Shown one piece after another: positions 1 to 64,000 of a stretch of 64,000 nucleotides of DNA (position 1 is its first letter; every line of letters starts with the position of its first letter). The position numbers were made by a program, and so were the translations under genes. The notes under the pieces were generated by a model that made no database searches, was not told where the DNA came from, and saw only the letters and a list, made by a program, of their open reading frames with translations. This DNA comes from Leptolyngbya ohadii IS1 (GTDB lineage Bacteria; Cyanobacteriota; Cyanobacteriia; Elainellales; Elainellaceae): assembly GCF_002215035.1 (NCBI RefSeq), contig NZ_NKFP01000004.1:1179726-1243725 (forward strand), read 5' to 3'.

Positions 1-6
1 CGAGTC

Positions 7-279
7 CTACGCTCTGGCTCCTGCAACGGTCATCACATCGAAGCGATAGTTCTCAATCACGGGATTGGCTAGGAGCTGGTCACAGATGCGATCGAGCTGG
101 GTTTTAGCATCCTCTTCGCTGGTTGCGGTCAGGGTTACTTCGACGTATTTGCCGATTCGCACCTGCTCCACATTGTCGTAGCCCATATGTTTCAGCCCGG
201 ACTGAACCGCTGTCCCGGCAGGGTCAAGCACAGAAGGGCGCAGGGTGACATAGATTTTGGCGTGATAGGTTTGAGTCAC
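7..279 (-). CDS. purS: Phosphoribosylformylglycinamidine synthase, small subunit PurS
   Basis: A 90-residue protein matching the PurS family in length and pattern: beta-alpha-beta start with VYVTLRPSVLDPAGTAV-like text, a central VRIGKYVEV strand and a C-terminal NPVIENYRFDV segment. PurS is the small dimeric component that bridges PurQ (glutaminase) and PurL (synthase) in the fourth step of purine synthesis, converting FGAR to FGAM in the cytosol. The stop lies 6 bases from the window edge; in many bacteria purQ follows directly, so it may start just outside the window. It is divergent from zur, with a 173-base spacer. Recognised from family knowledge; confident. Confidence 0.93.
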   Translation of the reverse strand: MTQTYHAKIYVTLRPSVLDPAGTAVQSGLKHMGYDNVEQVRIGKYVEVTLTATSEEDAKTQLDRICDQLLANPVIENYRFDVMTVAGARA

Positions 280-329
280 GATCGATCGCAGAAGATGAGG
301 AACAGATTTTATTTTAGGCGGTTATTGTC

Positions 330-351
330 GGCAGTGATTAGGCAGTGATGA
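330..351. repeat. 11-bp tandem duplication in purS-zur spacer
   Basis: GGCAGTGATTA is followed directly by GGCAGTGATGA, two copies with one change. It lies between the divergent purS and zur starts. I see no Zur-type palindrome in this spacer. It is one of several short tandem duplications found in the spacers of this window. Confidence 0.7.
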
Positions 352-452
352 TGGACGGTTTCAATCCCAGTCTCAATTTCCCATAAACTCCCGCAAACAT
401 TCCTAACCGCATTCCGTCCAGATAAGCTAGAGAAAAGGTTTGTCTTGAAACC

Positions 453-854
453 ATGAAATCCCACCGGACGCGCAACCAGGATCGAATTCTAGAGCTGCTG
501 AAATCACTGAACCGGGCAGTTTCCGCCCAGGATCTCTATGTTGAGCTGCGGAGCCGCAACCACAGCATGGGGCTGGCAACCGTATATCGATCGCTGGAGG
601 CACTGAAGCTAGAAGGCGCTGTGCAGGTGCGAACTCTAGCAAACGGGGAAGCGGTCTACAGCATGGCACAGGAGGATCGCCACCACCTCACCTGTCTCCA
701 GTGCGGAACTTCGATCGCGATCGATGAATGCCCCGTCCATGAACTGGAAACCGAACTGCACCAGTTCTATCGGTTCAAGATTTTCTATCACACACTGGAG
801 TTTTTTGGACTCTGCGATCGGTGTCAGCTTCCCCAAGCCGCCGGACAAGAGTAG
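453..854 (+). CDS. zur: Fur-family metalloregulator, zinc type (Zur/FurB)
   Basis: A 133-residue Fur-family repressor. The N-terminal winged helix (residues 5-75) includes the recognition-helix text GLATVYRSLEAL. The dimerisation domain holds two CxxC pairs (C81/C84 and C121/C124) that form the structural zinc site, plus H77, H78, H96 and H113 as candidate sensory ligands. The family holds Fur, PerR and Zur; the very short N-terminus and the HHLTCLQCG and FFGLCDRC segments resemble what I remember of Anabaena FurB/Zur, so I call it Zur. Zur represses zinc uptake and zinc-free paralogue genes when zinc is sufficient. ATG at 453 is the only sensible start. A G/C-rich tract follows the stop. Confidence 0.85.
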   Translation: MKSHRTRNQDRILELLKSLNRAVSAQDLYVELRSRNHSMGLATVYRSLEALKLEGAVQVRTLANGEAVYSMAQEDRHHLTCLQCGTSIAIDECPVHELETELHQFYRFKIFYHTLEFFGLCDRCQLPQAAGQE

Positions 855-870
855 CTCTTGAGAATACTCT

Positions 871-909
871 TCTACCCACCCCCTCTCCCCTGCCCACTCA
901 TCTACCCCT
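871..909. repeat. C-rich (G-rich on minus) low-complexity tract
   Basis: Run of CCCC blocks separated by TA, TCT and TG between the zur stop and the stop of the convergent gene. On the minus strand it reads as GGGGTAGA/GGGGAGAGGGGG and is the same kind of tract as at 1420-1470, 2499-2546 and 42783-42872. Confidence 0.6.
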
Positions 910-1419
910 CTACGCCCTTCCGCCAAACCGCTCCCGCAACCGAACCCGGCTGGCAATATAGATCGGGATCTGATAATGCTCCGCTAGCAGCCAGCTCACC
1001 ATCAATAGGTGAATGCCAAAGGTACAGCCCAACCATGCTCCCGGCAACCATTCCCAGCGACTTCCGGGCAGGGGCGGAAAGATATAGGTTGAGAGCCAGA
1101 CAATGCCCGTTGGTAGCGTCACGATGACCACGCCGATCAGCCAGATCACCAGCGTCAGACTCGGATCATCCCGATAGGCAACCTGCCAGTTGCGTCCTGT
1201 CCATTTCCAGGTCATGGGCTGGGAGCTGTCCACTACCTGAACCGTTCGCATGGCTAAATTCGCCGTGAAAATGTGCCGACAAAAGCTGCAAGCAAAGGCT
1301 TCCATCAGCGGCAGTCCGGTAATTTGCCCATGCCGACAGATGGGGCAGAGGTAGCTCTCCTGATAGCTCAGACTATGAGGTTCATGCAGGGCAGGGGTTT
1401 TGCGATCGGGCTGGGTCAT
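910..1419 (-). CDS. Zinc-ribbon membrane protein, function unknown
   Basis: A 169-residue protein. Residues 20-50 form a zinc ribbon with two CxxC knuckles (C25/C28 in CPIC and C44/C47 in CSFC). A soluble stretch with WKWTGRNWQV follows, then two hydrophobic segments at about 88-114 and 123-149 that should span the membrane. The C-terminus is basic (RVRLRERFGG) and probably cytosolic. I recognise the general pattern from hypothetical cyanobacterial proteins but no characterised member. Convergent with zur and separated from the next minus-strand gene by a G-rich tract. No function is assigned. Confidence 0.75.
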   Translation of the reverse strand: MTQPDRKTPALHEPHSLSYQESYLCPICRHGQITGLPLMEAFACSFCRHIFTANLAMRTVQVVDSSQPMTWKWTGRNWQVAYRDDPSLTLVIWLIGVVIVTLPTGIVWLSTYIFPPLPGSRWEWLPGAWLGCTFGIHLLMVSWLLAEHYQIPIYIASRVRLRERFGGRA

Positions 1420-1470
1420 GGGGGAGTGGTGAGGTGGGGAGTAGGAGCAGGGGAGCAGGGAGCGGGGGAC
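1420..1470. repeat. G-rich GGGGAGTA/GGGGAGCA tract
   Basis: At least six runs of three or more G separated by AGT, AGC and AGGT, immediately upstream of the start of the zinc-ribbon protein gene. It has the same octamer vocabulary as the tract downstream of rodA at 42783-42872 and could form G-quadruplexes on the plus strand. Confidence 0.65.
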
Positions 1471-1641
1471 ATGGCATAGTTTAGAGCGGGTGGGTAGGGG
1501 AACTGTTCTCGCTCTTGGTAGATTCAGGGAATCTGAGTTCGATCGCCAGACTGGTTTGAACTCCCCTCTCCAGGGTACTGAATTTGCAGAACGCTGTTAG
1601 CCCCCACTCACAGTTCCGACAAGTAGCCCCGATCGGTAAAC

Positions 1642-2388
1642 CTAAAGTACGCCAACCAGCGCACCGGAACCGACCGATCGTGTGACTTCCCTGCCGTTTT
1701 GCTCCAGAACGACAACAGGTTCTAAGCCCATCTCTACCCGCTTGACGCGTACCCGTCCGTTTGCCAGGGTATCGCCGACCTGAACCGATCGACTGGTGCC
1801 TTCCTCAGGAACCTTGACGATAATATTGGTCTTGCCGCCAACCTCCATGACGCCGCTGATTTCGATCGCTTCTGCTAACTGGGTCGGGGAAACGGGACGA
1901 GGGGCAGGTAGGGCAGATGGGGCAGATCCATTGGGGGGAGCAGACTGCACAACGGGTACGGGCGCAGAGATAGTCACCGGAGGCAGCGGAATGACCGTTG
2001 GAGCGGAGGGAACGGCAGGATTACTCGTCGGGGTCGATTGTTCTGCCGAGGCTGTTCTGGGAACCACAGTGGGGGTAACGGGCAGGGTAGCAAACGGGTC
2101 AGATCGTCCGACTTCCACCTGGGGCAATCGCTGCAAGCTCTCGGTGGGCGGAATTAGCTCAGGCACCGGAAGGGGCGCAATCCCTTTTGCGGTCGAGGAA
2201 TTGGTTGCAGCCGGATTAGTCGCAGTGGGATTGGTGGATGCCGGAGTCGTCGTCTCATTCATTGCGATCGTTTCCGATGGCTCTGCCCCATTGGGCAATG
2301 GCGGTGCGGATGAAGTTGTTTGCCTGTTGCAGGCGGGCAGTCCGGCGATCGTGCCCATTAGCAGCAGCATGAACCAGCGAATTTTCAT
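1642..2388 (-). CDS. Lipoprotein with PilP-like C-terminal domain
   Basis: A 248-residue lipoprotein. The lipobox ends at Cys20 (residues GLPAC). Residues 22-165 are a Pro/Ala/Thr-rich low-complexity linker that contains GRSDPFATLP, a motif like the DPF seen before the folded domain of PilP. Residues about 170-248 hold a compact beta domain (ISGVMEVGGKTNIIV, VQVGDTLANGRV, VVVLEQNGREV) that resembles the PilP/GspC homology-region fold. I infer a periplasmic anchor role, perhaps in type IV pili, but no pil genes are adjacent. The start is the ATG at 2388, preceded by GAGGAGTGAG; an in-frame TTG lies five codons upstream and seems less likely. Confidence 0.65.
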   Translation of the reverse strand: MKIRWFMLLLMGTIAGLPACNRQTTSSAPPLPNGAEPSETIAMNETTTPASTNPTATNPAATNSSTAKGIAPLPVPELIPPTESLQRLPQVEVGRSDPFATLPVTPTVVPRTASAEQSTPTSNPAVPSAPTVIPLPPVTISAPVPVVQSAPPNGSAPSALPAPRPVSPTQLAEAIEISGVMEVGGKTNIIVKVPEEGTSRSVQVGDTLANGRVRVKRVEMGLEPVVVLEQNGREVTRSVGSGALVGVL

Positions 2389-2708
2389 AGCCTCACTCCT
2401 CAAAAAACCTCACATTGGTTTCAACCGTTGAATTCATGCCATGCCCGATACTCAATGATACTGAGCAGGTGGGGAAATGGTGCGGAATTTTTGTTAAAGG
2501 AGGAGGGGGGTGGGGTGGATGGGGGAGTAAGTGAGGGGTGAGGGCGATCGGTTTTTCCTGGGAAATGGTTTGGGGGAAGCGGCTTGTAAACGAGAGGAAA
2601 TTTGTAAACGAGGAGGAATAGAAAGAAAAAAGGACGGTTTGTAGACCGCCCTGCGAGATTTATGAGGGAACTATTTTAGGAAATGAATCCCTGGTTGCGC
2701 TTGATGGG
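2389..2708. other. Spacer: G-rich tract plus terminator
   Basis: A 320-base spacer between two minus-strand genes. It holds a G-rich block at 2499-2546 (GGGGGG, GGGG and GGGGG runs), two copies of TTGTAAACGAG about 18 bases apart near 2584-2611, and a Rho-independent terminator at 2626-2651. No coding potential is evident. Confidence 0.6.
2626..2651 (-). terminator. Rho-independent terminator of the SLH gene
   Basis: On the minus strand GGGCGGT pairs with ACCGTCC across a 6-base loop (seven pairs including one G-U) and is followed by six U. It lies 58 bases after the stop of the SLH-protein gene. Confidence 0.85.
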
Positions 2709-3959
2709 TTACTGGACGTTTAGCGGGGAGGTCAGGCGCAGATCCAGATCGGTGTCGGGACTGATGGATAGGAGGGTAACTCGATTGCGTCCCAGGAAGA
2801 GTCCCGCCAGGGCACCCGCTGCACCTCCACCCAGCACTTCTTCGGTGGCGATCGCCTCATCTCCAGTGACGGCGGCAATTCCGGCTGCGGCTCCTGCGCC
2901 TAAAGCGGCTCCTGCTAATAGCTCCAGCACGTTGGCTCCGCGAGTAACAGTTTCAGTGGTGGTGACGATCGAGGAAGTGGCGCTAATGGGGAAGCGATTG
3001 CCGTTGGTGGTAATGACTTCGCTGGCGTAGAACTGTGCCCCACCCTGTACGGCTCGGAGTTCGCCGGATACACGGCTACCCGCAGGAATCAGGACTCTGC
3101 CGTTTTGCGCCACGATATCTCTGGAAACGGTGAGGGTCAGCGGTACGGGTTCCGGTTCTTCGGGCGAGATGTAGATTTTATCGGCGCTGTCGTAGCGAAC
3201 AGGAATGGTGATTCCGGTGGGAATCTGGACTCCGCCCGTCACAGGGGGTGTGGGTGTAACGGCTTGACCGACGACGTAGGGGGATTGGATTGCCGCAACT
3301 TGCCCCGAACTGACCAATGCCTGATAGATGAAGGCTGCGACTTCTGCACGGGTTGCCGATCGATTCGGGTTTAGGACGCGCACGTCGGGATAGTTCACCA
3401 CAATGCGCTTTTCCGTCGCGGCGGCGATGCTGTTTTTCGCCCAGTCGGGAACTGCGCCAGCGTCGTTGTAGGTTCGTAAAGTGTTGTCTACGGCATTGAC
3501 TGCGTTATAGCCCAATCCGTTCGACAGCGAAACCAGTACCTGGGCACGGGGAATGTTCTCATCCGGACGGAAAACGTTTTCGGGATAGCCAGATAGGAAT
3601 CCGGTCGTGTAGGCTTCTCGAATCGCTGCGGCTGCCCAGTAATCCGACGGCACATCCATAAAGTTATTAGCTTCCCGGACGGCTGCTCTGCGGAATGCCT
3701 GACGAACCATCGCGGCAAACTGGGCACGAGTTACCGGATCGTTGGGGCGGAACGTACCATCGGGAAAACCGCTGAGAATACCGCGATTTGCCAGTTCACG
3801 AATGAAAGGACGTGCCCAATAATCGGACGACACATCCGAAAAGGAAGTAGCCTGTGCCTGGGCGGGAATCTGGATGACGATCGGGGCAGCAGCACCTGCA
3901 ATTACAGCCAGAGCGGTTAAAGCGGCAGTACCCGACTGCCATGCGTGGAAGCGTGACAT
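2709..3959 (-). CDS. SLH-domain envelope protein with VirB10/TrbI-like C-terminus
   Basis: A 416-residue exported protein. The signal peptide spans about residues 1-36 and ends in AQAQA. Three S-layer homology domains follow at about 40-90, 100-150 and 163-215; they bind peptidoglycan-linked polymer. After a Pro-rich linker, residues 250-416 contain a beta-rich segment (VLIPAGSRVSGEL, GNRFPISA), a glycine-zipper hydrophobic stretch (GAALGAGAAAGIAA) and a DLDLRL ending, all reminiscent of the VirB10/TrbI C-terminal barrel; that likeness is inference. The start is ATG 3959, with AGAGGA upstream; an in-frame GTG 17 codons earlier would spoil the signal peptide. Unlike cyanobacterial SLH porins it is short and lacks a large barrel. 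Confidence 0.8.
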   Translation of the reverse strand: MSRFHAWQSGTAALTALAVIAGAAAPIVIQIPAQAQATSFSDVSSDYWARPFIRELANRGILSGFPDGTFRPNDPVTRAQFAAMVRQAFRRAAVREANNFMDVPSDYWAAAAIREAYTTGFLSGYPENVFRPDENIPRAQVLVSLSNGLGYNAVNAVDNTLRTYNDAGAVPDWAKNSIAAATEKRIVVNYPDVRVLNPNRSATRAEVAAFIYQALVSSGQVAAIQSPYVVGQAVTPTPPVTGGVQIPTGITIPVRYDSADKIYISPEEPEPVPLTLTVSRDIVAQNGRVLIPAGSRVSGELRAVQGGAQFYASEVITTNGNRFPISATSSIVTTTETVTRGANVLELLAGAALGAGAAAGIAAVTGDEAIATEEVLGGGAAGALAGLFLGRNRVTLLSISPDTDLDLRLTSPLNVQ

Positions 3960-4136
3960 GATTGAATGTCCTCTAGGGATGCGAATCGTGAATATCTGTG
4001 ACTGAACCACGGTGTGCGTTCGAAGTTTCCTGTGTGAGGGGAAACTCTGCTCTACACGGCACTTCGAGCCATCCGCAATTTGTTCAGCTCATGCCTTCTT
4101 AGACCGGAGAATTTGCCAGATGTTCCCGATCGCCCC

Positions 4137-4142
4137 TTGACA
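4137..4142 (+). promoter_or_regulatory. Candidate -35 box for the small RNA
   Basis: Exact TTGACA on the plus strand inside a spacer whose flanking genes are both on the minus strand. A matching -10 box is weak (TAATCG or ATCGAT at 15-17 bases spacing), so this is only suggestive. Confidence 0.35.
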
Positions 4143-4159
4143 AACTCGTAAAAAGTTAA

Positions 4160-4285
4160 TCGATTTTTTGCCGTATCAAAAACCGTAACCCAACCCCATT
4201 CCCTGTGCCCAGGGCATAGAGTAATTCATGTGCGCTCCTTATGCACCTAAGCCGCAGTCCTGAGTTTCGGGGCTGCTGTTTTTTT
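4160..4285 (+). ncRNA. Candidate structured small RNA with its own terminator
   Basis: Three successive hairpins lie on the plus strand: CCCTG/CAGGG with a TGCC loop (4201-4214), GTGC/GCAC (4230-4246), and GCAGTCC/GGGCTGC with a 9-base loop (4254-4276, one G-U). The last is followed by TGTTTTTTT, a good Rho-independent terminator. An exact TTGACA lies upstream at 4137. Both neighbours (SLH gene and M61 peptidase) are on the minus strand, so this terminator serves neither; a transcript of roughly 110-125 bases is the simplest explanation. The 3' end just touches the M61 stop codon on the other strand. I do not recognise a known Yfr family. The 5' end is a guess. Confidence 0.5.
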
Positions 4286-6086
4286 AGAGGCTTTCAACGC
4301 CCAACCAGCCGCGCAGCAGTTCTTTCTGTCCCTCGGACAAAGACTCAATCGCCCCTAGCTTATAGCTGCCCGATCGCGGAGCCGCCAATGTTACAGTGCA
4401 GGTTTTAAGCTCATCCTGGTGGAACACCGTCACCTGAATTGAATCGCCCGGACGGTAATCCTTGAGCCGATCGTTTAGCTGATCTGCTTTAACGCGGAGA
4501 CCATTGATCGCCAGAAGTTCGTCGTCGGGGTCGATGCCTGCCTGCTGTGCCGGAGAGCCGACTTCCACAAATTTGATGATTTCGCGTCCGCTATCCGACT
4601 TGGCGTTGAGTCCCAGGAAGGGCGGATGTCCGGTGGTGTCTTCCGGCTGGAGCCGCAGCCCAAAGGGTTCCAGGTATTGGTCGAAGGGGAGTTCTTCGGT
4701 GGTGTGGAGGAAGCGATCGAAGAAATCCGTTAGATCGACTTCTGCAACGGACTGAATGACAGCCTCAAGCTGTTCTGGGGTAAAGCCAATTTCATCTTTG
4801 CCGAACTGCTGCCAGAGCTGGCGCATCACATCATCGAGCGATCGGCGGTTCTGGTGCCGGGTACGAATCAGCAGATCCAGCAGCAGGGAAACCATTTCGC
4901 CCTTGAGGTAATAGGAAATCTGCGAGTTGTCGCTGTTGTTGTCCCGCCGATAGAGCTTAATCCAGGCATCAAAACTCGATTCGCTGAGGGGCTGCACGTT
5001 GCGTCCGGGCGTAGTGAGGTAGCGGGTGATTTCCTTACTCAGTTCACTTAGATAGGTCTTCGCGTCGTAGATGCCTGCCCGAAACGGCAATGCCAGATCG
5101 TAAAAGCTGGTGGTTCCCTCGCTGAACCAGAGCGAACGCGTGTAGTTTTCCTGCTCGTAGTCAAAGACTTCCAGCGCTTTGGGGCGAATCCGCTTCACGT
5201 TCCACAGGTGGAAAAATTCGTGCGCTACCAATTGCATAAAGCGACGATAGCGATCGTCCGATCGGAAGCCAAACCGGGAATAGATCAGCGAACAAGAATC
5301 CTTGTGTTCTAATCCGCCGAAGCCCTGGGATGTGAGATGGAGCAGAAACAGATAGCGATCGTAGGGCAGTCCGCCAAATAGCTCTGCTTCCGTTTCAATG
5401 ATTTTCTTCGTATCGGCAATGAGGCGATCGGGTTCAATATTGCCCTGTCCCCAAATTACGTAGCTGTGGGGTTTGCCCAGTACGTCAAACTCGTACCGCT
5501 GCTGAATGCCCACCTCAAACGGACTATCGACCAGCGTATCGAAATCCTTTGCCGCGAAGGTGTTTTCCTGTCCGGTCACGGGGGGCAGGGGCGTGGCAAT
5601 TTTCCAGTCAGAGTGAGGGGGAACGATCGTCACCTGCAAAGGCTGCTGCTGGTATCCAGGAATATAGAAGAAGAGCGCGGCACCGTTAAAGTAGCCGTGG
5701 GTTCCGTCTAGATGATTGGTGCGAACTGTCAGTTCGTTGGCAAAGATACGATAGCGAACCGTCAGTTCCGAAACGCCTGCTGTGTTGATCTGCCAGTGGT
5801 TTTTGCTCACCTTGCGCCAGGAAAGCGATCGCCCCAATTTTTCCTGCCCAGAGTTCGCCTGTCCCGATGCCGCAAAATCCTGTAAATGACGGGCATACTC
5901 GCGCACCAGATATGATCCGGGTGTCCAAACGGGCATCCGCAAATCCAGCACCTCCGCCTGCCAGCCCTGCACCTGCAACGTGACTTCAAACAGATGATTG
6001 TTTGGCTGCGGCATCGCCACCTGATAATGCAGCGTTACAGCAGTCTGCGATCGATTAGCGGGGCGGGTTTCAGTCACTCCGGTCAT
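4284..6086 (-). CDS. M61-family metallopeptidase with PDZ domain
   Basis: A 600-residue protein of the peptidase M61 (glycyl aminopeptidase) family, which is usually near this length. The N-terminal beta domain (about 15-190) includes the typical RMPVWTPGSYLVREYARH text. The catalytic domain carries GGLEH and the zinc motif HEFFH at 289-293 followed by LWNVKRIRP, then WFSEGTTSFY with the third zinc ligand. Residues about 475-575 form a PDZ domain (GREIIKFVEVGSPAQQAGI, DELLAINGL). No signal peptide is visible, so it is probably cytosolic or leaderless. It follows a Crp-type regulator by 42 bases on the same strand and may be cotranscribed. Physiological substrate unknown. Confidence 0.9.
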   Translation of the reverse strand: MTGVTETRPANRSQTAVTLHYQVAMPQPNNHLFEVTLQVQGWQAEVLDLRMPVWTPGSYLVREYARHLQDFAASGQANSGQEKLGRSLSWRKVSKNHWQINTAGVSELTVRYRIFANELTVRTNHLDGTHGYFNGAALFFYIPGYQQQPLQVTIVPPHSDWKIATPLPPVTGQENTFAAKDFDTLVDSPFEVGIQQRYEFDVLGKPHSYVIWGQGNIEPDRLIADTKKIIETEAELFGGLPYDRYLFLLHLTSQGFGGLEHKDSCSLIYSRFGFRSDDRYRRFMQLVAHEFFHLWNVKRIRPKALEVFDYEQENYTRSLWFSEGTTSFYDLALPFRAGIYDAKTYLSELSKEITRYLTTPGRNVQPLSESSFDAWIKLYRRDNNSDNSQISYYLKGEMVSLLLDLLIRTRHQNRRSLDDVMRQLWQQFGKDEIGFTPEQLEAVIQSVAEVDLTDFFDRFLHTTEELPFDQYLEPFGLRLQPEDTTGHPPFLGLNAKSDSGREIIKFVEVGSPAQQAGIDPDDELLAINGLRVKADQLNDRLKDYRPGDSIQVTVFHQDELKTCTVTLAAPRSGSYKLGAIESLSEGQKELLRGWLGVESL

Positions 6087-6128
6087 CTTAGGAACTCACG
6101 ATAGGGTGTGGTTCGAGTGTAGCAAGCC

Positions 6129-6815
6129 TTACTGCGTTTTTCCTGCGAGATGAACCAACTGTCGCATATTCGTCAGGAACATGGAATTGCGAGAAGGTAC
6201 AATCCGAACCCAGCCCTTTGCATGGAGCTTTTCCATAATTTTTGCGGCTTCCTCGGTGCTGATATCGCTGACATCTGCCAGATCCTTAAATGGAATATTG
6301 AGAATTTCAATTCCGTATTCCGTAGCGGTGCCGTAGTTTTCGCCCAAAGCAACCAGCGTGTTCACCAGTTTGATTGCCGGAGGCTGATGCCGCAGCTGAA
6401 ATCGGACATTCATTTGCCGCAGTCGCCGTACCATGAGCTGAAGCATCCGGTGGTGGAGCTGGGAATCGCGAAAGAGGGTCTGGATAAATCGCTGTGCCGA
6501 AATGCTGAGCAGCTTGACGGAGGAAAGGGAAATTACGTCGGTCGATCGGGGCGACTCGTCCAGGATTGCCATTTCGCCAAAGAAATCGCCGCGCCCCAGA
6601 ATTGCCAGCGTCACTGACCCCTCGCCTACATGGCGGCGCACCTTAACCCAGCCCGATTCAACAAAATAGACGGCATTGCCCCAGGCGTCCTCCATCAGCA
6701 CAGCCCGATCGCTCGGATACTCATGCTCCACCGTATTCGACATGAGCCACTCGATCGTCTCAGGACTGGCGGCATTAAACAACGGAAACAGTTCACTAAA
6801 CGCAGCAGTCTGCAT
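6129..6815 (-). CDS. Crp/Fnr-family transcriptional regulator
   Basis: A 228-residue regulator. Residues about 12-125 form a cyclic-nucleotide-type beta barrel with GRGDFFGEMAILDESPRSTDVISLS, which sits where cAMP-binding proteins have the phosphate-binding cassette FGExALL...RSA; here the R is followed by S and the match is imperfect, so the ligand is uncertain. A long dimerisation helix follows (about 125-150), then a winged helix (150-220) with FKDLADVSDISTEEAAKIMEKL as the HTH. Known cyanobacterial paralogues include SyCRP1 and NtcA; this is not NtcA. It lies 42 bases upstream of the M61 peptidase gene on the same strand. Confidence 0.85.
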   Translation of the reverse strand: MQTAAFSELFPLFNAASPETIEWLMSNTVEHEYPSDRAVLMEDAWGNAVYFVESGWVKVRRHVGEGSVTLAILGRGDFFGEMAILDESPRSTDVISLSSVKLLSISAQRFIQTLFRDSQLHHRMLQLMVRRLRQMNVRFQLRHQPPAIKLVNTLVALGENYGTATEYGIEILNIPFKDLADVSDISTEEAAKIMEKLHAKGWVRIVPSRNSMFLTNMRQLVHLAGKTQ

Positions 6816-7120
6816 GAGAAGTTGCGATTAAAAAGGATAGTTCAGCGCAGCCACAGTTCTAGAGACACCTTCTTAGAAAGAGTTCAGAAAGTGCGGCAAC
6901 AGGGGTGGTTTTGGACTGGAGAAGACGCTCAACCAGCGCTTCCAGGAGGCAAAGCCAGCGATCCCCATGTCTAAACTACATACTACCCAGAAATCCTACT
7001 CGGAAATCCTATCTTCCTTGGAAGTCCTGCTCGATCCGGAACTCGGTCAAAATTCGATCGCTAAATTCGATCGCTAAATTCTGATTGCAGCTAATCGCAA
7101 CTTGCAGGTAATCGCACTGA
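6816..7120. repeat. Spacer with two short tandem duplications
   Basis: A 305-base spacer. AATTCGATCGCTA is repeated exactly at 7051-7063 and 7064-7076, with a partial third copy. TTGCAGCTAATCGCA (7085-7099) and TTGCAGGTAATCGCA (7102-7116) form a second pair with one mismatch. A 36-codon reading frame at 6967-7077 has an AGGAGG too far upstream to count and resembles nothing I know. Otherwise nothing is seen. Confidence 0.6.
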
Positions 7121-7630
7121 CTAAGGCTCTGCCCTGGCGACCTGCTGCCACTCCTGCACCACAAAACCCGGAACACGCAGAATTACAGACCGATCGCTCA
7201 ACGGCACCTGAAGCCGCAGGGAATTTGCGAGCGGCAACTGCTGCACAATCTCCGTCAGATCATACTCTCCCACGTTGGGCACTTTTGCCTGAGGCGTATC
7301 TCGCTCCGCTGCCTGCCAGGTTTGGCTGTCGCTCAGCAGGGTGAGATCCTGGGGATGGCGAAAGGTGACAATGCCTGGAAATCCTACCAGCCGTAACGTC
7401 ACGGGCGTCAGCCCAGCCGCACTACCATAGCGGAAAACCACCACCTGCCAGGAATTGCCCGATCGATCGCGCAGGCTTTGCTTGGAGCGAAACAGAATGC
7501 TTCCCGTCGGTTCATCGGGATGGTTTGCCACCACATCGTAGGTTGCCAGGGCAGGCTGGGCAAAAAGGCAAGTGATCAGCAGTAGGCTAACGAACATTGT
7601 GCTAACTGCCCTCTGCCAAATCATGCTCAT
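7121..7630 (-). CDS. DUF3122 exported protein
   Basis: A 169-residue protein with a signal peptide (about residues 1-29, ending QPALA) and a single mature domain containing ILFRSKQSLRDRSGNSWQVVVF, LTPVTLRLVGFPG and FRHPQDLTL, the pattern of the cyanobacterial DUF3122 family. Its function is unknown; location is periplasmic or thylakoid lumen. It follows the PrxQ gene by 25 bases on the same strand, so the two are probably cotranscribed. A second ATG two codons in (7624) is an equally possible start. Confidence 0.8.
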   Translation of the reverse strand: MSMIWQRAVSTMFVSLLLITCLFAQPALATYDVVANHPDEPTGSILFRSKQSLRDRSGNSWQVVVFRYGSAAGLTPVTLRLVGFPGIVTFRHPQDLTLLSDSQTWQAAERDTPQAKVPNVGEYDLTEIVQQLPLANSLRLQVPLSDRSVILRVPGFVVQEWQQVARAEP

Positions 7631-7655
7631 GATCTTTAAACTTAAGCATATTGTA

Positions 7656-8219
7656 TTAAGCAGATTGTAGTTCTTGCAGCCGTACCAGCACTTCCTGACT
7701 GTGGACTGCCGGACTCACGCCGAGAAACCGTTCCCGCAGAATACCACTGGGGTCAATGACATAGGTATGCCGCAGGGACATCGCGCCCAGCCAGGAGCCG
7801 TATGCCTTACTCACCGCCCCATCCGTATCTGCCAGCAGAGGAAACTTTAACCCCTCGGAGTCACAGAATTCGGCGTGGGAGTCTACATCATCGGCACTGA
7901 TGCCCAGAATTTCTGTGTTGCGAGTTCTGTACTTGGGCAGATCTCGCTGAAACCGCTGTGCCTCCAGCGTACATCCCGGTGTAAAGTCCTTCGGGTAGAA
8001 GTACACCACGACCCATTTGCCGCGATAGTCCTTCAGAGAAATCGTGCCGTCTCCCGTATTTGTGGGCAGGGTGAAATCGGGCGCAGGCTGATCGAGCGGC
8101 GGTTGCGGTCCTCCCAGCGCAAAGGCAGGGGCGATCGGGCTAAGGGCGACAAGCAGGGCGAGGCAGCAGACTGAGAGCAGCTTGAAGAGATGGCGACGGG
8201 TGATTGAGCGATTCTGCAT
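7656..8219 (-). CDS. Exported PrxQ/BCP-type peroxiredoxin
   Basis: A 187-residue thiol peroxidase that reduces H2O2 and alkyl peroxides. The N-terminus has a twin-arginine-like motif (TRRHLFKLL) and a hydrophobic segment ending APAFA, so it is probably exported to the lumen or periplasm. The peroxiredoxin fold has the catalytic motif FTPGCTLEA with peroxidatic C83. Typical PrxQ proteins carry the resolving cysteine five residues later; here that position is Gln. The only other mature-domain cysteine is C119 in EFCDSEGLKF, so it may be a 1-Cys enzyme or use C119. Start taken at ATG 8219; a TTG six codons upstream is possible. DUF3122 follows at 25 bases. Confidence 0.88.
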   Translation of the reverse strand: MQNRSITRRHLFKLLSVCCLALLVALSPIAPAFALGGPQPPLDQPAPDFTLPTNTGDGTISLKDYRGKWVVVYFYPKDFTPGCTLEAQRFQRDLPKYRTRNTEILGISADDVDSHAEFCDSEGLKFPLLADTDGAVSKAYGSWLGAMSLRHTYVIDPSGILRERFLGVSPAVHSQEVLVRLQELQSA

Positions 8220-8288
8220 AAATGCTATGGGCGGCAAGGATGAGAGGGACTTTACAAAAGTTTACCTTGTTTCCCTCGCTTCTGAAAC

Positions 8289-9155
8289 TCAGTCCGGTTT
8301 GGCGTTGGAATCCGTCTGGAGCCGCAGCAGATAGCCATTCATTGTACTTACAATCAAATCGTCTCCCCACAAGGCAATGCCCGAAGGCACACTGTAAGTC
8401 GGTCTGGGGAGTTCCACGATCGCCACAGGTTTCCCGACGGAATCAACTCGCACCACCTGTCCCGTATTCGTTGTCACCAAAAAATTGTCTGCCTGGGTGG
8501 TCAGCTTAAACGGAATGCCCAATCCGGACTGCACCAGATTCGCCAGCACCGTCACTTCTCCTGTAGGGGCAATTCGCAGCAAGTCACCGTTTTCGTGCAG
8601 GGTTATAAACTGTCCCCGATGCACCACCACATCCAGCGCATTGCCGAACTGTTTCAAGCCCACAACCTCGGTGATTTGCCCCTGCTGGGTGACGCGAAAC
8701 AGCGCACCATCTCCAGAAATGACATCCGTTGTGCCCGCCACAATAAAACCATCGTCATAGGCAGCAACACCAAAAGGCGCACCGTAGGTTCCGCTGATTT
8801 CCGACAGGTCAGCAATGGTTTCATGCTTACCGTCCGCACTGACCTTCACCAGATAATGCACCGGATCGAAGCCAGAAACCGTCACAACAACTCCAGAATC
8901 GATCGCACAAATGCCAAAGGGCACTCCTAGTTCAACCGTTAGCAAATTCGTCAGGGGTTTTACCGCCCCGATCGCATTCACCGCAATAATTTCTCCGTCT
9001 ATCGTTGGCACAATAATCTGATCATCGACGATCGCTAACCCCTGCAAACTCAGGATTTTTAGGTTCTTTGCCAGGATAGTAAGCCGCACCCCATTAACCG
9101 TCTTTGGGAGTAGGTTGGCATCAGGGGCAGGAGGTTGAGAAGTAGTTTGACTCAT
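8289..9155 (-). CDS. Six-bladed beta-propeller (NHL/SMP-30-like) protein
   Basis: A 288-residue protein made of repeated four-strand blades with recurring GxPFGIxAxDxGxxVxxxG, YGAPFGVAAYDDGFIVAGT and SVPSGIALWGDDLIVSTMNG text, typical of NHL or SMP-30/strictosidine-synthase-like propellers. There is no signal peptide and there are no recognisable catalytic metal ligands, so I cannot assign an activity; it could be a lactonase-like enzyme or a binding scaffold. It lies 69 bases upstream of the exported PrxQ on the same strand. Its own upstream region carries a six-fold 11-bp repeat. Confidence 0.75.
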   Translation of the reverse strand: MSQTTSQPPAPDANLLPKTVNGVRLTILAKNLKILSLQGLAIVDDQIIVPTIDGEIIAVNAIGAVKPLTNLLTVELGVPFGICAIDSGVVVTVSGFDPVHYLVKVSADGKHETIADLSEISGTYGAPFGVAAYDDGFIVAGTTDVISGDGALFRVTQQGQITEVVGLKQFGNALDVVVHRGQFITLHENGDLLRIAPTGEVTVLANLVQSGLGIPFKLTTQADNFLVTTNTGQVVRVDSVGKPVAIVELPRPTYSVPSGIALWGDDLIVSTMNGYLLRLQTDSNAKPD

Positions 9156-9174
9156 GGAGGCTCAGTGTGGGAGG

Positions 9175-9240
9175 TCAAAGCTCTATCAAAGTTCTGTCAA
9201 AGCTCTGTCAAAGCTCTGTCAAAGCTCTGTCAAAGCTCTT
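9175..9240. repeat. Six tandem copies of an 11-bp unit
   Basis: Consensus TCAAAGCTCTG repeated six times with no spacers: units 3-5 are identical, unit 1 ends in A, unit 2 has one internal T, unit 6 ends in T. It lies 20-85 bases upstream of the propeller-gene start (minus strand) and probably spans its promoter or leader. The period of 11 is close to one helical turn. Confidence 0.9.
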
Positions 9241-9546
9241 TTGTATCGAATGTATCGAAGATCTCTCATGAATTATCGGGGTTCTTTGCCTCTCCCAAAC
9301 GGGTTTCTCCAAAGTGATGAAAAGTTATGAGAAGATTGGAACGATCATCCCAAGACAGGAAAACGGGGGCAACCCAATACAGGAATTGCCCACACGCTGT
9401 TAGGAGATTCAAACTTGGTTGGCGAGGGGGTCATTGCATCTTGTCCATGCGTATCCCCTCATTCCACAAAACTTGTGATGATTACTCTGAAAGTGAGGCG
9501 GTCAGGCAAGCCGGACATTAACCCGAAACGCTAAACCAGGTTTATC
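9241..9546. other. Spacer with no recognised feature
   Basis: About 300 bases between the 11-bp repeat and the carbonic anhydrase stop. I see no convincing terminator, open frame or RNA. Confidence 0.4.
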
Positions 9547-10371
9547 CTAGGCTTTCTTCTCTTCCAGAATGGAAACGACACCTGTATCAAGGTCGTAGTA
9601 AGCCGGAACGATCTTGAGCTGACCCTCTTTTTCCAGATTAGACAGAATCGGCGATTTCCGCAGGTTAGCAACCTGATTGTGAACGTTGAGCTTGATGGTT
9701 GCGTCCACGTCGTCCCGCACCGCCTGCACCCCTTCCTTGTTCAGCTTGTCCTGAATCGTTTTTACCGCAGGCGCGATCAGCGGCACCAGGGTTGGAATGC
9801 TGCCAGGGTTTTCGGGCAACGGAATTCTGCCCATTGAGGCAACGACGGCACCACACCGCTCATGTCCGATTACTAGCAGCACCTTCGAGCCAAGTACCTG
9901 AGTCCCAAACTCCAGACTGCCAATTTCCTGCTGGGTCGCAATGTTGCCCGCAACGCGGCAGACGAAGCAATCGCCAATGCCCTGATCGAAAACCTCTTCC
10001 ACTGGAACCCGCGAATCCGCACAGCTCAGGAACGCTGCGAAGGGAAACTGATCCACTGCCGTATCACTCACGCGAGTCTTGCTAGCGCGGGGATGCTTCG
10101 GATTACCTTCCACAAACCGCTTGTTGCCATCTACTAAATACTGCAATGCCTGATCAGGTGTCATCGTAGACGAATCAGGACGATTTTCGACCGCCGGATC
10201 TATCGCAGGAGCCGCAGGAGCCTCTGTAGTCGTGGCGGGCGCGGAAGCCTGTGTCTTACTGGTGGGCGCAGAGCAAGCCGCAGCCGTTGCAAAACCAACT
10301 CCAGCCGCCCCGATCGCCTTAATTAAATCGCGGCGACCCAAACCCAAATCACCATAAAAACGACGACCCAT
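9547..10371 (-). CDS. Exported beta-class carbonic anhydrase
   Basis: A 274-residue beta-carbonic anhydrase, interconverting CO2 and bicarbonate. The N-terminus has a twin-arginine motif (GRRDLIKAIG) and a hydrophobic stretch ending in AAAC, with Cys33 as possible lipobox, followed by an Ala/Pro/Thr-rich linker (35-65). The catalytic domain has the zinc ligands C117, H170 and C173 and the D119-R121 dyad within CADSR and GHERCG. This resembles EcaB-like periplasmic enzymes of cyanobacteria. It lies 274 bases downstream of cmpA on the same strand, so it would act outside the plasma membrane beside a bicarbonate-binding protein. The start ATG 10371 has AGGTG upstream. Confidence 0.92.
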   Translation of the reverse strand: MGRRFYGDLGLGRRDLIKAIGAAGVGFATAAACSAPTSKTQASAPATTTEAPAAPAIDPAVENRPDSSTMTPDQALQYLVDGNKRFVEGNPKHPRASKTRVSDTAVDQFPFAAFLSCADSRVPVEEVFDQGIGDCFVCRVAGNIATQQEIGSLEFGTQVLGSKVLLVIGHERCGAVVASMGRIPLPENPGSIPTLVPLIAPAVKTIQDKLNKEGVQAVRDDVDATIKLNVHNQVANLRKSPILSNLEKEGQLKIVPAYYDLDTGVVSILEEKKA

Positions 10372-10609
10372 GTAACACCTCTACCTAAGTCTTGTAATGA
10401 GTGAATGCGTGTCAGAAATACTGGAAATTCTTGCGAGAAGTTCGATGAGGCTGAAGAGGGAACCGCGAAGCAAGCGGTAATCATTAAACGACTATCGATC
10501 GACCGAGGGATAACAGCGACGGGAGGAAGACGATCGGCAAGCTGATCACTTATCAGATCCTTTGAAAGAATTACTGCTTTGCATCGCGGCGGGAAAACCG
10601 GGGAGACTA

Positions 10610-10636
10610 GAGCCAGCCAATCTTGCAAACTGGCTC
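10610..10636 (-). terminator. Stem-loop just after cmpA
   Basis: Perfect 7-bp inverted repeat GAGCCAG/CTGGCTC with a 13-base loop, beginning 9 bases after the cmpA stop. There is no U-run after it, so it may protect or process the 3' end or attenuate read-through into the carbonic anhydrase gene rather than act as a classic terminator. Confidence 0.45.
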
Positions 10637-10645
10637 CCAATTCCG

Positions 10646-11995
10646 TTATACGTTCTTGATCTTGACAGCCTTCAGGTAGGCAGACGGATCGTTGGCATCG
10701 AACGTTACGCCATCGAAGAACTTCTCAACGCCACGGGTGGTTTCTTTGGGAATATCGGCATCGGCGACACCCAGTTCCTTCGCAGCTTCGCGCCAGATAT
10801 CCTCACGGTTTACCTTATCTACCAGCGCCTTAATGTCAGTGGATTGCGGCATCAGGCCCCAGCGAACATTCTCGGTAATAAACCAGGTGTCGTGGCTCTT
10901 ATACGGATAGGAAACACTGCCCATTGAATCCTTCCAGAACAGCGGACCCATCTTGATATCGTTAACGGCAGGCTGACCGTCGCCCAGATTGTAATTGCCT
11001 TCCATTGGTGGGGTCAGGATCTCAGCCTTCAGGTTAAAGTACTCCCGTCCAGAGAGAATTTGCACGACTTCCTTGCGGTTTACCGGGTCATCGCACCACT
11101 GCTGTGCCTCCATAATGCCCTTCAGAATCGCTTTGGTGGCGTTGGGATTTTTATCTGTCCAGTCTGCCCGCATTGCAAAGTATTCTTCCGGGTGATCCTT
11201 CCACATCTGCGCGGTTAGAGCTGCCATGAAGCCAATATTCTCCTGCACGATCCGGTAGGGCCAGGGGTCGCCTGTGCTGAAACCGTCCATCGTCCCCGTC
11301 TTCATGTTGGCAACGGTCTGTGGCGGGGGAACAGCAATCAGTTTTACATCGGTATCCGGGTTGATGCCACCTGCGGCAAGCCAATAGCGAATCCAGAGTT
11401 CCTGGTTTGCACCGGGGAAGGTATAGGCTGCTGTGAAGGGGGTGTTGGCTGCCTTCAGCTGATCGAAGTAGGGCTTTGCCTGCGTCAGATCAAGGTGAAT
11501 GTTCTTGCCAGCGTGCTTACCCGCGATCGCAATTCCGTTCCCGTGGGTCGAGGTTTGCAGCAGCACGTACATCGGTACTTTTTGATTACCCGTGGTGATC
11601 AAGCCCTCTGTGAGCATATGGGGCATGGGCATCTGAAACTGTGCACCATCTACACCACCACCGCCGGAACCAATCACCACGTTATCCCGCAATGCACCCC
11701 AGGATGCCTGCTTCACGACTTTAACATCGGTCATGCCGTGCTTCGCAAAGAACCCCTTAGCCTGGGCAATGATGAGCGGAGTCGATTCAAAGATGGCGAT
11801 ATAACCTAACCGTGCGCTGGTGGTTTCCAGTCCGCCACCGCCTCCACTGGCAGGTGCAGGTGCGCCCCCGGATGCCTGACTTGTACCAGTGGCGGGAGTG
11901 CTGCTCTGGGGAGAGGTACATCCCTTTAACGCTAGTGAACCTGCTGCGGTCGCGCCAGCTGTAAACAAAAATCGCCGTCTAGACAACTGAGACAT
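10646..11995 (-). CDS. cmpA: Bicarbonate-binding lipoprotein CmpA
   Basis: A 449-residue substrate-binding lipoprotein of the CmpA/NrtA family. The signal has RRRFLFTAG and a lipobox at Cys26 (ALKGC), followed by a Gly/Ser-rich linker to residue 56. The text [30 protein letters not shown] and [12 protein letters not shown] matches CmpA; NrtA has different residues at these places, notably HPEK where this has HPEE (E270/E271), and Thr192 fits the CmpA pocket as I recall it. CmpA captures HCO3- for the low-CO2-induced ABC importer CmpABCD. No cmpB, cmpC or cmpD lies nearby. The start ATG 11995 has AGGAGA upstream. The next gene on the strand is an exported carbonic anhydrase. Confidence 0.88.
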
Positions 11996-12164
11996 CAGAA
12001 ACTTTCTCCTAACTGCAAAAAAGGTTTTTTGGGCGCAGGAATCCGGGCAGGAAAGCCAACGTTCTTCCCACTCAAAGCCGTTTCCAGTTGTTCAATACTT
12101 GATTGATTCCTTGAAATAAGACTACAGGTTTTTTATTGATTTTTGTACATTAAAACGAGTTGCT

Positions 12165-12193
12165 ATTAAATAAACATTAAATTGAATTGACAA
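12165..12193 (-). promoter_or_regulatory. Candidate cmpA promoter
   Basis: On the minus strand TTGTCA (12193-12188) and TTTAAT (12170-12165) are 17 bases apart, about 170 bases upstream of the cmpA start. The match to a sigma-70-type promoter is good but the region is AT-rich, so chance is possible. Confidence 0.4.
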
Positions 12194-12494
12194 GTATTCA
12201 TTCTTAATCGCTGAAGAGGCGATCGAAGCATTTCTTCAAGTCAATAACTCCAGTTCTACAGGTTAATAGCTGTTGATTATTAGAGGCTGTAAATACCCTG
12301 CATCCTTCTATAATCTGCATTAGGTAAAACCTGAACACCGTTGAGAAAAAGTTGACCTATAAGCGCCGCAACGCATATTCAGCAATAGTTTTAGCTATAA
12401 AATTTTGCCGACGCATAAACCCGAGCGCGTCCCGAAACGGTTATTAGCTTCTCTGATACAAGTAATTTTAGTCTTCTCTAGCATGAAAGAAATG

Positions 12495-12540
12495 CAAGCA
12501 GTCATTTGATAAGCAATCATTCTTGTCAAATGACTGCTTG
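12495..12540. repeat. Perfect 15-bp inverted repeat
   Basis: CAAGCAGTCATTTGA at 12495-12509 is the exact reverse complement of 12526-12540, with a 16-base loop. Neither side has a T-run, so it is not a simple terminator. It may be the stem of an RNA, a MITE-like element or a protein-binding cruciform. Confidence 0.85.
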
Positions 12541-12923
12541 AAGCGTGATCGATTACTTTAGCTCGATGCAAACAATCAATTTATTATGCCTTTGCACAGG
12601 TTTTATAGGGCAATCGAGGAACTAACTGATGCTATCAATCGATCGCCTTCGAGTTTTACTTAATCAAACGCAATATTAATCCATTAGGCTCGTTGTTCCT
12701 GAATTAAGATCATCGACTTATTGAGAATTAGGCTAATACTTTCTTAAAGCGATCGATTAAGTTGGCTAATAGGGTGATCAAATCGAATGCTTGCCATTAG
12801 AAAAGCCCACGAATTTCCTGGCTTTCCTGTTCCTTCTCTATTAATTCCATCTACAATGTCGATGGCTTTACGCCGCAATTCTTTTCACGTCAAGATTGAA
12901 CACGTTAGATTGGAACGATCGCT

Positions 12924-13577
12924 ATGGGAATGATGGTTGACGGAATGGGTTATCTGGCGATGCCCGCATCAGGCTCCGGTCGGGGGGTGATTGTACTTCA
13001 GGAATGGTGGGGACTCGTGCCTCATGTTCAGGAGGTTGCCGATCGGTTTGCAGCAGCGGGCTATGTTGCGCTTGCGCCAGATCTCTATGAAGGTGAAACG
13101 ACAACCTCTCCCGACGAAGCCGCCCGTCTATTTATGGCGTTAAATATCGAGAAGACCGCTCAAAAGCTAGAGACGATCGCTGAGTATCTGTTAAAGCATC
13201 CCGCTGTCGCTGGGGAAAAACTGGGCGTGATTGGCTTCTGTATGGGCGGACAGCTTGCCCTTCTCGCCGCGACCGTTAGCGATCGGATTGGGGCTGTGGT
13301 GGATTTCTACGGCATTCATCCGAACGTTCACCCAGACTTTGCTAAACTTTCTGCCCCCGTATTGGGCATTTTTGGCGAACAGGATGACTTTGTGCCTCCT
13401 GCAGCCGTTCACAGTCTGGAATCTGCCATTCAGCAGGCAGGCGGATCGATCGAAACGCACACTTACCCGAACGTCGGTCACGCCTTCTTTAACAACACGC
13501 GATCAGAGGTTTATAGCCCTACCGCTGCTGAGGATGCCTGGAATCGGACGATCGGATTTTTGGGCGCGAATTTGTAG
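12924..13577 (+). CDS. Dienelactone hydrolase family protein
   Basis: A 217-residue alpha/beta hydrolase of the dienelactone hydrolase family. The catalytic triad is visible: nucleophile C106 in GFCMGG, acid at D154/D155 in FGEQDD, and H186 in YPNVGHAFFN. E27 in QEWWG is the family residue that activates the cysteine. Cytosolic; the family hydrolyses dienelactone, but cyanobacterial members are rarely characterised and the real substrate is unknown. Start ATG 12924; a second ATG lies at codon 3. Length is normal for the family. The upstream spacer is unusually long, and the gene is convergent with the DUF72 gene. Confidence 0.88.
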   Translation: MGMMVDGMGYLAMPASGSGRGVIVLQEWWGLVPHVQEVADRFAAAGYVALAPDLYEGETTTSPDEAARLFMALNIEKTAQKLETIAEYLLKHPAVAGEKLGVIGFCMGGQLALLAATVSDRIGAVVDFYGIHPNVHPDFAKLSAPVLGIFGEQDDFVPPAAVHSLESAIQQAGGSIETHTYPNVGHAFFNNTRSEVYSPTAAEDAWNRTIGFLGANL

Positions 13578-13606
13578 CGATCGGAGGTCAGGGGCGAAGG
13601 AGTTTC

Positions 13607-14479
13607 CTAGAAAAGCTCAAGCTGCGTGGATTGGGGCGGAGCCGCTTCGCTGAGGCTGATCTGATTCCACGGTAAGGGTGGCACATTTACCCCTTCGTCT
13701 TCTAATAGCTCCTGAAACAGGCGGGCATTTTGCGGCGAAAAAACCTCAACCGGACAATGCACAAAGAAATAGACCTGCGTTCCCTGGGCGAGCCACTGCT
13801 GAATCTGTTTTGTCCAAACGGTGAGATAGGACAGGTTGAAATCGCGATCGGGATGGCTGATGTAGCGCACCAGCGTAAAGGGAGAGGTGATCACAGGCTG
13901 TAGCGGCACCTGGGGTTTACGTCGCTCGGACTGCAACTGCGGATCGTCAGGACAGTCATAGATCGGGCGCGTGTCCAGCAATACTCGTCCGACTCCCAGA
14001 TCGGTCAGCAGCGAATTGAGTTGGCTGGCGTAGGGTTCTTTGAACCAGTCGGGATGACGGACTTCCAGGGCAAGGGGCGTTTGCTGCCGGGGAAATGCAG
14101 TGAGAAATGCCGTCAAATCCTCTAACCGGGCGGGGCTATAGCTGGGCGGCAGTTGGGCAAACATGGGACCCGATCGCTCCTCCAAGGGCTTCATCCGTTC
14201 CAGAAAGGCGATCGTCCCTGGAATGGCGGCAGTCAGTAAACCTTGATGGGTCAAATCGCGGGGCAGCTTCAGACAAAAGCGAAAATCAGCGGGCGTTTCC
14301 GTTGCCCATCGCTTTACGGTCGGCACATCCGGAATGGAATAGAAAGTGGTGTTGCCTTCTACAGTCGTAAACCGACGGCTATAGAGCCGCAGAAACTCAG
14401 ACGATCGACTGCCGGACGGAAACAGCTTGCCGACCCACTCCTTATATGCCCAGATTGCACAGCCCAATCGAAAATTCAT
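13607..14479 (-). CDS. DUF72 (YecE-like) family protein
   Basis: A 290-residue protein of the DUF72 family, a TIM-barrel-like fold of unknown activity. Family text is clear: RLGCAIWAYKEWVGKLFP at the start, YSRRFTTVEGNTTFYSIP, FRFCLKLPRDLTHQ, FAQLPPSYSP, LALEVRHPDWF and the late YFFVHCPVEV. Length is slightly above the usual 240-280. It lies 107 bases downstream of the sensor kinase gene on the same strand. Cytosolic by lack of signal. No substrate is known for the family as far as I can say. Confidence 0.88.
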   Translation of the reverse strand: MNFRLGCAIWAYKEWVGKLFPSGSRSSEFLRLYSRRFTTVEGNTTFYSIPDVPTVKRWATETPADFRFCLKLPRDLTHQGLLTAAIPGTIAFLERMKPLEERSGPMFAQLPPSYSPARLEDLTAFLTAFPRQQTPLALEVRHPDWFKEPYASQLNSLLTDLGVGRVLLDTRPIYDCPDDPQLQSERRKPQVPLQPVITSPFTLVRYISHPDRDFNLSYLTVWTKQIQQWLAQGTQVYFFVHCPVEVFSPQNARLFQELLEDEGVNVPPLPWNQISLSEAAPPQSTQLELF

Positions 14480-14586
14480 GAGTCGATCGTACAGGCAATT
14501 GGACGAAGGATTTGCCTATCCTGAATTAGATTCAATTAGATTTCCTTCTTTAGTCCCTGCACCAATAGCCACTACACCGATAACCA

Positions 14587-16248
14587 CTACACCCATACTT
14601 GTAGAACTTCGCCTGGCTCACAGGAATCCTGAGCAAACCGCGATCGCCTTTGATCGATCGGAATTTCCACGATGAACGTGCTTCCGGCTCCGGGCTGAGA
14701 CAGGCAGCGCAACTGTCCCCCATGCCGATCGACCACGATTTGATAGCTGATCGACAGTCCCAGTCCGGTTCCTTTTCCGACAGGTTTTGTGGTGAAGAAC
14801 GGATTGAACAGTTTTGCCTGATCGGTGACGGAAATGCCCTGTCCGTTGTCCTCAATCCGAACAATGGCGATCGGGGTGCCGTTTTCGTCTTCACCAGAAC
14901 GGGTTTGAATGGTAATGCGGCGCGACGGGGGAGCTGTAGAAGAATCGTTTGCGGCAGAATCGGCTGCTTCCAGAGCATCGATCGCGTTACTCAGCAGATT
15001 CATAAATACCTGATTGATCTGGCTGGCGTAGCATTCTACCAGCGGCAAATTGCCATAGTCTTTAATCAGTTCAATCTTGCTAAAGCAGGGGCTTGGCTTC
15101 AACCGATGTTGCAAAATCAGCAGGGTACTTTCAATGCCCTCGTGCAGGTTCACGGACTTCATCCTGGCTTCGTCCAGACGGGAAAAGTTTCGCAGCGACA
15201 GGACAATCTGCCGGATGCGATCGGCACCCATTTCCATTGAGGCAAGAATTCTCGGAAAATCGGTTGCCAGAAAAGGTAGGTCAATCTCTTCAATGCGATC
15301 GGCGAGAGCCGCACTGGGCTGAGGATGCTCCTGCCGATAGAGCGCTAGCAGCTCCAGCAAATCGTGGGCATACTGGCTGACGTGGTTGAGATTGCCATAA
15401 ATAAAGTTCACCGGATTGTTGATCTCATGGGCAATTCCGGCAACGAGCTGACCCAGGCTCGACATCTTTTCCGCCTGAACGAGTTGCATTTGGCTTTTTT
15501 GCAGTTTCTCCAGCGTTTCTGCCAGGGCGATCGACTGTTGCTGGGTCTGTGCCAGGAGTTCTGCCTGCTGGAGTGCCACGCTGAGCTGGGCAGCAATTTG
15601 CTGTACAAATTCAATCTCGTCCGGCTGCCATTCTCGCGGGGCGGAACACTGATGAATACAGAGCAATCCCCAGAGCATATCCCCTTGCAACAGCGACACC
15701 ACCAGATTTGCCCGAACCTGAAAGCGGCTCAAAACCTCAACATGGCAGGGGTGAAGTTCTGCTTTATAGATATCGCTAACTGCCTGATAGCGTCCCATGC
15801 GGTAGGGCGGTGCATAGCGATCGCCAAAGCAATGATCGTGAACCTGGGCAGCCAGGGCAGAGGAAAAATTGGGTAGCACATCCTCGGAGACAAACTCACC
15901 GTCATTCCAGTTCGTACCCGGATAGAAGCGAAACATTCCCACGCGATCGGCTTGCAGCAGTTGTCGCACTTCCCTTGCCGTAGTTTGAAAAATCGTCTCC
16001 AAATCCAGCGATTTGCGAATCTGAGACACCACGTGGAATAAAGCCTGCTGACGCTGTAGTGCGGTTTGCTCCAGCAGAGAGTCCAATGGGGCTAGCCTGA
16101 CCTGGTGTTTGGCAAGCAATTCCTGAAGCTGCTCAAATGCCCGATCGTCCCGACAGAGCGATCGAAGCTGTTCCAAATCGAACGGTTCTGGAGCAGGCTG
16201 TCCGGTAAGATGCTGGTCTGGACAGTTCACGGGATCGCTCATAAACAT
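14587..16248 (-). CDS. Cyanobacteriochrome (DXCF-type GAF) histidine kinase
   Basis: A 553-residue soluble sensor kinase. Residues about 68-228 are a bilin-type GAF domain. It has the canonical chromophore cysteine C168 followed by His (HPCHVEVLSRFQVRANLVV), and also a DHCF motif with C140 exactly 28 residues earlier, as in DXCF cyanobacteriochromes such as TePixJ. Such domains bind phycocyanobilin or phycoviolobilin through both cysteines and usually sense blue/green light. A short coiled coil leads to a HisKA domain with H-box His274 in GIAHEINNPV, then HATPase (NLLSNAIDAL, DNGQGI, GKGTGLGLS). No receiver domain, and the cognate regulator is not adjacent. Divergent from dnaK3. DXCF typing is inference from the motif and spacing. 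Confidence 0.85.
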   Translation of the reverse strand: MFMSDPVNCPDQHLTGQPAPEPFDLEQLRSLCRDDRAFEQLQELLAKHQVRLAPLDSLLEQTALQRQQALFHVVSQIRKSLDLETIFQTTAREVRQLLQADRVGMFRFYPGTNWNDGEFVSEDVLPNFSSALAAQVHDHCFGDRYAPPYRMGRYQAVSDIYKAELHPCHVEVLSRFQVRANLVVSLLQGDMLWGLLCIHQCSAPREWQPDEIEFVQQIAAQLSVALQQAELLAQTQQQSIALAETLEKLQKSQMQLVQAEKMSSLGQLVAGIAHEINNPVNFIYGNLNHVSQYAHDLLELLALYRQEHPQPSAALADRIEEIDLPFLATDFPRILASMEMGADRIRQIVLSLRNFSRLDEARMKSVNLHEGIESTLLILQHRLKPSPCFSKIELIKDYGNLPLVECYASQINQVFMNLLSNAIDALEAADSAANDSSTAPPSRRITIQTRSGEDENGTPIAIVRIEDNGQGISVTDQAKLFNPFFTTKPVGKGTGLGLSISYQIVVDRHGGQLRCLSQPGAGSTFIVEIPIDQRRSRFAQDSCEPGEVLQVWV

Positions 16249-16624
16249 AGGCGAACTTTTGAGGTTTGGAGGGGGAAGTAGAGTAGGACACCGCAGGTAA
16301 AATTGTCACCAGCCTATTTCAGGCAAACCCGAAATGTAACCGGGAGAATTGCGGAGGGGAATGGTACGCTTTCCAAATAAGCTTTTCGGAAGCGGGAGAT
16401 CCGTAAAATTGTCGGGAAGACGATAACAATCGTTACTTCTGCAAGGAGAAAATTAGCCGCTGGGGGATAAGTCGATCGACAGAGTGGGAGCAACCTGAGG
16501 GCAAAGCGGTGGAAAGCCGGACTTGACGGAAAACCTCACCGTGTCCGAGATCAGTGGCAAGATAGAATGGATTAGCAACCATTCTCAACATTTCGCATTA
16601 AACAGGCGAGGAGCTTCGCAGTTC
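16249..16624. other. Divergent spacer between sensor kinase and dnaK3
   Basis: A 376-base spacer. It contains GGTAAAATTGTC (near 16296) and a related CGTAAAATTGTC about 110 bases later. I see no CIRCE heat-shock element and no known RNA. An in-frame TTG at 16523 would extend DnaK by 34 residues unrelated to the family and is rejected as a start. Confidence 0.45.
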
Positions 16625-19369
16625 ATGGGAAAAGTCGTTGGCATAGACTTAGGAACCACCAATTCAGTTGTCGCAGTAATGGAAGGCGGCAAGCCCATTG
16701 TCATCGCCCGTGAAGGAATGCGAATTACGCCGTCTGTGGTTGCCTTTACTAAGGATGGAGAACAGCTGGTCGGGCAACTGGCGCGGCGGCAGTCTGTGCT
16801 GAATCCCCAAAATACTTTCTTTGGCGTGAAGCGGTTTATGGGTCGCCGCTATGCCGAAGTTAGCCCGGATGCAAGGCGCGTCCCCTATACGATCCGTAAG
16901 GATGAAACCACGGGCAGCGTCAAGATTGCTTGTCCTCGTTTAAAGAAAGACTTTGCGCCGGAAGAAATTTCGGCAATGGTGCTGCGAAAGCTGGCGGAGG
17001 AAGCGACCCGCTACTTGGGCGAAACTGTCACGGGGGCAGTGATTACGGTTCCCGCTTATTTTAACGACGCTCAGCGACAGGCAACCCGCGATGCTGGACG
17101 GATCGCCGGACTGGAAGTGCTGCGAATCCTCAACGAACCGACCGCAGCGGCTCTGGCTTATGGACTTGACCGCGCCGATAACGAAACAATCCTGGTGTTT
17201 GACCTGGGGGGCGGCACGTTTGATGTCTCGATTCTGGATGTGGGCGATGGCGTATTTGAAGTCAAAGCCACCTGCGGCGATACCCAGTTGGGCGGCAACG
17301 ATTTTGATAAGCGGATCGTAGACTGGCTGGCGGATCAGTTTTTAGAGCAGCACGGCATTGATCTTCGGAACGATCGTCAATCCCTTCAGCGACTCATCGA
17401 AGCGGCGGAGAAAGCCAAGATCGAGCTGTCGGGCATGACCATCACGGAAATCAACCTGCCCTTTATTGCCGCCAACGAAGACGGTCCCCTGCACCTGGAG
17501 ACTCGCCTGACCCGATCGCAGTTCGAGGGCTTCTGCGGAGACTTGATCAATCGGCTGAAACAGCCCGTCAAGCAGGCACTTTCGGACGCGCAGATGTCCC
17601 CTTCCCGAATCGATCAGGTCGTCCTAGTTGGGGGCGGAAGCCGGATGCCAATGGTGAAGCAGTTGGTGCGATCGCTGATCGACATCGAACCGAACGACAA
17701 CATCAACCCGGATGAAGCCGTTGCCGTGGGAGCCGCGATTCAGGCAGGTATTCTTACGCAAGAAGTCCGCGATATTCTGCTGCTGGACGTAACTCCGCTA
17801 TCCATCGGTCTGGAGACAATCGGGGGCGTGACCAAGAAGCTGATTCCGCGCAACACGACGATTCCGGTGAGGCGATCGGATATTTTCTCCACGTCGGAAA
17901 ACAATCAGACGATGGTGGAAGTTCACGTCGTCCAGGGCGAACGGGAGATGGCAACCGATAATAAGTCGCTCGGTCGCTTTAAGCTGATGGGCATTCCGCC
18001 TGCGCCGCGAGGCATTCCCCAGATTGTGGTGTCGCTGGATATCGACGCGAACGGCATCCTGCAAGTCACGGCAATGGATAAAACCACCGGACGGGAGCAG
18101 GGCTTGACGATCCAGGGAGCCTCAAACCTGAACGAGGCAGAAGTGCAGCGCATGATCCAGGAAGCGGAGAAATTTGCGGATCAGGATCGGCAGTTGCGCG
18201 ATCGCATCGAGAAACGCACCAAGGCAGAAGCACTCACCTTTGAGGCAGAGCGGCAGTTGCGCGAAGTGGCACTCGACTTTGGGATGCAGTTCGCCAGTTC
18301 CTACCGTCGCCGGATCGAAAATCTGGTACAGGAATTGCGCGGCTATCTGAAGCAGAACGACGATCGCGGCATCGATATCACCCAGGCAGACTTGCGCGAC
18401 GCCATCTACGAACTCCAGCAGGAAGTCTATTCCCTCACCCGCGAAGACGAGGACGAAAAAGACTTTTTTGGCTCCATTCGCCGCACCCTCTCCAGCATTG
18501 GCGAAGACCTGTTTGGCGACGATGAAGACTACTTTGACGATCGCCGCGATTATGGATACGGACGCGATTATGGGCGGGATGTCGGCGGAAGGGATTACTA
18601 CGCCAGGGACGGACGCAGCTTTGGCGAACGCGATTACCGTCAAGACTACGATCGCGACTATCGCCAGGACAGCTACCGCCAGGATTACCGCCAAGACAAC
18701 TCCCGCGACGACTACGGACGCACGAACGGACGCGATTCCTTTGGCAGCGGCGGCGATCTATACGGCGATCCGACTGGGGCGGCTGCGCGGAGCGGTCGAG
18801 ATAACGGACGGAACACAGGTAGAGACAGCTTTGGCAGAAACGATCGCTTAAACGATCGACGCGACGACAGAGACAGCTTTGGACGCGAACCTGGCAGAAC
18901 GCCCAGAGACGACTTCGATTTTCCAGAAACAGGGACGGCAAAGCCTGGGAACGACCTGGGCAGAAGCAATCCCAGCTACCGGGAAGACAAGCCTCGCGAC
19001 CCAAACCAGCCTTCTCCCCGGAACAGCCGCCGTGCCGCAGACGATTGGGATCAGCCGCGCGATCTGAACCGCCGGGAAGCCGATTATCCGGGAGAGGCTC
19101 CCTCCCCTCGCCGAGAACCCCGCGATCCCTACGCAGACGAAGCGCGAACGCCCCGCAATGCCGGACGGGGAGAAGCTAAACCCCGACGCGATGACTATGC
19201 CGACGATTGGGACAGAACGGATTACCCTGCGGGAGAACCCCGAAGCAGTCGCCGACGTGATTCTTACGCAGAAGACGATCGCTCTCGCCGGGACGATCGC
19301 CGCGCCTATCCGCCCAATCCTTACACCAATGCGGCAGATGATGACTGGGGAGATGACGACGAGTGGTAG
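16625..19369 (+). CDS. dnaK3: DnaK3-type Hsp70 chaperone with long charged tail
   Basis: A 914-residue Hsp70. The ATPase domain (about 1-385) opens with [17 protein letters not shown] and has [14 protein letters not shown] and [14 protein letters not shown]; the substrate-binding domain and helical lid run to about residue 600. Residues about 605-914 are an extra tail built almost wholly from Asp, Arg, Tyr, Gly, Pro and Glu, with many RQDY/RDDYG-like units. Ordinary DnaK is about 640 residues and cyanobacterial DnaK3 about 770, so this tail is exceptional. DnaK3 is essential and membrane-associated in studied species. A J-domain gene follows 11 bases after the stop, the dnaK3-dnaJ arrangement. 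The start ATG 16625 has AGGAG upstream. Confidence 0.9.
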
Positions 19370-19380
19370 AGGATAGCCCC

Positions 19381-20349
19381 ATGCAAAACTTCCGAAACTA
19401 TTACGCAATTTTGGGAGTTTCCGCCGATGCCACGGTCGAAGAGATCAAAAAAACGTTCCGCCAGCTGGCGCGGCAGTATCACCCGGATCTAAACCCCGGC
19501 GATAAGGTCGCAGAGGAGAAGTTTAAAGATCTCAACGAAGCCTACGAGGTTTTGTCGGACACGACCAAACGCGCACAGTACGACAAATACAAACAGTTCT
19601 GGGACAAGGATGGCGGCGGCAAGCGGCGCGGCTGGGGTGGCTTTAACCGTGCCCCGGAGGACATGGATTTCGGGCAGTTCCGCGACTTCAATTCCTTCGT
19701 AGATCAGCTTTTGAACCGCAGGGAACCCATTCCCGACAATCCCCCGCCTGCCCGTGAGCGGGAACGAGAGCGAGAGCGAGACCCCTTCCGTCCTGGCACA
19801 ACCAAAACCACCTACACCGTCCCCCGCAACGCCCCCAAACCTCGCAACGCAGAAGCGACTCTGACCGTTCCCCTCGATCGCGCCTACACGGGTGGACGGG
19901 AGCGGATTCGCCTGGAGGATGGACGATCGCTGGAAGTGAATATGCCCGCCGGAATGTTTACTGGACAGAAGGTGCGCCTGAAAGGGCAGGGCATCAATGG
20001 CGGCGATTTATATCTGACGATCGAAGTCTCACCCCATCCGTTCTTCCAGCTTGACGGAGCGGATATTTACTGTCAGTTGCCCATTACCCCCGCTGAGGCA
20101 GTTCTTGGTGGACCAATCGAAGTGCCGACCCTAGACGGCTTAGCCCGAATGATGATTCCGCCCGGAGTGCGATCGGGTCAACGGCTGCGATTGGGCGGCA
20201 AGGGTTATCTCATTGATGGCGATCGGGGCGATCAGATCGTCGAAGTACAGATCGTAACTCCCAAGGATCTGACTGACCAGGAGCGGGAGCTATACGAGAA
20301 GCTGCGGCAAATCGAAACTTTCAATCCGCGATCAAACCTGCCTGTTTAG
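19381..20349 (+). CDS. dnaJ: DnaJ-type cochaperone without zinc finger
   Basis: A 322-residue J protein. The J-domain spans residues 4-72 with the HPD motif at 34-36 ([10 protein letters not shown]). A Gly/Arg/Glu-rich linker with [10 protein letters not shown] follows (about 75-150), then two C-terminal peptide-binding domains ([45 protein letters not shown]). The cysteine-rich zinc finger of DnaJ1 is absent, so it is CbpA/DnaJ3-like. It stimulates the ATPase of its DnaK; position 11 bases after dnaK3 strongly implies partnership. Start ATG 19381 is preceded by GAGGA; an in-frame GTG at 19363 would overlap dnaK3. Confidence 0.9.
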
Positions 20350-20461
20350 GGTTGTCCGGTACTAGAACGCCTTGCCCTAATGCTCCACGCCCTTAATCCT
20401 CCACGATAAAATAGCAATCAGTCATTCCTGGCAATCCCTCAGCTTCCCAGCGGGAGTTCCT

Positions 20462-21379
20462 ATGCTGCAATACAACCGCCTGCATCCGCTGCCTTCGGCA
20501 GAAGAACTGCCCTGCTCCGACGATACGCCTGTGGATAACGAACTCCAAAACCTGATTCCCAACCTGCTGGAAGAACTGCTGACGGTGATCTGGGCAGAGC
20601 GACAGGACTGGTTTTTTGGCGTGGATATGGGCATTTACTACGCCCCCAGCAAACCCGCGATCGTCCCAGACGGATTTTTGAGCCTTGGAGTCGATCGGTT
20701 TATTCACGAAGAAGGCAGGCTCAGCTACGTGCTGTGGGATGAGGATGATGTGATCCCGATTTTTGCGCTGGAAGTCGTCTCACGCACCTACGGACGGGAA
20801 TACGAGGAGAAAAAGCAGCTTTACGCTGAAATTGGCGTTCTCTACTATGCCGTCTACACACCCAGTCGCCGCTATCGCAAAAATCGACAACCCCTGGAAG
20901 TCTATCGGCTGGAAGGCGAAGAGTATGTGATGCTGCCCGGAGAGCAAGTTTGGATGCCGGAAATCGGACTGTCGATCGGGCGGGAGCGGGGCACATTTCG
21001 GGGACGGAATCGCGAGTGGCTGTACTGGTACGACGAGCAGGGACAACGTTGGCTCACCAGTGAAGAGAAAGCGATGCAGGAACGGCAACGGGCAGAACAG
21101 GAACGCCGCAAAGCCGATCGAGAGCAGCAACGGGCAGAACAGGAACGCCAACGAGCTGAGGAAGAACGGCAACGCGCTGAGCAGGAAAGCCTGAGAGCTG
21201 AGCAGGAAAGCCTGAGGGCTGAGCAGGAAAGCTTGAGAGCCGAACAGGAGCGGCAACGGGCAGAACAACAACAGCAACGCGCAGAGGAAGAACGCCGGAG
21301 AGCTGAGGAAGAACGACAGAGAGCCGATCGCCTTGCGGAACGTTTGAGACAGCTTGGCGTTGATCTAACTGATTTGTAG
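20462..21379 (+). CDS. Uma2-family protein with coiled-coil tail
   Basis: A 305-residue protein. Residues about 20-190 form the Uma2 (DUF820) restriction-endonuclease-like fold, with KPAIVPDGFLSLGV and the downstream EVVSRTYGREYEEKKQLYAEIGVLYYAVY giving the usual D...ExV...K arrangement of a PD-(D/E)XK core. From about residue 200 the chain is a long charged coiled coil of AEQERQRAE/AEQESLR repeats, likely a trimer or dimer stalk. Uma2 genes are strongly expanded in filamentous cyanobacteria; nuclease activity has rarely been shown and the biological role is unknown. A second Uma2 gene is at 45182-45745. Confidence 0.85.
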   Translation: MLQYNRLHPLPSAEELPCSDDTPVDNELQNLIPNLLEELLTVIWAERQDWFFGVDMGIYYAPSKPAIVPDGFLSLGVDRFIHEEGRLSYVLWDEDDVIPIFALEVVSRTYGREYEEKKQLYAEIGVLYYAVYTPSRRYRKNRQPLEVYRLEGEEYVMLPGEQVWMPEIGLSIGRERGTFRGRNREWLYWYDEQGQRWLTSEEKAMQERQRAEQERRKADREQQRAEQERQRAEEERQRAEQESLRAEQESLRAEQESLRAEQERQRAEQQQQRAEEERRRAEEERQRADRLAERLRQLGVDLTDL

Positions 21380-21503
21380 TCCTGTCAATCACTGCCTACA
21401 GTCTTTAGACAAAGAAAACTTGATTAACGGCTCGACTTAAAGGACACTCCTTAAAGCAAGCGTTTCTCTGTTCATTTCTCATTCAAGTTCTGATTTTAAC
21501 GGC

Positions 21504-23039
21504 ATGGCTAATCCCCTAAATCGGCTGAACCTGCTTCGGCAACCCATCGATCGCACGGCGATTGTACTGATTCTGGCGTTAATGCTGGCAATTGGAGCGC
21601 TGATCGTGAAAGGCGATCGGGCAATGGCACGGGTGCGGGATTTTAGCTGGGCAGGTCGGCAGGTCGGGGCAGAGGATACAGCGTTTATCCTCACGTTTAG
21701 TCGTCCAATGGATCATGGCAGCGTTGAGAGTAACCTGAAGATCGATCCGCCGCTGAAAGGCAAAGTCAGCTGGGCGGGCAGACGGATGGCTTACACGTTG
21801 GAAACTCCCGCTCCCTATGGAGAAACCTATCAGGTGAGTCTGAGCGGGATGCGCGATCGGTTTACGTCAGCCAGCGATCCCAGTGCCGGAAATTCCCAGT
21901 TCAGCGGCAGCTTTCGGACACGCGATCGAGCGTTTGTCTATTTGGGGGCAGAAGGGGAAGAAAAAGGACGGTTAGTGCTGCAAAATCTGACCCGTCAGGA
22001 GAAGAAAATTCTGACTCCGGCAACTTTGACGGTAATCGAGTTTGAACCCCATCCCCAGGGCGATCGCATTCTCTTTGCCGCAACGGATTCCACTCAGACG
22101 ACGCAGAACCTTCTGGATCAGCAGCTTTATACGGTCAGCACGGGGATTCAAATTGAAGCACCTGCCAGTACGCCCACCGAATTGAAGCAGGGAATTTCAC
22201 CGAACGCGGCTCCTGTAAAACCGGCGGGTACGGTGGATCTGGTTCTGGACAGCAAGAACTATCAGATTCTCAAGTTTGACCTGTCACCCGATGGGGAGTC
22301 GCTCGTCGTCCAGCGTGCCAATCGCCAGAAGGCAACGGATGTAGGGCTATGGTTGGTGAAGGCGGGAACCGCACCGCAGCAGATTAAAACCGATCCCGGC
22401 GGCGATTTTCTGATTGCGCCCGACAGCCGATCGCTTGCAATGTCCCAGGGGCAGGGAATGGCAATTTTACCGCTATCAACCGATGCCCAGCGACTCGACT
22501 TTCTGCCCAAGTTCGGGATGATCCTCAGTTTTTCAAAGGATGGCTCGGCGGCGGCAATGGTCAACTTCAACAGCACTCCGGGTAATCCATCGCGATCGCT
22601 TTTCTATGTCACCAATCAGGGAACCGAGAAAGAACTGCTGAAAACCAACGGCTCAATTCTCAACGCCCAGTTTGATGTTTCTAAAAAAGTACTTTATTGC
22701 CTGTACACTCGGCTTCTAGAAGGGGATTTATACCTGGAAGAACCCTATATTGCGGCGATCGACCTGGAAACTGGAAAGAAGACTGACTTACTGCGGCTAC
22801 CGCTCCAGCGGGATGTGCAGGTAAGCCTTGCCCCCGATGCCTTGGGAATTTTATTCGATCAGATTGTGGCAGCAGAGAATCCCAATCAGCCCGGCGCGCT
22901 TCACACCCAGGCAGGCACGACGATCGCCACCAGCCAGCTCTGGTTCCTACCCGTTTTACAGAACGGTGAAGGAAATCTAGCTCAGGCACAGCCACAAGCC
23001 CTCAATATTGCGGGATTACGTCCTCGTTGGCTGCCCTGA
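21504..23039 (+). CDS. Membrane-anchored Ig-like/TolB-like propeller protein
   Basis: A 511-residue protein. A hydrophobic segment at about 18-36 (TAIVLILALMLAIGALIV) is a signal anchor. Residues about 50-140 look like a bacterial Ig-like (Big_5/SbsA) domain with ILTFSRPMDHGSVESNLKI and YTLETPAPYGETYQVSLSG. The remainder (about 150-510) has recurring strands such as FDLSPDGESLVVQRANRQKATDVGLWLV and LAPDALGILFDQIV that match TolB-type propeller blades. I recognise the architecture from hypothetical cyanobacterial proteins, not a named function. It would lie on the periplasmic side. The ABC-type binding-protein gene follows 70 bases later on the same strand. Confidence 0.7.
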   Translation: MANPLNRLNLLRQPIDRTAIVLILALMLAIGALIVKGDRAMARVRDFSWAGRQVGAEDTAFILTFSRPMDHGSVESNLKIDPPLKGKVSWAGRRMAYTLETPAPYGETYQVSLSGMRDRFTSASDPSAGNSQFSGSFRTRDRAFVYLGAEGEEKGRLVLQNLTRQEKKILTPATLTVIEFEPHPQGDRILFAATDSTQTTQNLLDQQLYTVSTGIQIEAPASTPTELKQGISPNAAPVKPAGTVDLVLDSKNYQILKFDLSPDGESLVVQRANRQKATDVGLWLVKAGTAPQQIKTDPGGDFLIAPDSRSLAMSQGQGMAILPLSTDAQRLDFLPKFGMILSFSKDGSAAAMVNFNSTPGNPSRSLFYVTNQGTEKELLKTNGSILNAQFDVSKKVLYCLYTRLLEGDLYLEEPYIAAIDLETGKKTDLLRLPLQRDVQVSLAPDALGILFDQIVAAENPNQPGALHTQAGTTIATSQLWFLPVLQNGEGNLAQAQPQALNIAGLRPRWLP

Positions 23040-23109
23040 GTTCGATATGATGGCAGAATAAACGAAATCAACACAAAAACTTCATAATATCTTGACGAAA
23101 GGAAATTTC

Positions 23110-24021
23110 ATGAGAAGAATTCGTCGCTTGGTTGTCCTGCCTCTGCTGGCACTGTTAACGGCTGGAATTTTGATTGCCTGTGCAGGGGGCGGAAATAGCG
23201 GCAGCAATCAAACCCCCATTCGGGTCGGCTCGAAGGATTTTACGGAGCAGTTCATTATTGGCGAAATGTATGCCCTGGTGCTGGAGAAGGCGGGGCTTCC
23301 GGTTGAGCGCAAGTTAAATCTGGGCGGAACACCCGTTGCCCAGGCAGCGCTTGAGAACGGGGAGATCGATGTCTACCCGGAATATACGGGAACCGGACTG
23401 TTGACGGTGCTAAAACTGCCCGTTAATAGCGATCAGAAAGCCGTCTTTGACACCGTTTCCCAGAATTACAAAGAGAAATTTAATCTGGTCTGGCTTGATC
23501 CTGCCCCGATGAACAATACGCAGGCATTGGCAATGACCGCTGAAGGCGCGCAGAAATTCGGGGTTAAAACGATCTCCGACATGGCAGCGAAAGCCAGCGA
23601 ACTGACGATGATTGGTCCGCCTGAGTTTGAAGTACGCGAGGATGGACTACCCGGAATCAAGCAGAAGTACGGCAATTTCCAGTTAAAGGAATATAAGGCG
23701 GTTGATCCTGGTTTGCGATACAAGGGCTTAGTCGATGGCGAAGCAGATGTAACCGTGGCGTTTGGCACAGATGGCGAAATCAGCGCCTTCAAACTGGTTG
23801 TACTGGAAGACGACAAGAAGCTCTTCCCGCCTTATCAGATTGCTCCAGTCGTGCGGCAGACAGCGATCGACAGCCATCCTGAGATGCAAAAGTCACTGAA
23901 TCAGCTTGCTCCCCTGCTGACCAATGAAACAATGCAGCGGCTCAACTACGAAGTCAGCGGCAAACAGCGCGAACCCGCCGAGGTGGCAAAAGAGTTCCTT
24001 CAGCAAGAAGGACTGCTGTGA
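23110..24021 (+). CDS. Glycine-betaine-type ABC substrate-binding lipoprotein
   Basis: A 303-residue lipoprotein with signal peptide and lipobox at Cys24 (ILIAC). The mature protein is an OpuAC/OsmF (QAT-family) binding domain: RVGSKDFTEQFIIGEMYALVLE, LNLGGTPVAQAALENGEIDVYPEYTGTG and GLVDGEADVTVAFGTDGEI are typical. It would bind glycine betaine, choline or a related osmolyte in the periplasm; the exact ligand cannot be read from sequence. The chosen start ATG 23110 has GAAAGGA upstream; an in-frame TTG at 23092 is possible. Its stop overlaps the ATPase start (GTGA), showing translational coupling. No permease is adjacent. Confidence 0.88.
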   Translation: MRRIRRLVVLPLLALLTAGILIACAGGGNSGSNQTPIRVGSKDFTEQFIIGEMYALVLEKAGLPVERKLNLGGTPVAQAALENGEIDVYPEYTGTGLLTVLKLPVNSDQKAVFDTVSQNYKEKFNLVWLDPAPMNNTQALAMTAEGAQKFGVKTISDMAAKASELTMIGPPEFEVREDGLPGIKQKYGNFQLKEYKAVDPGLRYKGLVDGEADVTVAFGTDGEISAFKLVVLEDDKKLFPPYQIAPVVRQTAIDSHPEMQKSLNQLAPLLTNETMQRLNYEVSGKQREPAEVAKEFLQQEGLL

Positions 24022-24980
24022 GCCAAATTCGCTTTGATCAGGTATCCCTGCGGTTCTCAGGGGCGGCGCGTTCGGCAGTCGATCGCTGTAGTGCGACGAT
24101 CGATTCCGGTGAGCTAGTCGTGATTCTGGGACCGTCGGGATGCGGCAAAACCACGCTGCTCAAGATGGTCAACCGTCTCTACGAGCCAACTTCGGGCGGT
24201 ATTTATCTGGACGATCGCAATATTCGTCAGGTGTCTCGGACGGCTTTGCGGCGGCAAATTGGCTATGTGATTCAGCAGGCGGGGCTGTTTCCCCACATGA
24301 CCGTTGCCAAAAATATTGCGGTCGTGCCGGAACTGCTGGGCTGGTCGCGCCCCCAAATTCAGGCAAGGATTGACGAACTGCTGACGCTGGTTGAACTGCC
24401 GCCGCAGGAATTTCGTCGCCGCTATCCGGCACAGCTTTCGGGAGGTCAGCAGCAGCGAATTGGACTTGCCCGTGCCCTGGCAGCCGATCCGCAGGTGATG
24501 CTCATGGATGAGCCGTTTGGGGCGATCGACGCGATCACGCGCACCACATTGCAAGACGAGATTCTACGGCTTCAGCGTCAGTTACGCAAGACAATTCTGT
24601 TTGTCTCCCACGATGTGGAGGAGGCATTGCGGCTTGCCGATCGCCTGCTGATTATGCGCCAGGGGCAGATTGTCCAGTTTGATACGCCCTTTCGCGTATT
24701 AACCCAGCCTGCGGATGACTTTGTGCGGGATCTGGTGGGTGCGGACGATATGGTGCGCCAACTGGGACTGCTGCGCGTGAAGTCGGTGATGGTGCCCCTT
24801 GCAGAATCCCAGGCTGTCTCGTCTGAGTTGACCCTTTCCCCCCAGGACACCCTGCGTCAGGCACTCTCGCTGGTGCTGCAAACGGGAGCCGAGAAGTTAA
24901 CGGTTGTGGATCAGGGGCGGGCGATCGGCTTTATTACCCTGGATGAGATCAGGCGATCGAGCCAATCACGGCAGTCTTAG
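24018..24980 (+). CDS. Glycine-betaine-type ABC transporter ATPase
   Basis: A 320-residue ATPase of the OpuA/ProV/OsmV type. Walker A is GPSGCGKTT (38-46), the signature LSGGQ is at 140-144, Walker B VMLMDEP at 160-166, and the switch His lies in LFVSHDVEEAL. A C-terminal stretch (about 255-315) looks like a single CBS motif (VKSVMVPL, GAEKLTVVDQGRAIGFITLDEI), the ionic-strength sensor region in OpuA. The start is GTG overlapping the preceding stop by four bases. Quaternary amine import is the expected role. The two permease genes that normally complete this importer are not seen on either side. Confidence 0.9.
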   Translation: MSQIRFDQVSLRFSGAARSAVDRCSATIDSGELVVILGPSGCGKTTLLKMVNRLYEPTSGGIYLDDRNIRQVSRTALRRQIGYVIQQAGLFPHMTVAKNIAVVPELLGWSRPQIQARIDELLTLVELPPQEFRRRYPAQLSGGQQQRIGLARALAADPQVMLMDEPFGAIDAITRTTLQDEILRLQRQLRKTILFVSHDVEEALRLADRLLIMRQGQIVQFDTPFRVLTQPADDFVRDLVGADDMVRQLGLLRVKSVMVPLAESQAVSSELTLSPQDTLRQALSLVLQTGAEKLTVVDQGRAIGFITLDEIRRSSQSRQS

Positions 24981-24993
24981 GCGTGAACATCGT

Positions 24994-25008
24994 CCCAAAT
25001 TGTTTGGG
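24994..25008. terminator. Hairpin between convergent genes
   Basis: CCCAAA-TTG-TTTGGG, a perfect 6-bp inverted repeat with a 3-base loop, placed between the ATPase stop (24980) and the stop of the convergent GNAT gene (25010). No T-run follows on either strand, so termination activity is uncertain. Confidence 0.35.
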
Positions 25009-25009
25009 T

Positions 25010-25627
25010 CTAATGCGAATGATTTGGGATGGATAAACCTCGTGAGCCGATCGCGATTCCCAATAAGCCGATCGTCTTTGTTTCGACGACCTGAAATCCG
25101 ACGGACTCATAGAGCTTTTGTGCCCTGGCGTTATTGACATCAACGGTGATAAACAGGTCAGCAGATTGCTCCTTTGCCGTATCAATACAGCGCGACAGCA
25201 ATTGGCGACCAATTCCCCGGTTCCGATACTCAGCAGCGACCGCAAAATTGCCAATATACAAACTTCCTGCCGAATAGTGATGCCGAATCAAGTGACGCAG
25301 CAAAAGAGCCTGCACCAGATTTAGCCAGAGCTTTTGGCTGGAGCTAAAAATTTGATCAAAATCAGTCCGATCGTTCAGTACAGTCGCTGGGACAAGGGTA
25401 ATCACGCCAACAATGCGACGATCGATCTCCGCAACGCGAATATACTGATGGCTGAATCGATTGTGCGATCGCTGAATTAAATGGGTCAGATAGGCGATCG
25501 TATTCCAGCCGTAAATCAGATCGAAGAGTTCTTGGGCAGATTCGTAGATCAGACGCGCAACTTCTTCTGGATCATGCTCGACCAGAGACATGGCTCGATA
25601 GGAAATCTCTTCGCTTTGTTGCACCAT
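25010..25627 (-). CDS. GNAT-family N-acetyltransferase
   Basis: A 205-residue acetyltransferase. The acetyl-CoA-binding signature is seen in LYIGNFAVAAEYRNRGIGRQLL (R/Q-x-x-G-x-G/A type, about 121-142), followed by the late NNARAQKLYESVGFQVVET motif of the family. The N-terminal part has AMSLVEHDPEEVARLIYES. The acceptor substrate cannot be inferred. Cytosolic. The start ATG 25627 lies within a 16-bp tandem duplication, so a second out-of-frame ATG with the same context lies 16 bases upstream. Convergent with the ABC ATPase gene. Confidence 0.82.
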   Translation of the reverse strand: MVQQSEEISYRAMSLVEHDPEEVARLIYESAQELFDLIYGWNTIAYLTHLIQRSHNRFSHQYIRVAEIDRRIVGVITLVPATVLNDRTDFDQIFSSSQKLWLNLVQALLLRHLIRHHYSAGSLYIGNFAVAAEYRNRGIGRQLLSRCIDTAKEQSADLFITVDVNNARAQKLYESVGFQVVETKTIGLLGIAIGSRGLSIPNHSH

Positions 25628-25650
25628 GATTAAGTTGCACCATGATTAAG
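25619..25650. repeat. 16-bp exact tandem duplication over a start codon
   Basis: TTGCACCATGATTAAG occurs twice in direct succession and covers the start region of the GNAT gene. The duplicated ATG is out of frame with the first because 16 is not a multiple of 3. Confidence 0.85.
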
Positions 25651-25677
25651 TTGAGCCAAGTAACTGCTTGATTAAGT

Positions 25678-26130
25678 TCAGTTCCTTTTGGTCGTTTTAA
25701 TGATTGCCACAGCAGACAAAAATAACATACAGCACAACACCGCCACAGCAAACTCAGAAGTTCGGGGCGGGATAAACACAATAAAGCCCTGATCTTTAAT
25801 CAGAGCCGAAAAGCTGGAAACACAGAACGGCATGAGATAGAGCCGCAGGGTTTGCCAGTGGTCTCTTTTGCCCAACGGATGGGCTGTAACGCTAAACATT
25901 AGCCCTGTCCCGATAATTGCGCTGACGCCTACAGCATTAATCCAGACCCCAGGAGAAGAATCAAAATAGAAGCAGACAATAACGACATACCAGATGAGAT
26001 AGCACCAAAGAACAGCCTTCCCTAACTTAAGCTGATAAAAATATTGAATTAACCCCTTCATATTCTGATGCTCTGCGGCTTCGTTGAGAATGGACTCCGT
26101 ATCCGGTAGTTCGATCGTTCTGGAGGTCAT
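25678..26130 (-). CDS. Conserved four-helix membrane protein, function unknown
   Basis: A 150-residue protein with a short polar N-terminus (ILNEAAEHQNMKGLIQYFYQLKLGKA-like, here shortened) and four hydrophobic segments at about 38-57, 64-82, 98-115 and 124-144. The pattern GKAVLWCYLIWY, INAVGVSAIIGTGLM, LYLMPFCVSSFSALIK and FIPPRTSE recalls hypothetical cyanobacterial proteins, but I know of no function. It lies 50 bases upstream of the GNAT gene on the same strand, so the two may be cotranscribed. Confidence 0.6.
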   Translation of the reverse strand: MTSRTIELPDTESILNEAAEHQNMKGLIQYFYQLKLGKAVLWCYLIWYVVIVCFYFDSSPGVWINAVGVSAIIGTGLMFSVTAHPLGKRDHWQTLRLYLMPFCVSSFSALIKDQGFIVFIPPRTSEFAVAVLCCMLFLSAVAIIKTTKRN

Positions 26131-26640
26131 TTTGAAATGCGGTAACAGCCATCACATCGCACCAATAATTGAAATTGCTTCTGAGAAATCAATGCTTTTT
26201 CTTATTACGCTACATTACTCAATAGGGCTACAGCATCCAATAAAACAATACCCAAAGCCTGCTGTTAACGTTTTCTGATATTTTGATCGCAGTATTGCTG
26301 TGAATTAGCGGACTATTAACCGATCGCACTCAATAGAGCGAGCCATATCTTATCTACGCCAAATGTTCTGCACTACCTATGAGATAAGGCGTTTGACGAA
26401 TGAATGAAGACGATCGCACTCCGTCATTTTTAGGTAATGTTGATGGAATATTGCAAAAAACGTGAAGCAACCTGCAATTAAATTCCAAAATTTTTCAGCA
26501 AAAACAGATTTAATTCATCAGCTAGCTTTGCATAGAATATCAACTGTGGAATTAATCGATGAAATTAATCGATTTGTGGAACTAATCGTCGTTGTCCGTA
26601 GGAAGAACTTGATGTAACAAAGCAAATCCAAGAGGAAATT
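26131..26640. other. Spacer upstream of the Nif11 gene
   Basis: A 510-base AT-rich spacer between divergent genes. A short inverted pair CTTATCT/AGATAAG is present near 26350-26385, and ATTAATCGATGA/ATTAATCGATTT is a local near-repeat at about 26550-26575. No open frame or RNA is convincing. Confidence 0.4.
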
Positions 26641-26868
26641 ATGGCTGGTAGTCAAACCAAGAATCAAATCAAGCTGTTCGCCGACAATGCAAAGACCGAT
26701 GCGACCCTTCAGGAAAAGCTAAAAACCTGTGAGCGAGCAAAAGAACTGGTTGCGCTCAGCAAGGAATACGGATTTACCTTTGCAGAGGAAGAACTTTATC
26801 CGCCCAACGAACCCCAATTCACCGCCGAGCAGCTTCATCCCAAACTGGTGAAGGCACTGCTTCGGTAA
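26641..26868 (+). CDS. Nif11-domain small protein
   Basis: A 75-residue protein. Residues about 8-52 match the Nif11/nitrogen-fixation-11 domain, with KLFADNAKTDATLQEKLKTC followed by AKELVALSKEYGFTFAEEEL. Nif11 domains serve as leader peptides of ribosomal peptides (proteusins, lanthipeptides) or stand alone near nitrogen genes. Here the C-terminal part (YPPNEPQFTAEQLHPKLVKALLR) has no Gly-Gly cleavage site and no Cys- or Ser/Thr-rich core, so it does not look like a peptide precursor. No modification enzyme is nearby. The start ATG 26641 has AAGAGGAAATT upstream. A clear terminator follows, so it is a single-gene unit. Confidence 0.8.
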   Translation: MAGSQTKNQIKLFADNAKTDATLQEKLKTCERAKELVALSKEYGFTFAEEELYPPNEPQFTAEQLHPKLVKALLR

Positions 26869-26922
26869 ACACCTGCGCTAGACACTTTAGTTAACGTTCG
26901 ATCGCAGAATTTATCTCAGCCA

Positions 26923-26953
26923 CCGGAGGAATAATCTTCCGGTCTTATTTTTT
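26923..26953 (+). terminator. Rho-independent terminator of the Nif11 gene
   Basis: CCGGAGG pairs with CTTCCGG across an AATAAT loop (seven pairs, one G-U), followed by TCTTATTTTTT. It lies 54 bases after the Nif11 stop. Confidence 0.85.
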
Positions 26954-26990
26954 GAGGGAAGGATGACTAGCATCTCAGTAAAAGCCTCAA

Positions 26991-27017
26991 AACAAAACCC
27001 CCAGACCGAAGCCTGGG
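26991..27017 (-). terminator. Rho-independent terminator of prk
   Basis: On the minus strand CCCAGGC and GTCTGGG pair around a UUCG tetraloop, followed by GGTTTTGTTTT. It lies 66 bases after the prk stop and is convergent with the Nif11 terminator. Confidence 0.85.
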
Positions 27018-27082
27018 AGCCTTAAATTTATCTAACTAACTTAGTTGATCGATCGCCCAATTAGCTCTAATTCGCTAGCAGC

Positions 27083-28093
27083 TTAGTTCGCAGCGACCTT
27101 CGACATTTTTGCTTCTACGCCCATCAGACGCTCGTAGGTTGCCCGCATCTTCAGTCCGGCAAGCACCTGGAACAGACCCGTACCGTTGCTGGAACCCGGA
27201 TATTCCTTGTGTTGCAGCAGCAGTTCGGTCATCTCGCCGTAGTACTTGGTCGAGGTGTTGCTCAGGTGTCCTTCGATGTAGATCACTTCTTCCAGGCGAT
27301 CGAGCTGTCCATCCAGTTCCAGGACAGAGACGCTGTGACCGTAGTACTCGTCGGGACCGTAGTGCATCTTGATGCCGGGGTAGGAGCAGGTCAGCTTGCG
27401 ACCGCAGGGAATCCAGTCGATCGTCGAACCTTCGTCGAACAAGTAAACCGGCTCGAAGCCCTGAACGCCATCCTTCTGGATCAGGCGTACCCGCAGCACT
27501 TCGCGCTTGGTGTCATTAGGAATGAGCTGCGTCGGCAATACCTGAATTACCACGTCGGCATACTGCTTCTGGGGATTGATGTACGCCTCGAAGTCGGGAC
27601 GACGGGAGTTGATTGCCGCCAGCACGTCGTCATAGGTGTGACCGCGCTCTGCCATATCCCGCTGGATCTTCCAGGCAATTTTCACCTCATCGTCAATATC
27701 GAGGTACACACTGAAGTCGAGCAGGGCGCGAACGCGCTCATCGTACATCGGGTGCAGACCTTCAATCACCACGATCGGGGTCGGCTTGATCAGTTCCGGC
27801 GGATCGATCATGCCCGTCTCATGGTTATAGATCGGCTTCATGATTTCCTGACCGTTCTTCAGCGCAGCCACCTGCTCTGCCATCAGATCAAAATTATTGG
27901 CGGCGGGATTCAGAGCGGTAACACCGTGTTCTTTGCGCTGCTTGCGATCCAGACAGTGGTAATCGTCAAGGCAGATCACGGTAATCAGTTCTTCGCCAAA
28001 CAAATCTGCCAGGCGACGGAGAAAGGTTGACTTGCCGCAGCCGGAATCTCCGGCGACGCCGATGAGAACCACACGGTCTGGCTTACTGGTCAT
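27083..28093 (-). CDS. prk: Phosphoribulokinase
   Basis: A 336-residue phosphoribulokinase that makes ribulose 1,5-bisphosphate from ribulose 5-phosphate and ATP in the Calvin-Benson cycle. Walker A is GDSGCGKST (15-23). The light-regulated cysteine pair C19 and C41 is present, as is the C-terminal pair C230/C236 that takes part in the CP12/GAPDH dark complex. The catalytic stretch LDDYHCLDR and the Walker B-like VVIEGLHPMYDERV are intact. Length and text match the class II enzyme of plants and cyanobacteria. Its own terminator follows; a 957-base spacer separates it from divergent petH. Confidence 0.97.
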   Translation of the reverse strand: MTSKPDRVVLIGVAGDSGCGKSTFLRRLADLFGEELITVICLDDYHCLDRKQRKEHGVTALNPAANNFDLMAEQVAALKNGQEIMKPIYNHETGMIDPPELIKPTPIVVIEGLHPMYDERVRALLDFSVYLDIDDEVKIAWKIQRDMAERGHTYDDVLAAINSRRPDFEAYINPQKQYADVVIQVLPTQLIPNDTKREVLRVRLIQKDGVQGFEPVYLFDEGSTIDWIPCGRKLTCSYPGIKMHYGPDEYYGHSVSVLELDGQLDRLEEVIYIEGHLSNTSTKYYGEMTELLLQHKEYPGSSNGTGLFQVLAGLKMRATYERLMGVEAKMSKVAAN

Positions 28094-30304
<2,211 letters not shown>

Positions 30305-30332
30305 TTTTTAGGTCGCTAGTTTTTGTAGAAAG

Positions 30333-30357
30333 CCGGGGGTTCGTCCTCCGGTTTTTT
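30333..30357 (+). terminator. Rho-independent terminator of petH
   Basis: CCGGGGG pairs with CCTCCGG (one G-U) around a TTCGT loop, followed by six T. It lies 28 bases after the petH stop and 5 bases before the stop of the convergent gene. Confidence 0.92.
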
Positions 30358-30361
30358 GCTT

Positions 30362-30964
30362 TTAACTCATCAGCCCATAGTGCTCGGCAGCCTTCAGACA
30401 GACATCCGGCAACCGACCGAGCATCGAATCCCACGTTTTCTGCGACTGCAATGCCTCTACGACGATCGCCAAAGGTTCAGCGAGGATTGCGGGAAAATCT
30501 GCCTCTCCGGGAAGCCGGACGGTGAAGGCAAGCTGCTCTTGGGGCGGAGAAAATTGGGCGTTTACGCCGGGGCGATTGCCTCTTGGGTCAACGCGATACC
30601 AGCCAACTTCAGGCAGATAAAGGGCATTGAAGCCGTGCAGACTGTAGGGCGCACCGTTGTCGTCAAGGCTGAGTCGCTGATAGCAAAATCCGGCTGGAAT
30701 GTGATTTGCCCGGAGCAGGGCGGCAAGCAGGTGGCTCTTGGCGTAGCAGTAGCCTGTTTTGTGTTTCAGCACATCGGACGATCGCCACGTTACAGGATTC
30801 ATCTGATAGTCAACGCTGTGGTGGATTTCATCTCGCACCCATTCAAAGCAGGCTTGAGCAATAGCTTTCTGGCTGTCCAGTCCTGCGGCAATGGTTTTAG
30901 CGGTTTCTAGGATGGCAGGATGATCCCAGTCGATGACCTCGCTGACGCGCAAATATTCTTCCAT
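30362..30964 (-). CDS. Transglutaminase-like cysteine peptidase-fold protein
   Basis: A 200-residue protein with the transglutaminase-superfamily triad: C73 in HKTGYCYAKS, H110 in YSLHGFNAL and D126 in WYRVDPRGN. ACFEWVRDEIHHSVD is the usual preceding helix. There is no signal peptide, so it is cytosolic; bacterial members are mostly peptidases or amidases of unknown substrate. It lies 41 bases downstream of thrB on the same strand and could be cotranscribed, and it is convergent with petH. Confidence 0.85.
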   Translation of the reverse strand: MEEYLRVSEVIDWDHPAILETAKTIAAGLDSQKAIAQACFEWVRDEIHHSVDYQMNPVTWRSSDVLKHKTGYCYAKSHLLAALLRANHIPAGFCYQRLSLDDNGAPYSLHGFNALYLPEVGWYRVDPRGNRPGVNAQFSPPQEQLAFTVRLPGEADFPAILAEPLAIVVEALQSQKTWDSMLGRLPDVCLKAAEHYGLMS

Positions 30965-31004
30965 GCTGTAATTCCATCCTGCAAAACAGTTTCATCTTGC
31001 AAAA

Positions 31005-31943
31005 CTATCCTTCGATCGTCGCTCCCCGATGATCAATTTGTAGGACTTTCGTTTGAACGCTGATTCCGGCGTCCGTCCAGGCTTGCTTTAGGGCAGATTC
31101 GACTTCCGTAGCGCGATCGTCCTTTGTCAGTACGAGTAGAGTAGGTCCGGCTCCGCTAATGACCAGTCCCTCGGCTCCTGCATCCAGGACGGCTTTTTCA
31201 ACGGCAGAATATCCGTGAATCAGCGATCGGCGATAGGGCTGATGAATTTTGTCCTGGAGGGCAGTCCGGAGCCAGTCCGATCGTCCCGTTTCTAAAGCGC
31301 GAACCAGCAAACCCAGATGAGCTGTATTAAAAATGGCATCCTGGCGGCTGTACTCCGTGGGCAAAACGCGCCGAGCCTCTGCGGTCGATAGCTCGAAATC
31401 GGGGATGGCAACGATCGGGATAATTCCCTCGTGCCAATCAATGTCGCAAATCGTCCAGCCGCCGTTCTGTTGGGTTGCCGCAAGCTGACAGCCACCAATC
31501 AGGGCAGGCACCACGTTATCAGGGTGTCCTTCCATTTCGATCGCCATTTGCATCACTTCTTCGCAGGACAGGGGCGATCCGGCAAGGGCATTGGCACCCA
31601 CGAGTCCACCGATAATGGCTGTCGCAGAACTACCCAATCCCCGCGCCAAAGGAACCTGAAGATCGATCGCTAGATGTAGAGCAGGGGGCGTTTTATCCAG
31701 AGTTTGATAGACCTTGAGGAAAGCTTGATAGGCGAGGTTGCGATCGTCTGTGCCTACGCGATCGGCTTCAGCTCCGGTGGCTTTGATCGTGAGCGGTGAT
31801 GCGGCATCGGTTAAGGCAGTAAACTGGAAGCGATTGTAAAGCGTCAGGGCTGCCCCAATACAGTCGAAACCGGGACCAAGATTGGCAGTTGTTGCGGGAA
31901 CCGTTACCGTCACTTTGGATAGCGTCACAGTGGAAGCAGCCAT
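31005..31943 (-). CDS. thrB: Homoserine kinase
   Basis: A 312-residue GHMP kinase that phosphorylates homoserine on the way to threonine. The N-terminal VTVPATTANLGPGFDCIGAAL and the ATP loop PLARGLGSSATAIIGGLVGAN (about 94-114) are diagnostic of ThrB, as is the C-terminal GLVISGAGPTLLVL motif. Start taken at ATG 31943; an in-frame TTG two codons earlier is possible. It is divergent from a small membrane protein and the DUF39 homocysteine-biosynthesis gene, a suggestive link because homoserine and homocysteine share the aspartate-semialdehyde branch. The transglutaminase-like gene follows. Confidence 0.95.
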   Translation of the reverse strand: MAASTVTLSKVTVTVPATTANLGPGFDCIGAALTLYNRFQFTALTDAASPLTIKATGAEADRVGTDDRNLAYQAFLKVYQTLDKTPPALHLAIDLQVPLARGLGSSATAIIGGLVGANALAGSPLSCEEVMQMAIEMEGHPDNVVPALIGGCQLAATQQNGGWTICDIDWHEGIIPIVAIPDFELSTAEARRVLPTEYSRQDAIFNTAHLGLLVRALETGRSDWLRTALQDKIHQPYRRSLIHGYSAVEKAVLDAGAEGLVISGAGPTLLVLTKDDRATEVESALKQAWTDAGISVQTKVLQIDHRGATIEG

Positions 31944-32023
31944 GAGCAAAATAGGAGTATTGTCAGCGATCGGGCAAACCTCAGTTTACTATTGCCCGTA
32001 GCCCACCTGAAAGGAATCCCTGC

Positions 32024-32224
32024 ATGAATGGTTCATTAAATGATTCACTCAGCGTCCTGCTCAAAATCCTGCTGTTGTCGGCGGCAATCTCGATCGCCAT
32101 TAAGTATTTGCCCATCTTGGAGAAAATTCCCGTCTCTTCACCCCTTGCGCTGATCCTGGTGCTGACTCCCTCAGTGCTGATGGCAGGTTTATTGGCTTGG
32201 CGGTCAGGTCGGGGAGTGGCTTGA
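32024..32224 (+). CDS. Small two-helix membrane protein
   Basis: A 66-residue protein with two hydrophobic segments (about 11-28 and 39-58) separated by a charged turn (LPILEKIPVSSP). The ribosome-binding context GAAAGGA before ATG 32024 and the position 22 bases upstream of the DUF39 gene on the same strand support it as real. I recall similar short hypothetical proteins in cyanobacteria but no function. Confidence 0.65.
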   Translation: MNGSLNDSLSVLLKILLLSAAISIAIKYLPILEKIPVSSPLALILVLTPSVLMAGLLAWRSGRGVA

Positions 32225-32246
32225 AACGGACATAAAGGAAGGCAAA

Positions 32247-33446
32247 ATGCGATCGATCGCAGAAATCAACGAAAAAATTGAATCCGGCAAAGCGGTGGTC
32301 TGGACTGCCGAGGAACTGAAGGCGCGGGTGCAGGAAATTGGCGTGGCGGCGGCGGCGAAGCAGGTGGATGTGATTACCACCGGGACGTTTGAGCCAATGG
32401 AATCGTCGGGGGCAATCTTAAACCTGGGGCAGACCGATCCGCCGATTAAAATTCGCCAGTGCTGGATGGATGGCGTGGCGGCATATGCCGGGTTTGGGGC
32501 AGTGGATCTGTACCTGGGCGCAACCCAGATGACTGAATACACGGGCAAAACAGATGGACTGGACGGAGACGAACAGCGGGAACGGGGCGGCGGTCATGTG
32601 ATCGCGGATTTGGTTGCGGGCAAGGCGGTGCATCTGCGAGCGATCGGGCAATCCACGGACTGCTATTCGCGGGCTTCCTTCGAGACGACAATCACACGAG
32701 ACACCATTAACCAGTTCTATTTGTTCAATCCACGCAACGCCTATCAAAACTTTATAGTGGGCGTCAATGGAGGCGATCGACCGCTGTACACTTACCTGGG
32801 ACCGCTTCAGCCGCACCTGGGGAATGCCGTTTACTCCAATCCGGGCGCACTCTCACCGCTGATGAACGATCCCGATTTGCAGGTGGTGGGCATCGGCACA
32901 AGGATTTTTCTGGGAGGCGGTATCGGCTATGTCGCATGGGAAGGAACCCAGCATTTTCCGCTGCAAAAACGGTTGCCTAATCACACCCCTGTCGGACCCG
33001 GTGCCACCCTTGCCCTAATCGGCGATGCCAAACAGATGCAGCCGCAGTGGGTGAGAGGATGCTACTTTCGCGGCTATGGTCCTTCGATGATGCTGGGCGT
33101 GGGAATTCCGCTGCCGGTGATCAATGAGGAAGTCGTTTTGCGATCGTCCGTGCGGGATCAGGATTTGGTGGCTCCGATCGTCGATTTTTCGATTCCGCGT
33201 CGAGTCCGTCCCACCTTTGGGCTGGTGAGCTATGCCCAGCTTAAATCCGGTCGCATTCCGATCGACGGCAAAACGGTGCGGGTGGCTTCCCTATCCAGTC
33301 TTTATCTGGCGCGGCAGGTGGCGCAGGAACTCAAACAGTGGATTACCTCCGGGCAGTTTACCCTCACGGAACCCGTTGCCTCCGTTCCAATGGATCGGAC
33401 GTTTCTGGCGCAGGATCGGTGGGGCACCCAGCTTTCCCTGGAATAG
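32247..33446 (+). CDS. DUF39 homocysteine-biosynthesis family protein
   Basis: A 399-residue protein of the HcyBio (DUF39) family. Characteristic text includes DVITTGTFEPMESSGAILNLG, the IRQCWMDGVAAYAG segment with its cysteine, YLGATQMTEY, GGGHVIADLVAG and GIGTRIFLGGGIGYVAWEGTQH. In methanogens a DUF39 protein with a ferredoxin partner converts aspartate semialdehyde and sulfide to homocysteine. The cyanobacterial role is unproven; here there are no C-terminal CBS domains. It is divergent from thrB and preceded by a small membrane protein gene. Its stop is 2 bases from that of a convergent gene. Confidence 0.85.
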   Translation: MRSIAEINEKIESGKAVVWTAEELKARVQEIGVAAAAKQVDVITTGTFEPMESSGAILNLGQTDPPIKIRQCWMDGVAAYAGFGAVDLYLGATQMTEYTGKTDGLDGDEQRERGGGHVIADLVAGKAVHLRAIGQSTDCYSRASFETTITRDTINQFYLFNPRNAYQNFIVGVNGGDRPLYTYLGPLQPHLGNAVYSNPGALSPLMNDPDLQVVGIGTRIFLGGGIGYVAWEGTQHFPLQKRLPNHTPVGPGATLALIGDAKQMQPQWVRGCYFRGYGPSMMLGVGIPLPVINEEVVLRSSVRDQDLVAPIVDFSIPRRVRPTFGLVSYAQLKSGRIPIDGKTVRVASLSSLYLARQVAQELKQWITSGQFTLTEPVASVPMDRTFLAQDRWGTQLSLE

Positions 33447-33448
33447 CT

Positions 33449-34972
33449 TCAGGCGGGCGTACTCGTTTGCTCGATCGGCGGAACAGCGTAGCTAATCTTA
33501 TTGCCTGCCAGGACTTCGGCGGGTGGAGAAGGGGCGATTCTCCCTTCGGGGAACTGCGAAGCATACGCAGGTTTGGTAGACGGAGCAGTAATTTGGGCAA
33601 AGCCCGTGGGACGCAGCCGGGTTGAGCAAATCTGGGAGAAAATGCGATAGGTTTCCAGGTTTGCAGGGGAGGGAGGATACACGGGCTGGGTATAGTCCAT
33701 GTTGACCAGGGTGTACTGCACGTTCTCGGTATAGATCGTGAGGGTAATGTGCAGCATTTCCAGAAAGTTAATCACCCAGCGGCAATCCTGCTCCGGACAC
33801 TGCTCGTAATAGCGAATAATGTCGGCAATGCGTGTTTCTAAATGGACGCGAGCATAGCGACAGAGCAGCACAATCTTCAGTAGCACAATGACCAGCCGCA
33901 TGGCGTTGCCCCTGGAGAGCATACGAATAAACAGAAGAGAGGGTTCCTTGCCGTTTTCGGACAGCAGGTAATCCACCAACCGATTTGCCGATCGCAGCAG
34001 CAGGGCATCGGTCACGGGCTGTCCATCGCGCTCGGCATAGAGCGGCAGCAGTTTCTCCCCCAAGTCAGTCTGAAGCATTTGCACAAACTCAGGACTATTG
34101 CTGCCAAAGGTGAGGTAGGTCAGCAGGGATTGCTTGAACGCCTGGAAGCTAAGATGCTGGGTTTGGCTGAGAAAAATGCGGGCAACATTCGAGTAGCCAA
34201 AAAAGCTGCGCCGCTGCACAATCCGCTTAATCAGCTGTAAAATCCGCTGGGAAGCGATTTCTTCCTCTGCCACATCCTCCGTCTCTGCCAACGCCAATGT
34301 CGTTGGATTTTTTAAGGAGCGGCAGGGATGACTGGAGCACTGGGACAGGGCAGTATAGTGTGCCAGGTCGAACTTAAACTGCTCTCGCAAATGCCGGGAA
34401 AGCCTGCGGGCTGCCTGTCGCTGATCGATCGAATTCTGCGGATTGGCGAACTGGGATACTAGCAAATAGGATGCAAACCGGGACGTCCACTGCTGCCGCT
34501 GCGCGTCATGGCGCTCTGTGTACAGCTTGAGTTCCTGAAAATCTAGACTGCCGACAAAATCCCGCAACCATTGGCGCAGCCGCTTGAGCGTCGGTGAGAT
34601 GGTGGGGCGATCGAGAACGGGATCGGCAAAAAGTTCAATCAACTGCTGAATCAGTTCCCGATTGCGACGAACATCCCAGTTATTGATCAAGATGTAGCAC
34701 GATCGCTTCAGCGTATAGCGAAATTCCTGCTCATGGTTGAAGAAAATGATTTCGTACAGGCAGGACTGCACCTCTGGCTTCATTGCGTTGGCATGATGAA
34801 TAAACAGGTGTTTGAATTCTGCTAAAACATCGGCAGGTGTCCAGTTTCTAACAATATTGAGCAAGTAATCATAAATCTGCTGTTGCAACTGATCGATCGT
34901 CTGCAAAGCTGGAGCAGATCTACTAGAAAGAGCGCAAACAAACGGGGAATAAATAGAAGCTTCTCCAGTCAT
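33449..34972 (-). CDS. Large alpha-helical protein, function unknown
   Basis: A 507-residue soluble, mostly helical protein. Seen features: an N-terminal helical region (QLQQQIYDYLLNIVRNWTPADVLAEFKHLF), a conserved-looking ILINNWDVRRNRELIQQLIELF, a middle FFGYSNVARIFLSQTQHLSF and a late RYYEQCPEQDCRWVINFLEMLHITLTIYTENV-type stretch (split here by description), then a Pro-rich tail from about 455. No catalytic motif, signal or membrane segment is evident. I think it belongs to a conserved cyanobacterial hypothetical family but cannot name it. The promoter must lie in the 777-base spacer to its right. Confidence 0.6.
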   Translation of the reverse strand: MTGEASIYSPFVCALSSRSAPALQTIDQLQQQIYDYLLNIVRNWTPADVLAEFKHLFIHHANAMKPEVQSCLYEIIFFNHEQEFRYTLKRSCYILINNWDVRRNRELIQQLIELFADPVLDRPTISPTLKRLRQWLRDFVGSLDFQELKLYTERHDAQRQQWTSRFASYLLVSQFANPQNSIDQRQAARRLSRHLREQFKFDLAHYTALSQCSSHPCRSLKNPTTLALAETEDVAEEEIASQRILQLIKRIVQRRSFFGYSNVARIFLSQTQHLSFQAFKQSLLTYLTFGSNSPEFVQMLQTDLGEKLLPLYAERDGQPVTDALLLRSANRLVDYLLSENGKEPSLLFIRMLSRGNAMRLVIVLLKIVLLCRYARVHLETRIADIIRYYEQCPEQDCRWVINFLEMLHITLTIYTENVQYTLVNMDYTQPVYPPSPANLETYRIFSQICSTRLRPTGFAQITAPSTKPAYASQFPEGRIAPSPPAEVLAGNKISYAVPPIEQTSTPA

Positions 34973-35749
34973 GGATGTTGAAAAAGATAGAGAGGGAATG
35001 AATAAAGGTTGAATTAAATCGTTGATGACAAATAGATAACAAATAGCGGACGGTGCAGCAGTCTGGAGCTGTATCCGAATATCCTGTAGAGGTCTTAATA
35101 GCAGTTGCGATCGCGAATGCCAGCGCTTTGATATGTAGGATTTCCCAGCTAGCAGTGCCTCCGGGAATAACGTCTACCCTCAATTCATGTCTACGCTAAT
35201 GTCTATGCGATCAAGCCAAACGACTGAGATGCATCAACATTAAGGTGGACTAAATATGGACTACCTGAAGCGCACGATAATAGAACAGGCAAACCAAGAA
35301 CAGGCAAGCTAAACTAACCAAAAAATAATCGAGAAACTGTACCGGAGAAAAACTGTACCGACAAGCAAACTATGAAGCTGACATTATGACCCTTCAGCAA
35401 AATGATCCTTCAGCAAAGCTGACACCATCACCTTTCAGCGGTGAAAATTCCAGCAGTAACAGAACGAAGGACAGATTGCCGTAATATTACGTAGATGCAT
35501 CGCAATGTTTGAATTGTATCGATCGATCGCAGAAAGCAGAGAAATCTGCAACATTGTTTTATCTTTGCCAGAGATTCAAGGTTTTTCTATCGTTTCTTCG
35601 GTTGAGCTACCCGTCATCTCGAGCTTGCGATCGCAGTCCTCATCGTATGCTCAGGAAAATCTATCTCGATGCATTCGCCAAACGGCTGTGATCAGGGCAT
35701 GATTGGAAGCAGAAACATTTCTTAATAACAGAAGCAAAACGGGTTAACT
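34973..35749. other. Long spacer with paired short repeats
   Basis: A 777-base spacer between divergent genes with no convincing frame. Several strings occur twice close together: AACAGGCAA (near 35284 and 35298), AAACTGTACCG (near 35334 and 35351) and CCTTCAGCAAA (near 35390 and 35405). These look like local duplications that have diverged. GATCGATCG and GCGATCG motifs are frequent. Confidence 0.5.
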
Positions 35750-36979
35750 TTGAACGTTTTTACTCACCTTACGCCTGTGGTACGGCGGGATCTGCTGGTG
35801 CTATTTGTTGCCGGACTCCTGTTCTGGTCAGGGTTAGCCTCCCATTTGCCCACTCTGCCGCTGTACATCGAATCGCTGGGTGCGACGCCGCAGTTAGTTG
35901 GGACGGTTATGGGCTGCTTTGCAATCGGATTGCTGGCAAGTCGGGAATGGATGGCGCGTCTGGCGGATAGTCGGGGACGCAAAATTGTGCTGCTGATCGG
36001 TATGGTCGCGATCGCCCTTGCCCCGATCGGCTATGTGATTGCAGATTCAATTCCCCTGCTGATGGGTATTCGGGCATTTCACGGGATCAGCATTGCCGCC
36101 TTTGCGCTGGCATACAGTGCCCTGGTGGTCGATCTGTCGCCGCCCCAGCATCGCGGAGAGCTAATTGGATATATGAGCCTGGTGAATCCACTGGGCATGG
36201 CGCTAGGTCCGGCAATGGGTGGATTCCTTTATGAGTGGCTGGACTTTGCCCCCACCTTTCTCATCACCAGCGGCGTCGGTTTTCTGGGACTCCTCTGCAC
36301 GGCTCAGGTGCGCGAACCCATATCTGTCCATCCTCCCGATCCCTCCGGTAAACCCCAAAAGTTCTGGAGTTTGCTGCTGGCTCCTCGAATTCGCACTCCG
36401 GCGATCGTTCTGCTGCTGGTCGGCTTAACCTTTGGAACGCTCAGCACATTTACGCCGCTCTACATTCGCGAAGTCGGAGTTAACCTCAATTCTGGACTGT
36501 TCTACACTGCAACTGCCGTAACTGGATTTACCGTCCGCTTTCTGGTAGGACCTGCCTCCGATCGCTACGGACGAGGGGTATTTATCAGCCTGAGTTTGGT
36601 ACTGTACACCCTAGCGATGCTGATGCTGTGGCGAGCCAATAGCGTTCTGACCTTTCTGCTGGCGGGAGCCGTCGAAGGAGCCGCTGCCGGAACGCTAATT
36701 CCCATGATGGCGGCACTCATGGCGGATCGATCGCTGCCCAACGAACGCGGACGCACCTTTGGACTCTGCATGGTGGGCTTCGATGCCGGAATTGCGATCG
36801 CTGGACCTGTATTTGGACTCATGGCAATGGCGATCGGCTATCGGGGCATCTTTGCCGTTTGCGCCGGACTCGCCCTACTAGGCATAGTTGTGTTCCTCAC
36901 CCAGTCCAGCAAGGATGTGCACCACTCGCTGAGATTTAGTCTGGGACGAGGTAGGGATTTCTATGCAGTCCACGAATGA
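35750..36979 (+). CDS. MFS transporter
   Basis: A 409-residue major facilitator superfamily protein with 12 predicted membrane segments. The loop 2-3 motif is ARLADSRGRKIVLLIG and its repeat in the second half is GPASDRYGRGVFI. The N-terminal SGLASHLPTLPLYIESLGAT and the GALIPMM-like GTLIPMMAALMAD resemble drug/H+ antiporters of the DHA1 type; the substrate cannot be told. The start is TTG 35750, chosen because the first membrane helix starts at about residue 15 and no ATG precedes it. No regulator lies next to it. Confidence 0.82.
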   Translation: MNVFTHLTPVVRRDLLVLFVAGLLFWSGLASHLPTLPLYIESLGATPQLVGTVMGCFAIGLLASREWMARLADSRGRKIVLLIGMVAIALAPIGYVIADSIPLLMGIRAFHGISIAAFALAYSALVVDLSPPQHRGELIGYMSLVNPLGMALGPAMGGFLYEWLDFAPTFLITSGVGFLGLLCTAQVREPISVHPPDPSGKPQKFWSLLLAPRIRTPAIVLLLVGLTFGTLSTFTPLYIREVGVNLNSGLFYTATAVTGFTVRFLVGPASDRYGRGVFISLSLVLYTLAMLMLWRANSVLTFLLAGAVEGAAAGTLIPMMAALMADRSLPNERGRTFGLCMVGFDAGIAIAGPVFGLMAMAIGYRGIFAVCAGLALLGIVVFLTQSSKDVHHSLRFSLGRGRDFYAVHE

Positions 36980-36988
36980 TGAAAGAGA

Positions 36989-37021
36989 CAAAAACAAAAA
37001 GAGGTGGAGCAACGCCACCTC
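36989..37021 (-). terminator. Rho-independent terminator of tRNA-Arg
   Basis: On the minus strand GAGGTGG pairs perfectly with CCACCTC around a 7-base loop, followed by TTTTTGTTTTTG. It begins 18 bases after the tRNA 3' end. Confidence 0.92.
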
Positions 37022-37038
37022 ATCCAGTCATTCACCTA

Positions 37039-37112
37039 CGGGCGAGGAGGGATTCGAACCCCCGACACCGTGGTCCGTAGCCACGTGCTCTAGTCCACTG
37101 AGCTACACGCCC
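37039..37112 (-). tRNA. tRNA-Arg (anticodon ACG)
   Basis: A 74-base tRNA on the minus strand beginning GGGCGTG. The anticodon stem CGTGG/CCACG encloses the loop CTACGGA, giving anticodon ACG (arginine, CGN codons after A34 deamination). The T-arm contains GTTCGAATC and the 3' strand ends CTCGCCC plus discriminator G. The acceptor stem has one T-T mismatch at pair 6-67. CCA is not encoded. A strong terminator follows. Confidence 0.95.
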
Positions 37113-37146
37113 TTGCCAAGAATTAATAGTAGCACAACCAGCAGAG

Positions 37147-37671
37147 ATGTCAAACCCTAATTTTTCAAATCCGTCTGAGAATTTGCCGAACTCCTTGAGC
37201 CATCTGGATCAGCAGGGGCAGGCGCAAATGGTGGACGTATCCGCTAAAGCCCAAACAGTGCGATCGGCGATCGCGATCGGGCGAGTGAGAATGCAGCCAC
37301 AAACCCTGGCAGCGATTCAGGCAGGCAATACGCCCAAGGGAGATGTGTTGGGCACGGCGAGAATTGCAGGCATCATGGCAGCCAAACAAACGGCAAATCT
37401 GATTCCCCTCTGCCATCCCCTGCCGATTCAAAAAGTCGAGGTGCAAATCATGCCGGACGCAGATCTGCCCGGATTCCAAATTCAGGCAACCGTGAAAACC
37501 AAAGCCGAAACGGGTGTCGAAATGGAAGCATTGACAGCAGTCTCCGTAGCGGCACTTACCCTCTACGACATGGCAAAGGCTCTGGAGAAGTCGATCGCGA
37601 TCGAGTCAATTCAGCTTTTGGAGAAGACGGGCGGTAAGTCGGGCGATTATTGCTTAGAGACGGTTTCCTGA
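37147..37671 (+). CDS. moaC: Cyclic pyranopterin monophosphate synthase MoaC
   Basis: A 174-residue MoaC that, after MoaA, forms cyclic pyranopterin monophosphate in molybdenum-cofactor synthesis. Core text is intact: [25 protein letters not shown] (C89/H90), [30 protein letters not shown]-type region with E125, E127, D141 and K144, and the end TGGKSG. An N-terminal extension of about 27 polar residues precedes the core, so an internal start is conceivable, but ATG 37147 is kept. Molybdenum cofactor is needed by the xanthine dehydrogenase encoded 8 kb to the right. Confidence 0.95.
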
Positions 37672-37713
37672 AGGTTTCTCAAAAGGGTCTCTCGAAAGGG
37701 TTTCTCAACCCAT

Positions 37714-37743
37714 AAAAAATCAGGGCAGACAAACCGCCCCGAT
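37714..37743 (-). terminator. Rho-independent terminator downstream of hemF
   Basis: On the minus strand ATCGGGGC pairs with GCCCTGAT (eight pairs, one G-U) across a 9-base loop, followed by TTTTTTATG. It is 127 bases after the hemF stop. Confidence 0.75.
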
Positions 37744-37765
37744 CTTGATAAATTTCGTTTGTCTA

Positions 37766-37840
37766 GCCCATTGTGGGTTTCAGGGAGGCAGAGCCTCCGA
37801 GGGGCATTCCAACGCAGAGCATTAGAACAAGGGAATGAAA
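37766..37840. repeat. Candidate dispersed GGCTCTGCC-type repeat
   Basis: GGAGGC-AGA-GCCTCC (37784-37798) is a perfect 6-bp hairpin. On the minus strand it is preceded by GCTCTGCGTTGGAATGCCCC. I recall this combination as a dispersed intergenic element in several cyanobacterial genomes; only one copy is in this window, so the assignment rests on memory. Confidence 0.5.
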
Positions 37841-37869
37841 TTTAATTTCAGGTCAGTTAAGCCGATCGC

Positions 37870-38934
37870 CTACTGAATCACTTCCCCTTTCCAGTTCAGC
37901 CAGTCCTGCGGCTTCAGGAAAATGTCGTAGAGCTGTGCCTCGCGGGTTCCAGGTTCGGGCTGATAGCCGTATTCCCAGCGCACCATCGGCGGCAAGGACA
38001 TCAGGATCGACTCTGTGCGTCCGTTGGTTTGCAGTCCAAAAATCGTGCCGCGATCGTAGACCAGGTTGAACTCCACATAGCGACCGCGCCGATACAGCTG
38101 GAAATCCCGCTCTCGATCGCCGTACTCAGTTTTGTTGCGACGTTCTGCGATCGGCACGTAGGCAGGCAGGAAGGCATTGCCGCACTCCTGCACAAAGGCA
38201 AAGATCTCTTCCCAGCTTCGCTGACCTACGTCGCCCAGAGCATCGCTGTACTGCGCCGCCGGACCTTTGGCATCGGGACCGTGATACAGCTTGCCGCGAG
38301 CATCCTGATAGTCGAAGAAGATACCGCCTACGCCGCGCGTTTCGCCCCGGTGCTTTAGATAAAAATACTCGTCGCACCAGCGTTTGAAGGTCGGATAGTA
38401 TTCGCTGTGGTGACGATCGCAGGCATCTTTAAGCGTCTGATGGAAATGCTGTACGTCCTCAACGAAGGGATAGTAGGGGGTGAGATCAATGCCACCGCCA
38501 AACCACCAGACCGGACCTGCCTCGAAGTAGCGATAGTTAAGGTGAACCGTGGGTACGTAGGGGTTGCGGGGGTGCAGCACCATCGAGGTTCCCGTGGCGT
38601 AGAAGCCATGTCCGGCAGCTTCGGGACGCTGAACCAGAATTGAAGGCGGCAGATCCTTACCCCAAACCTCGGAGAAGTTCACGCCACCCTGCTCAAACAG
38701 TGCCCCGTTTTTGATCACCCGCGACCGACCGCCGCCGCCCTCTTCGCGTTCCCAGCTATCCTGCTGAAATTGGGCTTGCCCGTCGAGTTCCTGAAGCTTG
38801 CCGCAGATCTGATCCTGAATTTGCTTCATGAAGGCACTGACCCGCTCTTTGGAGTCAGCCGGGGGCACTTGATTTCCGGGAGTTTGGCTGCCAGAATTTG
38901 CCAGCGAGTTGGGGGGTAGAGAAGATTTCACCAT
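37870..38934 (-). CDS. hemF: Oxygen-dependent coproporphyrinogen III oxidase
   Basis: A 354-residue HemF that converts coproporphyrinogen III to protoporphyrinogen IX with O2 in heme and chlorophyll synthesis. Diagnostic text is present: [42 protein letters not shown]-type region, [32 protein letters not shown] and [19 protein letters not shown]. About 35 polar N-terminal residues precede the catalytic domain. Soluble cytosolic enzyme. Single-gene unit with its own terminator; convergent with moaC. Confidence 0.96.
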
Positions 38935-39525
38935 AGCTCTAAAAACGCTTCAAACACCTAGTAAAGTCACACAGTTGGAGCAGACCAATCGATCGAACCG
39001 TTTTGATATCAAACCCACGGGGTCAAACAGTTGGAAGTCAGACCGTCCGGGAAGGTTGCAACGCAAAAACCGGATCAGCACAGAGGCAACAGCCCATTAA
39101 AAAGCCTCTTGTTTAGCCTATCGTTTAACCTAGCCCAATAGAAGGGCAAGTCAAAGGACAGTGAAAGGACAGGGATGCAGACCGCGTTTCGATCGCCCGT
39201 TTCCCGTTCGCTTATGTACTGTAGGCGAAGGAGGATAACCGAATCCAGGCTGAGTGACAAATCTTTATATCTATTTAGTTATGAAGCGTTAGTCTGCGCT
39301 GAAGGGGTCGATCGATCGGGGAAAGAACTATGAGCAAGTATCAAATATTTCATTTGACAAACTGCCCTAAGTGATTTAGCAACCTGGATTACAATAGAAG
39401 GTCATTAACTGAGGTGGTTACTTAAGGTAGCAAAGTGGGCAGCAGAGTAGTGTTCGCTACTTCGTTCCTTAACGTTGACCGATCGTTCACACTGCATTCA
39501 GGCAGAGCTTTGCGGAGGACGCGCA
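38935..39525. other. Spacer between divergent hemF and SRPBCC genes
   Basis: A 591-base spacer with no convincing frame. An AGTAG/CTACT hairpin lies near 39447-39462, shortly before the downstream gene. Otherwise nothing is recognised. An in-frame TTG at 39475 would lengthen the downstream protein by 17 residues and is judged less likely than ATG 39526. Confidence 0.4.
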
Positions 39526-40134
39526 ATGGTAGGCTTCTGGTCTCGACGGATACGCTGGAACTTTCGTGATATTCCTCCGCTGGCGGAAACTTACCAGGCA
39601 ATAAGCGCCGCTTCCGTAGACGATCTGTGGCAAAAAGTGGTGGATCTAGCCGATGTTTCGTGGCATCCCCTGATTACCCGCACCAATGTTCCACAGGGAC
39701 TAATTCCTAAACCCGGATTAATTTATCAGGCAGTTAGCCGCCTCAGTCCGTTCCCCGTGCAGATTTTTGTGGAGCGGGTGTCGCCGATGGAACTGCTGAG
39801 CATTCGGATTCTGGCGATTCCAGGCGTGGAGGAACGAGTCACCTACCGGGTGGAGTCTACCCTGTGCGGTACCAAAGTTTCCTACTCTGTAACGCTGCGC
39901 GGCTGGCTGTCGCCGATCGTCTGGTCAATTATTCGCCCCTATGCGGCAAAGGTTGCCCGTGAACTGGCACTCGCAGCAGAACAGGATTTGATTAACGCCA
40001 ATAATCCCCAGTACAAGTCTCAATACAAGCGACGCAAGCTGGATTATCCCGATGTGTTCGCAACGCTAGTGCTGTGGCAGATGGGCTTTCATGTAATGAC
40101 CTGGCTCGATCGATGTCCCCGGACTTTGGGATAA
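39526..40134 (+). CDS. SRPBCC (START-like) family protein
   Basis: A 202-residue protein. Residues about 30-170 fit the SRPBCC/START-like helix-grip fold: ISAASVDDLWQKVVDLADVSWHPLITRTNVP is the first helix and strand, then LLSIRILAIPGVEERVTYRVES and KVSYSVTLRGWLSP strands and a long C-terminal helix AAKVARELALAAEQDL. Such folds bind hydrophobic ligands; the ligand is unknown. The tail (VLWQMGFHVMTWLDRC) is hydrophobic. Start ATG 39526 is chosen because GCGGAGGA sits just upstream. Confidence 0.7.
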   Translation: MVGFWSRRIRWNFRDIPPLAETYQAISAASVDDLWQKVVDLADVSWHPLITRTNVPQGLIPKPGLIYQAVSRLSPFPVQIFVERVSPMELLSIRILAIPGVEERVTYRVESTLCGTKVSYSVTLRGWLSPIVWSIIRPYAAKVARELALAAEQDLINANNPQYKSQYKRRKLDYPDVFATLVLWQMGFHVMTWLDRCPRTLG

Positions 40135-40145
40135 AGTGCCCGAAC

Positions 40146-40167
40146 ATCCCCCACCCCCAATTCTGGG
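40146..40167. repeat. CCCCAATTCTGGG palindrome copy 1
   Basis: CCCA-ATTC-TGGG hairpin preceded by a C-run. The same CCCCAATTCTGGGG core occurs at 63036-63049, which suggests a dispersed element. Confidence 0.5.
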
Positions 40168-40349
40168 AAAACCGAGCCATCGCGGTTAAAGTCTGGGTTA
40201 GATAGTGAAATTTGCAATAGCAGCTTTATTGCAGGCTAACCTTCCCGGTGCGACGCAAACGGTAGAATGAACATTGAGCAATTTTGCCTTGAAATTTCTG
40301 CCCCGAAATTTGTCCTGTCGCCTGGTCGATCGCCAGAGTTGAGAACGCA

Positions 40350-41420
40350 ATGCCCACAATGCTTGAACCCAGTGCCGTTCTGGAAGTGCTGCGCCCCGTG
40401 CAAGATCCGGAGCTGCGGAAAAGCTTAGTTGAACTGAATATGATTCGCAACGTGCGGGTGGAGGGAAGCAAAGTTAGCTTTACCCTGGTACTCACAACTC
40501 CCGCCTGCCCACTGCGCGAATTTATTGTCGAAGATTGTCAGAAAGCGGTGAAAACCCTCCCCGGTGTGGAATCGGTTGAAGTGGAAGTCACTGCCGAAAC
40601 TCCCCAGCAAAAATCCCTGCCCGATCGTACTGGAATTGCAGGCGTGAAGAATATTATCGCCGTCTCTAGCGGGAAGGGTGGCGTCGGAAAAAGCACCGTC
40701 TCTGTGAACATTGCTGTATCGCTGGCACTGGCAGGTGCAAAAGTAGGGCTGATCGACGCAGATATTTACGGTCCCAATGCTCCAACGATGCTGGGCTTAG
40801 CGAATGCCAAAGTGATGGTGCAGCAGGGCAGCAACGGCGAAGTTCTGGAGCCTGCATTTAATCATGGCGTGAAGCTCGTCTCGATGGGCTTTTTGATCGA
40901 TCCGGATCAGCCCGTTGTTTGGCGGGGTCCTATGCTGAACGGCATTATTCGCCAGTTTCTCTATCAGGTGCAGTGGGGCGAGTTGGATTATCTGGTAGTC
41001 GATTTGCCGCCCGGAACCGGAGACGCGCAGCTAACTCTGGCGCAGGCTGTTCCCATGGCGGGAGCCGTGATTGTGACTACGCCCCAAACCGTTGCGCTTC
41101 AGGATGCTCGTCGCGGTCTGCGAATGTTCCAGCAGCTTCAAGTGCCGATCCTGGGCATCGTGGAAAACATGAGCTACTTTGTGCCGCCCGATCTGCCCGA
41201 TCGCCAGTACGACATCTTCGGTTCCGGCGGCGGCGAGAAGACGGCAAAAGAACTGGGCTTGCCTCTGCTGGGCTGCATTCCGCTTGAACTTCCGGTGCGG
41301 GAAGGGGGCGATCGCGGCGTTCCGATTGTGGTTGGCGAACCGGATTCTCCTTCAGCGAAGGCAATTACGGCGATCGCCCAGCAGGTTGCGGCTAGAGTTT
41401 CCGTTGCGGCACTGGCATAA
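40350..41420 (+). CDS. mrp: Mrp/NBP35-family Fe-S carrier ATPase
   Basis: A 356-residue P-loop ATPase. Residues 5-85 are a MIP18/DUF59-type domain (VLEVLRPVQDPELRKSLVELNMI). The ATPase has the deviant Walker A SGKGGVGKST (107-116), LIDADIYGPNAPTMLG, VVWRGPMLN and YLVVDLPPGTGDAQLTLAQ. The family (Mrp/ApbC/Ind1) holds and transfers [4Fe-4S] clusters to target proteins in the cytosol. The CxxC near the C-terminus that many members use is not evident, so cluster ligation here is unclear. The rodA gene follows after a structured 105-base spacer. Confidence 0.92.
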   Translation: MPTMLEPSAVLEVLRPVQDPELRKSLVELNMIRNVRVEGSKVSFTLVLTTPACPLREFIVEDCQKAVKTLPGVESVEVEVTAETPQQKSLPDRTGIAGVKNIIAVSSGKGGVGKSTVSVNIAVSLALAGAKVGLIDADIYGPNAPTMLGLANAKVMVQQGSNGEVLEPAFNHGVKLVSMGFLIDPDQPVVWRGPMLNGIIRQFLYQVQWGELDYLVVDLPPGTGDAQLTLAQAVPMAGAVIVTTPQTVALQDARRGLRMFQQLQVPILGIVENMSYFVPPDLPDRQYDIFGSGGGEKTAKELGLPLLGCIPLELPVREGGDRGVPIVVGEPDSPSAKAITAIAQQVAARVSVAALA

Positions 41421-41438
41421 GCTATCCTGTCTTTTGAT

Positions 41439-41514
41439 AGCAATCGTAATGATGGGAGACGGGCTTTATTCCTAGCCCCCATAAGCTGATTCGGTTGCTG
41501 TTGTGCTGTTTTTT
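41439..41514 (+). promoter_or_regulatory. Nested inverted repeats ending in a T-run, mrp-rodA spacer
   Basis: AGCAATCG (41439-41446) pairs with CGGTTGCT (41492-41499, one G-U). Inside it ATGG/CCAT and GGGCT/AGCCC (41461-41465 with 41474-41478) form a second stem. Six T follow at 41509-41514, 11 bases before the rodA ATG. It could be a terminator for mrp or an attenuator for rodA. Confidence 0.4.
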
Positions 41515-41525
41515 CTAAATTCGTC

Positions 41526-42782
41526 ATGCTCTATCGCTCCCTTAGCCGCATTAGCTGGAAAGCGTTGATACAGCCCTGGCAGGAAGTCGATTGGCTCCTG
41601 TTTTTGCTGGCGATCGGGATGACGGCTCTGGGAGGCGTTGCCATTCGCAGTACGGAACTGCATCAGGGATTTTCGACCTGGTGGCAGCACTGGATAACCG
41701 GGGGCATTGGGCTAATTATGGCGCTGTTCATTGCCCGATCGCGCTATGAGAATCTGCTTCAGTGGCGCTGGATTATCTATGCGGTTACAAACATTGCCCT
41801 GCTGATCGTAATTTTTATTGGAACGACGGCAAACGGAGCGCAAAGCTGGGTGACGATCGGCAGCTTCAACCTCCAGCCCTCGGAGTTTGCAAAGGTTGGG
41901 GTGATTATTACCCTCGCAGCAGCGCTGCATGACCGGGGTGCGCCAACGATTCCAATGGTCATCAAAACCCTGGCGATTACCGCTGTGCCCTGGGTGCTGA
42001 TTATGCTTCAGCCAGACTTGGGAACGGGGCTGGTGTTTGGCGCGATCACGCTGGGAATGCTCTACTGGGGCAATGCCAATCCGGGCTGGATCGTGCTGCT
42101 GGTTTCGCCGATCGTTTCTGCCATTCTGTTTGGCGTGTTTCTTCCCGCCTGGTTTTTCTGGATTGGCTTCGTGCTGTATCTCGGCTGGCGGACGCTGCCC
42201 TGGGCGCTCTGGGGTTCGATCGGCGTTGGCGTGGTGAATTTAATTGCGGGGGGACTGGGCAACTTTGCCTGGACGCATTTGCTGAAGGAGTATCAGCGCG
42301 ATCGTCTCACCCTCTTCCTCGATCCGGACAAAGATCCGCTGGGCGGTGGCTATCACCTGATTCAGTCCCGGATTGCGATCGGCGCAGGTCAGATGTTTGG
42401 GCGCGGCATAAACCAGGGAACGCAAACCCAGCTTAATTTCATTCCGGAACAGCACACAGACTTTATTTTCTCGGCGATCGGCGAAGAGATGGGCTTTATC
42501 GGCTGTCTGGTGGTACTGCTGGTATTCTGGCTGATCTGTCTGCGGCTGGTGATCATTGCCCAAAACGCCAAGGATAATTTTGGGTCACTGCTGGCGATCG
42601 GCGTCCTATCGATGATTGTGTTTCAGGTGTTGGTCAATATTGGCATGACGATCGGGCTGGCTCCCGTGACAGGAATTCCTTTACCGTGGCTGAGCTATGG
42701 GCGATCGGCGCTGCTGACGAATTTTATTGCCTTAGGCATTGTGGAGTCGGTGAATAATCATCGGCATCGGTTGAAGTTTTAG
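41526..42782 (+). CDS. rodA: RodA-type SEDS peptidoglycan polymerase
   Basis: A 418-residue integral membrane protein with about ten hydrophobic segments, of the SEDS (RodA/FtsW/SpoVE) family. Diagnostic strings are GAQSWVTIGSFNLQPSEFAKVG, MLQPDLGTGLVF (with the catalytic-type Asp), LDPDKDPLGGGYHLIQSRIAIG, NFIPEQHTDFIFSAIGEEMGF and PLPWLSYGRSALLTNF. RodA polymerises glycan strands from lipid II during cell elongation with a partner PBP2, which is not adjacent. No mreBCD genes are in the window. The G-rich tract follows the stop. Confidence 0.95.
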   Translation: MLYRSLSRISWKALIQPWQEVDWLLFLLAIGMTALGGVAIRSTELHQGFSTWWQHWITGGIGLIMALFIARSRYENLLQWRWIIYAVTNIALLIVIFIGTTANGAQSWVTIGSFNLQPSEFAKVGVIITLAAALHDRGAPTIPMVIKTLAITAVPWVLIMLQPDLGTGLVFGAITLGMLYWGNANPGWIVLLVSPIVSAILFGVFLPAWFFWIGFVLYLGWRTLPWALWGSIGVGVVNLIAGGLGNFAWTHLLKEYQRDRLTLFLDPDKDPLGGGYHLIQSRIAIGAGQMFGRGINQGTQTQLNFIPEQHTDFIFSAIGEEMGFIGCLVVLLVFWLICLRLVIIAQNAKDNFGSLLAIGVLSMIVFQVLVNIGMTIGLAPVTGIPLPWLSYGRSALLTNFIALGIVESVNNHRHRLKF

Positions 42783-42872
42783 GGAAGAGGAGGAGTGGGG
42801 AGTGGAGAGTAGGGAGTAGGGAGTAGGGGAGTAGGGGAGTAGGGGAGTAGGGGAGCAGGGGAGCAGGGGGAA
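42783..42872. repeat. G-rich tandem GGGGAGTA tract between convergent genes
   Basis: GGGAGTA/GGGGAGTA/GGGGAGCA units are repeated about ten times between the rodA stop and the uraD stop. The plus strand has more than ten G-runs and could form G-quadruplexes. Related tracts lie at 871-909, 1420-1470 and 2499-2546. I recall the same type of string in spacers of many filamentous cyanobacteria. Confidence 0.85.
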
Positions 42873-43370
42873 TTAGAGGACTTGGTCGCTTAGGCGGAGT
42901 TGGGCGATTTTGCTGATTTCGGTGAGGGCTTGATGTTGTTCGGTGCCGATCGGGTTTTGTAGACGGCGATCGAATTCTTGCAGGATGCTCTCTTTCGTGT
43001 GGTTGCGGACGGCAACGATGAAGGGGAAACCGAATTTACTTTTGTAGGCGTTGTTGAGGGTTTGGAAGCGATCGAATTCTTCTGGGGAGAGGCGATCGAG
43101 CCCAGCGCCAGACTGTTCCTGTGCCGAGGCTGCTGCCATTTTGACCCTGCTGCCCAAATCGGGGTGGGCGCGAATTAGGGCGAGCTGGGCACCAGGAGCC
43201 ATTTGCTGCATGGTGGCGATCAGCTTTTGGCACAGGTCTTCTCGATCGATGAAGGGGCGATCGTACCAGGTTTGTGCGGCGATCGAGGGAGTTTCTTCAA
43301 AGATGGTGCCAAGGGCAGTGACAAATTCTTCCTGCGAAAAGGCGTTGAGTTCAGAAATTGAGTAGGGCAT
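42873..43370 (-). CDS. uraD: OHCU decarboxylase
   Basis: A 165-residue 2-oxo-4-hydroxy-4-carboxy-5-ureidoimidazoline decarboxylase, the last step to S-allantoin in urate breakdown. The fold is all-helical. The signature is LIRAHPDLGSR with catalytic H69, then EQSGAGLDRLSPEEFDRFQTLNNAYKSKFGFPFIVAVRNHTKESIL-type text near residues 85-130 with E85. Cytosolic. It lies 16 bases downstream of uraH on the minus strand, so hpxO, uraH and uraD form an operon in pathway order. Confidence 0.95.
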   Translation of the reverse strand: MPYSISELNAFSQEEFVTALGTIFEETPSIAAQTWYDRPFIDREDLCQKLIATMQQMAPGAQLALIRAHPDLGSRVKMAAASAQEQSGAGLDRLSPEEFDRFQTLNNAYKSKFGFPFIVAVRNHTKESILQEFDRRLQNPIGTEQHQALTEISKIAQLRLSDQVL

Positions 43371-43386
43371 CTGGGAAACTCAGGAA

Positions 43387-43776
43387 TTAACTGCCGCGAT
43401 AGGTGCTGTACGACCAGGGAGACGCCAGCAGCGGGACATGATAGTGAGCGTTGGGATCGGCAATGGTGAACTGAATCGGAACGCGATCGAGGAAAGGCGG
43501 CTCGGACACCGGGATAGGCTGCTGTTTGAAGTAATCGCCGATCGTAAAGACTAGCTCGTAGGTTCCGGGCTGGAATTCGGCATCGCTGAGGAGCGGCTGA
43601 TTGGTTCTGCCGTCGGCGTTAGTATGAAGGGTTTTGAGCAGGGTTTTACGATGCGAAGCAGTTCCCCCTTCGGGGTAATCGGTCTGGGGGTCGATTTGCC
43701 AAAGTTCGATTCGCAAATGGGCAGCAGGGCATCCCTGGGCGGTATCGAGAACGTGGGTCGTTAGTTTTCCGGGCAT
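43387..43776 (-). CDS. uraH: 5-Hydroxyisourate hydrolase (transthyretin-like)
   Basis: A 129-residue HIU hydrolase that opens 5-hydroxyisourate to OHCU. It has the family start KLTTHVLDTAQGCPA with catalytic H8, the central SHRKTLLKTLHTNADGRTNQPLL-type region and YHVPLLASPWSYSTYRGS with the diagnostic YRGS C-terminus. Start taken at ATG 43776, where family alignment begins. It lies 11 bases after hpxO and 16 bases before uraD on the same strand. Forms a homotetramer in known cases. Confidence 0.95.
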   Translation of the reverse strand: MPGKLTTHVLDTAQGCPAAHLRIELWQIDPQTDYPEGGTASHRKTLLKTLHTNADGRTNQPLLSDAEFQPGTYELVFTIGDYFKQQPIPVSEPPFLDRVPIQFTIADPNAHYHVPLLASPWSYSTYRGS

Positions 43777-43787
43777 AGGATTAGTAG

Positions 43788-44948
43788 TTATTTGAGCGGT
43801 CCGCCCAAAATCGTTTTGGCGATCGAATCTGTAACATCGGTTGGCTTTTCGGTGGCAAGCTGGTCGTACCACTGGCGGGTAATGTCGGGGTCTTTGCCGT
43901 GGATTTGCTCGGCGCGTTTGCGGGCTTTTTCAACGATCGCGCAGGTGCGGGCGTGGCGTTCGGCTTCGTAGCGTTGGAGGGCATCCTGAACACTGACATT
44001 CGTGGTAAGGAGGAACTGGGTTAGCACATAGGCATCCTCCATTGCCTGACAGCCTCCCTGACCCAGATCGGGACAGGTGGCATGGGCAGAATCACCCAGC
44101 AGGGCAACCCGTCCGCGCACCATGCGATCGATCGGTCCGACGTCGTGAATCAAAACGCGATTGGTGGTTTCGGGGTCGAGTCGTTCAATCAGTCTTTGCA
44201 CCGGACCTGCCCAGCCGAGGAAGAACTGCGATAAGTCCGATCGAATGTCGCCCAGTTCGGGGGTCTTCTCTTTAGGCATCGGCACATCGAAGAAAAAATA
44301 GAAGCGGTTGCCTGCAACGGGCATCATGGAAGCTCGCTTGAAGTCGCCCACGTAGATCGCCCAGGTGTCTGCCGGAGCCAGATCCTCGCTGATGGGAACC
44401 AAGCCGTTCCAGTTGACATAGCCCCCATACTCTGGCTCTACCGGATAGCCCAGCACATACTCCCGCAACACCGATCGCACGCCATCCGCCGCAATCACCA
44501 GATCACCCGTCGCCCGATGTCCGTCCTCAAAGGTGGCAGTGACTCCGGTTTCCGTTTCCTCTACGCCCACACAGCGAGAATTCAGCTTTACCTCGCCCGG
44601 AAAGGCATCCAGCAGCATTCCCTGAAGATCGGTTCGCGCCACAGGGTAGGGTCGCTGTCCCACCGTCTGAACCAGGGGATTCAAGTCGATCGCATTCAGC
44701 AAATCTCCATTCTGGGTGCGGTACTCCATGCGATCCATCCTGCCGCCGATCGATGAGACTGCCCCCCCTAACCCCAGGGAGTTCAAGACCTTAATGCCGT
44801 TTGACCAGACGGAAATTGCTGCCCCTGCTGGACGCAGTTCTCGGACGCGATCGTAAATTTCCACCTCAAACCCGGCACGACTAAGAGCAACCCCTGCGGT
44901 AAGTCCGCCAATTCCCGCCCCGATTATGACAACTTTTAGCTGCTGCAT
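43788..44948 (-). CDS. hpxO: FAD-dependent urate hydroxylase (HpxO type)
   Basis: A 386-residue flavoprotein monooxygenase. The FAD Rossmann motif is GAGIGGLTAG (10-19), with the second DG motif LVIAADGVRS and the GD motif GDSAHATCPDLGQGG at about residue 285. Overall text matches HpxO, which oxidises urate to 5-hydroxyisourate with NADH and O2, replacing cofactor-free uricase. The next two genes on the strand, uraH and uraD, catalyse the next two steps, which makes the assignment strong. The start ATG 44948 is the natural one. Promoter presumably in the 233 bases before the Uma2 gene. Confidence 0.92.
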   Translation of the reverse strand: MQQLKVVIIGAGIGGLTAGVALSRAGFEVEIYDRVRELRPAGAAISVWSNGIKVLNSLGLGGAVSSIGGRMDRMEYRTQNGDLLNAIDLNPLVQTVGQRPYPVARTDLQGMLLDAFPGEVKLNSRCVGVEETETGVTATFEDGHRATGDLVIAADGVRSVLREYVLGYPVEPEYGGYVNWNGLVPISEDLAPADTWAIYVGDFKRASMMPVAGNRFYFFFDVPMPKEKTPELGDIRSDLSQFFLGWAGPVQRLIERLDPETTNRVLIHDVGPIDRMVRGRVALLGDSAHATCPDLGQGGCQAMEDAYVLTQFLLTTNVSVQDALQRYEAERHARTCAIVEKARKRAEQIHGKDPDITRQWYDQLATEKPTDVTDSIAKTILGGPLK

Positions 44949-45181
44949 CGCTTTTTTACTCTATCTAATAGTTCCTGATGAATCCTGAGATCCGACCATT
45001 AGCCTAATTTGCTCTGAACCCATTTCCTCCCGGCAAGAACGGGTATAGCAATCAGAATACTGTGACAATACTGCGACACCCTACAGCGTATCGATTTGCA
45101 GTCATTACCCGTACTGCGAAAATGATCTATGCGAAATCGTATCCCGCAGCACAATTCGCCACTGTTCGATCGGATACGCCT

Positions 45182-45745
45182 CTACGCCTTCATCTTTAAC
45201 CAGCCGAAAACTTGATTCACCGTGAGTTCCAGATCCAATCCTTCCAGCACAATTAATCGATCGTCCTGCTGGAAAAGGGTAGGCTGCTGCTGCGATTGAA
45301 AAACTAGAATCGATCGGTCGTCTGGATCAACTAGCCAGCCCAGGTCACAAGCATCGTTCAGGCAGTGAGAGATATTGCTGATTACACGGTTAGGACTCTG
45401 CTCAGGTGAAAGAATTTCGATTGTCCAGGCAGGAGCGGCAAAAATGTCGTCTAGTGGCTCATCGTTCTCATCCAAAACAATTTGCTGCCAGCGCAGTACT
45501 GCAACGTCAGGCACGATTGAACGTCCGCTGAAGGTACACCGGAGTTCGGGAAAGGCATAGCCAATTTGCGGTTCCTCTGCCGCCGAATTAATCGCGTCAA
45601 TCAGTTTGCTTTGGAGGCGAGAATGGCGAGTTTTGAGCATCGGTTTTTGAATCACCTCGCCGTTGATATATTCGCTGGCAGGCTTAGTTTCTGGCAGTTG
45701 GAGAAATTCCGTCAGGGTCAGAAGATCAGGTTTTGCCGTTGCCAT
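45182..45745 (-). CDS. Uma2-family protein
   Basis: A 187-residue Uma2 (DUF820) protein. Core text: LTLTEFLQLPETKPASEYINGEVIQKPM, IVPDVAVLRWQQI and PAWTIEILSPEQSPNRVISNISHCLNDACDLGWLVDP-type region, giving the PD-(D/E)XK-like D...E arrangement; the usual Lys is replaced or displaced. Role unknown. It stands between hpxO and the divergent xdhA and has no metabolic link to them, so it looks like an insertion into the purine cluster. Confidence 0.88.
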   Translation of the reverse strand: MATAKPDLLTLTEFLQLPETKPASEYINGEVIQKPMLKTRHSRLQSKLIDAINSAAEEPQIGYAFPELRCTFSGRSIVPDVAVLRWQQIVLDENDEPLDDIFAAPAWTIEILSPEQSPNRVISNISHCLNDACDLGWLVDPDDRSILVFQSQQQPTLFQQDDRLIVLEGLDLELTVNQVFGWLKMKA

Positions 45746-45872
45746 GCTCGACAGCCCTTACAAGAAACGGATGATCTGTATTGTAAAAAATGAACCACTC
45801 CCCCCGATCGCCTTCGGATAAGATACAGTCCAAGTTAAGCATATAGGCTGAGTCGCGCAGGGTAGGGGAGCA

Positions 45873-47312
45873 ATGGTTGCAGCACAAGAACCGCAGGAAA
45901 TACCACTCGATCGATCGCTCAGTTTCACGATTAATAGCGCTCGGGTGTCGCTAAAAGGCGTTTCGCCTGCCATGACTCTGCTGGAATACCTGCGGCAAAG
46001 CGGAAGGGTCGGCACAAAGGAAGGCTGTGGCGATGGAGACTGTGGAGCCTGCACGGTAGCGATCGTGGCGGAAGGAGCAGACGGCAAGCCTCACTATCAG
46101 GCGGTGAATAGCTGTCTGATTCCGATCGGTTCTCTCGCAGGACGGCAGGTCATCACGGTCGAAGGCATTGCAAATGGGTCGCTCCATCCCGTTCAACAGG
46201 CGATGGTGGAATTGGGCGGATCGCAGTGTGGCTACTGTACCCCCGGATTCATCATGAGTTTGTTTGCGGCTTATTACGATCGCACGGTGGACGATGTAGC
46301 GGTGGAAGGCAATCTCTGTCGCTGTACAGGCTATCTGCCAATTCGACGGGCAGCACAGCAGGTTGCACAACTCGAACCCGCCGATCACTTCTCGGAAACG
46401 CTGGCGACAGCCCCCACGACGCTAGAACCCGTTCGCTATACCGACTTTGAGCATCAGTTCTTTCGCCCGACCCAGCTTCAGGAGGCGATCGATCTGTTGC
46501 AGCGTTACCCGGAGGCGGTTCTGGTGGCAGGCGCGACCGATCTGGGACTAGAGATGAGCCACCATCGGCAGACTTTCCCAATCCTGATTTCCCTGGAAGC
46601 CGTCAGCGAACTAAAGCAGATTCAGCAAACGCCCGAATCTATCGAAATAGGAGCAGCCGTTCCCCTAAGCCAGATCGAAACCCAGCTTCACGGCATCTTT
46701 CCCAGCCTGGATGAAATGCTCCACTGGTTCGCAGCAAGACAGGTTCGCAATCGGGCGACGATCGGCGGCAATCTAGGAACAGCGTCTCCGATTGGCGATT
46801 TACCTCCCGTCCTGCTGGCTCTCGATGCAGAAGTACAAATTACGGGTATTAATGGCAATCGATCGCTTCCCCTCGTCCAATTCTTCAAAGGCTATCGTCA
46901 GACCGAGCTTCAGCCCGGAGAAATTATTCGATCGGTTAGAATCCCCCGTCAGATCACTCCTGGCGCAGTTCGTCGCCTCACCCAGTCTTACAAAATCGGC
47001 AAACGCGGCACAGACGATATCAGCATCGTCGCGGCATCCTTCACGATCGACCTGGACGCACAAGATCAAATTCTCCACGCAAGACTGGCTTATGGCGGCG
47101 TAGCGGCAACCCCCGTGAGGGCGATCGCAGTCGAACAGCAGCTCATCGGTCAACCCTGGACAAGAGCAACAATCCAAGCCATCAAACCCTCCCTCCGAGA
47201 AACCTTTACCCCCCTCACCGACCTCCGAGGCAGCGCAGACTACCGCAAACTCCTAGTCGCCAACCTCTTCGAGAAATTCTTCACCGAAATGCAACAACGT
47301 ACCCCCCTCTAA
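45873..47312 (+). CDS. xdhA: Xanthine dehydrogenase small subunit (FeS and FAD domains)
   Basis: A 479-residue XdhA. The N-terminal [2Fe-2S] domain has C52, C57, C60 and C81 (EGCGDGDCGACTV), the second helical domain has C119, C122, C149 and C151 (SQCGYCTPGF, NLCRCTGY). The FAD domain (about 185-475) has VLVAGATDLGL and RNRATIGGNLGTASPIGD. It passes electrons from the molybdenum site in XdhB to NAD+ during oxidation of hypoxanthine and xanthine to urate. Start ATG 45873 has AGGGGA upstream. The reading frame is intact, but pieces of it (46881-47130 and 47222-47283) are copied in the spacer before xdhB. Confidence 0.96.
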   Translation: MVAAQEPQEIPLDRSLSFTINSARVSLKGVSPAMTLLEYLRQSGRVGTKEGCGDGDCGACTVAIVAEGADGKPHYQAVNSCLIPIGSLAGRQVITVEGIANGSLHPVQQAMVELGGSQCGYCTPGFIMSLFAAYYDRTVDDVAVEGNLCRCTGYLPIRRAAQQVAQLEPADHFSETLATAPTTLEPVRYTDFEHQFFRPTQLQEAIDLLQRYPEAVLVAGATDLGLEMSHHRQTFPILISLEAVSELKQIQQTPESIEIGAAVPLSQIETQLHGIFPSLDEMLHWFAARQVRNRATIGGNLGTASPIGDLPPVLLALDAEVQITGINGNRSLPLVQFFKGYRQTELQPGEIIRSVRIPRQITPGAVRRLTQSYKIGKRGTDDISIVAASFTIDLDAQDQILHARLAYGGVAATPVRAIAVEQQLIGQPWTRATIQAIKPSLRETFTPLTDLRGSADYRKLLVANLFEKFFTEMQQRTPL

Positions 47313-47634
47313 TCGACTCTCCCCCTCCGAGGCAGCGCAGACTACCGCAAACTCCTAGTCGCCAACCTCTTCGAGAAATTCTTCAAAGGCTATCGTCAGA
47401 CCGAGCTTCAGCCCGGAGAAATTATTCGATCGGTTAGAATCCCCCGTCAGATCACTCCTGGCGCAGTTCGTCGCCTCACCCAGTCTTACAAAATCGGCAA
47501 ACGCGGCACAGACGATATCAGCATCGTCGCGGCATCCTTCACGATCGACCTGGACGCACAAGATCAAATTCTCCACGCAAGACTGGCTTATGGCGGCGTA
47601 GCGGCAACCCCCGTGAGGGCGATCGCAGGCGGGA
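47313..47634. repeat. Mosaic duplication of xdhA pieces before xdhB
   Basis: Segment 47324-47385 is a 62-bp exact copy of 47222-47283 (3' end of xdhA). Segment 47379-47628 is a 250-bp exact copy of 46881-47130 (middle of xdhA). The two copies join at the shared 7 bases TTCTTCA. The second copy ends right after a HIP1 octamer (GCGATCGC at 47619-47626) and is fused to the shortened xdhB. The copies carry no usable XdhA reading frame. The arrangement is either a microhomology-driven rearrangement or an assembly error. Confidence 0.95.
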
Positions 47635-49887
47635 ATGCTCTCCCTTTATCCGGTGCTGTCTCCCCACGCCAGGGCAAAGATTACCCGAATTGAGGTCAGT
47701 GCTGCCTATGAAGTGGAAGGGGTTGTCACGGTTCTGACGGCTGAAGACGTACCGGGGGCAAACGATACGGGGGCGATCGTCCAGGATGAGATTCTGTTTC
47801 CCACGGAGGAAGTGAGCTATTGGGGACAGGCGATCGTCTGGGTGGCAGGAGAAAGCGAAGAAGCTGCCCGACTGGGAGCCGCAAAGGTGGTGGTCGAATA
47901 TGAGCCGCTAAAGCCGATCTGCACCGTAAAAGAGGCGATCGAGGCAAACAGCTTCCACAATGCGCCGCAAATTATTCGCCGGGGCGAACCAGCAACCGCC
48001 CTTCAGCAGGCAGAAATCGTCCTGGAAGGCGAAATCGAAATGAACGGGCAGGATCATTTTTACCTGGAAACGCAGACGAGCTGGGCAATCCCGGACGGAG
48101 AGGGACACTACCATGTCTATTCGTCAACGCAGCATCCCTCGGAGACGCAAATTATCGTGGCGCGGGTATTGGGCGTTGCCAGCAATCAAGTAACTGTCAC
48201 CTGCTTAAGAATGGGCGGCGGCTTTGGCGGCAAGGAAACCCAGGCAAATCCCTTTGCGGCGATCGCGGCAGTAACGGCTAAAAAAACAGGTCGTCCGGCA
48301 AAAGTAAGGCTGCGGCGACACCAAGATATGATCCTCACCGGGAAGCGGCACGGTTTTTTGGGGCAATACTGCGTCGGCTTTACCTCAGAAGGTTTGATCA
48401 CCGCTTTGGATGTGGATCTCTATGCGGACGGAGGCTGGAGCCTGGATCTATCGCCGCCTGTGCTGCTGCGGGCAATGCTGCACGTCGATAACGCCTACTA
48501 TTTGCCAAACGTAGAAGTACGCGGACGCATCGCCAAAACCCACAAGGTTTCTAATACAGCATTTCGCGGCTTTGGTGGACCTCAAGGCATGATCGTGATC
48601 GAAGAGATTATCGATCGCATCGCCCGCAAGCTAAACCTCCCGCCTGACCTGATTCGCGAACGCAATTTTTATCAGGAGGACAGCGAAGACCGCGAGAAAA
48701 ATATTACCCACTACGGACAGGAAATTATCGATAACCGAATTCTGCGCGTCTGGAGCGAGGCAAAAACCCGATCGAACTACACAGAACGGCAAGCGGAGAT
48801 CGAAGCCTTCAACCAATCTCACGAAGACCGCAAGCGAGGACTGGCAATCACTCCGGTTAAGTTTGGCATCTCGTTCAACAAAACTCAGTACAACCAGGCA
48901 GGCGCACTGCTTCTCATCTACACCGACGGCAGCATCCAGCTCAACCACGGCGGTACAGAGATGGGGCAGGGACTCCACACCAAAATGATTCAGGTTGCCG
49001 CAAAATCTCTGGGCGTGAAACTCGATCGCTTCCGCGTCATGCCCACCAGCACCGATAAAGTGCCCAACACCTCCGCCACCGCAGCCTCTAGCGGTTCCGA
49101 CCTGAACGGGCAAGCGGTCAAAGATGCCTGCGAAACGATTAAATCTCGATTGGCGGTCGTTGCTGCCAAGCTGCTCAACCTCGACGCACCGGAAGACCTG
49201 GACTTTGCCGAAGACGCGATCTTTTGCCGCAGCTATCCGAATCTGCGAATCGACTTTGATACCGTTGTCCGTCATGCCTACAACGATCGCATCAGCCTCT
49301 CCGCCACAGGCTATTACCGCACCCCCAATATCTTCTGGGATGCTGAAAAAGGACGGGGCAGACCGTTCTATTACTTTGCCTACGGAGCAGCAGTCAGCGA
49401 GGTAGAGGTAGATGGCTTCACGGGCACCTTCAAGCTGCGTCAGGTGGACATCGTGCATGACGTGGGCGAATCCCTCAACCCGCTGATTGATATCGGTCAG
49501 ATCGAAGGCGGCTTTGTGCAGGGTATGGGCTGGCTAACGATGGAAGAACTCGTGTGGGACAGAGAAGGACGGCTGCGAACCTTTGCCCCCAGCACCTACA
49601 AAATTCCTACGATTAGCGAAATCCCCGAACGCTTCCAGGTTCATCTCCTCCAACGCGCCGCCCAGAATGGCGTAATCTACGGCAGTAAAGCCGTTGGCGA
49701 ACCTCCCTTCATGCTGGCAATGTCCGTCCGGGAAGCCATTCGCGCAGCCGTCGCCGCCTTTGGCAATACCCATGCCGTTCTGCTCGCAGCCCCCGCCACC
49801 CCCGAAGCGACTCTATGGGCGATCGAAGAAATCAAAGCCAATTCCGCCCAATCCGCCGATCGCCTCCCAGCCCTCTCCCTGGAGTAG
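47635..49887 (+). CDS. xdhB: Xanthine dehydrogenase large (molybdenum) subunit, N-terminally shortened
   Basis: A 750-residue molybdopterin subunit. The molybdenum-binding motifs are intact: GGGFGGKET, AFRGFGGPQG, GGTEMGQGLHTK and the catalytic-Glu motif AVGEPPFMLA near the C-terminus. The family normally opens with about 30-35 residues containing HDSAxxHVTGxAxYxDD; here the protein begins at MLSLYPVLSPHARAKITRI, so that part is missing. Upstream sequence is duplicated xdhA, not the lost codons. ATG 47635 is preceded by AGGCGGG, a weak ribosome site. The lost part forms the first strands of the fold, so activity is doubtful unless the sequence is misassembled. Confidence 0.9.
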   Translation: MLSLYPVLSPHARAKITRIEVSAAYEVEGVVTVLTAEDVPGANDTGAIVQDEILFPTEEVSYWGQAIVWVAGESEEAARLGAAKVVVEYEPLKPICTVKEAIEANSFHNAPQIIRRGEPATALQQAEIVLEGEIEMNGQDHFYLETQTSWAIPDGEGHYHVYSSTQHPSETQIIVARVLGVASNQVTVTCLRMGGGFGGKETQANPFAAIAAVTAKKTGRPAKVRLRRHQDMILTGKRHGFLGQYCVGFTSEGLITALDVDLYADGGWSLDLSPPVLLRAMLHVDNAYYLPNVEVRGRIAKTHKVSNTAFRGFGGPQGMIVIEEIIDRIARKLNLPPDLIRERNFYQEDSEDREKNITHYGQEIIDNRILRVWSEAKTRSNYTERQAEIEAFNQSHEDRKRGLAITPVKFGISFNKTQYNQAGALLLIYTDGSIQLNHGGTEMGQGLHTKMIQVAAKSLGVKLDRFRVMPTSTDKVPNTSATAASSGSDLNGQAVKDACETIKSRLAVVAAKLLNLDAPEDLDFAEDAIFCRSYPNLRIDFDTVVRHAYNDRISLSATGYYRTPNIFWDAEKGRGRPFYYFAYGAAVSEVEVDGFTGTFKLRQVDIVHDVGESLNPLIDIGQIEGGFVQGMGWLTMEELVWDREGRLRTFAPSTYKIPTISEIPERFQVHLLQRAAQNGVIYGSKAVGEPPFMLAMSVREAIRAAVAAFGNTHAVLLAAPATPEATLWAIEEIKANSAQSADRLPALSLE

Positions 49888-49928
49888 GTCACTACTCACT
49901 TAAAGACATAGCCTCAAACAAACTTCTT

Positions 49929-49953
49929 GTAGGGTGGGCATCCTGCCTGCCCA
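49929..49953. repeat. TGGGCA hairpin, dispersed-type spacer element
   Basis: TGTAGGGTGGGCATCC with TGGGCA (49935-49940) paired to TGCCCA (49948-49953) around a 7-base loop. Strings of this kind (GTAGGGTGGGCA) are frequent in cyanobacterial spacers as I recall. It lies between xdhB and the xdhC remnant. Confidence 0.5.
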
Positions 49954-49981
49954 GTCCGATACTCCTCCCTTAGGACAACCC

Positions 49982-50571
49982 ATGTCCCTGGAATGCTTCC
50001 GCCAACTCGCCCAACTCCTCCCAGATACCCCCGCAGTCCTGGCAACCGTCATTAGCGTCCGAGGCTCTGTCCCGCGAGAAGCAGGCGCAAAAATGATTAT
50101 TTGTGACGATCGCACCTATTTCACGATCGGAGGCAGGACGCTCGCGAATGGGCAAACTCCGATCGCTATCCGCAGGCAAACCAGATTTTTCGAGAACCGA
50201 TCGCGCAAATCGTCGATCGCCTCAAATCCCACACCCACCTTTACGTTGCCTTAGTCACACGGGGCTATGCATTTGATCTGGAGGCGCTCACAGTCCTACT
50301 AAAACAGGAAGTTCCCTACTGCTACCTGGGCATGATCGGCAGCGAAAAACGAGTTCGTCAGGTGATCCAGGCGATTACCCCTTCGGGGGACTGCAAAGCA
50401 ACCGCTCAAGCAGGCATTCCCCTCGAAAAACTTAAAACCCTCTATGCCCCGATCGGCTTAGACATTGGCGCACTCACTCCCGAAGAGATTGCTGTCAGTA
50501 TTGTTGCGGAACTCATTATGGTGCGGCGCGGCGGCACAGGACAATCCATGTCTCACCGTTTGCGGTCTTAA
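49982..50571 (+). pseudogene. xdhC: XdhC-type Moco maturation factor, internally deleted and frameshifted
   Basis: The first 50 codons read as a normal XdhC start (LPDTPAVLATVISVRGSVPREAGAKM, FTIGG). At about 50130-50136 the sequence jumps into another frame that reads QDAREWANSDRYPQANQIF, YVALVTRGYAFDLEAL, YLGMIGSEKRVRQV and ends IVAELIMVRRGG, the normal C-terminal half, open to the stop at 50571. The segment between, with the rest of the first domain and most of the Rossmann fold, is absent; judged against usual XdhC length, 100-150 codons are lost. XdhC supplies sulfurated molybdenum cofactor to xanthine dehydrogenase. As it stands no complete product can be made. Confidence 0.85.
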
Positions 50572-50643
50572 GGTAGTCTCTTACTCTGAGTTAATAAGAG
50601 CAAAAAGTCATTCATAGTTATTAACAATTAAAACGAAAACGGC

Positions 50644-50686
50644 TTGATCCCCAGCTTGATCGCCTCAATTTCTATATGGGGATCAA
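50644..50686. repeat. Perfect 10-bp inverted repeat
   Basis: TTGATCCCCA (50644-50653) and TGGGGATCAA (50677-50686) are exact reverse complements with a 23-base loop, between the xdhC remnant and csbD. No T-run follows, so a binding site or leader structure is more likely than a terminator. Confidence 0.75.
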
Positions 50687-50714
50687 CGATCTCCCTATTG
50701 GCAGAGGAAGGATA

Positions 50715-50739
50715 TTCAAACCAATTGGTATTGTTTGAA
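50715..50739. promoter_or_regulatory. Candidate operator upstream of csbD
   Basis: TTCAAAC (50715-50721) and GTTTGAA (50733-50739) are exact inverted repeats enclosing most of the ACCAATTGGT palindrome. The element ends 32 bases before the csbD ATG, a position suited to promoter control. Confidence 0.5.
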
Positions 50740-50771
50740 CATATCGGATTAACAATTTGGAGATAACAAAA

Positions 50772-50954
50772 ATGAGTGCTGACGATAAATTAAAAGCAAC
50801 TGCGAAAAATATTGAAGGGAAAATCCAGGAAGGCGTTGGCAATATCACTGGAGATCCTAAAGATCAGGCAGCCGGGCAGGCAAAGCAGGGTGAAGCCAAA
50901 GTCCAGCACACCGTTGAAAACGTAAAAGACGAAGTGAAGAAGGCGATTGACTAA
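50772..50954 (+). CDS. CsbD-family small stress protein
   Basis: A 60-residue hydrophilic protein of the CsbD family: SADDKLKATAKNIEGKIQEG, VGNITGDPKDQAAGQAKQGEAK and a final amphipathic helix VQHTVENVKDEVKKAID. CsbD-like proteins are often induced by general stress; the molecular role is unknown. The start ATG 50772 has GGAG nine bases upstream; a TTG five codons earlier is unlikely. Inverted repeats precede it and a strong terminator follows, so it is a single-gene unit. Confidence 0.9.
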   Translation: MSADDKLKATAKNIEGKIQEGVGNITGDPKDQAAGQAKQGEAKVQHTVENVKDEVKKAID

Positions 50955-51314
50955 TGGCTAAAGGAAACGCGGTTGAAACGATCGCCCAAATTCGCTAGTT
51001 TGTTGCGGCTCAAACACTGTAACGCTAGCCATAAATATTCCAATCCTCTCTTGAGCAAAACGCAAATCCTAAATCTGGACAGTCAAACGTTCAGATTTTT
51101 TTTGCTTTCTGAGATCTTCTAGCAGGACTGGGAACTTTAGGAGACGAGAGCCTCTCTAAATTTCTACTAAGGATTTTTAAGCAAGTGTTAAGTTTGTCAC
51201 TCGATGGCGTAAAACCAACCGGATATAGTGGTTATACCCCACGGAGAATGGACTGTCTTAAAAAGCCCGGTTGAGTCATGGGTATCGCTGTAGAGAAAAT
51301 CAGTCTGCTTCGCT
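50955..51314. other. Spacer csbD-cyaB
   Basis: A 360-base spacer. Apart from the terminator at 51072-51103 it contains GGTTATACCCC-like text near 51230 and no further recognised element. Confidence 0.4.
51072..51103 (+). terminator. Rho-independent terminator of csbD
   Basis: AATCTGGAC pairs with GTTCAGATT (nine pairs, one G-U) around an 8-base loop, followed by TTTTTT. It is 117 bases after the csbD stop. Confidence 0.88.
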
Positions 51315-54092
51315 ATGGTTGATTCGGACGCTCTCTTTCCTCACGCATCTATGAACGTTCCCCAGTTCTGGCATTCACATTTGGACTCCACAGCAAACGA
51401 TCGGTTGAGCAATAGCCCTAATCCAACATCGGGTTCGCCTCATGCCTCGATCGACCTTCCTGCAACACCCGTCCCCAGCTCCCGTTCGTCCAGCGGAGAG
51501 CGACCGCTTGCTAACCCTCCCTTCACGCCCATTCCGCCCACGATCGAGACCACGCCCGAAGAATCCGGTCCTATTACCCGTCTCAGCGGTGGTGCCCTCA
51601 TGCCCCGCAGACAGTCGATCTCTGATTATCTCGCTCCCCTGACCCAGGACACCTTTAAGCAGGCAGTTAAGGGCGTCGAAAAGCGGCTGAACGTCGTGAA
51701 TCAGACCCTCTCCATGCTGGACAACCTGCTGGACGCGCAGGGGTTTGAACTCGTTCTGAACGAAATGCTGCGATCGATCACCCTCAAAACAGGGGAGCTG
51801 CTAAACGCCGATCGCACGACTATATTTCTGTTAGACGAAGAGAAGGACGAACTGTGGTCTATTCATGCCGAAAGTGAGGATAGCGGCAAGAATTTAGAGA
51901 TTCGGATTCCCCGCACGATGGGAATTGCTGGGGAAGTGGCAACCACCAAGCAGGTAATTAATATTCCGTTTGATTTTTATCAGGATCAGCGTTCAAAGGC
52001 AGCCCAGGAACTCGATCGCAAAAACAACTACCGCACCTACACCATGATGACCATGCCGCTGCTCAGCGACACCGGAAGTCTGGTTGCAGTTGTACAGCTG
52101 ATTAACAAACTCAAGCCGGAACACAATCCCGCCGCACCGCTGGATCAAAAAATCGATCTGGCGGGCTTTAGTGCTGCCGATGAGCAGTTGTTTTGGGATT
52201 TTGCTCCCTCGATTCGGATGATCCTGGAGTCCTCGCGATCGCTCTATAAAGCAACCCAGCAGCAGCGAGCCGCCTCCGCTTTGATGAAGGCAACCAAGGC
52301 ACTCAGCAAGAGCAGCCTCGACCTCGAACAAACCCTAAAAACGGTGATGGACGAGGCAAAGGAACTGATGCAGGCAGACCGCAGCACCCTGTGGCTGATC
52401 GATCACGAAAAGCAGGAACTCTGGACAAAGCTACCCAATCTGAAAGGCGAACTGGCAGAACTGCGAATTCCGATCGGGGCAGGCTTTGCAGGACAGGTGG
52501 CAACCACCGGAGAACCCGTGCTGATTCCGTTTGACCTGTACGACCATCCCAACTCCGCCACCTCGAAGGAAACGGATAAAAAGACGGGCTATCGGACGTG
52601 CAGTATCCTCTGTATGCCCGTGTTTAACGCCGACGACGAACTGATTGCCGTCACCCAGCTGATTAATAAGAAGCGCACGGGGGGAGACTTTCCGCCCTAC
52701 GATCCGGCAACCTATCCGGAGGCTCCGGAGTGCTGGCGAGCTAGCTTTAACCGCACAGACCAGGAATTCATGCGATCGTTTAACGCCCAGGCGGGGGTTG
52801 CCCTGCAAAATGCCAAGCTGTTTGCCACGGTGAAGCAGCAGGAACAGACCCAGCGGGATATTCTGCGATCGCTCTCTAATGGCGTGATTTCCACCGACAA
52901 AGAGGGCAAAATTATTGCCGCCAACGAACGGGCGAAAAAGCTGCTCGGCTTCCCGGAGACGGCTTCCCTGGAGGGGCGATCGGTCGCGGAACTGGTTCAG
53001 CTCGAAAAATGCGACTTTAGAGGCTGGTTTGCCAATATTTTCAACACGACGAACGAAAAAGACCGCCAGCACTACTATCCCGATAAAAAGCTGTTTGCAG
53101 TCAACGGCGAAGCAGAACACACCATCAACCTCACCCTGAATCCGATCGCCGATGCCACCAATCCCGAAGAGGTGTCCGGTGGGCTGGTCGTGATCGAAGA
53201 CATCAGCCGGGAAAAGCAGCTTAAGAATGCGATGTCGCGCTATATGAGCCAGGAACTTGTGGAGCGGGCAATGAGCGGCGAACTGAAGCTGGGCGGCGAT
53301 CGCAAGGAAGTCTCCGTCCTGTTTTCCGATATCCGCAGCTATACCACCCTCACAGAAAGCATGGACGCTGAAGAGGTCGTCAATCTACTCAACCGATACT
53401 TTGAGTCGATGGTAGATGCGGTCTTCCGCTACGATGGGGCGCTGGATAAGTACATCGGCGATGCGATCATGGCGGTCTTTGGCTCCCTGATTCCCCTGGA
53501 GGATCATCCCTGGCACGCCGTCCAGAGCGCGATCGAGATGCGGCATCGGCTGGCGGCATTCAACGCAACCCAAACCGCAGAGCGCAAAATCAGTATTGGC
53601 ATCGGCATCAACTCCGATGTGGTGATTAGCGGCAACATTGGCTCCAGTCGGCGGATGGAATTTACGGCGATCGGGGATGGGGTCAATCTGGGTTCCCGCT
53701 TAGAAGGAGCCAGCAAGCTCTACGGCACGGATATTGTGATCAGCGAAAGCACCTACCTCCCCTGCGCCGATCGCATCTGGGCAAGGGAGCTAGACCGGAT
53801 TCGCGTTAAGGGCAAGAATAAGCCCGTCAGTATTTATGAGCTGGTTGGCTTACGGTGTGAGGGACTATCTGATCAGCGCAAGCAGGCGATCGATCTGTTC
53901 CAGCAGGGACGCGAGTTTTATCTGAATCGCAAGTTCTCAAAGGCGATGGCAGCGTTTGGCAGCATCCTGGAGGAGATCGATCGCAAAGACAAAGCAGCAC
54001 AGCTTTACATGAATCGCTGTCAGCACTGGCTCACCAATCAGTCAACCGATGAGGAGTGGGCAGAGGGGGTCTGGACGTTAACGGAAAAGTAG
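51315..54092 (+). CDS. Tandem-GAF, PAS, class III adenylate cyclase (CyaB1-like)
   Basis: A 925-residue soluble cyclase. After about 110 Pro/Ser-rich residues come GAF-A (about 140-300), GAF-B (about 335-505), a PAS domain (about 515-630) and a class III cyclase domain (about 660-850), then a helical TPR-like end. Metal aspartates D672 and D716, adenine-specifying K712 (LDKYIGD) and T784 (EFTAIGD), and transition-state N791 and R795 are present, so it should make cAMP. GAF-A has the cyclic-nucleotide NK-F-x3-DE motif; GAF-B has NK-F-x3-DQ. Same order as Anabaena CyaB1/CyaB2, whose GAF pair is activated by cAMP. Confidence 0.93.
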   Translation: MVDSDALFPHASMNVPQFWHSHLDSTANDRLSNSPNPTSGSPHASIDLPATPVPSSRSSSGERPLANPPFTPIPPTIETTPEESGPITRLSGGALMPRRQSISDYLAPLTQDTFKQAVKGVEKRLNVVNQTLSMLDNLLDAQGFELVLNEMLRSITLKTGELLNADRTTIFLLDEEKDELWSIHAESEDSGKNLEIRIPRTMGIAGEVATTKQVINIPFDFYQDQRSKAAQELDRKNNYRTYTMMTMPLLSDTGSLVAVVQLINKLKPEHNPAAPLDQKIDLAGFSAADEQLFWDFAPSIRMILESSRSLYKATQQQRAASALMKATKALSKSSLDLEQTLKTVMDEAKELMQADRSTLWLIDHEKQELWTKLPNLKGELAELRIPIGAGFAGQVATTGEPVLIPFDLYDHPNSATSKETDKKTGYRTCSILCMPVFNADDELIAVTQLINKKRTGGDFPPYDPATYPEAPECWRASFNRTDQEFMRSFNAQAGVALQNAKLFATVKQQEQTQRDILRSLSNGVISTDKEGKIIAANERAKKLLGFPETASLEGRSVAELVQLEKCDFRGWFANIFNTTNEKDRQHYYPDKKLFAVNGEAEHTINLTLNPIADATNPEEVSGGLVVIEDISREKQLKNAMSRYMSQELVERAMSGELKLGGDRKEVSVLFSDIRSYTTLTESMDAEEVVNLLNRYFESMVDAVFRYDGALDKYIGDAIMAVFGSLIPLEDHPWHAVQSAIEMRHRLAAFNATQTAERKISIGIGINSDVVISGNIGSSRRMEFTAIGDGVNLGSRLEGASKLYGTDIVISESTYLPCADRIWARELDRIRVKGKNKPVSIYELVGLRCEGLSDQRKQAIDLFQQGREFYLNRKFSKAMAAFGSILEEIDRKDKAAQLYMNRCQHWLTNQSTDEEWAEGVWTLTEK

Positions 54093-54160
54093 ACGACCCC
54101 GCAGGGCAAATGTGCTGCAACAAGCGATCCGAACGTGAGGGGCGATCGTAAAAAAATCGT

Positions 54161-54181
54161 AAAAAAGGAGGCAGCGCCCCC
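54161..54181 (-). terminator. Rho-independent terminator of the small DUF7219-like gene
   Basis: On the minus strand GGGGGC pairs with GCCTCC (one G-U) around GCT, followed by TTTTTTACGATTTTTTT. It is 88 bases after the stop of the 82-residue protein gene. Confidence 0.75.
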
Positions 54182-54269
54182 TAAAAATTCTCCAAAAAAA
54201 TTCCTGAAAATATTTCAACGCAAGGCACTGAAACAGGGAGAGTTGAAACAACAGAACATCTACACCGAA

Positions 54270-54518
54270 TTACTCTTCGGGAAAGAACGGATGTGGTTCA
54301 ATTCCCAGTTCCTTGCGGCTGCGCTTGAGCTGCTTCCAGAGCGATCGAATTTGGTGAAATGCCTCTTCGGGCGTCATTTTGCCATTCGTTTCCAGGCTAG
54401 AGATGAAGCGCACGCGCTGGGAAAATTCCTGAAGGTTCGCGTTAAATACCAAATTTTCCGGCTTGACTTCACCCCGGTAGCGGCTTCTAGCTTGGATAAA
54501 ATCAGTGCGATTTGTCAT
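54270..54518 (-). CDS. Conserved small cyanobacterial protein (possibly DUF7219)
   Basis: An 82-residue hydrophilic protein with the pattern RSRYRGEVKPENLVFNANLQ, EFSQRVRFISSLETNGKM and TPEEAFHQIRSLWKQLKRS, which I recall from a conserved cyanobacterial family of unknown function, probably DUF7219. The start ATG 54518 is preceded by a perfect AAGGAGGG ribosome site; a longer reading from 54617 adds 33 unrelated residues and is rejected. Helical and cytosolic. Convergent with the cyclase gene. Confidence 0.8.
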   Translation of the reverse strand: MTNRTDFIQARSRYRGEVKPENLVFNANLQEFSQRVRFISSLETNGKMTPEEAFHQIRSLWKQLKRSRKELGIEPHPFFPEE

Positions 54519-54950
54519 GGCTTCACCCTCCTTGAAACATTGCGCCTGCAAAAAGGCATTGGTTTTGAACTGGTATTGCTTGCGGATGCTACCCGCTGGC
54601 TGTTTCACCCCTTTCAATACAGCAGCTTAGCGAGAAAAAATAACCTTCTCTTAACCTCAATTTAACCTAAAAAATGCGGGATGCAAAGCTTGTCTCAGCG
54701 TTGTCAATTTAGGGGTAGACGGTCGTTTGCAGCTTCCTGCATTAGGGAGAGAAACTGTGATTGCGGGTAGTATCCGACAACACTAAAATGCAGACAAATT
54801 CCTTGCATTGGCAGCTATTTTGATCGATTCAGACGCAGCAATCCCCCCACCCCCGCTAAAATAGTCTCCTGTTCGCAGCGTTGGCTGCAAAACCCAGATT
54901 CTACTGACCTAATTCCACTGACCCTATTGCACTTACTAAGGCGCACCGCT
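54519..54950. other. Divergent spacer before purC
   Basis: A 432-base spacer holding the promoters of the small gene and purC. Just upstream of purC, CTACTGACCTA and CCACTGACCCTA form another local near-duplication. No terminator or RNA is recognised. Confidence 0.4.
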
Positions 54951-55679
54951 ATGACAGAGCCTCAAATCCTGTATGAGGGCAAAGCCAAGATCCTCTATCC
55001 TACAAACGATCCGGATATTTTGCTGACTCGCTTCAAGGATGATGCCACCGCTTTTAATGCCCAGAAGCGCGGCACGATCGTCGGCAAGGGCGAAATGAAC
55101 TGCGCCATCTCCACCCATCTGTTCAAAATGCTGAAGACGAAGGGAATTCCGACCCACTGGATCGATTCTCCAGCGCCTACCGAGATGCGGGTACGAGCCG
55201 TTAAAATTGTTCCCCTAGAAGTTGTGGTGCGAAACATTGCTGCCGGAAGTCTTTGCCGGGAAACGGGTTTGCCCGTGGGCATGGAACTGCCCCAACCGCT
55301 CGTCGAGTTTTACTATAAAAATGATGGACTGGGCGATCCGCTGCTGACGATTGATCGACTCACCCTTTTGCAGCTCGCAACCCCAGAACAGGTCGAGCAA
55401 TTGCGCCAGATGGCACTTCAGATCAATCAAGTTCTGTCTACCTTTTTTCAGGAATGCGGCATTACGCTGGTCGATTTCAAGCTGGAGTTTGGCATTGACT
55501 CTACCGGCAGTTTGATTCTGGCAGATGAAATTAGTCCCGATACCTGTCGTCTCTGGAACCAAGCCGCAACTGACCCTAGCCAGCGGGTGATGGACAAGGA
55601 TCGCTTCCGCCACGATCTGGGCAACGTGGAAGAGGCATATCGGCAGGTGCTAGAAAGAGTTCTGGCACATCCTGTTTAG
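54951..55679 (+). CDS. purC: SAICAR synthase
   Basis: A 242-residue phosphoribosylaminoimidazole-succinocarboxamide synthase, which joins CAIR and aspartate with ATP in purine synthesis. Family text: ILYEGKAKILYPTNDPDILL, KDDATAFNAQKRGTIVGKG, PTEMRVRAVKIVPLEVVVRNIAAGSLCRETG-type region, and LILADEISPDTCRLW. Length is normal. Start ATG 54951, where homology begins; a codon eight positions earlier is not needed. It is monocistronic here and far from purS at the window start. Confidence 0.95.
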   Translation: MTEPQILYEGKAKILYPTNDPDILLTRFKDDATAFNAQKRGTIVGKGEMNCAISTHLFKMLKTKGIPTHWIDSPAPTEMRVRAVKIVPLEVVVRNIAAGSLCRETGLPVGMELPQPLVEFYYKNDGLGDPLLTIDRLTLLQLATPEQVEQLRQMALQINQVLSTFFQECGITLVDFKLEFGIDSTGSLILADEISPDTCRLWNQAATDPSQRVMDKDRFRHDLGNVEEAYRQVLERVLAHPV

Positions 55680-55970
55680 GGCATGAAAAACCGAATGCTG
55701 TACAATGACTCCGTTTGTTTGGAATTCGTTTGAATTCACCCTGGATCGCGGAGATCAGATCGCGAAGCTCGATTGCGGAACTCACTTGATTTCTGGCAGT
55801 CAAACAAAGCGTAGGTGTCAAACCAGACCGCAGGAAAGGCTTTCTGAGCCAGTGCCTCTTTGTTCTGATTAGCAGGATAAATGCCCCGTCTCAGGTCGAT
55901 CGCCTGCCGCTCTGATATACTCCTGTGAGCGGTGCCCTGGTGTGTGGAAGTGTCAAACTCTTTTACTCGT

Positions 55971-58469
55971 ATGCGTTTTTCTCCTTTTTTCCTGGCAGTC
56001 CTGACTGCTTCAGCAACCCTGAGCCTGATGCGTCCTGCGGAGGCACAAACCCCAGAAGCGGCGTCAGAAGTGCCTGCTGCAAAACAGTCAGATGGGACAG
56101 CAGTCCTGACCAGCGCCATTTCAGCCGATCCTGACCAGGCGGGCAAAACTTCCAGTCCTTCCGGTCATTCGATCGCAACCCTACCCCCCGGATTGGATGG
56201 TGCTGCGGTTCTGCCTTCTGGAGTGTCGCCGGAGTCAACGCCAGCGGAGTTTACGCCTGTTCGTCTCTCCCAGCTTCCACCCGATTCGGTTTCACCAGCC
56301 GATGAGCCTTCCAGCGCACCGGAAACGCCCCCACCTGGTACCCAAACACCGGAACAGGAAAGCCCCAATCAGCTTAACTTTCCAATCGACTCTCAGCCCG
56401 GTGTCGGTGTGGATGTTCAGGTAACGCCTGCCCAACCCGAAACCTCAGCGCCCGAAACCCCGGCACCCGATGCTGACCTAGCTCCGAGCACCACAACGCC
56501 CAACCTGCCCCCCTTCCCCGGAACAGAACAGGCTCCTGACGGCACAGCCCCCAGCCTGCCCCCCTTCCCCGGAACGGAAGGAACTCCCGGCACCACTCCG
56601 GGTACTGCAATTCCGGGTACAACACCCCCCCAAGCAGATCAGTCCGAAGCGAGAGTGCTGGTTTCCGAAGTGCTGGTGGAAGGCACGGAAGGGGATCTGC
56701 TGAATGAGGTCTATAACGCGATCCAGACCCAGCCCGGTCAAACCACGACGCGATCGCAGCTTCAGCAGGATATTAACGCCATCTTCGCCACCGGATTTTT
56801 CTCAAATGTGCGGGCAGTCCCCGAAGATACACCGCTGGGGGTACGGGTCACGTTCCTGGTACAGCCAAATCCAGTCCTGCAATCGGTTCAGCTTAGCGGC
56901 AGTGTTTTAGCAGAGCAAGATACAACAGTCACATTCCAGGATCAGCAGGTTCCGCTTCAGCAGGCGGTTGATGAGATTTTTGCGGATCAGGTAGGGTCGA
57001 TCGTGAATCTGCGGCAGTTGCAGCTTGGCATCGAAAACCTGAACCGTCTGTATCAGGACAACGGCTATGTGCTGGCGCAGGTAATCGCGGCTCCACAAAT
57101 TTCGCCGGATGGTACGGTAACGCTGGAAGTTGCAGAAGGCGTGATCGAGCAAATCAGTATTCAGTTCCTCGAAGACGGTCAGCCCGTAGACGAGGAGGGA
57201 AATCCGGTTGAAGGGAAAACCCGCGACTTTATTATTACCCGTCAGTTTGAGTCGCAGCCGGGGGACGTGTTCAACCAGAACCAGATTCGCACTGACCTCC
57301 AGCGTGCCTTTGGGCTGGGTATTTTTGAAAGCCTCAATATCGCCCTCAATCCAGGACAAGATCCGCGTCAGGTGGATGTCACCGTCCTCGTAACGGAGCG
57401 GAACACAGGTTCGCTGGCAGCCGGATTCGGGATTAGCTCGGCAAGCGGTCTCTTTGGTTCGGTCAGCTTCCAGGAAACCAACCTGGGCGGAAACGATCAG
57501 GACTTGAGTGCAGAAATTCAGCTTGGACAGCGCGATCTGCTGTTTGACCTTAGCTTTACCGATCCCTGGATCGGCGGCGATCCAAATCGTACTTCCTACA
57601 CGGTGAATGCCTTCGGGCGGCAGTCGATCTCTCTGATCTTTGATGGGGGAGAGGAAGAGGTCTTCCTGCCCAATGGTGAGCGTCCCCGAATTCGACGCTA
57701 TGGGGGTGGCGTAAGCTTCAGCCGTCCGCTGGGTGATGAGTGGCGCGCAAGTCTGGGCTTGCAGTACCAGAATGTATCTGTACGCGATGTGGATGGCACA
57801 CTCACCCCCCGCGATGAATTCGGCAACCTGTTAAGCTTCAACGATTCGGGCATTGATAACCTGCTCACCCTCCAGTTTTCTGCGGTGCAGGATCGACGCA
57901 ACGACCCGATCGTAACCACCAGCGGTTCGGTACTGCGTCTGAGTACGGAGCAGGCAATTCCGATCGATGGGATTACCTTTAACCGACTGCGCGCCAGCTA
58001 CAGCTATTTCATCCCGGTGCGCTTCCTCCGCTTTACCCAGGGATGTCAGCAGGACACCCCAACTCCTGAAGAATGTCCGCAGACGCTGGCGTTTAACGTA
58101 CAGGGCGGCACCATTATCGGCGACTTTCCTCCCTATGAGGCATTTGCCCTCGGCGGCACAGATTCAGTGCGGGGCTACGGTCCTGGCGATCTGGGCAGCG
58201 GCAGCAGCTTTGTGCAGGCAACGGCAGAATATCGCTTCCCGGTCTTCTCGATTGTGGGAGGCGCCCTATTCTTTGATTTTGGTTCCGATCTGGGAACTGC
58301 CTCCGATGTGCCGGGCGATCCGGCAGGAATCCGTGATAAGCCGGGAACAGGATTCGACTATGGCGTTGGCATCCGGGTTCAAACGCCGCTGGGTCTGGTG
58401 CGCGTCGATTATGCGATTAACGACCAGGGAGATAACCGAGTCACGTTCGGCATTGGTCAGGGATTCTAA
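55971..58469 (+). CDS. bamA: Omp85/BamA outer-membrane assembly protein
   Basis: An 832-residue outer-membrane protein. The signal peptide covers about residues 1-25 (ending AEAQ). A Pro/Thr/Ser-rich linker runs to about 225, as is usual in cyanobacterial Omp85 and chloroplast Toc75 relatives. Three POTRA domains follow (about 230-500; VLVSEVLVEGTEGDLLNEV, LQSVQLSGSVLAEQ, IEQISIQFLEDGQP). The C-terminal half is a 16-strand barrel with GAGFGISSASGLFG-like text, FALGGTDSVRGYGPGDLGSG (the VRGF/Y-type loop motif) and a terminal aromatic-rich strand (RVTFGIGQGF). It inserts beta-barrel proteins in the outer membrane. Lipid A genes follow on the same strand. Confidence 0.93.
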   Translation: MRFSPFFLAVLTASATLSLMRPAEAQTPEAASEVPAAKQSDGTAVLTSAISADPDQAGKTSSPSGHSIATLPPGLDGAAVLPSGVSPESTPAEFTPVRLSQLPPDSVSPADEPSSAPETPPPGTQTPEQESPNQLNFPIDSQPGVGVDVQVTPAQPETSAPETPAPDADLAPSTTTPNLPPFPGTEQAPDGTAPSLPPFPGTEGTPGTTPGTAIPGTTPPQADQSEARVLVSEVLVEGTEGDLLNEVYNAIQTQPGQTTTRSQLQQDINAIFATGFFSNVRAVPEDTPLGVRVTFLVQPNPVLQSVQLSGSVLAEQDTTVTFQDQQVPLQQAVDEIFADQVGSIVNLRQLQLGIENLNRLYQDNGYVLAQVIAAPQISPDGTVTLEVAEGVIEQISIQFLEDGQPVDEEGNPVEGKTRDFIITRQFESQPGDVFNQNQIRTDLQRAFGLGIFESLNIALNPGQDPRQVDVTVLVTERNTGSLAAGFGISSASGLFGSVSFQETNLGGNDQDLSAEIQLGQRDLLFDLSFTDPWIGGDPNRTSYTVNAFGRQSISLIFDGGEEEVFLPNGERPRIRRYGGGVSFSRPLGDEWRASLGLQYQNVSVRDVDGTLTPRDEFGNLLSFNDSGIDNLLTLQFSAVQDRRNDPIVTTSGSVLRLSTEQAIPIDGITFNRLRASYSYFIPVRFLRFTQGCQQDTPTPEECPQTLAFNVQGGTIIGDFPPYEAFALGGTDSVRGYGPGDLGSGSSFVQATAEYRFPVFSIVGGALFFDFGSDLGTASDVPGDPAGIRDKPGTGFDYGVGIRVQTPLGLVRVDYAINDQGDNRVTFGIGQGF

Positions 58470-58609
58470 TTGGTCGGGTTTCTCTGCCTTAATGCTCGCA
58501 TTTCTGCCACAAATGATTTTCATTCCATGAGACTTGTCTGCGGGTAAGGGTGGTTTGCGAACTGCCCCTACGGGGTTTAACTCAACTTCAGGGATATAAC
58601 AATCACTCC

Positions 58610-59485
58610 ATGCTGGAAACGTCTCAGGGTCGCTTAGCCACCAATTTGCAGAGTCTTTACCAGCAAACGCTGGCACGTCCGTTTGAGCGGGTAGGGGTCG
58701 GCTTGCATTCGGGGAATTCGGTGTGTCTGCGGGTTTTGCCTGCGCCTGCGGGAAGTGGACGCTACTTTGTGCGGACGGATCTGCCCGATCGCCCTCAAAT
58801 TCCTGCGAGGATCGATCGCGTTGGGCAAACGCTTCTTTCAACCGAACTGGGAGACGGGGCAGCAGCGGTGCGAACGGTGGAACATTTGCTGGCAGCTTTG
58901 AGCGGCATGGGAATTGATAATGCGGCGATCGAGCTGGATGCACTGGAAGTCCCTTTGCTGGATGGGTCTGCATTACCCTGGGTAGAGGCGATCGAGCAGT
59001 CGGGCATTGTGGCTCAGGCAGCGGAACGTCCCCAGTGGGAGATTACGGAACCAATTACGGTGAGCCAGGGGGATGCGTTTGTAGCAGCATTTCCTGCCAA
59101 TGAGCTGCGGTTTACCTACGGCATTGATTTTGATCTGGAGGCGATCGGGAATCAGTGGCAGAGCTGGTCGCCCGATCGAGAAAGTTTTGCCGAGACGATC
59201 GCGCCAGCACGGACATTTGGCATTGCCGAGCAGATCGAATACCTGCGACAGCAGGGACTCATTAAAGGTGGTAGTCTGGACAATGCTCTGGTCTGTAGTC
59301 GCGACGGATGGATCAATCCTCCATTAAGATTTTCAAATGAGCCAGTGCGTCATAAACTTTTAGATTTAGTAGGAGATTTGAGTTTGCTGGGAGCTTTCCC
59401 CCGCGCCCACATCCTCGCCTACAAAGCCAGCCACCAGTTACATACCCAGTTTGCCGCTCGTCTGGCTCCCCTTTTGCCGTCTTAG
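58610..59485 (+). CDS. lpxC: UDP-3-O-acyl-GlcNAc deacetylase
   Basis: A 291-residue zinc deacetylase, the committed step of lipid A synthesis. It has [11 protein letters not shown] at the start, the zinc ligand His in [16 protein letters not shown], and [18 protein letters not shown] holding the second His and Asp ligands; a third His near the C-terminus (SHQLHTQF) completes the usual active site. Start ATG 58610; the reading extends upstream but family homology begins here. It is followed by fabZ after 70 bases in the common cyanobacterial order lpxC-fabZ-lpxA-lpxB. Confidence 0.95.
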
Positions 59486-59555
59486 GTTTGATTTTTTTGA
59501 TTCTTATTGAACAGGGTGTTTTACCCTTCTTGCCGTCTTACACCTGGATTGACTC

Positions 59556-60104
59556 ATGGCTATTTTGACTGACGACCCGACCAATGCTGCTCATCTGACC
59601 GCTGAAGCTGAGACGAGTAAAACTGAAGCATCAGGCAACACTGCAAACACCAATCAGGCTGCGCGTGCCACAGTGCTGTCGATCGAGGATATTCATCGGC
59701 TGTTACCACACCGCTATCCTTTCTCGCTAGTCGATCGCATTATTGAGTATGTTCCCGGAAAGTCGGCAGTGGGCATTAAGAATATTAGCTTTAACGAGCC
59801 GCAGTTTCAGGGACACTTTCCCGGCAAGCCGATCATGCCTGGTGTGCTGATTGTGGAAGCGATGGCGCAGGTCGGCGGAGTAGTGCTAACCCAGATGCCC
59901 AACCTGCCGGAAGGGCTGTTTATGTTTGCTGGCATTGATAAGGTGCGGTTCCGTCGTCCTGTGGTTCCCGGCGATCAGCTCGTGATGACTGTGGAACTGC
60001 TGCGCGTCAAACATCGTCGATTTGGGTGGATGCAGGGACGCGCCGAAGTAGATGGTCAGCTTGCTGCCGAAGGGGAACTTATGTTCTCGCTGGTCGATCT
60101 TTAA
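59556..60104 (+). CDS. fabZ: 3-Hydroxyacyl-ACP dehydratase FabZ
   Basis: A 182-residue hot-dog-fold dehydratase in fatty-acid elongation. [17 protein letters not shown] and [20 protein letters not shown] carry the catalytic His and Glu. The N-terminal 40 residues are a polar Ala/Thr-rich extension not needed for the fold; FabZ is usually 140-160 residues, so an internal start is possible, but no better ATG is present before the core. It supplies acyl chains shared with lipid A synthesis, which explains its place between lpxC and lpxA. Confidence 0.95.
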
Positions 60105-60232
60105 GTTGATACCGAGTGATATCGAGAAATTGAGATCGAGATTGATATCGGATTAATCGCTCATTTTCTCTTGCCAGTGCCTTTCCGTTTCGTTCTCCGC
60201 ATCTCCCAATTCATCCTAACTGCCCAAAACCC

Positions 60233-61060
60233 TTGACTACTCTGATTCATCCGACTGCTGTAATTCATCCTCGCGCCGAAATCCATCCGACGGTGCAGGT
60301 GGGAGCCTACGCGGTAATTGGCGAACGGGTCAAAATTGGGGCGGGGACGATCGTCAGCCATCATGCGGTGATCGACGGCGAAACGGTCATTGGCGAACGC
60401 AATAAGATCTTTCCCGGTGCGGCGATCGGCTTGGAACCCCAGGATTTGAAGTACGACGGCTCCCTGAATCAGGTCACAATCGGCAATGACAACGTGATCC
60501 GGGAATACGTCACGATCAATCAGGCAACTCTGCAAGGGGAAGCCACCATCATTGGCAATCAGAATTTGTTGATGGCGTATGCCCACGTCGGTCATAACTG
60601 CGTGATTGGCGATCAGGTGATTATTGCGAACAGCGTTGCTCTCTCCGGTCATGTCCACATCGAGTCCCAGGCGCGGATCAGCGGAGTGCTGGGCGTGCAT
60701 CAGTTTGTCCACATTGGACGGCTGGCAATGGTGGGTGGTATGAGCCGAATTCATCGCGATGTCCCTCCCTTTATGCTGGTGGAAGGCAATCCGGCGCGGG
60801 TTCGATCGCTCAATAAGGTGGGACTTCAGCGGGCGGGCTATGGCGATCTGGACGACGGCAAAACCATGCAGTCGCTTAAAAAGGCGTTTCGGCTGCTCTA
60901 TCGATCGGGTCTGCCCTTTACCCAGGCACTCGAACAGCTAGACCTCTTGCCCCAAACAGAGGCGATCGAGCATTTGCGGCAGTTTTTACGCATGAGCCAT
61001 TCCCTCGGTCGGCGCGGTTCCCACCCCGGCAAAAGCTTGAACCGACGCGAAGAAGATTAA
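60233..61060 (+). CDS. lpxA: UDP-N-acetylglucosamine acyltransferase
   Basis: A 275-residue left-handed beta-helix acyltransferase, first step of lipid A synthesis. Hexapeptide repeats run through residues 1-190 (LIHPTAVIHPRAEIHPTVQVG, VIGDQVIIANSVALSGHVHI) and the catalytic His lies in MAYAHVGHNCVIG. The C-terminal helices contain LNKVGLQRAGY and AFRLLYRSGLPF. The start is TTG 60233, needed because no ATG precedes the first repeat. lpxB begins 8 bases after the stop. Confidence 0.94.
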   Translation: MTTLIHPTAVIHPRAEIHPTVQVGAYAVIGERVKIGAGTIVSHHAVIDGETVIGERNKIFPGAAIGLEPQDLKYDGSLNQVTIGNDNVIREYVTINQATLQGEATIIGNQNLLMAYAHVGHNCVIGDQVIIANSVALSGHVHIESQARISGVLGVHQFVHIGRLAMVGGMSRIHRDVPPFMLVEGNPARVRSLNKVGLQRAGYGDLDDGKTMQSLKKAFRLLYRSGLPFTQALEQLDLLPQTEAIEHLRQFLRMSHSLGRRGSHPGKSLNRREED

Positions 61061-61068
61061 TTTTAGAC

Positions 61069-62262
61069 ATGGCGCAGGTCAAACGGCGAATCTTTATCAG
61101 CACAGGCGAAGTCTCCGGCGACTTGCAGGGATCGCTGCTGGTAGAGGCGCTGTATCGACAGGCAAACCTTGCCGGAATTGATCTGGAAATTGTGGCGGCG
61201 GGGGGCGATCGCATGGCGCAGGCAGGGGCAAAACTGCTGGCAGATACCACAGCGATCGGGTCGATTGGGCTGGTGGAATCGGTGCGATACGTGCTGCCAA
61301 CGATTCTGGTTCAGCGGCGATTGAAGCAATGGCTGCGGCAGAATCCGCCCGATCTGGTGGTGATGATTGACTACCTCGGTCCCAATATTGGCATCGCCAG
61401 CTTTACGCGCAGCACTTTTCCAAATGTGCCCACTGTCTACTACATTGCGCCGCAGGAGTGGGTCTGGTCAATTAGTGCCGCCAACACTCGGCGAATTGTA
61501 AATGTCACCGATCGCCTGCTGGCAATTTTCCCAGCTGAGGCAGAATATTACCGCAAATGGGGCAGCGATGTGGCATGGGTGGGGCATCCGCTGATCGATC
61601 GAATGCAAAATGCTCCAAGCCGCTCAGAGGCAAGAGCTGCGTTAGGCATCGCTTCGGAGGCGACGATCGTTTCCCTAATTCCGGCGTCCCGTCGGCAGGA
61701 AATTCAGTACATTCTGCCCGTGATGTTTCAGGCGGCAAGGCAGTTACAGGACAAACTGGAAGATCAGCTTCCCCAACTCGAATTTCTAGTTCCTCTGTCG
61801 CTGGAAACCTACCGGGAGGCGATCGATCGGGCAATTCAGTCCTACGGACTCCGGGCAAGGCTGGTATCAGGTCAGACGCGGGAGGTCTTGGCTGCCTCCG
61901 ATCTGGCAATTACCAAGTCGGGCACGGTGAACCTGGAGCTGGCATTGCTGAACGTGCCGCAGGTGGTGATGTATCGACTTAATCCGATTACTGCCTGGAT
62001 TGCCGAAAATTTGCTCAAGTATGCCGCGCCGTTTGTCTCTCCGGTAAATCTGGTGCTGATGCAGCCGATCGTCCCGGAAATGCTTCAGCGACAGGCAACT
62101 CCCGATCGCCTGGTAGAGGAATCCCTGGACTTTTTGCTGAATCCCGATTGCCGCAGTCAGATTCTGGCAAACTACGAACGGATGCGGCAGCAGTTAGGAG
62201 AACCGGGCGTGAGCGATCGGGCAGCGCAGGAAATTCTGGCAATGCTTCCAGAAATGGCATAA
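61069..62262 (+). CDS. lpxB: Lipid-A-disaccharide synthase
   Basis: A 397-residue GT19 glycosyltransferase joining UDP-2,3-diacyl-GlcN and lipid X. It opens with IFISTGEVSGDLQGSLLVEAL and has VVMIDYLGPNIGIASF, VYYIAPQEWVWS, AWVGHPLIDRM and AITKSGTVNLELALLNVPQVVMYR-type donor-binding text. Length fits the family. It follows lpxA by 8 bases and is followed, 44 bases on, by the GmhB-like gene. Membrane-associated in known bacteria. Confidence 0.95.
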   Translation: MAQVKRRIFISTGEVSGDLQGSLLVEALYRQANLAGIDLEIVAAGGDRMAQAGAKLLADTTAIGSIGLVESVRYVLPTILVQRRLKQWLRQNPPDLVVMIDYLGPNIGIASFTRSTFPNVPTVYYIAPQEWVWSISAANTRRIVNVTDRLLAIFPAEAEYYRKWGSDVAWVGHPLIDRMQNAPSRSEARAALGIASEATIVSLIPASRRQEIQYILPVMFQAARQLQDKLEDQLPQLEFLVPLSLETYREAIDRAIQSYGLRARLVSGQTREVLAASDLAITKSGTVNLELALLNVPQVVMYRLNPITAWIAENLLKYAAPFVSPVNLVLMQPIVPEMLQRQATPDRLVEESLDFLLNPDCRSQILANYERMRQQLGEPGVSDRAAQEILAMLPEMA

Positions 62263-62264
62263 AG

Positions 62265-62300
62265 AAGCAGCAAGGAAAGCAGCAAGGAAAGCAGCAAGGA
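62265..62300. repeat. Three tandem copies of AAGCAGCAAGGA
   Basis: Three exact 12-bp units directly after the lpxB stop and just before the next gene. Each carries an AAGGA Shine-Dalgarno-like core, and a further AAAGGA follows, so four possible ribosome sites precede ATG 62307. Confidence 0.9.
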
Positions 62301-62306
62301 AAGGAC

Positions 62307-62885
62307 ATGGCTCGACCTGCCGTATTTCTCGATCGCGATGGCGTCCTTAATGAAGAAGCAGGCTATCTATATCACATCGAAGATTTGCGTTTGATTCCGG
62401 GCGTGGCGGCAGCGGTACGAAAACTCAACGAGCGCCAGATGTTTTGCTGTCTCGTCTCCAATCAATCGGGTCCAGCGCGGGGCTACTATGACGATCGCCA
62501 TGTGGAGGCACTGCACGAGCGGTTAGCCGATTTGCTGATTAGAGAAGCAGGGGCAAAGCTAGATGCTTTTTACTTTTGTCCTACCCTGAGTCCTCCGGAG
62601 GGCGGCAATACATCCCCCTTCGATCGCTGGTCTACCTGGCGTAAACCAAATACGGGAATGCTGGTTGCGGCTGCCTGGACGCACGACCTAGACCTGAGCC
62701 ACAGCTATATGATTGGCGACAAAGCAACCGATATTGACCTGGCACATAACGCAGGCTGCACAGGAATTCTGGTACAGACGGGCTTTGGCAATCGTGTCCT
62801 GACGGGAACCTATCAGCACCCCACCCAGCCGGACTACACGGCAGCAGATTTATCTGAGGCGATCGAGTGGATTTTGTCGCGGTAG
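62307..62885 (+). CDS. HAD-IIIA phosphatase, GmhB-like
   Basis: A 192-residue HAD phosphatase resembling GmhB (heptose 1,7-bisphosphate 7-phosphatase) and histidinol phosphatase. Motif I is FLDRDGVLN with D9 and D11, motif II is LVSNQSG (Ser/Asn), and the late motif is MIGDKATDIDLAHNAG with D138. GmhB has a zinc loop with several Cys/His and a CRKP motif; here the loop keeps only C91 (FCPTLSPPEGG) and CRKP is WRKP (111-114). It may therefore lack zinc and use another substrate. Position after lpxB suits heptose or lipopolysaccharide synthesis. The start ATG 62307 follows the AAGGA repeats. Confidence 0.82.
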   Translation: MARPAVFLDRDGVLNEEAGYLYHIEDLRLIPGVAAAVRKLNERQMFCCLVSNQSGPARGYYDDRHVEALHERLADLLIREAGAKLDAFYFCPTLSPPEGGNTSPFDRWSTWRKPNTGMLVAAAWTHDLDLSHSYMIGDKATDIDLAHNAGCTGILVQTGFGNRVLTGTYQHPTQPDYTAADLSEAIEWILSR

Positions 62886-63244
62886 GGATAGATGGATTCT
62901 TCATAATCCTTGTCAGAAATCCTTGTTTGAAACGGGAACCGATACACTACAATTCAGTTCACTTCTTTGCAGCATTCAATTTGCAAGCCTTCAATCGTCT
63001 CGTTAATAGTCTCGATGTCTGAACCGCCCCCTAGTCCCCAATTCTGGGGGAAACTAATCTGATAGAGGCATTTTATTTGTCAGCGAAAGGCTTGACAGTG
63101 AATCAAAGTCCCCCCCTCGCTCCCTAGGAGCGGAATGAATAAAAGGGGAATTTAGGGGGCGATGCAGGGTCTATAACACTTTTCGACCCGCTCCCTAGAC
63201 CGTTAGAATCCTCGAACCGCCACCTCACCCACGGTTAATCCATC
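62886..63244. repeat. Spacer with several palindromes
   Basis: A 359-base spacer. CCCCA-ATTC-TGGGG (63036-63049) repeats the palindrome seen at 40146-40167. CGCTCC-CTA-GGAGCG (63118-63132) is a perfect 6-bp hairpin, flanked by CCCCCCT on the left and TAGGGGGC on the right, which makes a larger imperfect stem. Such nested C-run/G-run palindromes resemble dispersed cyanobacterial spacer elements. No gene is seen. Confidence 0.6.
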
Positions 63245-64000
63245 ATGGCAGCCCTCACGATCGACAAACGAGACATTAGAGCCTTCTCGATTCTGGGCAT
63301 CTTTTTCCTGCTGCTGGCGGGTCTGATTGGCACTGCCGTTTCCCACCGTGCCGCTAAGGATTACCGAATTCGATCGCTCCTCAGTCAGCGAGCCTGCTCC
63401 AGGTGCGACCTGGATGGAGCCGATTTGGAGGAAGCCAATCTGCGATCGGTGAATCTGGAGGACGCGACGCTGCGAGATGCCAATCTGAAACGATCGAATC
63501 TGCAAAATGGAACGTTAACGCGATCGATCCTGAGTGCGGCGGATCTAACGAAGGCAAATTTAAGCGGGGCGGTGCTGAGCGAAGCCATTTTGAACAGCGT
63601 GCTGCTAAAGGAGGCAAACCTGACGGGGGCGAACCTGAGCCAGACCTATCTGGGCGACAGCAACCTCAGCGAAGGCAATTTACGCGATGCCAACCTGCGA
63701 GGAGCAAACCTGGTGCGGGCAAATCTCTGGAAAGCCAATTTTCAGGATGCTACCCTGAGCGAAGTAAAGCTCAACCGTGCCGATTTGCAGCAGGCGGATC
63801 TGCGCCGTGCCGATCTGGGCAGTGCGGATCTGCGAAACGCAAACCTGCGAGGAGCAAACCTGCTGCGGGCTAACCTTCCCAGAGCCGATCTAACGCGGGC
63901 AAAGTTGCCGGATGTCAGTCTTCGGGATGCCAACCTAGGAAGCGCAAATTTGACGAATGCGAATCTGAACCGCGCCGATCTGGTGGAGGCATACCTGGCA
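63245..64000 (+). CDS. Membrane-anchored pentapeptide-repeat protein (3' end outside the window)
   Basis: An open frame of 252 codons that reaches the window edge without a stop. Residues about 13-31 (AFSILGIFFLLLAGLIGTA) are a membrane anchor. From about residue 50 the chain is a run of A(D/N)LxxA(N/D)L pentapeptide repeats, predicted to form a right-handed quadrilateral beta-helix. CSRC in the preceding stretch has two cysteines. Such proteins are abundant in cyanobacteria, with no general function known. Start ATG 63245. Confidence 0.9.
   Translation, partial: MAALTIDKRDIRAFSILGIFFLLLAGLIGTAVSHRAAKDYRIRSLLSQRACSRCDLDGADLEEANLRSVNLEDATLRDANLKRSNLQNGTLTRSILSAADLTKANLSGAVLSEAILNSVLLKEANLTGANLSQTYLGDSNLSEGNLRDANLRGANLVRANLWKANFQDATLSEVKLNRADLQQADLRRADLGSADLRNANLRGANLLRANLPRADLTRAKLPDVSLRDANLGSANLTNANLNRADLVEAYLA

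What the first reader, a model, noticed from the sequence alone, without database searches (positions are those of the whole stretch)
46881..47700. Microhomology-joined mosaic of xdhA pieces that truncates xdhB
Two exact copies of xdhA DNA (62 bp from its 3' end and 250 bp from its middle) lie between xdhA and xdhB, in swapped order, joined at 7 shared bases (TTCTTCA). The second copy breaks off 2 bases after a HIP1 octamer and runs into xdhB, which lacks roughly 30-35 N-terminal codons. Exact identity of both copies means the event is very recent or is a misassembly. If real, it is a template-switching rearrangement with HIP1 at one breakpoint.
Basis: partly seen in the sequence, partly recalled or inferred. 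Interest (0 to 1): 0.8.

Follow-up and report, generated by a model that had tools for sequence, protein, structure and literature searches.

The report
Probable assembly artefact breaking xdhB
The scrambled copy of xdhA that cuts off the start of xdhB is really in the sequence record, but the same kind of scramble with similar ~10-base joints turns up about 20 times in 1.26 million bases of this genome and even breaks its only vitamin B1 ring-making gene, so it is most likely a genome-assembly error rather than a biological rearrangement.

Summary
The mosaic exists as described, with corrections: a 62-bp and a 252-bp exact copy of xdhA sit in swapped order between xdhA and xdhB, sharing 9 bp (AATTCTTCA), not 7. 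The sister species has GCGATCGC at exactly the homologous place in xdhB, so the second joint runs HIP1 to HIP1. XdhB lacks 31 N-terminal residues present in the sister. However, surveying 1.26 Mb of the same contig gave about 20 such loci: local pieces of about 35-800 bp, direct and inverted. Their cores are practically identical (7 mismatches in 7,481 bp) and joint overlaps peak sharply at 10 bp. Nine contain near-perfect palindromes with arms over 120 bp. None occurred in 1.27 Mb from four relatives. One locus destroys the only ThiG, full-length in 20 of 20 relatives. Uniform zero age, near-fixed overlap and lost native sequence fit an assembly or gap-closing step; one published gap closer joins ends at a default 10-nt overlap. 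HIP1 needs no special role: CGATCG occurs in 8 of 32 joints, as among chance short repeats. Verdict: most likely a misassembly (about 0.8). A genuine recent burst of template switching cannot be excluded without reads.

The parts
45873..47312 (+). xdhA, intact, 479 aa (FeS + FAD subunit)
   Evidence: TIGR02963 505.8 bits over cut-off 467; Pfam Fer2, Fer2_2, FAD_binding_5, CO_deh_flav_C
46879..47130 (+). source of the 252-bp copy, inside xdhA
47222..47283 (+). source of the 62-bp copy, 3' end of xdhA
47313..47323 (+). 11 bases after the xdhA stop, the only remaining candidate native spacer; joint 1 follows
   Evidence: partner sequence lost, so the overlap at this joint cannot be measured
47324..47385 (+). 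62-bp copy
   Evidence: 100% identical
47377..47385 (+). joint 2, 9 shared bases AATTCTTCA
47377..47628 (+). 252-bp copy
   Evidence: 100% identical
47619..47628 (+). joint 3, GCGATCGC (HIP1) + AG; the sister xdhB has GCGATCGC at the same distance (8 nt) before the homologous ATG
47635..49887 (+). xdhB, 750 aa from first ATG, lacking 31 N-terminal residues
   Evidence: TIGR02965 profile positions 32-758 matched; Ald_Xan_dh_C from position 19 of 110
49982..50571 (+). xdhC remnant: about 0.4 kb internal deletion near 50131-50145, halves in different frames
   Evidence: sister XdhC is an open 327 aa

Best explanation
The mosaic is most likely an assembly artefact. The native sequence between xdhA and the HIP1 site of xdhB (intergenic spacer plus the first 31 codons; 139 bp from stop to HIP1 in the sister) was missing or unresolved. 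A contig-joining or gap-closing step bridged the hole with locally recruited sequence (62 + 252 bp of xdhA), accepting short chance overlaps of about 10 bases: AATTCTTCA and GCGATCGCAG. HIP1 was used because it is one of only three 8-mers shared by the two stretches. Shown: the copies, their identity, the joints, the lost xdhB start, the recurrence on the contig and the broken thiOG. Inferred: that software rather than the cell made the joints; which program is unknown.
For: (1) Recurrence: 30 direct and 46 inverted exact repeats of at least 40 bp within 5 kb on 1.264 Mb of the same contig, in about 20 loci; no such loci in 314 kb of G001, 160 kb of G014, 400 kb of G008 and 400 kb of G003, where repeats are tandem-like or single long pairs. 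(2) No age spread: 7 mismatches in 7,481 core bases; remaining mismatches cluster at segment ends. (3) Joint overlaps peak at exactly 10 bp (14 of 32; 9 bp in 4), although chance 9-bp matches are three times commoner than 10-bp ones. GapFiller closes a gap when the two extensions overlap by at least 10 nt by default (PMC3446322). (4) The same kind of mosaic (C4:1120038-1120603) breaks thiOG: ThiG matches only profile 52-247 and ThiO 1-327, while ThiG is full-length in 20/20 relatives; no other ThiG-like hit above 26 bits, and Thi4 hits are only ~40-residue nucleotide-binding fragments. (5) Nine near-perfect palindromes with arms of 122-338 bp and at most 4 bp spacer in this contig, none with arms of 50 bp or more in 1.274 Mb of controls, although SbcD is present. 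(6) Missing native pieces of xdhB and xdhC are found nowhere else in the genome.
Against: No reads were available. Several mosaic loci leave neighbouring conserved genes intact (a UbiA-family gene that looks like chlG, nadD, pncB), as selection on real events would. Nine of 32 joints share fewer than 10 bp, below a fixed 10-bp rule. Multi-piece loci need several joins, and the net length differs from the sister (306 against 139 bp here), so GapFiller at default settings, which checks gap length, would not do all of it. The xdhC deletion next door, without duplication, looks like ordinary gene decay. G001 is a draft of about 100 contigs and could hide such loci, though G003 and G008 are single-contig genomes.
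Confidence: 0.79

Rival explanations
1. A genuine, recent genome-wide burst of template switching (serial slippage or microhomology-mediated break-induced replication) in this lineage, in which a 3' end re-anneals on about 10 bp of nearby homology in either orientation; at xdh it jumped back twice within xdhA and then forward from HIP1 to HIP1 in xdhB, deleting the native start.
For: Microhomology at both measurable xdh joints, local templates, mixed orientations; xdhC in the same operon is also broken, which fits a dispensable operon; several loci spare conserved neighbours.
Against: Zero age spread, loss of the only ThiG, long near-perfect palindromes despite SbcD, sharp 10-bp mode.
Confidence: 0.13
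2. The xdh mosaic alone is a real rearrangement in a decaying xdh operon, while the other loci are mostly assembly errors.
For: Two separate lesions (xdhB, xdhC) within 3 kb; all xdh pieces are direct, without fold-backs.
Against: Its joints (9 and up to 10 bp) and zero divergence match the other loci.
Confidence: 0.06
3. HIP1-specific recombination (a HIP1-recognising enzyme) made the event.
For: HIP1 at the same place in the sister's xdhB and in the xdhA copy; literature links HIP1 to excision and site-specific recombination (PMC4390886).
Against: No full HIP1 octamer in the 32 measured joints (the xdhB joint itself is not among them, because its native partner is lost); CGATCG in 8/32, against 20-32% of chance 9-12-bp matches.
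Confidence: 0.02
4. A special case of the artefact: chimeras from whole-genome amplification (phi29 MDA) that entered the assembly.
For: Local, often inverted joins with short overlaps resemble MDA chimeras (PMC1855051).
Against: MDA overlaps peak at 6 nt (PMC4595205) and direct joins within 10 kb are rare in MDA (11 of 348), whereas here the mode is 10 with many direct copies. Its share is counted inside the 0.79 of the artefact reading.
Confidence: 0.08

Closest known systems
Gap-closing misjoins in draft assemblies (for example GapFiller-type merging at a minimum overlap of 10 nt)
   Same: Joints of about 10 bp, exact local copies, native sequence replaced, no divergence between copies
   Different: Several pieces per locus and lengths that do not match the native gap; program and library for this genome unknown
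phi29 MDA chimeras
   Same: Local joins with short overlaps, many inverted
   Different: Published overlap peak 6 nt and few local direct joins; here 10 bp and many direct copies
Serial replication slippage / FoSTeS / MMBIR complex rearrangements
   Same: Out-of-order local copies joined at microhomology with a flanking deletion
   Different: All loci have the same zero age and a near-fixed overlap, and an apparently needed gene (thiG) is lost
HIP1-associated deletion in the metallothionein locus of Synechococcus PCC 6301 (Gupta et al. 1993, cited in PMC6331805)
   Same: A deletion-type joint at HIP1
   Different: HIP1 is not over-represented among the joints of this genome

Membership tests
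Assembly / gap-closing artefact | Copies identical irrespective of locus (no age spread) | tested here: met
   7 mismatches in 7,481 core bases
Assembly / gap-closing artefact | Joints share a program-like minimum overlap | tested here: inconclusive
   mode exactly 10 bp, 14 of 32, but 9 of 32 lie below 10
Assembly / gap-closing artefact | Needed genes are broken too | tested here: met
   only ThiG truncated, full-length in 20/20 relatives
Assembly / gap-closing artefact | Reads do not support the joints | not testable with these tools
   no reads held
Template-switching rearrangement (SRS/FoSTeS/MMBIR) | Out-of-order local copies joined at microhomology | tested here: met
Template-switching rearrangement (SRS/FoSTeS/MMBIR) | Events of different ages where the process recurs in a lineage | tested here: not met
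   a single recent burst would escape this test
HIP1-directed recombination | HIP1 enriched at breakpoints over chance supply | tested here: not met
   CGATCG 8/32 against 20-32% background
Xanthine dehydrogenase XdhB | Full-length Mo-binding subunit | tested here: not met
   matches TIGR02965 positions 32-758 only; N-terminus lost

The most novel reading that the evidence does not exclude
A cyanobacterium has undergone one recent genome-wide burst of local template switching primed by about 10 bp of homology (roughly 125 loci if the sampled contig is typical), producing direct and inverted mosaics, long palindromes and gene losses including thiG and xdhB.
Probability: 0.12. Interest if true: 0.75.

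Novelty: not a real feature. Interest (0 to 1): 0.2.

Why it matters
If it is an artefact, about one locus per 60-65 kb of this assembly (on the contig sampled) is scrambled, and gene-loss calls made from it (thiamine synthesis, xanthine dehydrogenase) would be wrong. The signature (exact local copies, joints of about 10 bp, zero-spacer palindromes) gives a simple read-free screen for other public genomes. If instead it is real, it would be a striking chromoanasynthesis-like event in a bacterium.

Tried and rejected
SbcCD loss as the reason for palindromes: rejected, SbcD is present. A continuous birth and decay of duplications: first suggested by BLAST identities of 90-98%, rejected when mismatches proved to sit at segment ends. 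HIP1-specific recombination: rejected on background counts. Relocation of the lost xdhB start or xdhC middle elsewhere in the genome: not found; a 37-bp match of the sister's intergenic DNA on contig C6 is single-copy in each genome and unexplained. NadD as a broken essential gene: checked, it looks intact. GapFiller at default settings as the specific cause: not claimed, because gap lengths do not match.

Full report
What is in the sequence. Between xdhA (45873-47312) and xdhB lie two exact copies of xdhA DNA: 47222-47283 copied to 47324-47385 (62 bp), and 46879-47130 copied to 47377-47628 (252 bp). They overlap by nine bases, AATTCTTCA, not seven. The second copy ends with GCGATCGCAG and then runs into xdhB. 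The mosaic occurs once in the genome. All offsets are multiples of three, but the xdhA-derived frame is not the xdhB frame, so no fusion protein results; xdhB can start only at ATG 47635, because a TGA lies six codons upstream.

Comparison with relatives. The sister species (G001; a contig of the same length is named Cyanobacteria bacterium FACHB-502) has a normal junction: xdhA stop, a short spacer, then xdhB starting MPTGQRKSHESAVSHVSGKAVYTDDQRSLIG-MLSL. The window's XdhB begins at the MLSL, so 31 residues are lost, including a motif like HVSGKAVYTDD that is seen in the 37 relatives inspected. In the sister, xdhB has GCGATCGC exactly 8 nt before the homologous ATG, the same spacing as in the window. 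Joint 3 is therefore most likely HIP1 to HIP1, with 8 to 10 shared bases. Only three 8-mers are shared by the 3' half of xdhA and the sister's spacer plus xdhB start, and HIP1 is one of them. From stop to HIP1 there are 139 bp in the sister and 306 bp here.

A second lesion. xdhC, downstream, has lost about 0.4 kb internally and its two halves are in different frames. Neither the lost xdhB start nor the lost xdhC middle is elsewhere in the genome.

Is it unusual in this genome? No. I joined 1.264 Mb of the same contig and looked for exact repeats of at least 40 bp within 5 kb: 30 direct and 46 inverted, gathered in about 20 loci of 0.3-3 kb, often with several pieces in both orientations. Samples of four relatives (314, 160, 400 and 400 kb) gave only tandem-type or single long repeats and no mosaics. 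G003 and G008 are single-contig genomes, so fragmentation does not explain their lack of such loci.

Real or assembled? Four features point to an artefact. First, age: the copies show no spread in age. BLAST identities of 90-98% looked like decay at first, but mismatches sit at segment ends; the cores hold 7 mismatches in 7,481 bases. Second, joints: 14 of 32 overlaps are exactly 10 bp, against 4 of 9 bp, although chance 9-bp matches are three times as common. A rule of at least 10 bases would give this; GapFiller, for example, closes gaps at an overlap of at least 10 nt by default (PMC3446322). MDA chimeras peak at 6 nt (PMC4595205). Third, gene damage: the mosaic at C4:1120038-1120603 lies inside thiOG; ThiG survives only from profile position 52 and ThiO to 327, while ThiG is full-length in 20 of 20 relatives, and there is no second ThiG or convincing Thi4. 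A photoautotroph without thiazole synthase would need thiamine from outside (established biochemistry). Fourth, nine near-perfect palindromes with arms of 122-338 bp and at most 4 bp between them, none with arms of 50 bp or more in 1.274 Mb of controls. From general knowledge such palindromes are unstable where SbcCD is active, and SbcD is present.

HIP1. Among the 32 measured joints, 8 contain CGATCG (25%); among chance 9-12-bp matches in 2-kb windows of this contig the share is 20-32%. HIP1 is thus one of the commonest available short matches, not a directed site. HIP1-linked deletion is already on record (Gupta et al. 1993, cited in PMC6331805) and links to recombination have been proposed (PMC4390886).

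Limits. No reads are held. Several loci spare conserved neighbours, 9 of 32 joints are shorter than 10 bp, and multi-piece loci and mismatched gap lengths do not fit a single default run of one program. The xdhC deletion may be genuine decay. Only one of eight contigs was surveyed. I therefore put the artefact at about 0.8 (amplification chimeras included), a real burst at about 0.13, and a real event at xdh alone at about 0.06.

Noticed in passing
C4:1119435-1121224 (window contig, outside the window; L170/L171): thiOG fusion gene broken by the same kind of mosaic; the only ThiG in the genome lacks its first 51 profile positions.
   Followed up: yes
C4:183765-185829, 209042-209749, 306627-308600, 509525-510624, 514052-515235, 529227-530441, 611119-612966, 635757-636546, 795999-797046, 804015-806875, 897899-898436, 912623-913485, 934190-936284, 1030462-1031696, 1102734-1103465: Other local mosaic loci with direct and inverted exact copies and joints of about 10 bp.
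   Followed up: partly
49982-50571: xdhC has an internal deletion of about 0.4 kb and a frame change; no local duplication there.
   Followed up: partly
L022 (G001) 3498-3534 and G000:C6:1937267-1937303: A 37-bp stretch of the sister's xdhA-xdhB spacer matches one place on another contig of this genome at 89%; the 25-bp core is single-copy in both genomes.
   Followed up: partly
43788-44948: Divergent gene next to xdh is an FAD-dependent urate hydroxylase HpxO (608.7 bits, cut-off 500), fitting a purine-breakdown cluster.
   Followed up: no
C4:618-1725 (L115): Dozens of scattered single N or ambiguous bases near the contig start.
   Followed up: no
21080-21331: 21/42-bp coding-type repeats rich in Glu/Arg/Gln codons.
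   Followed up: no
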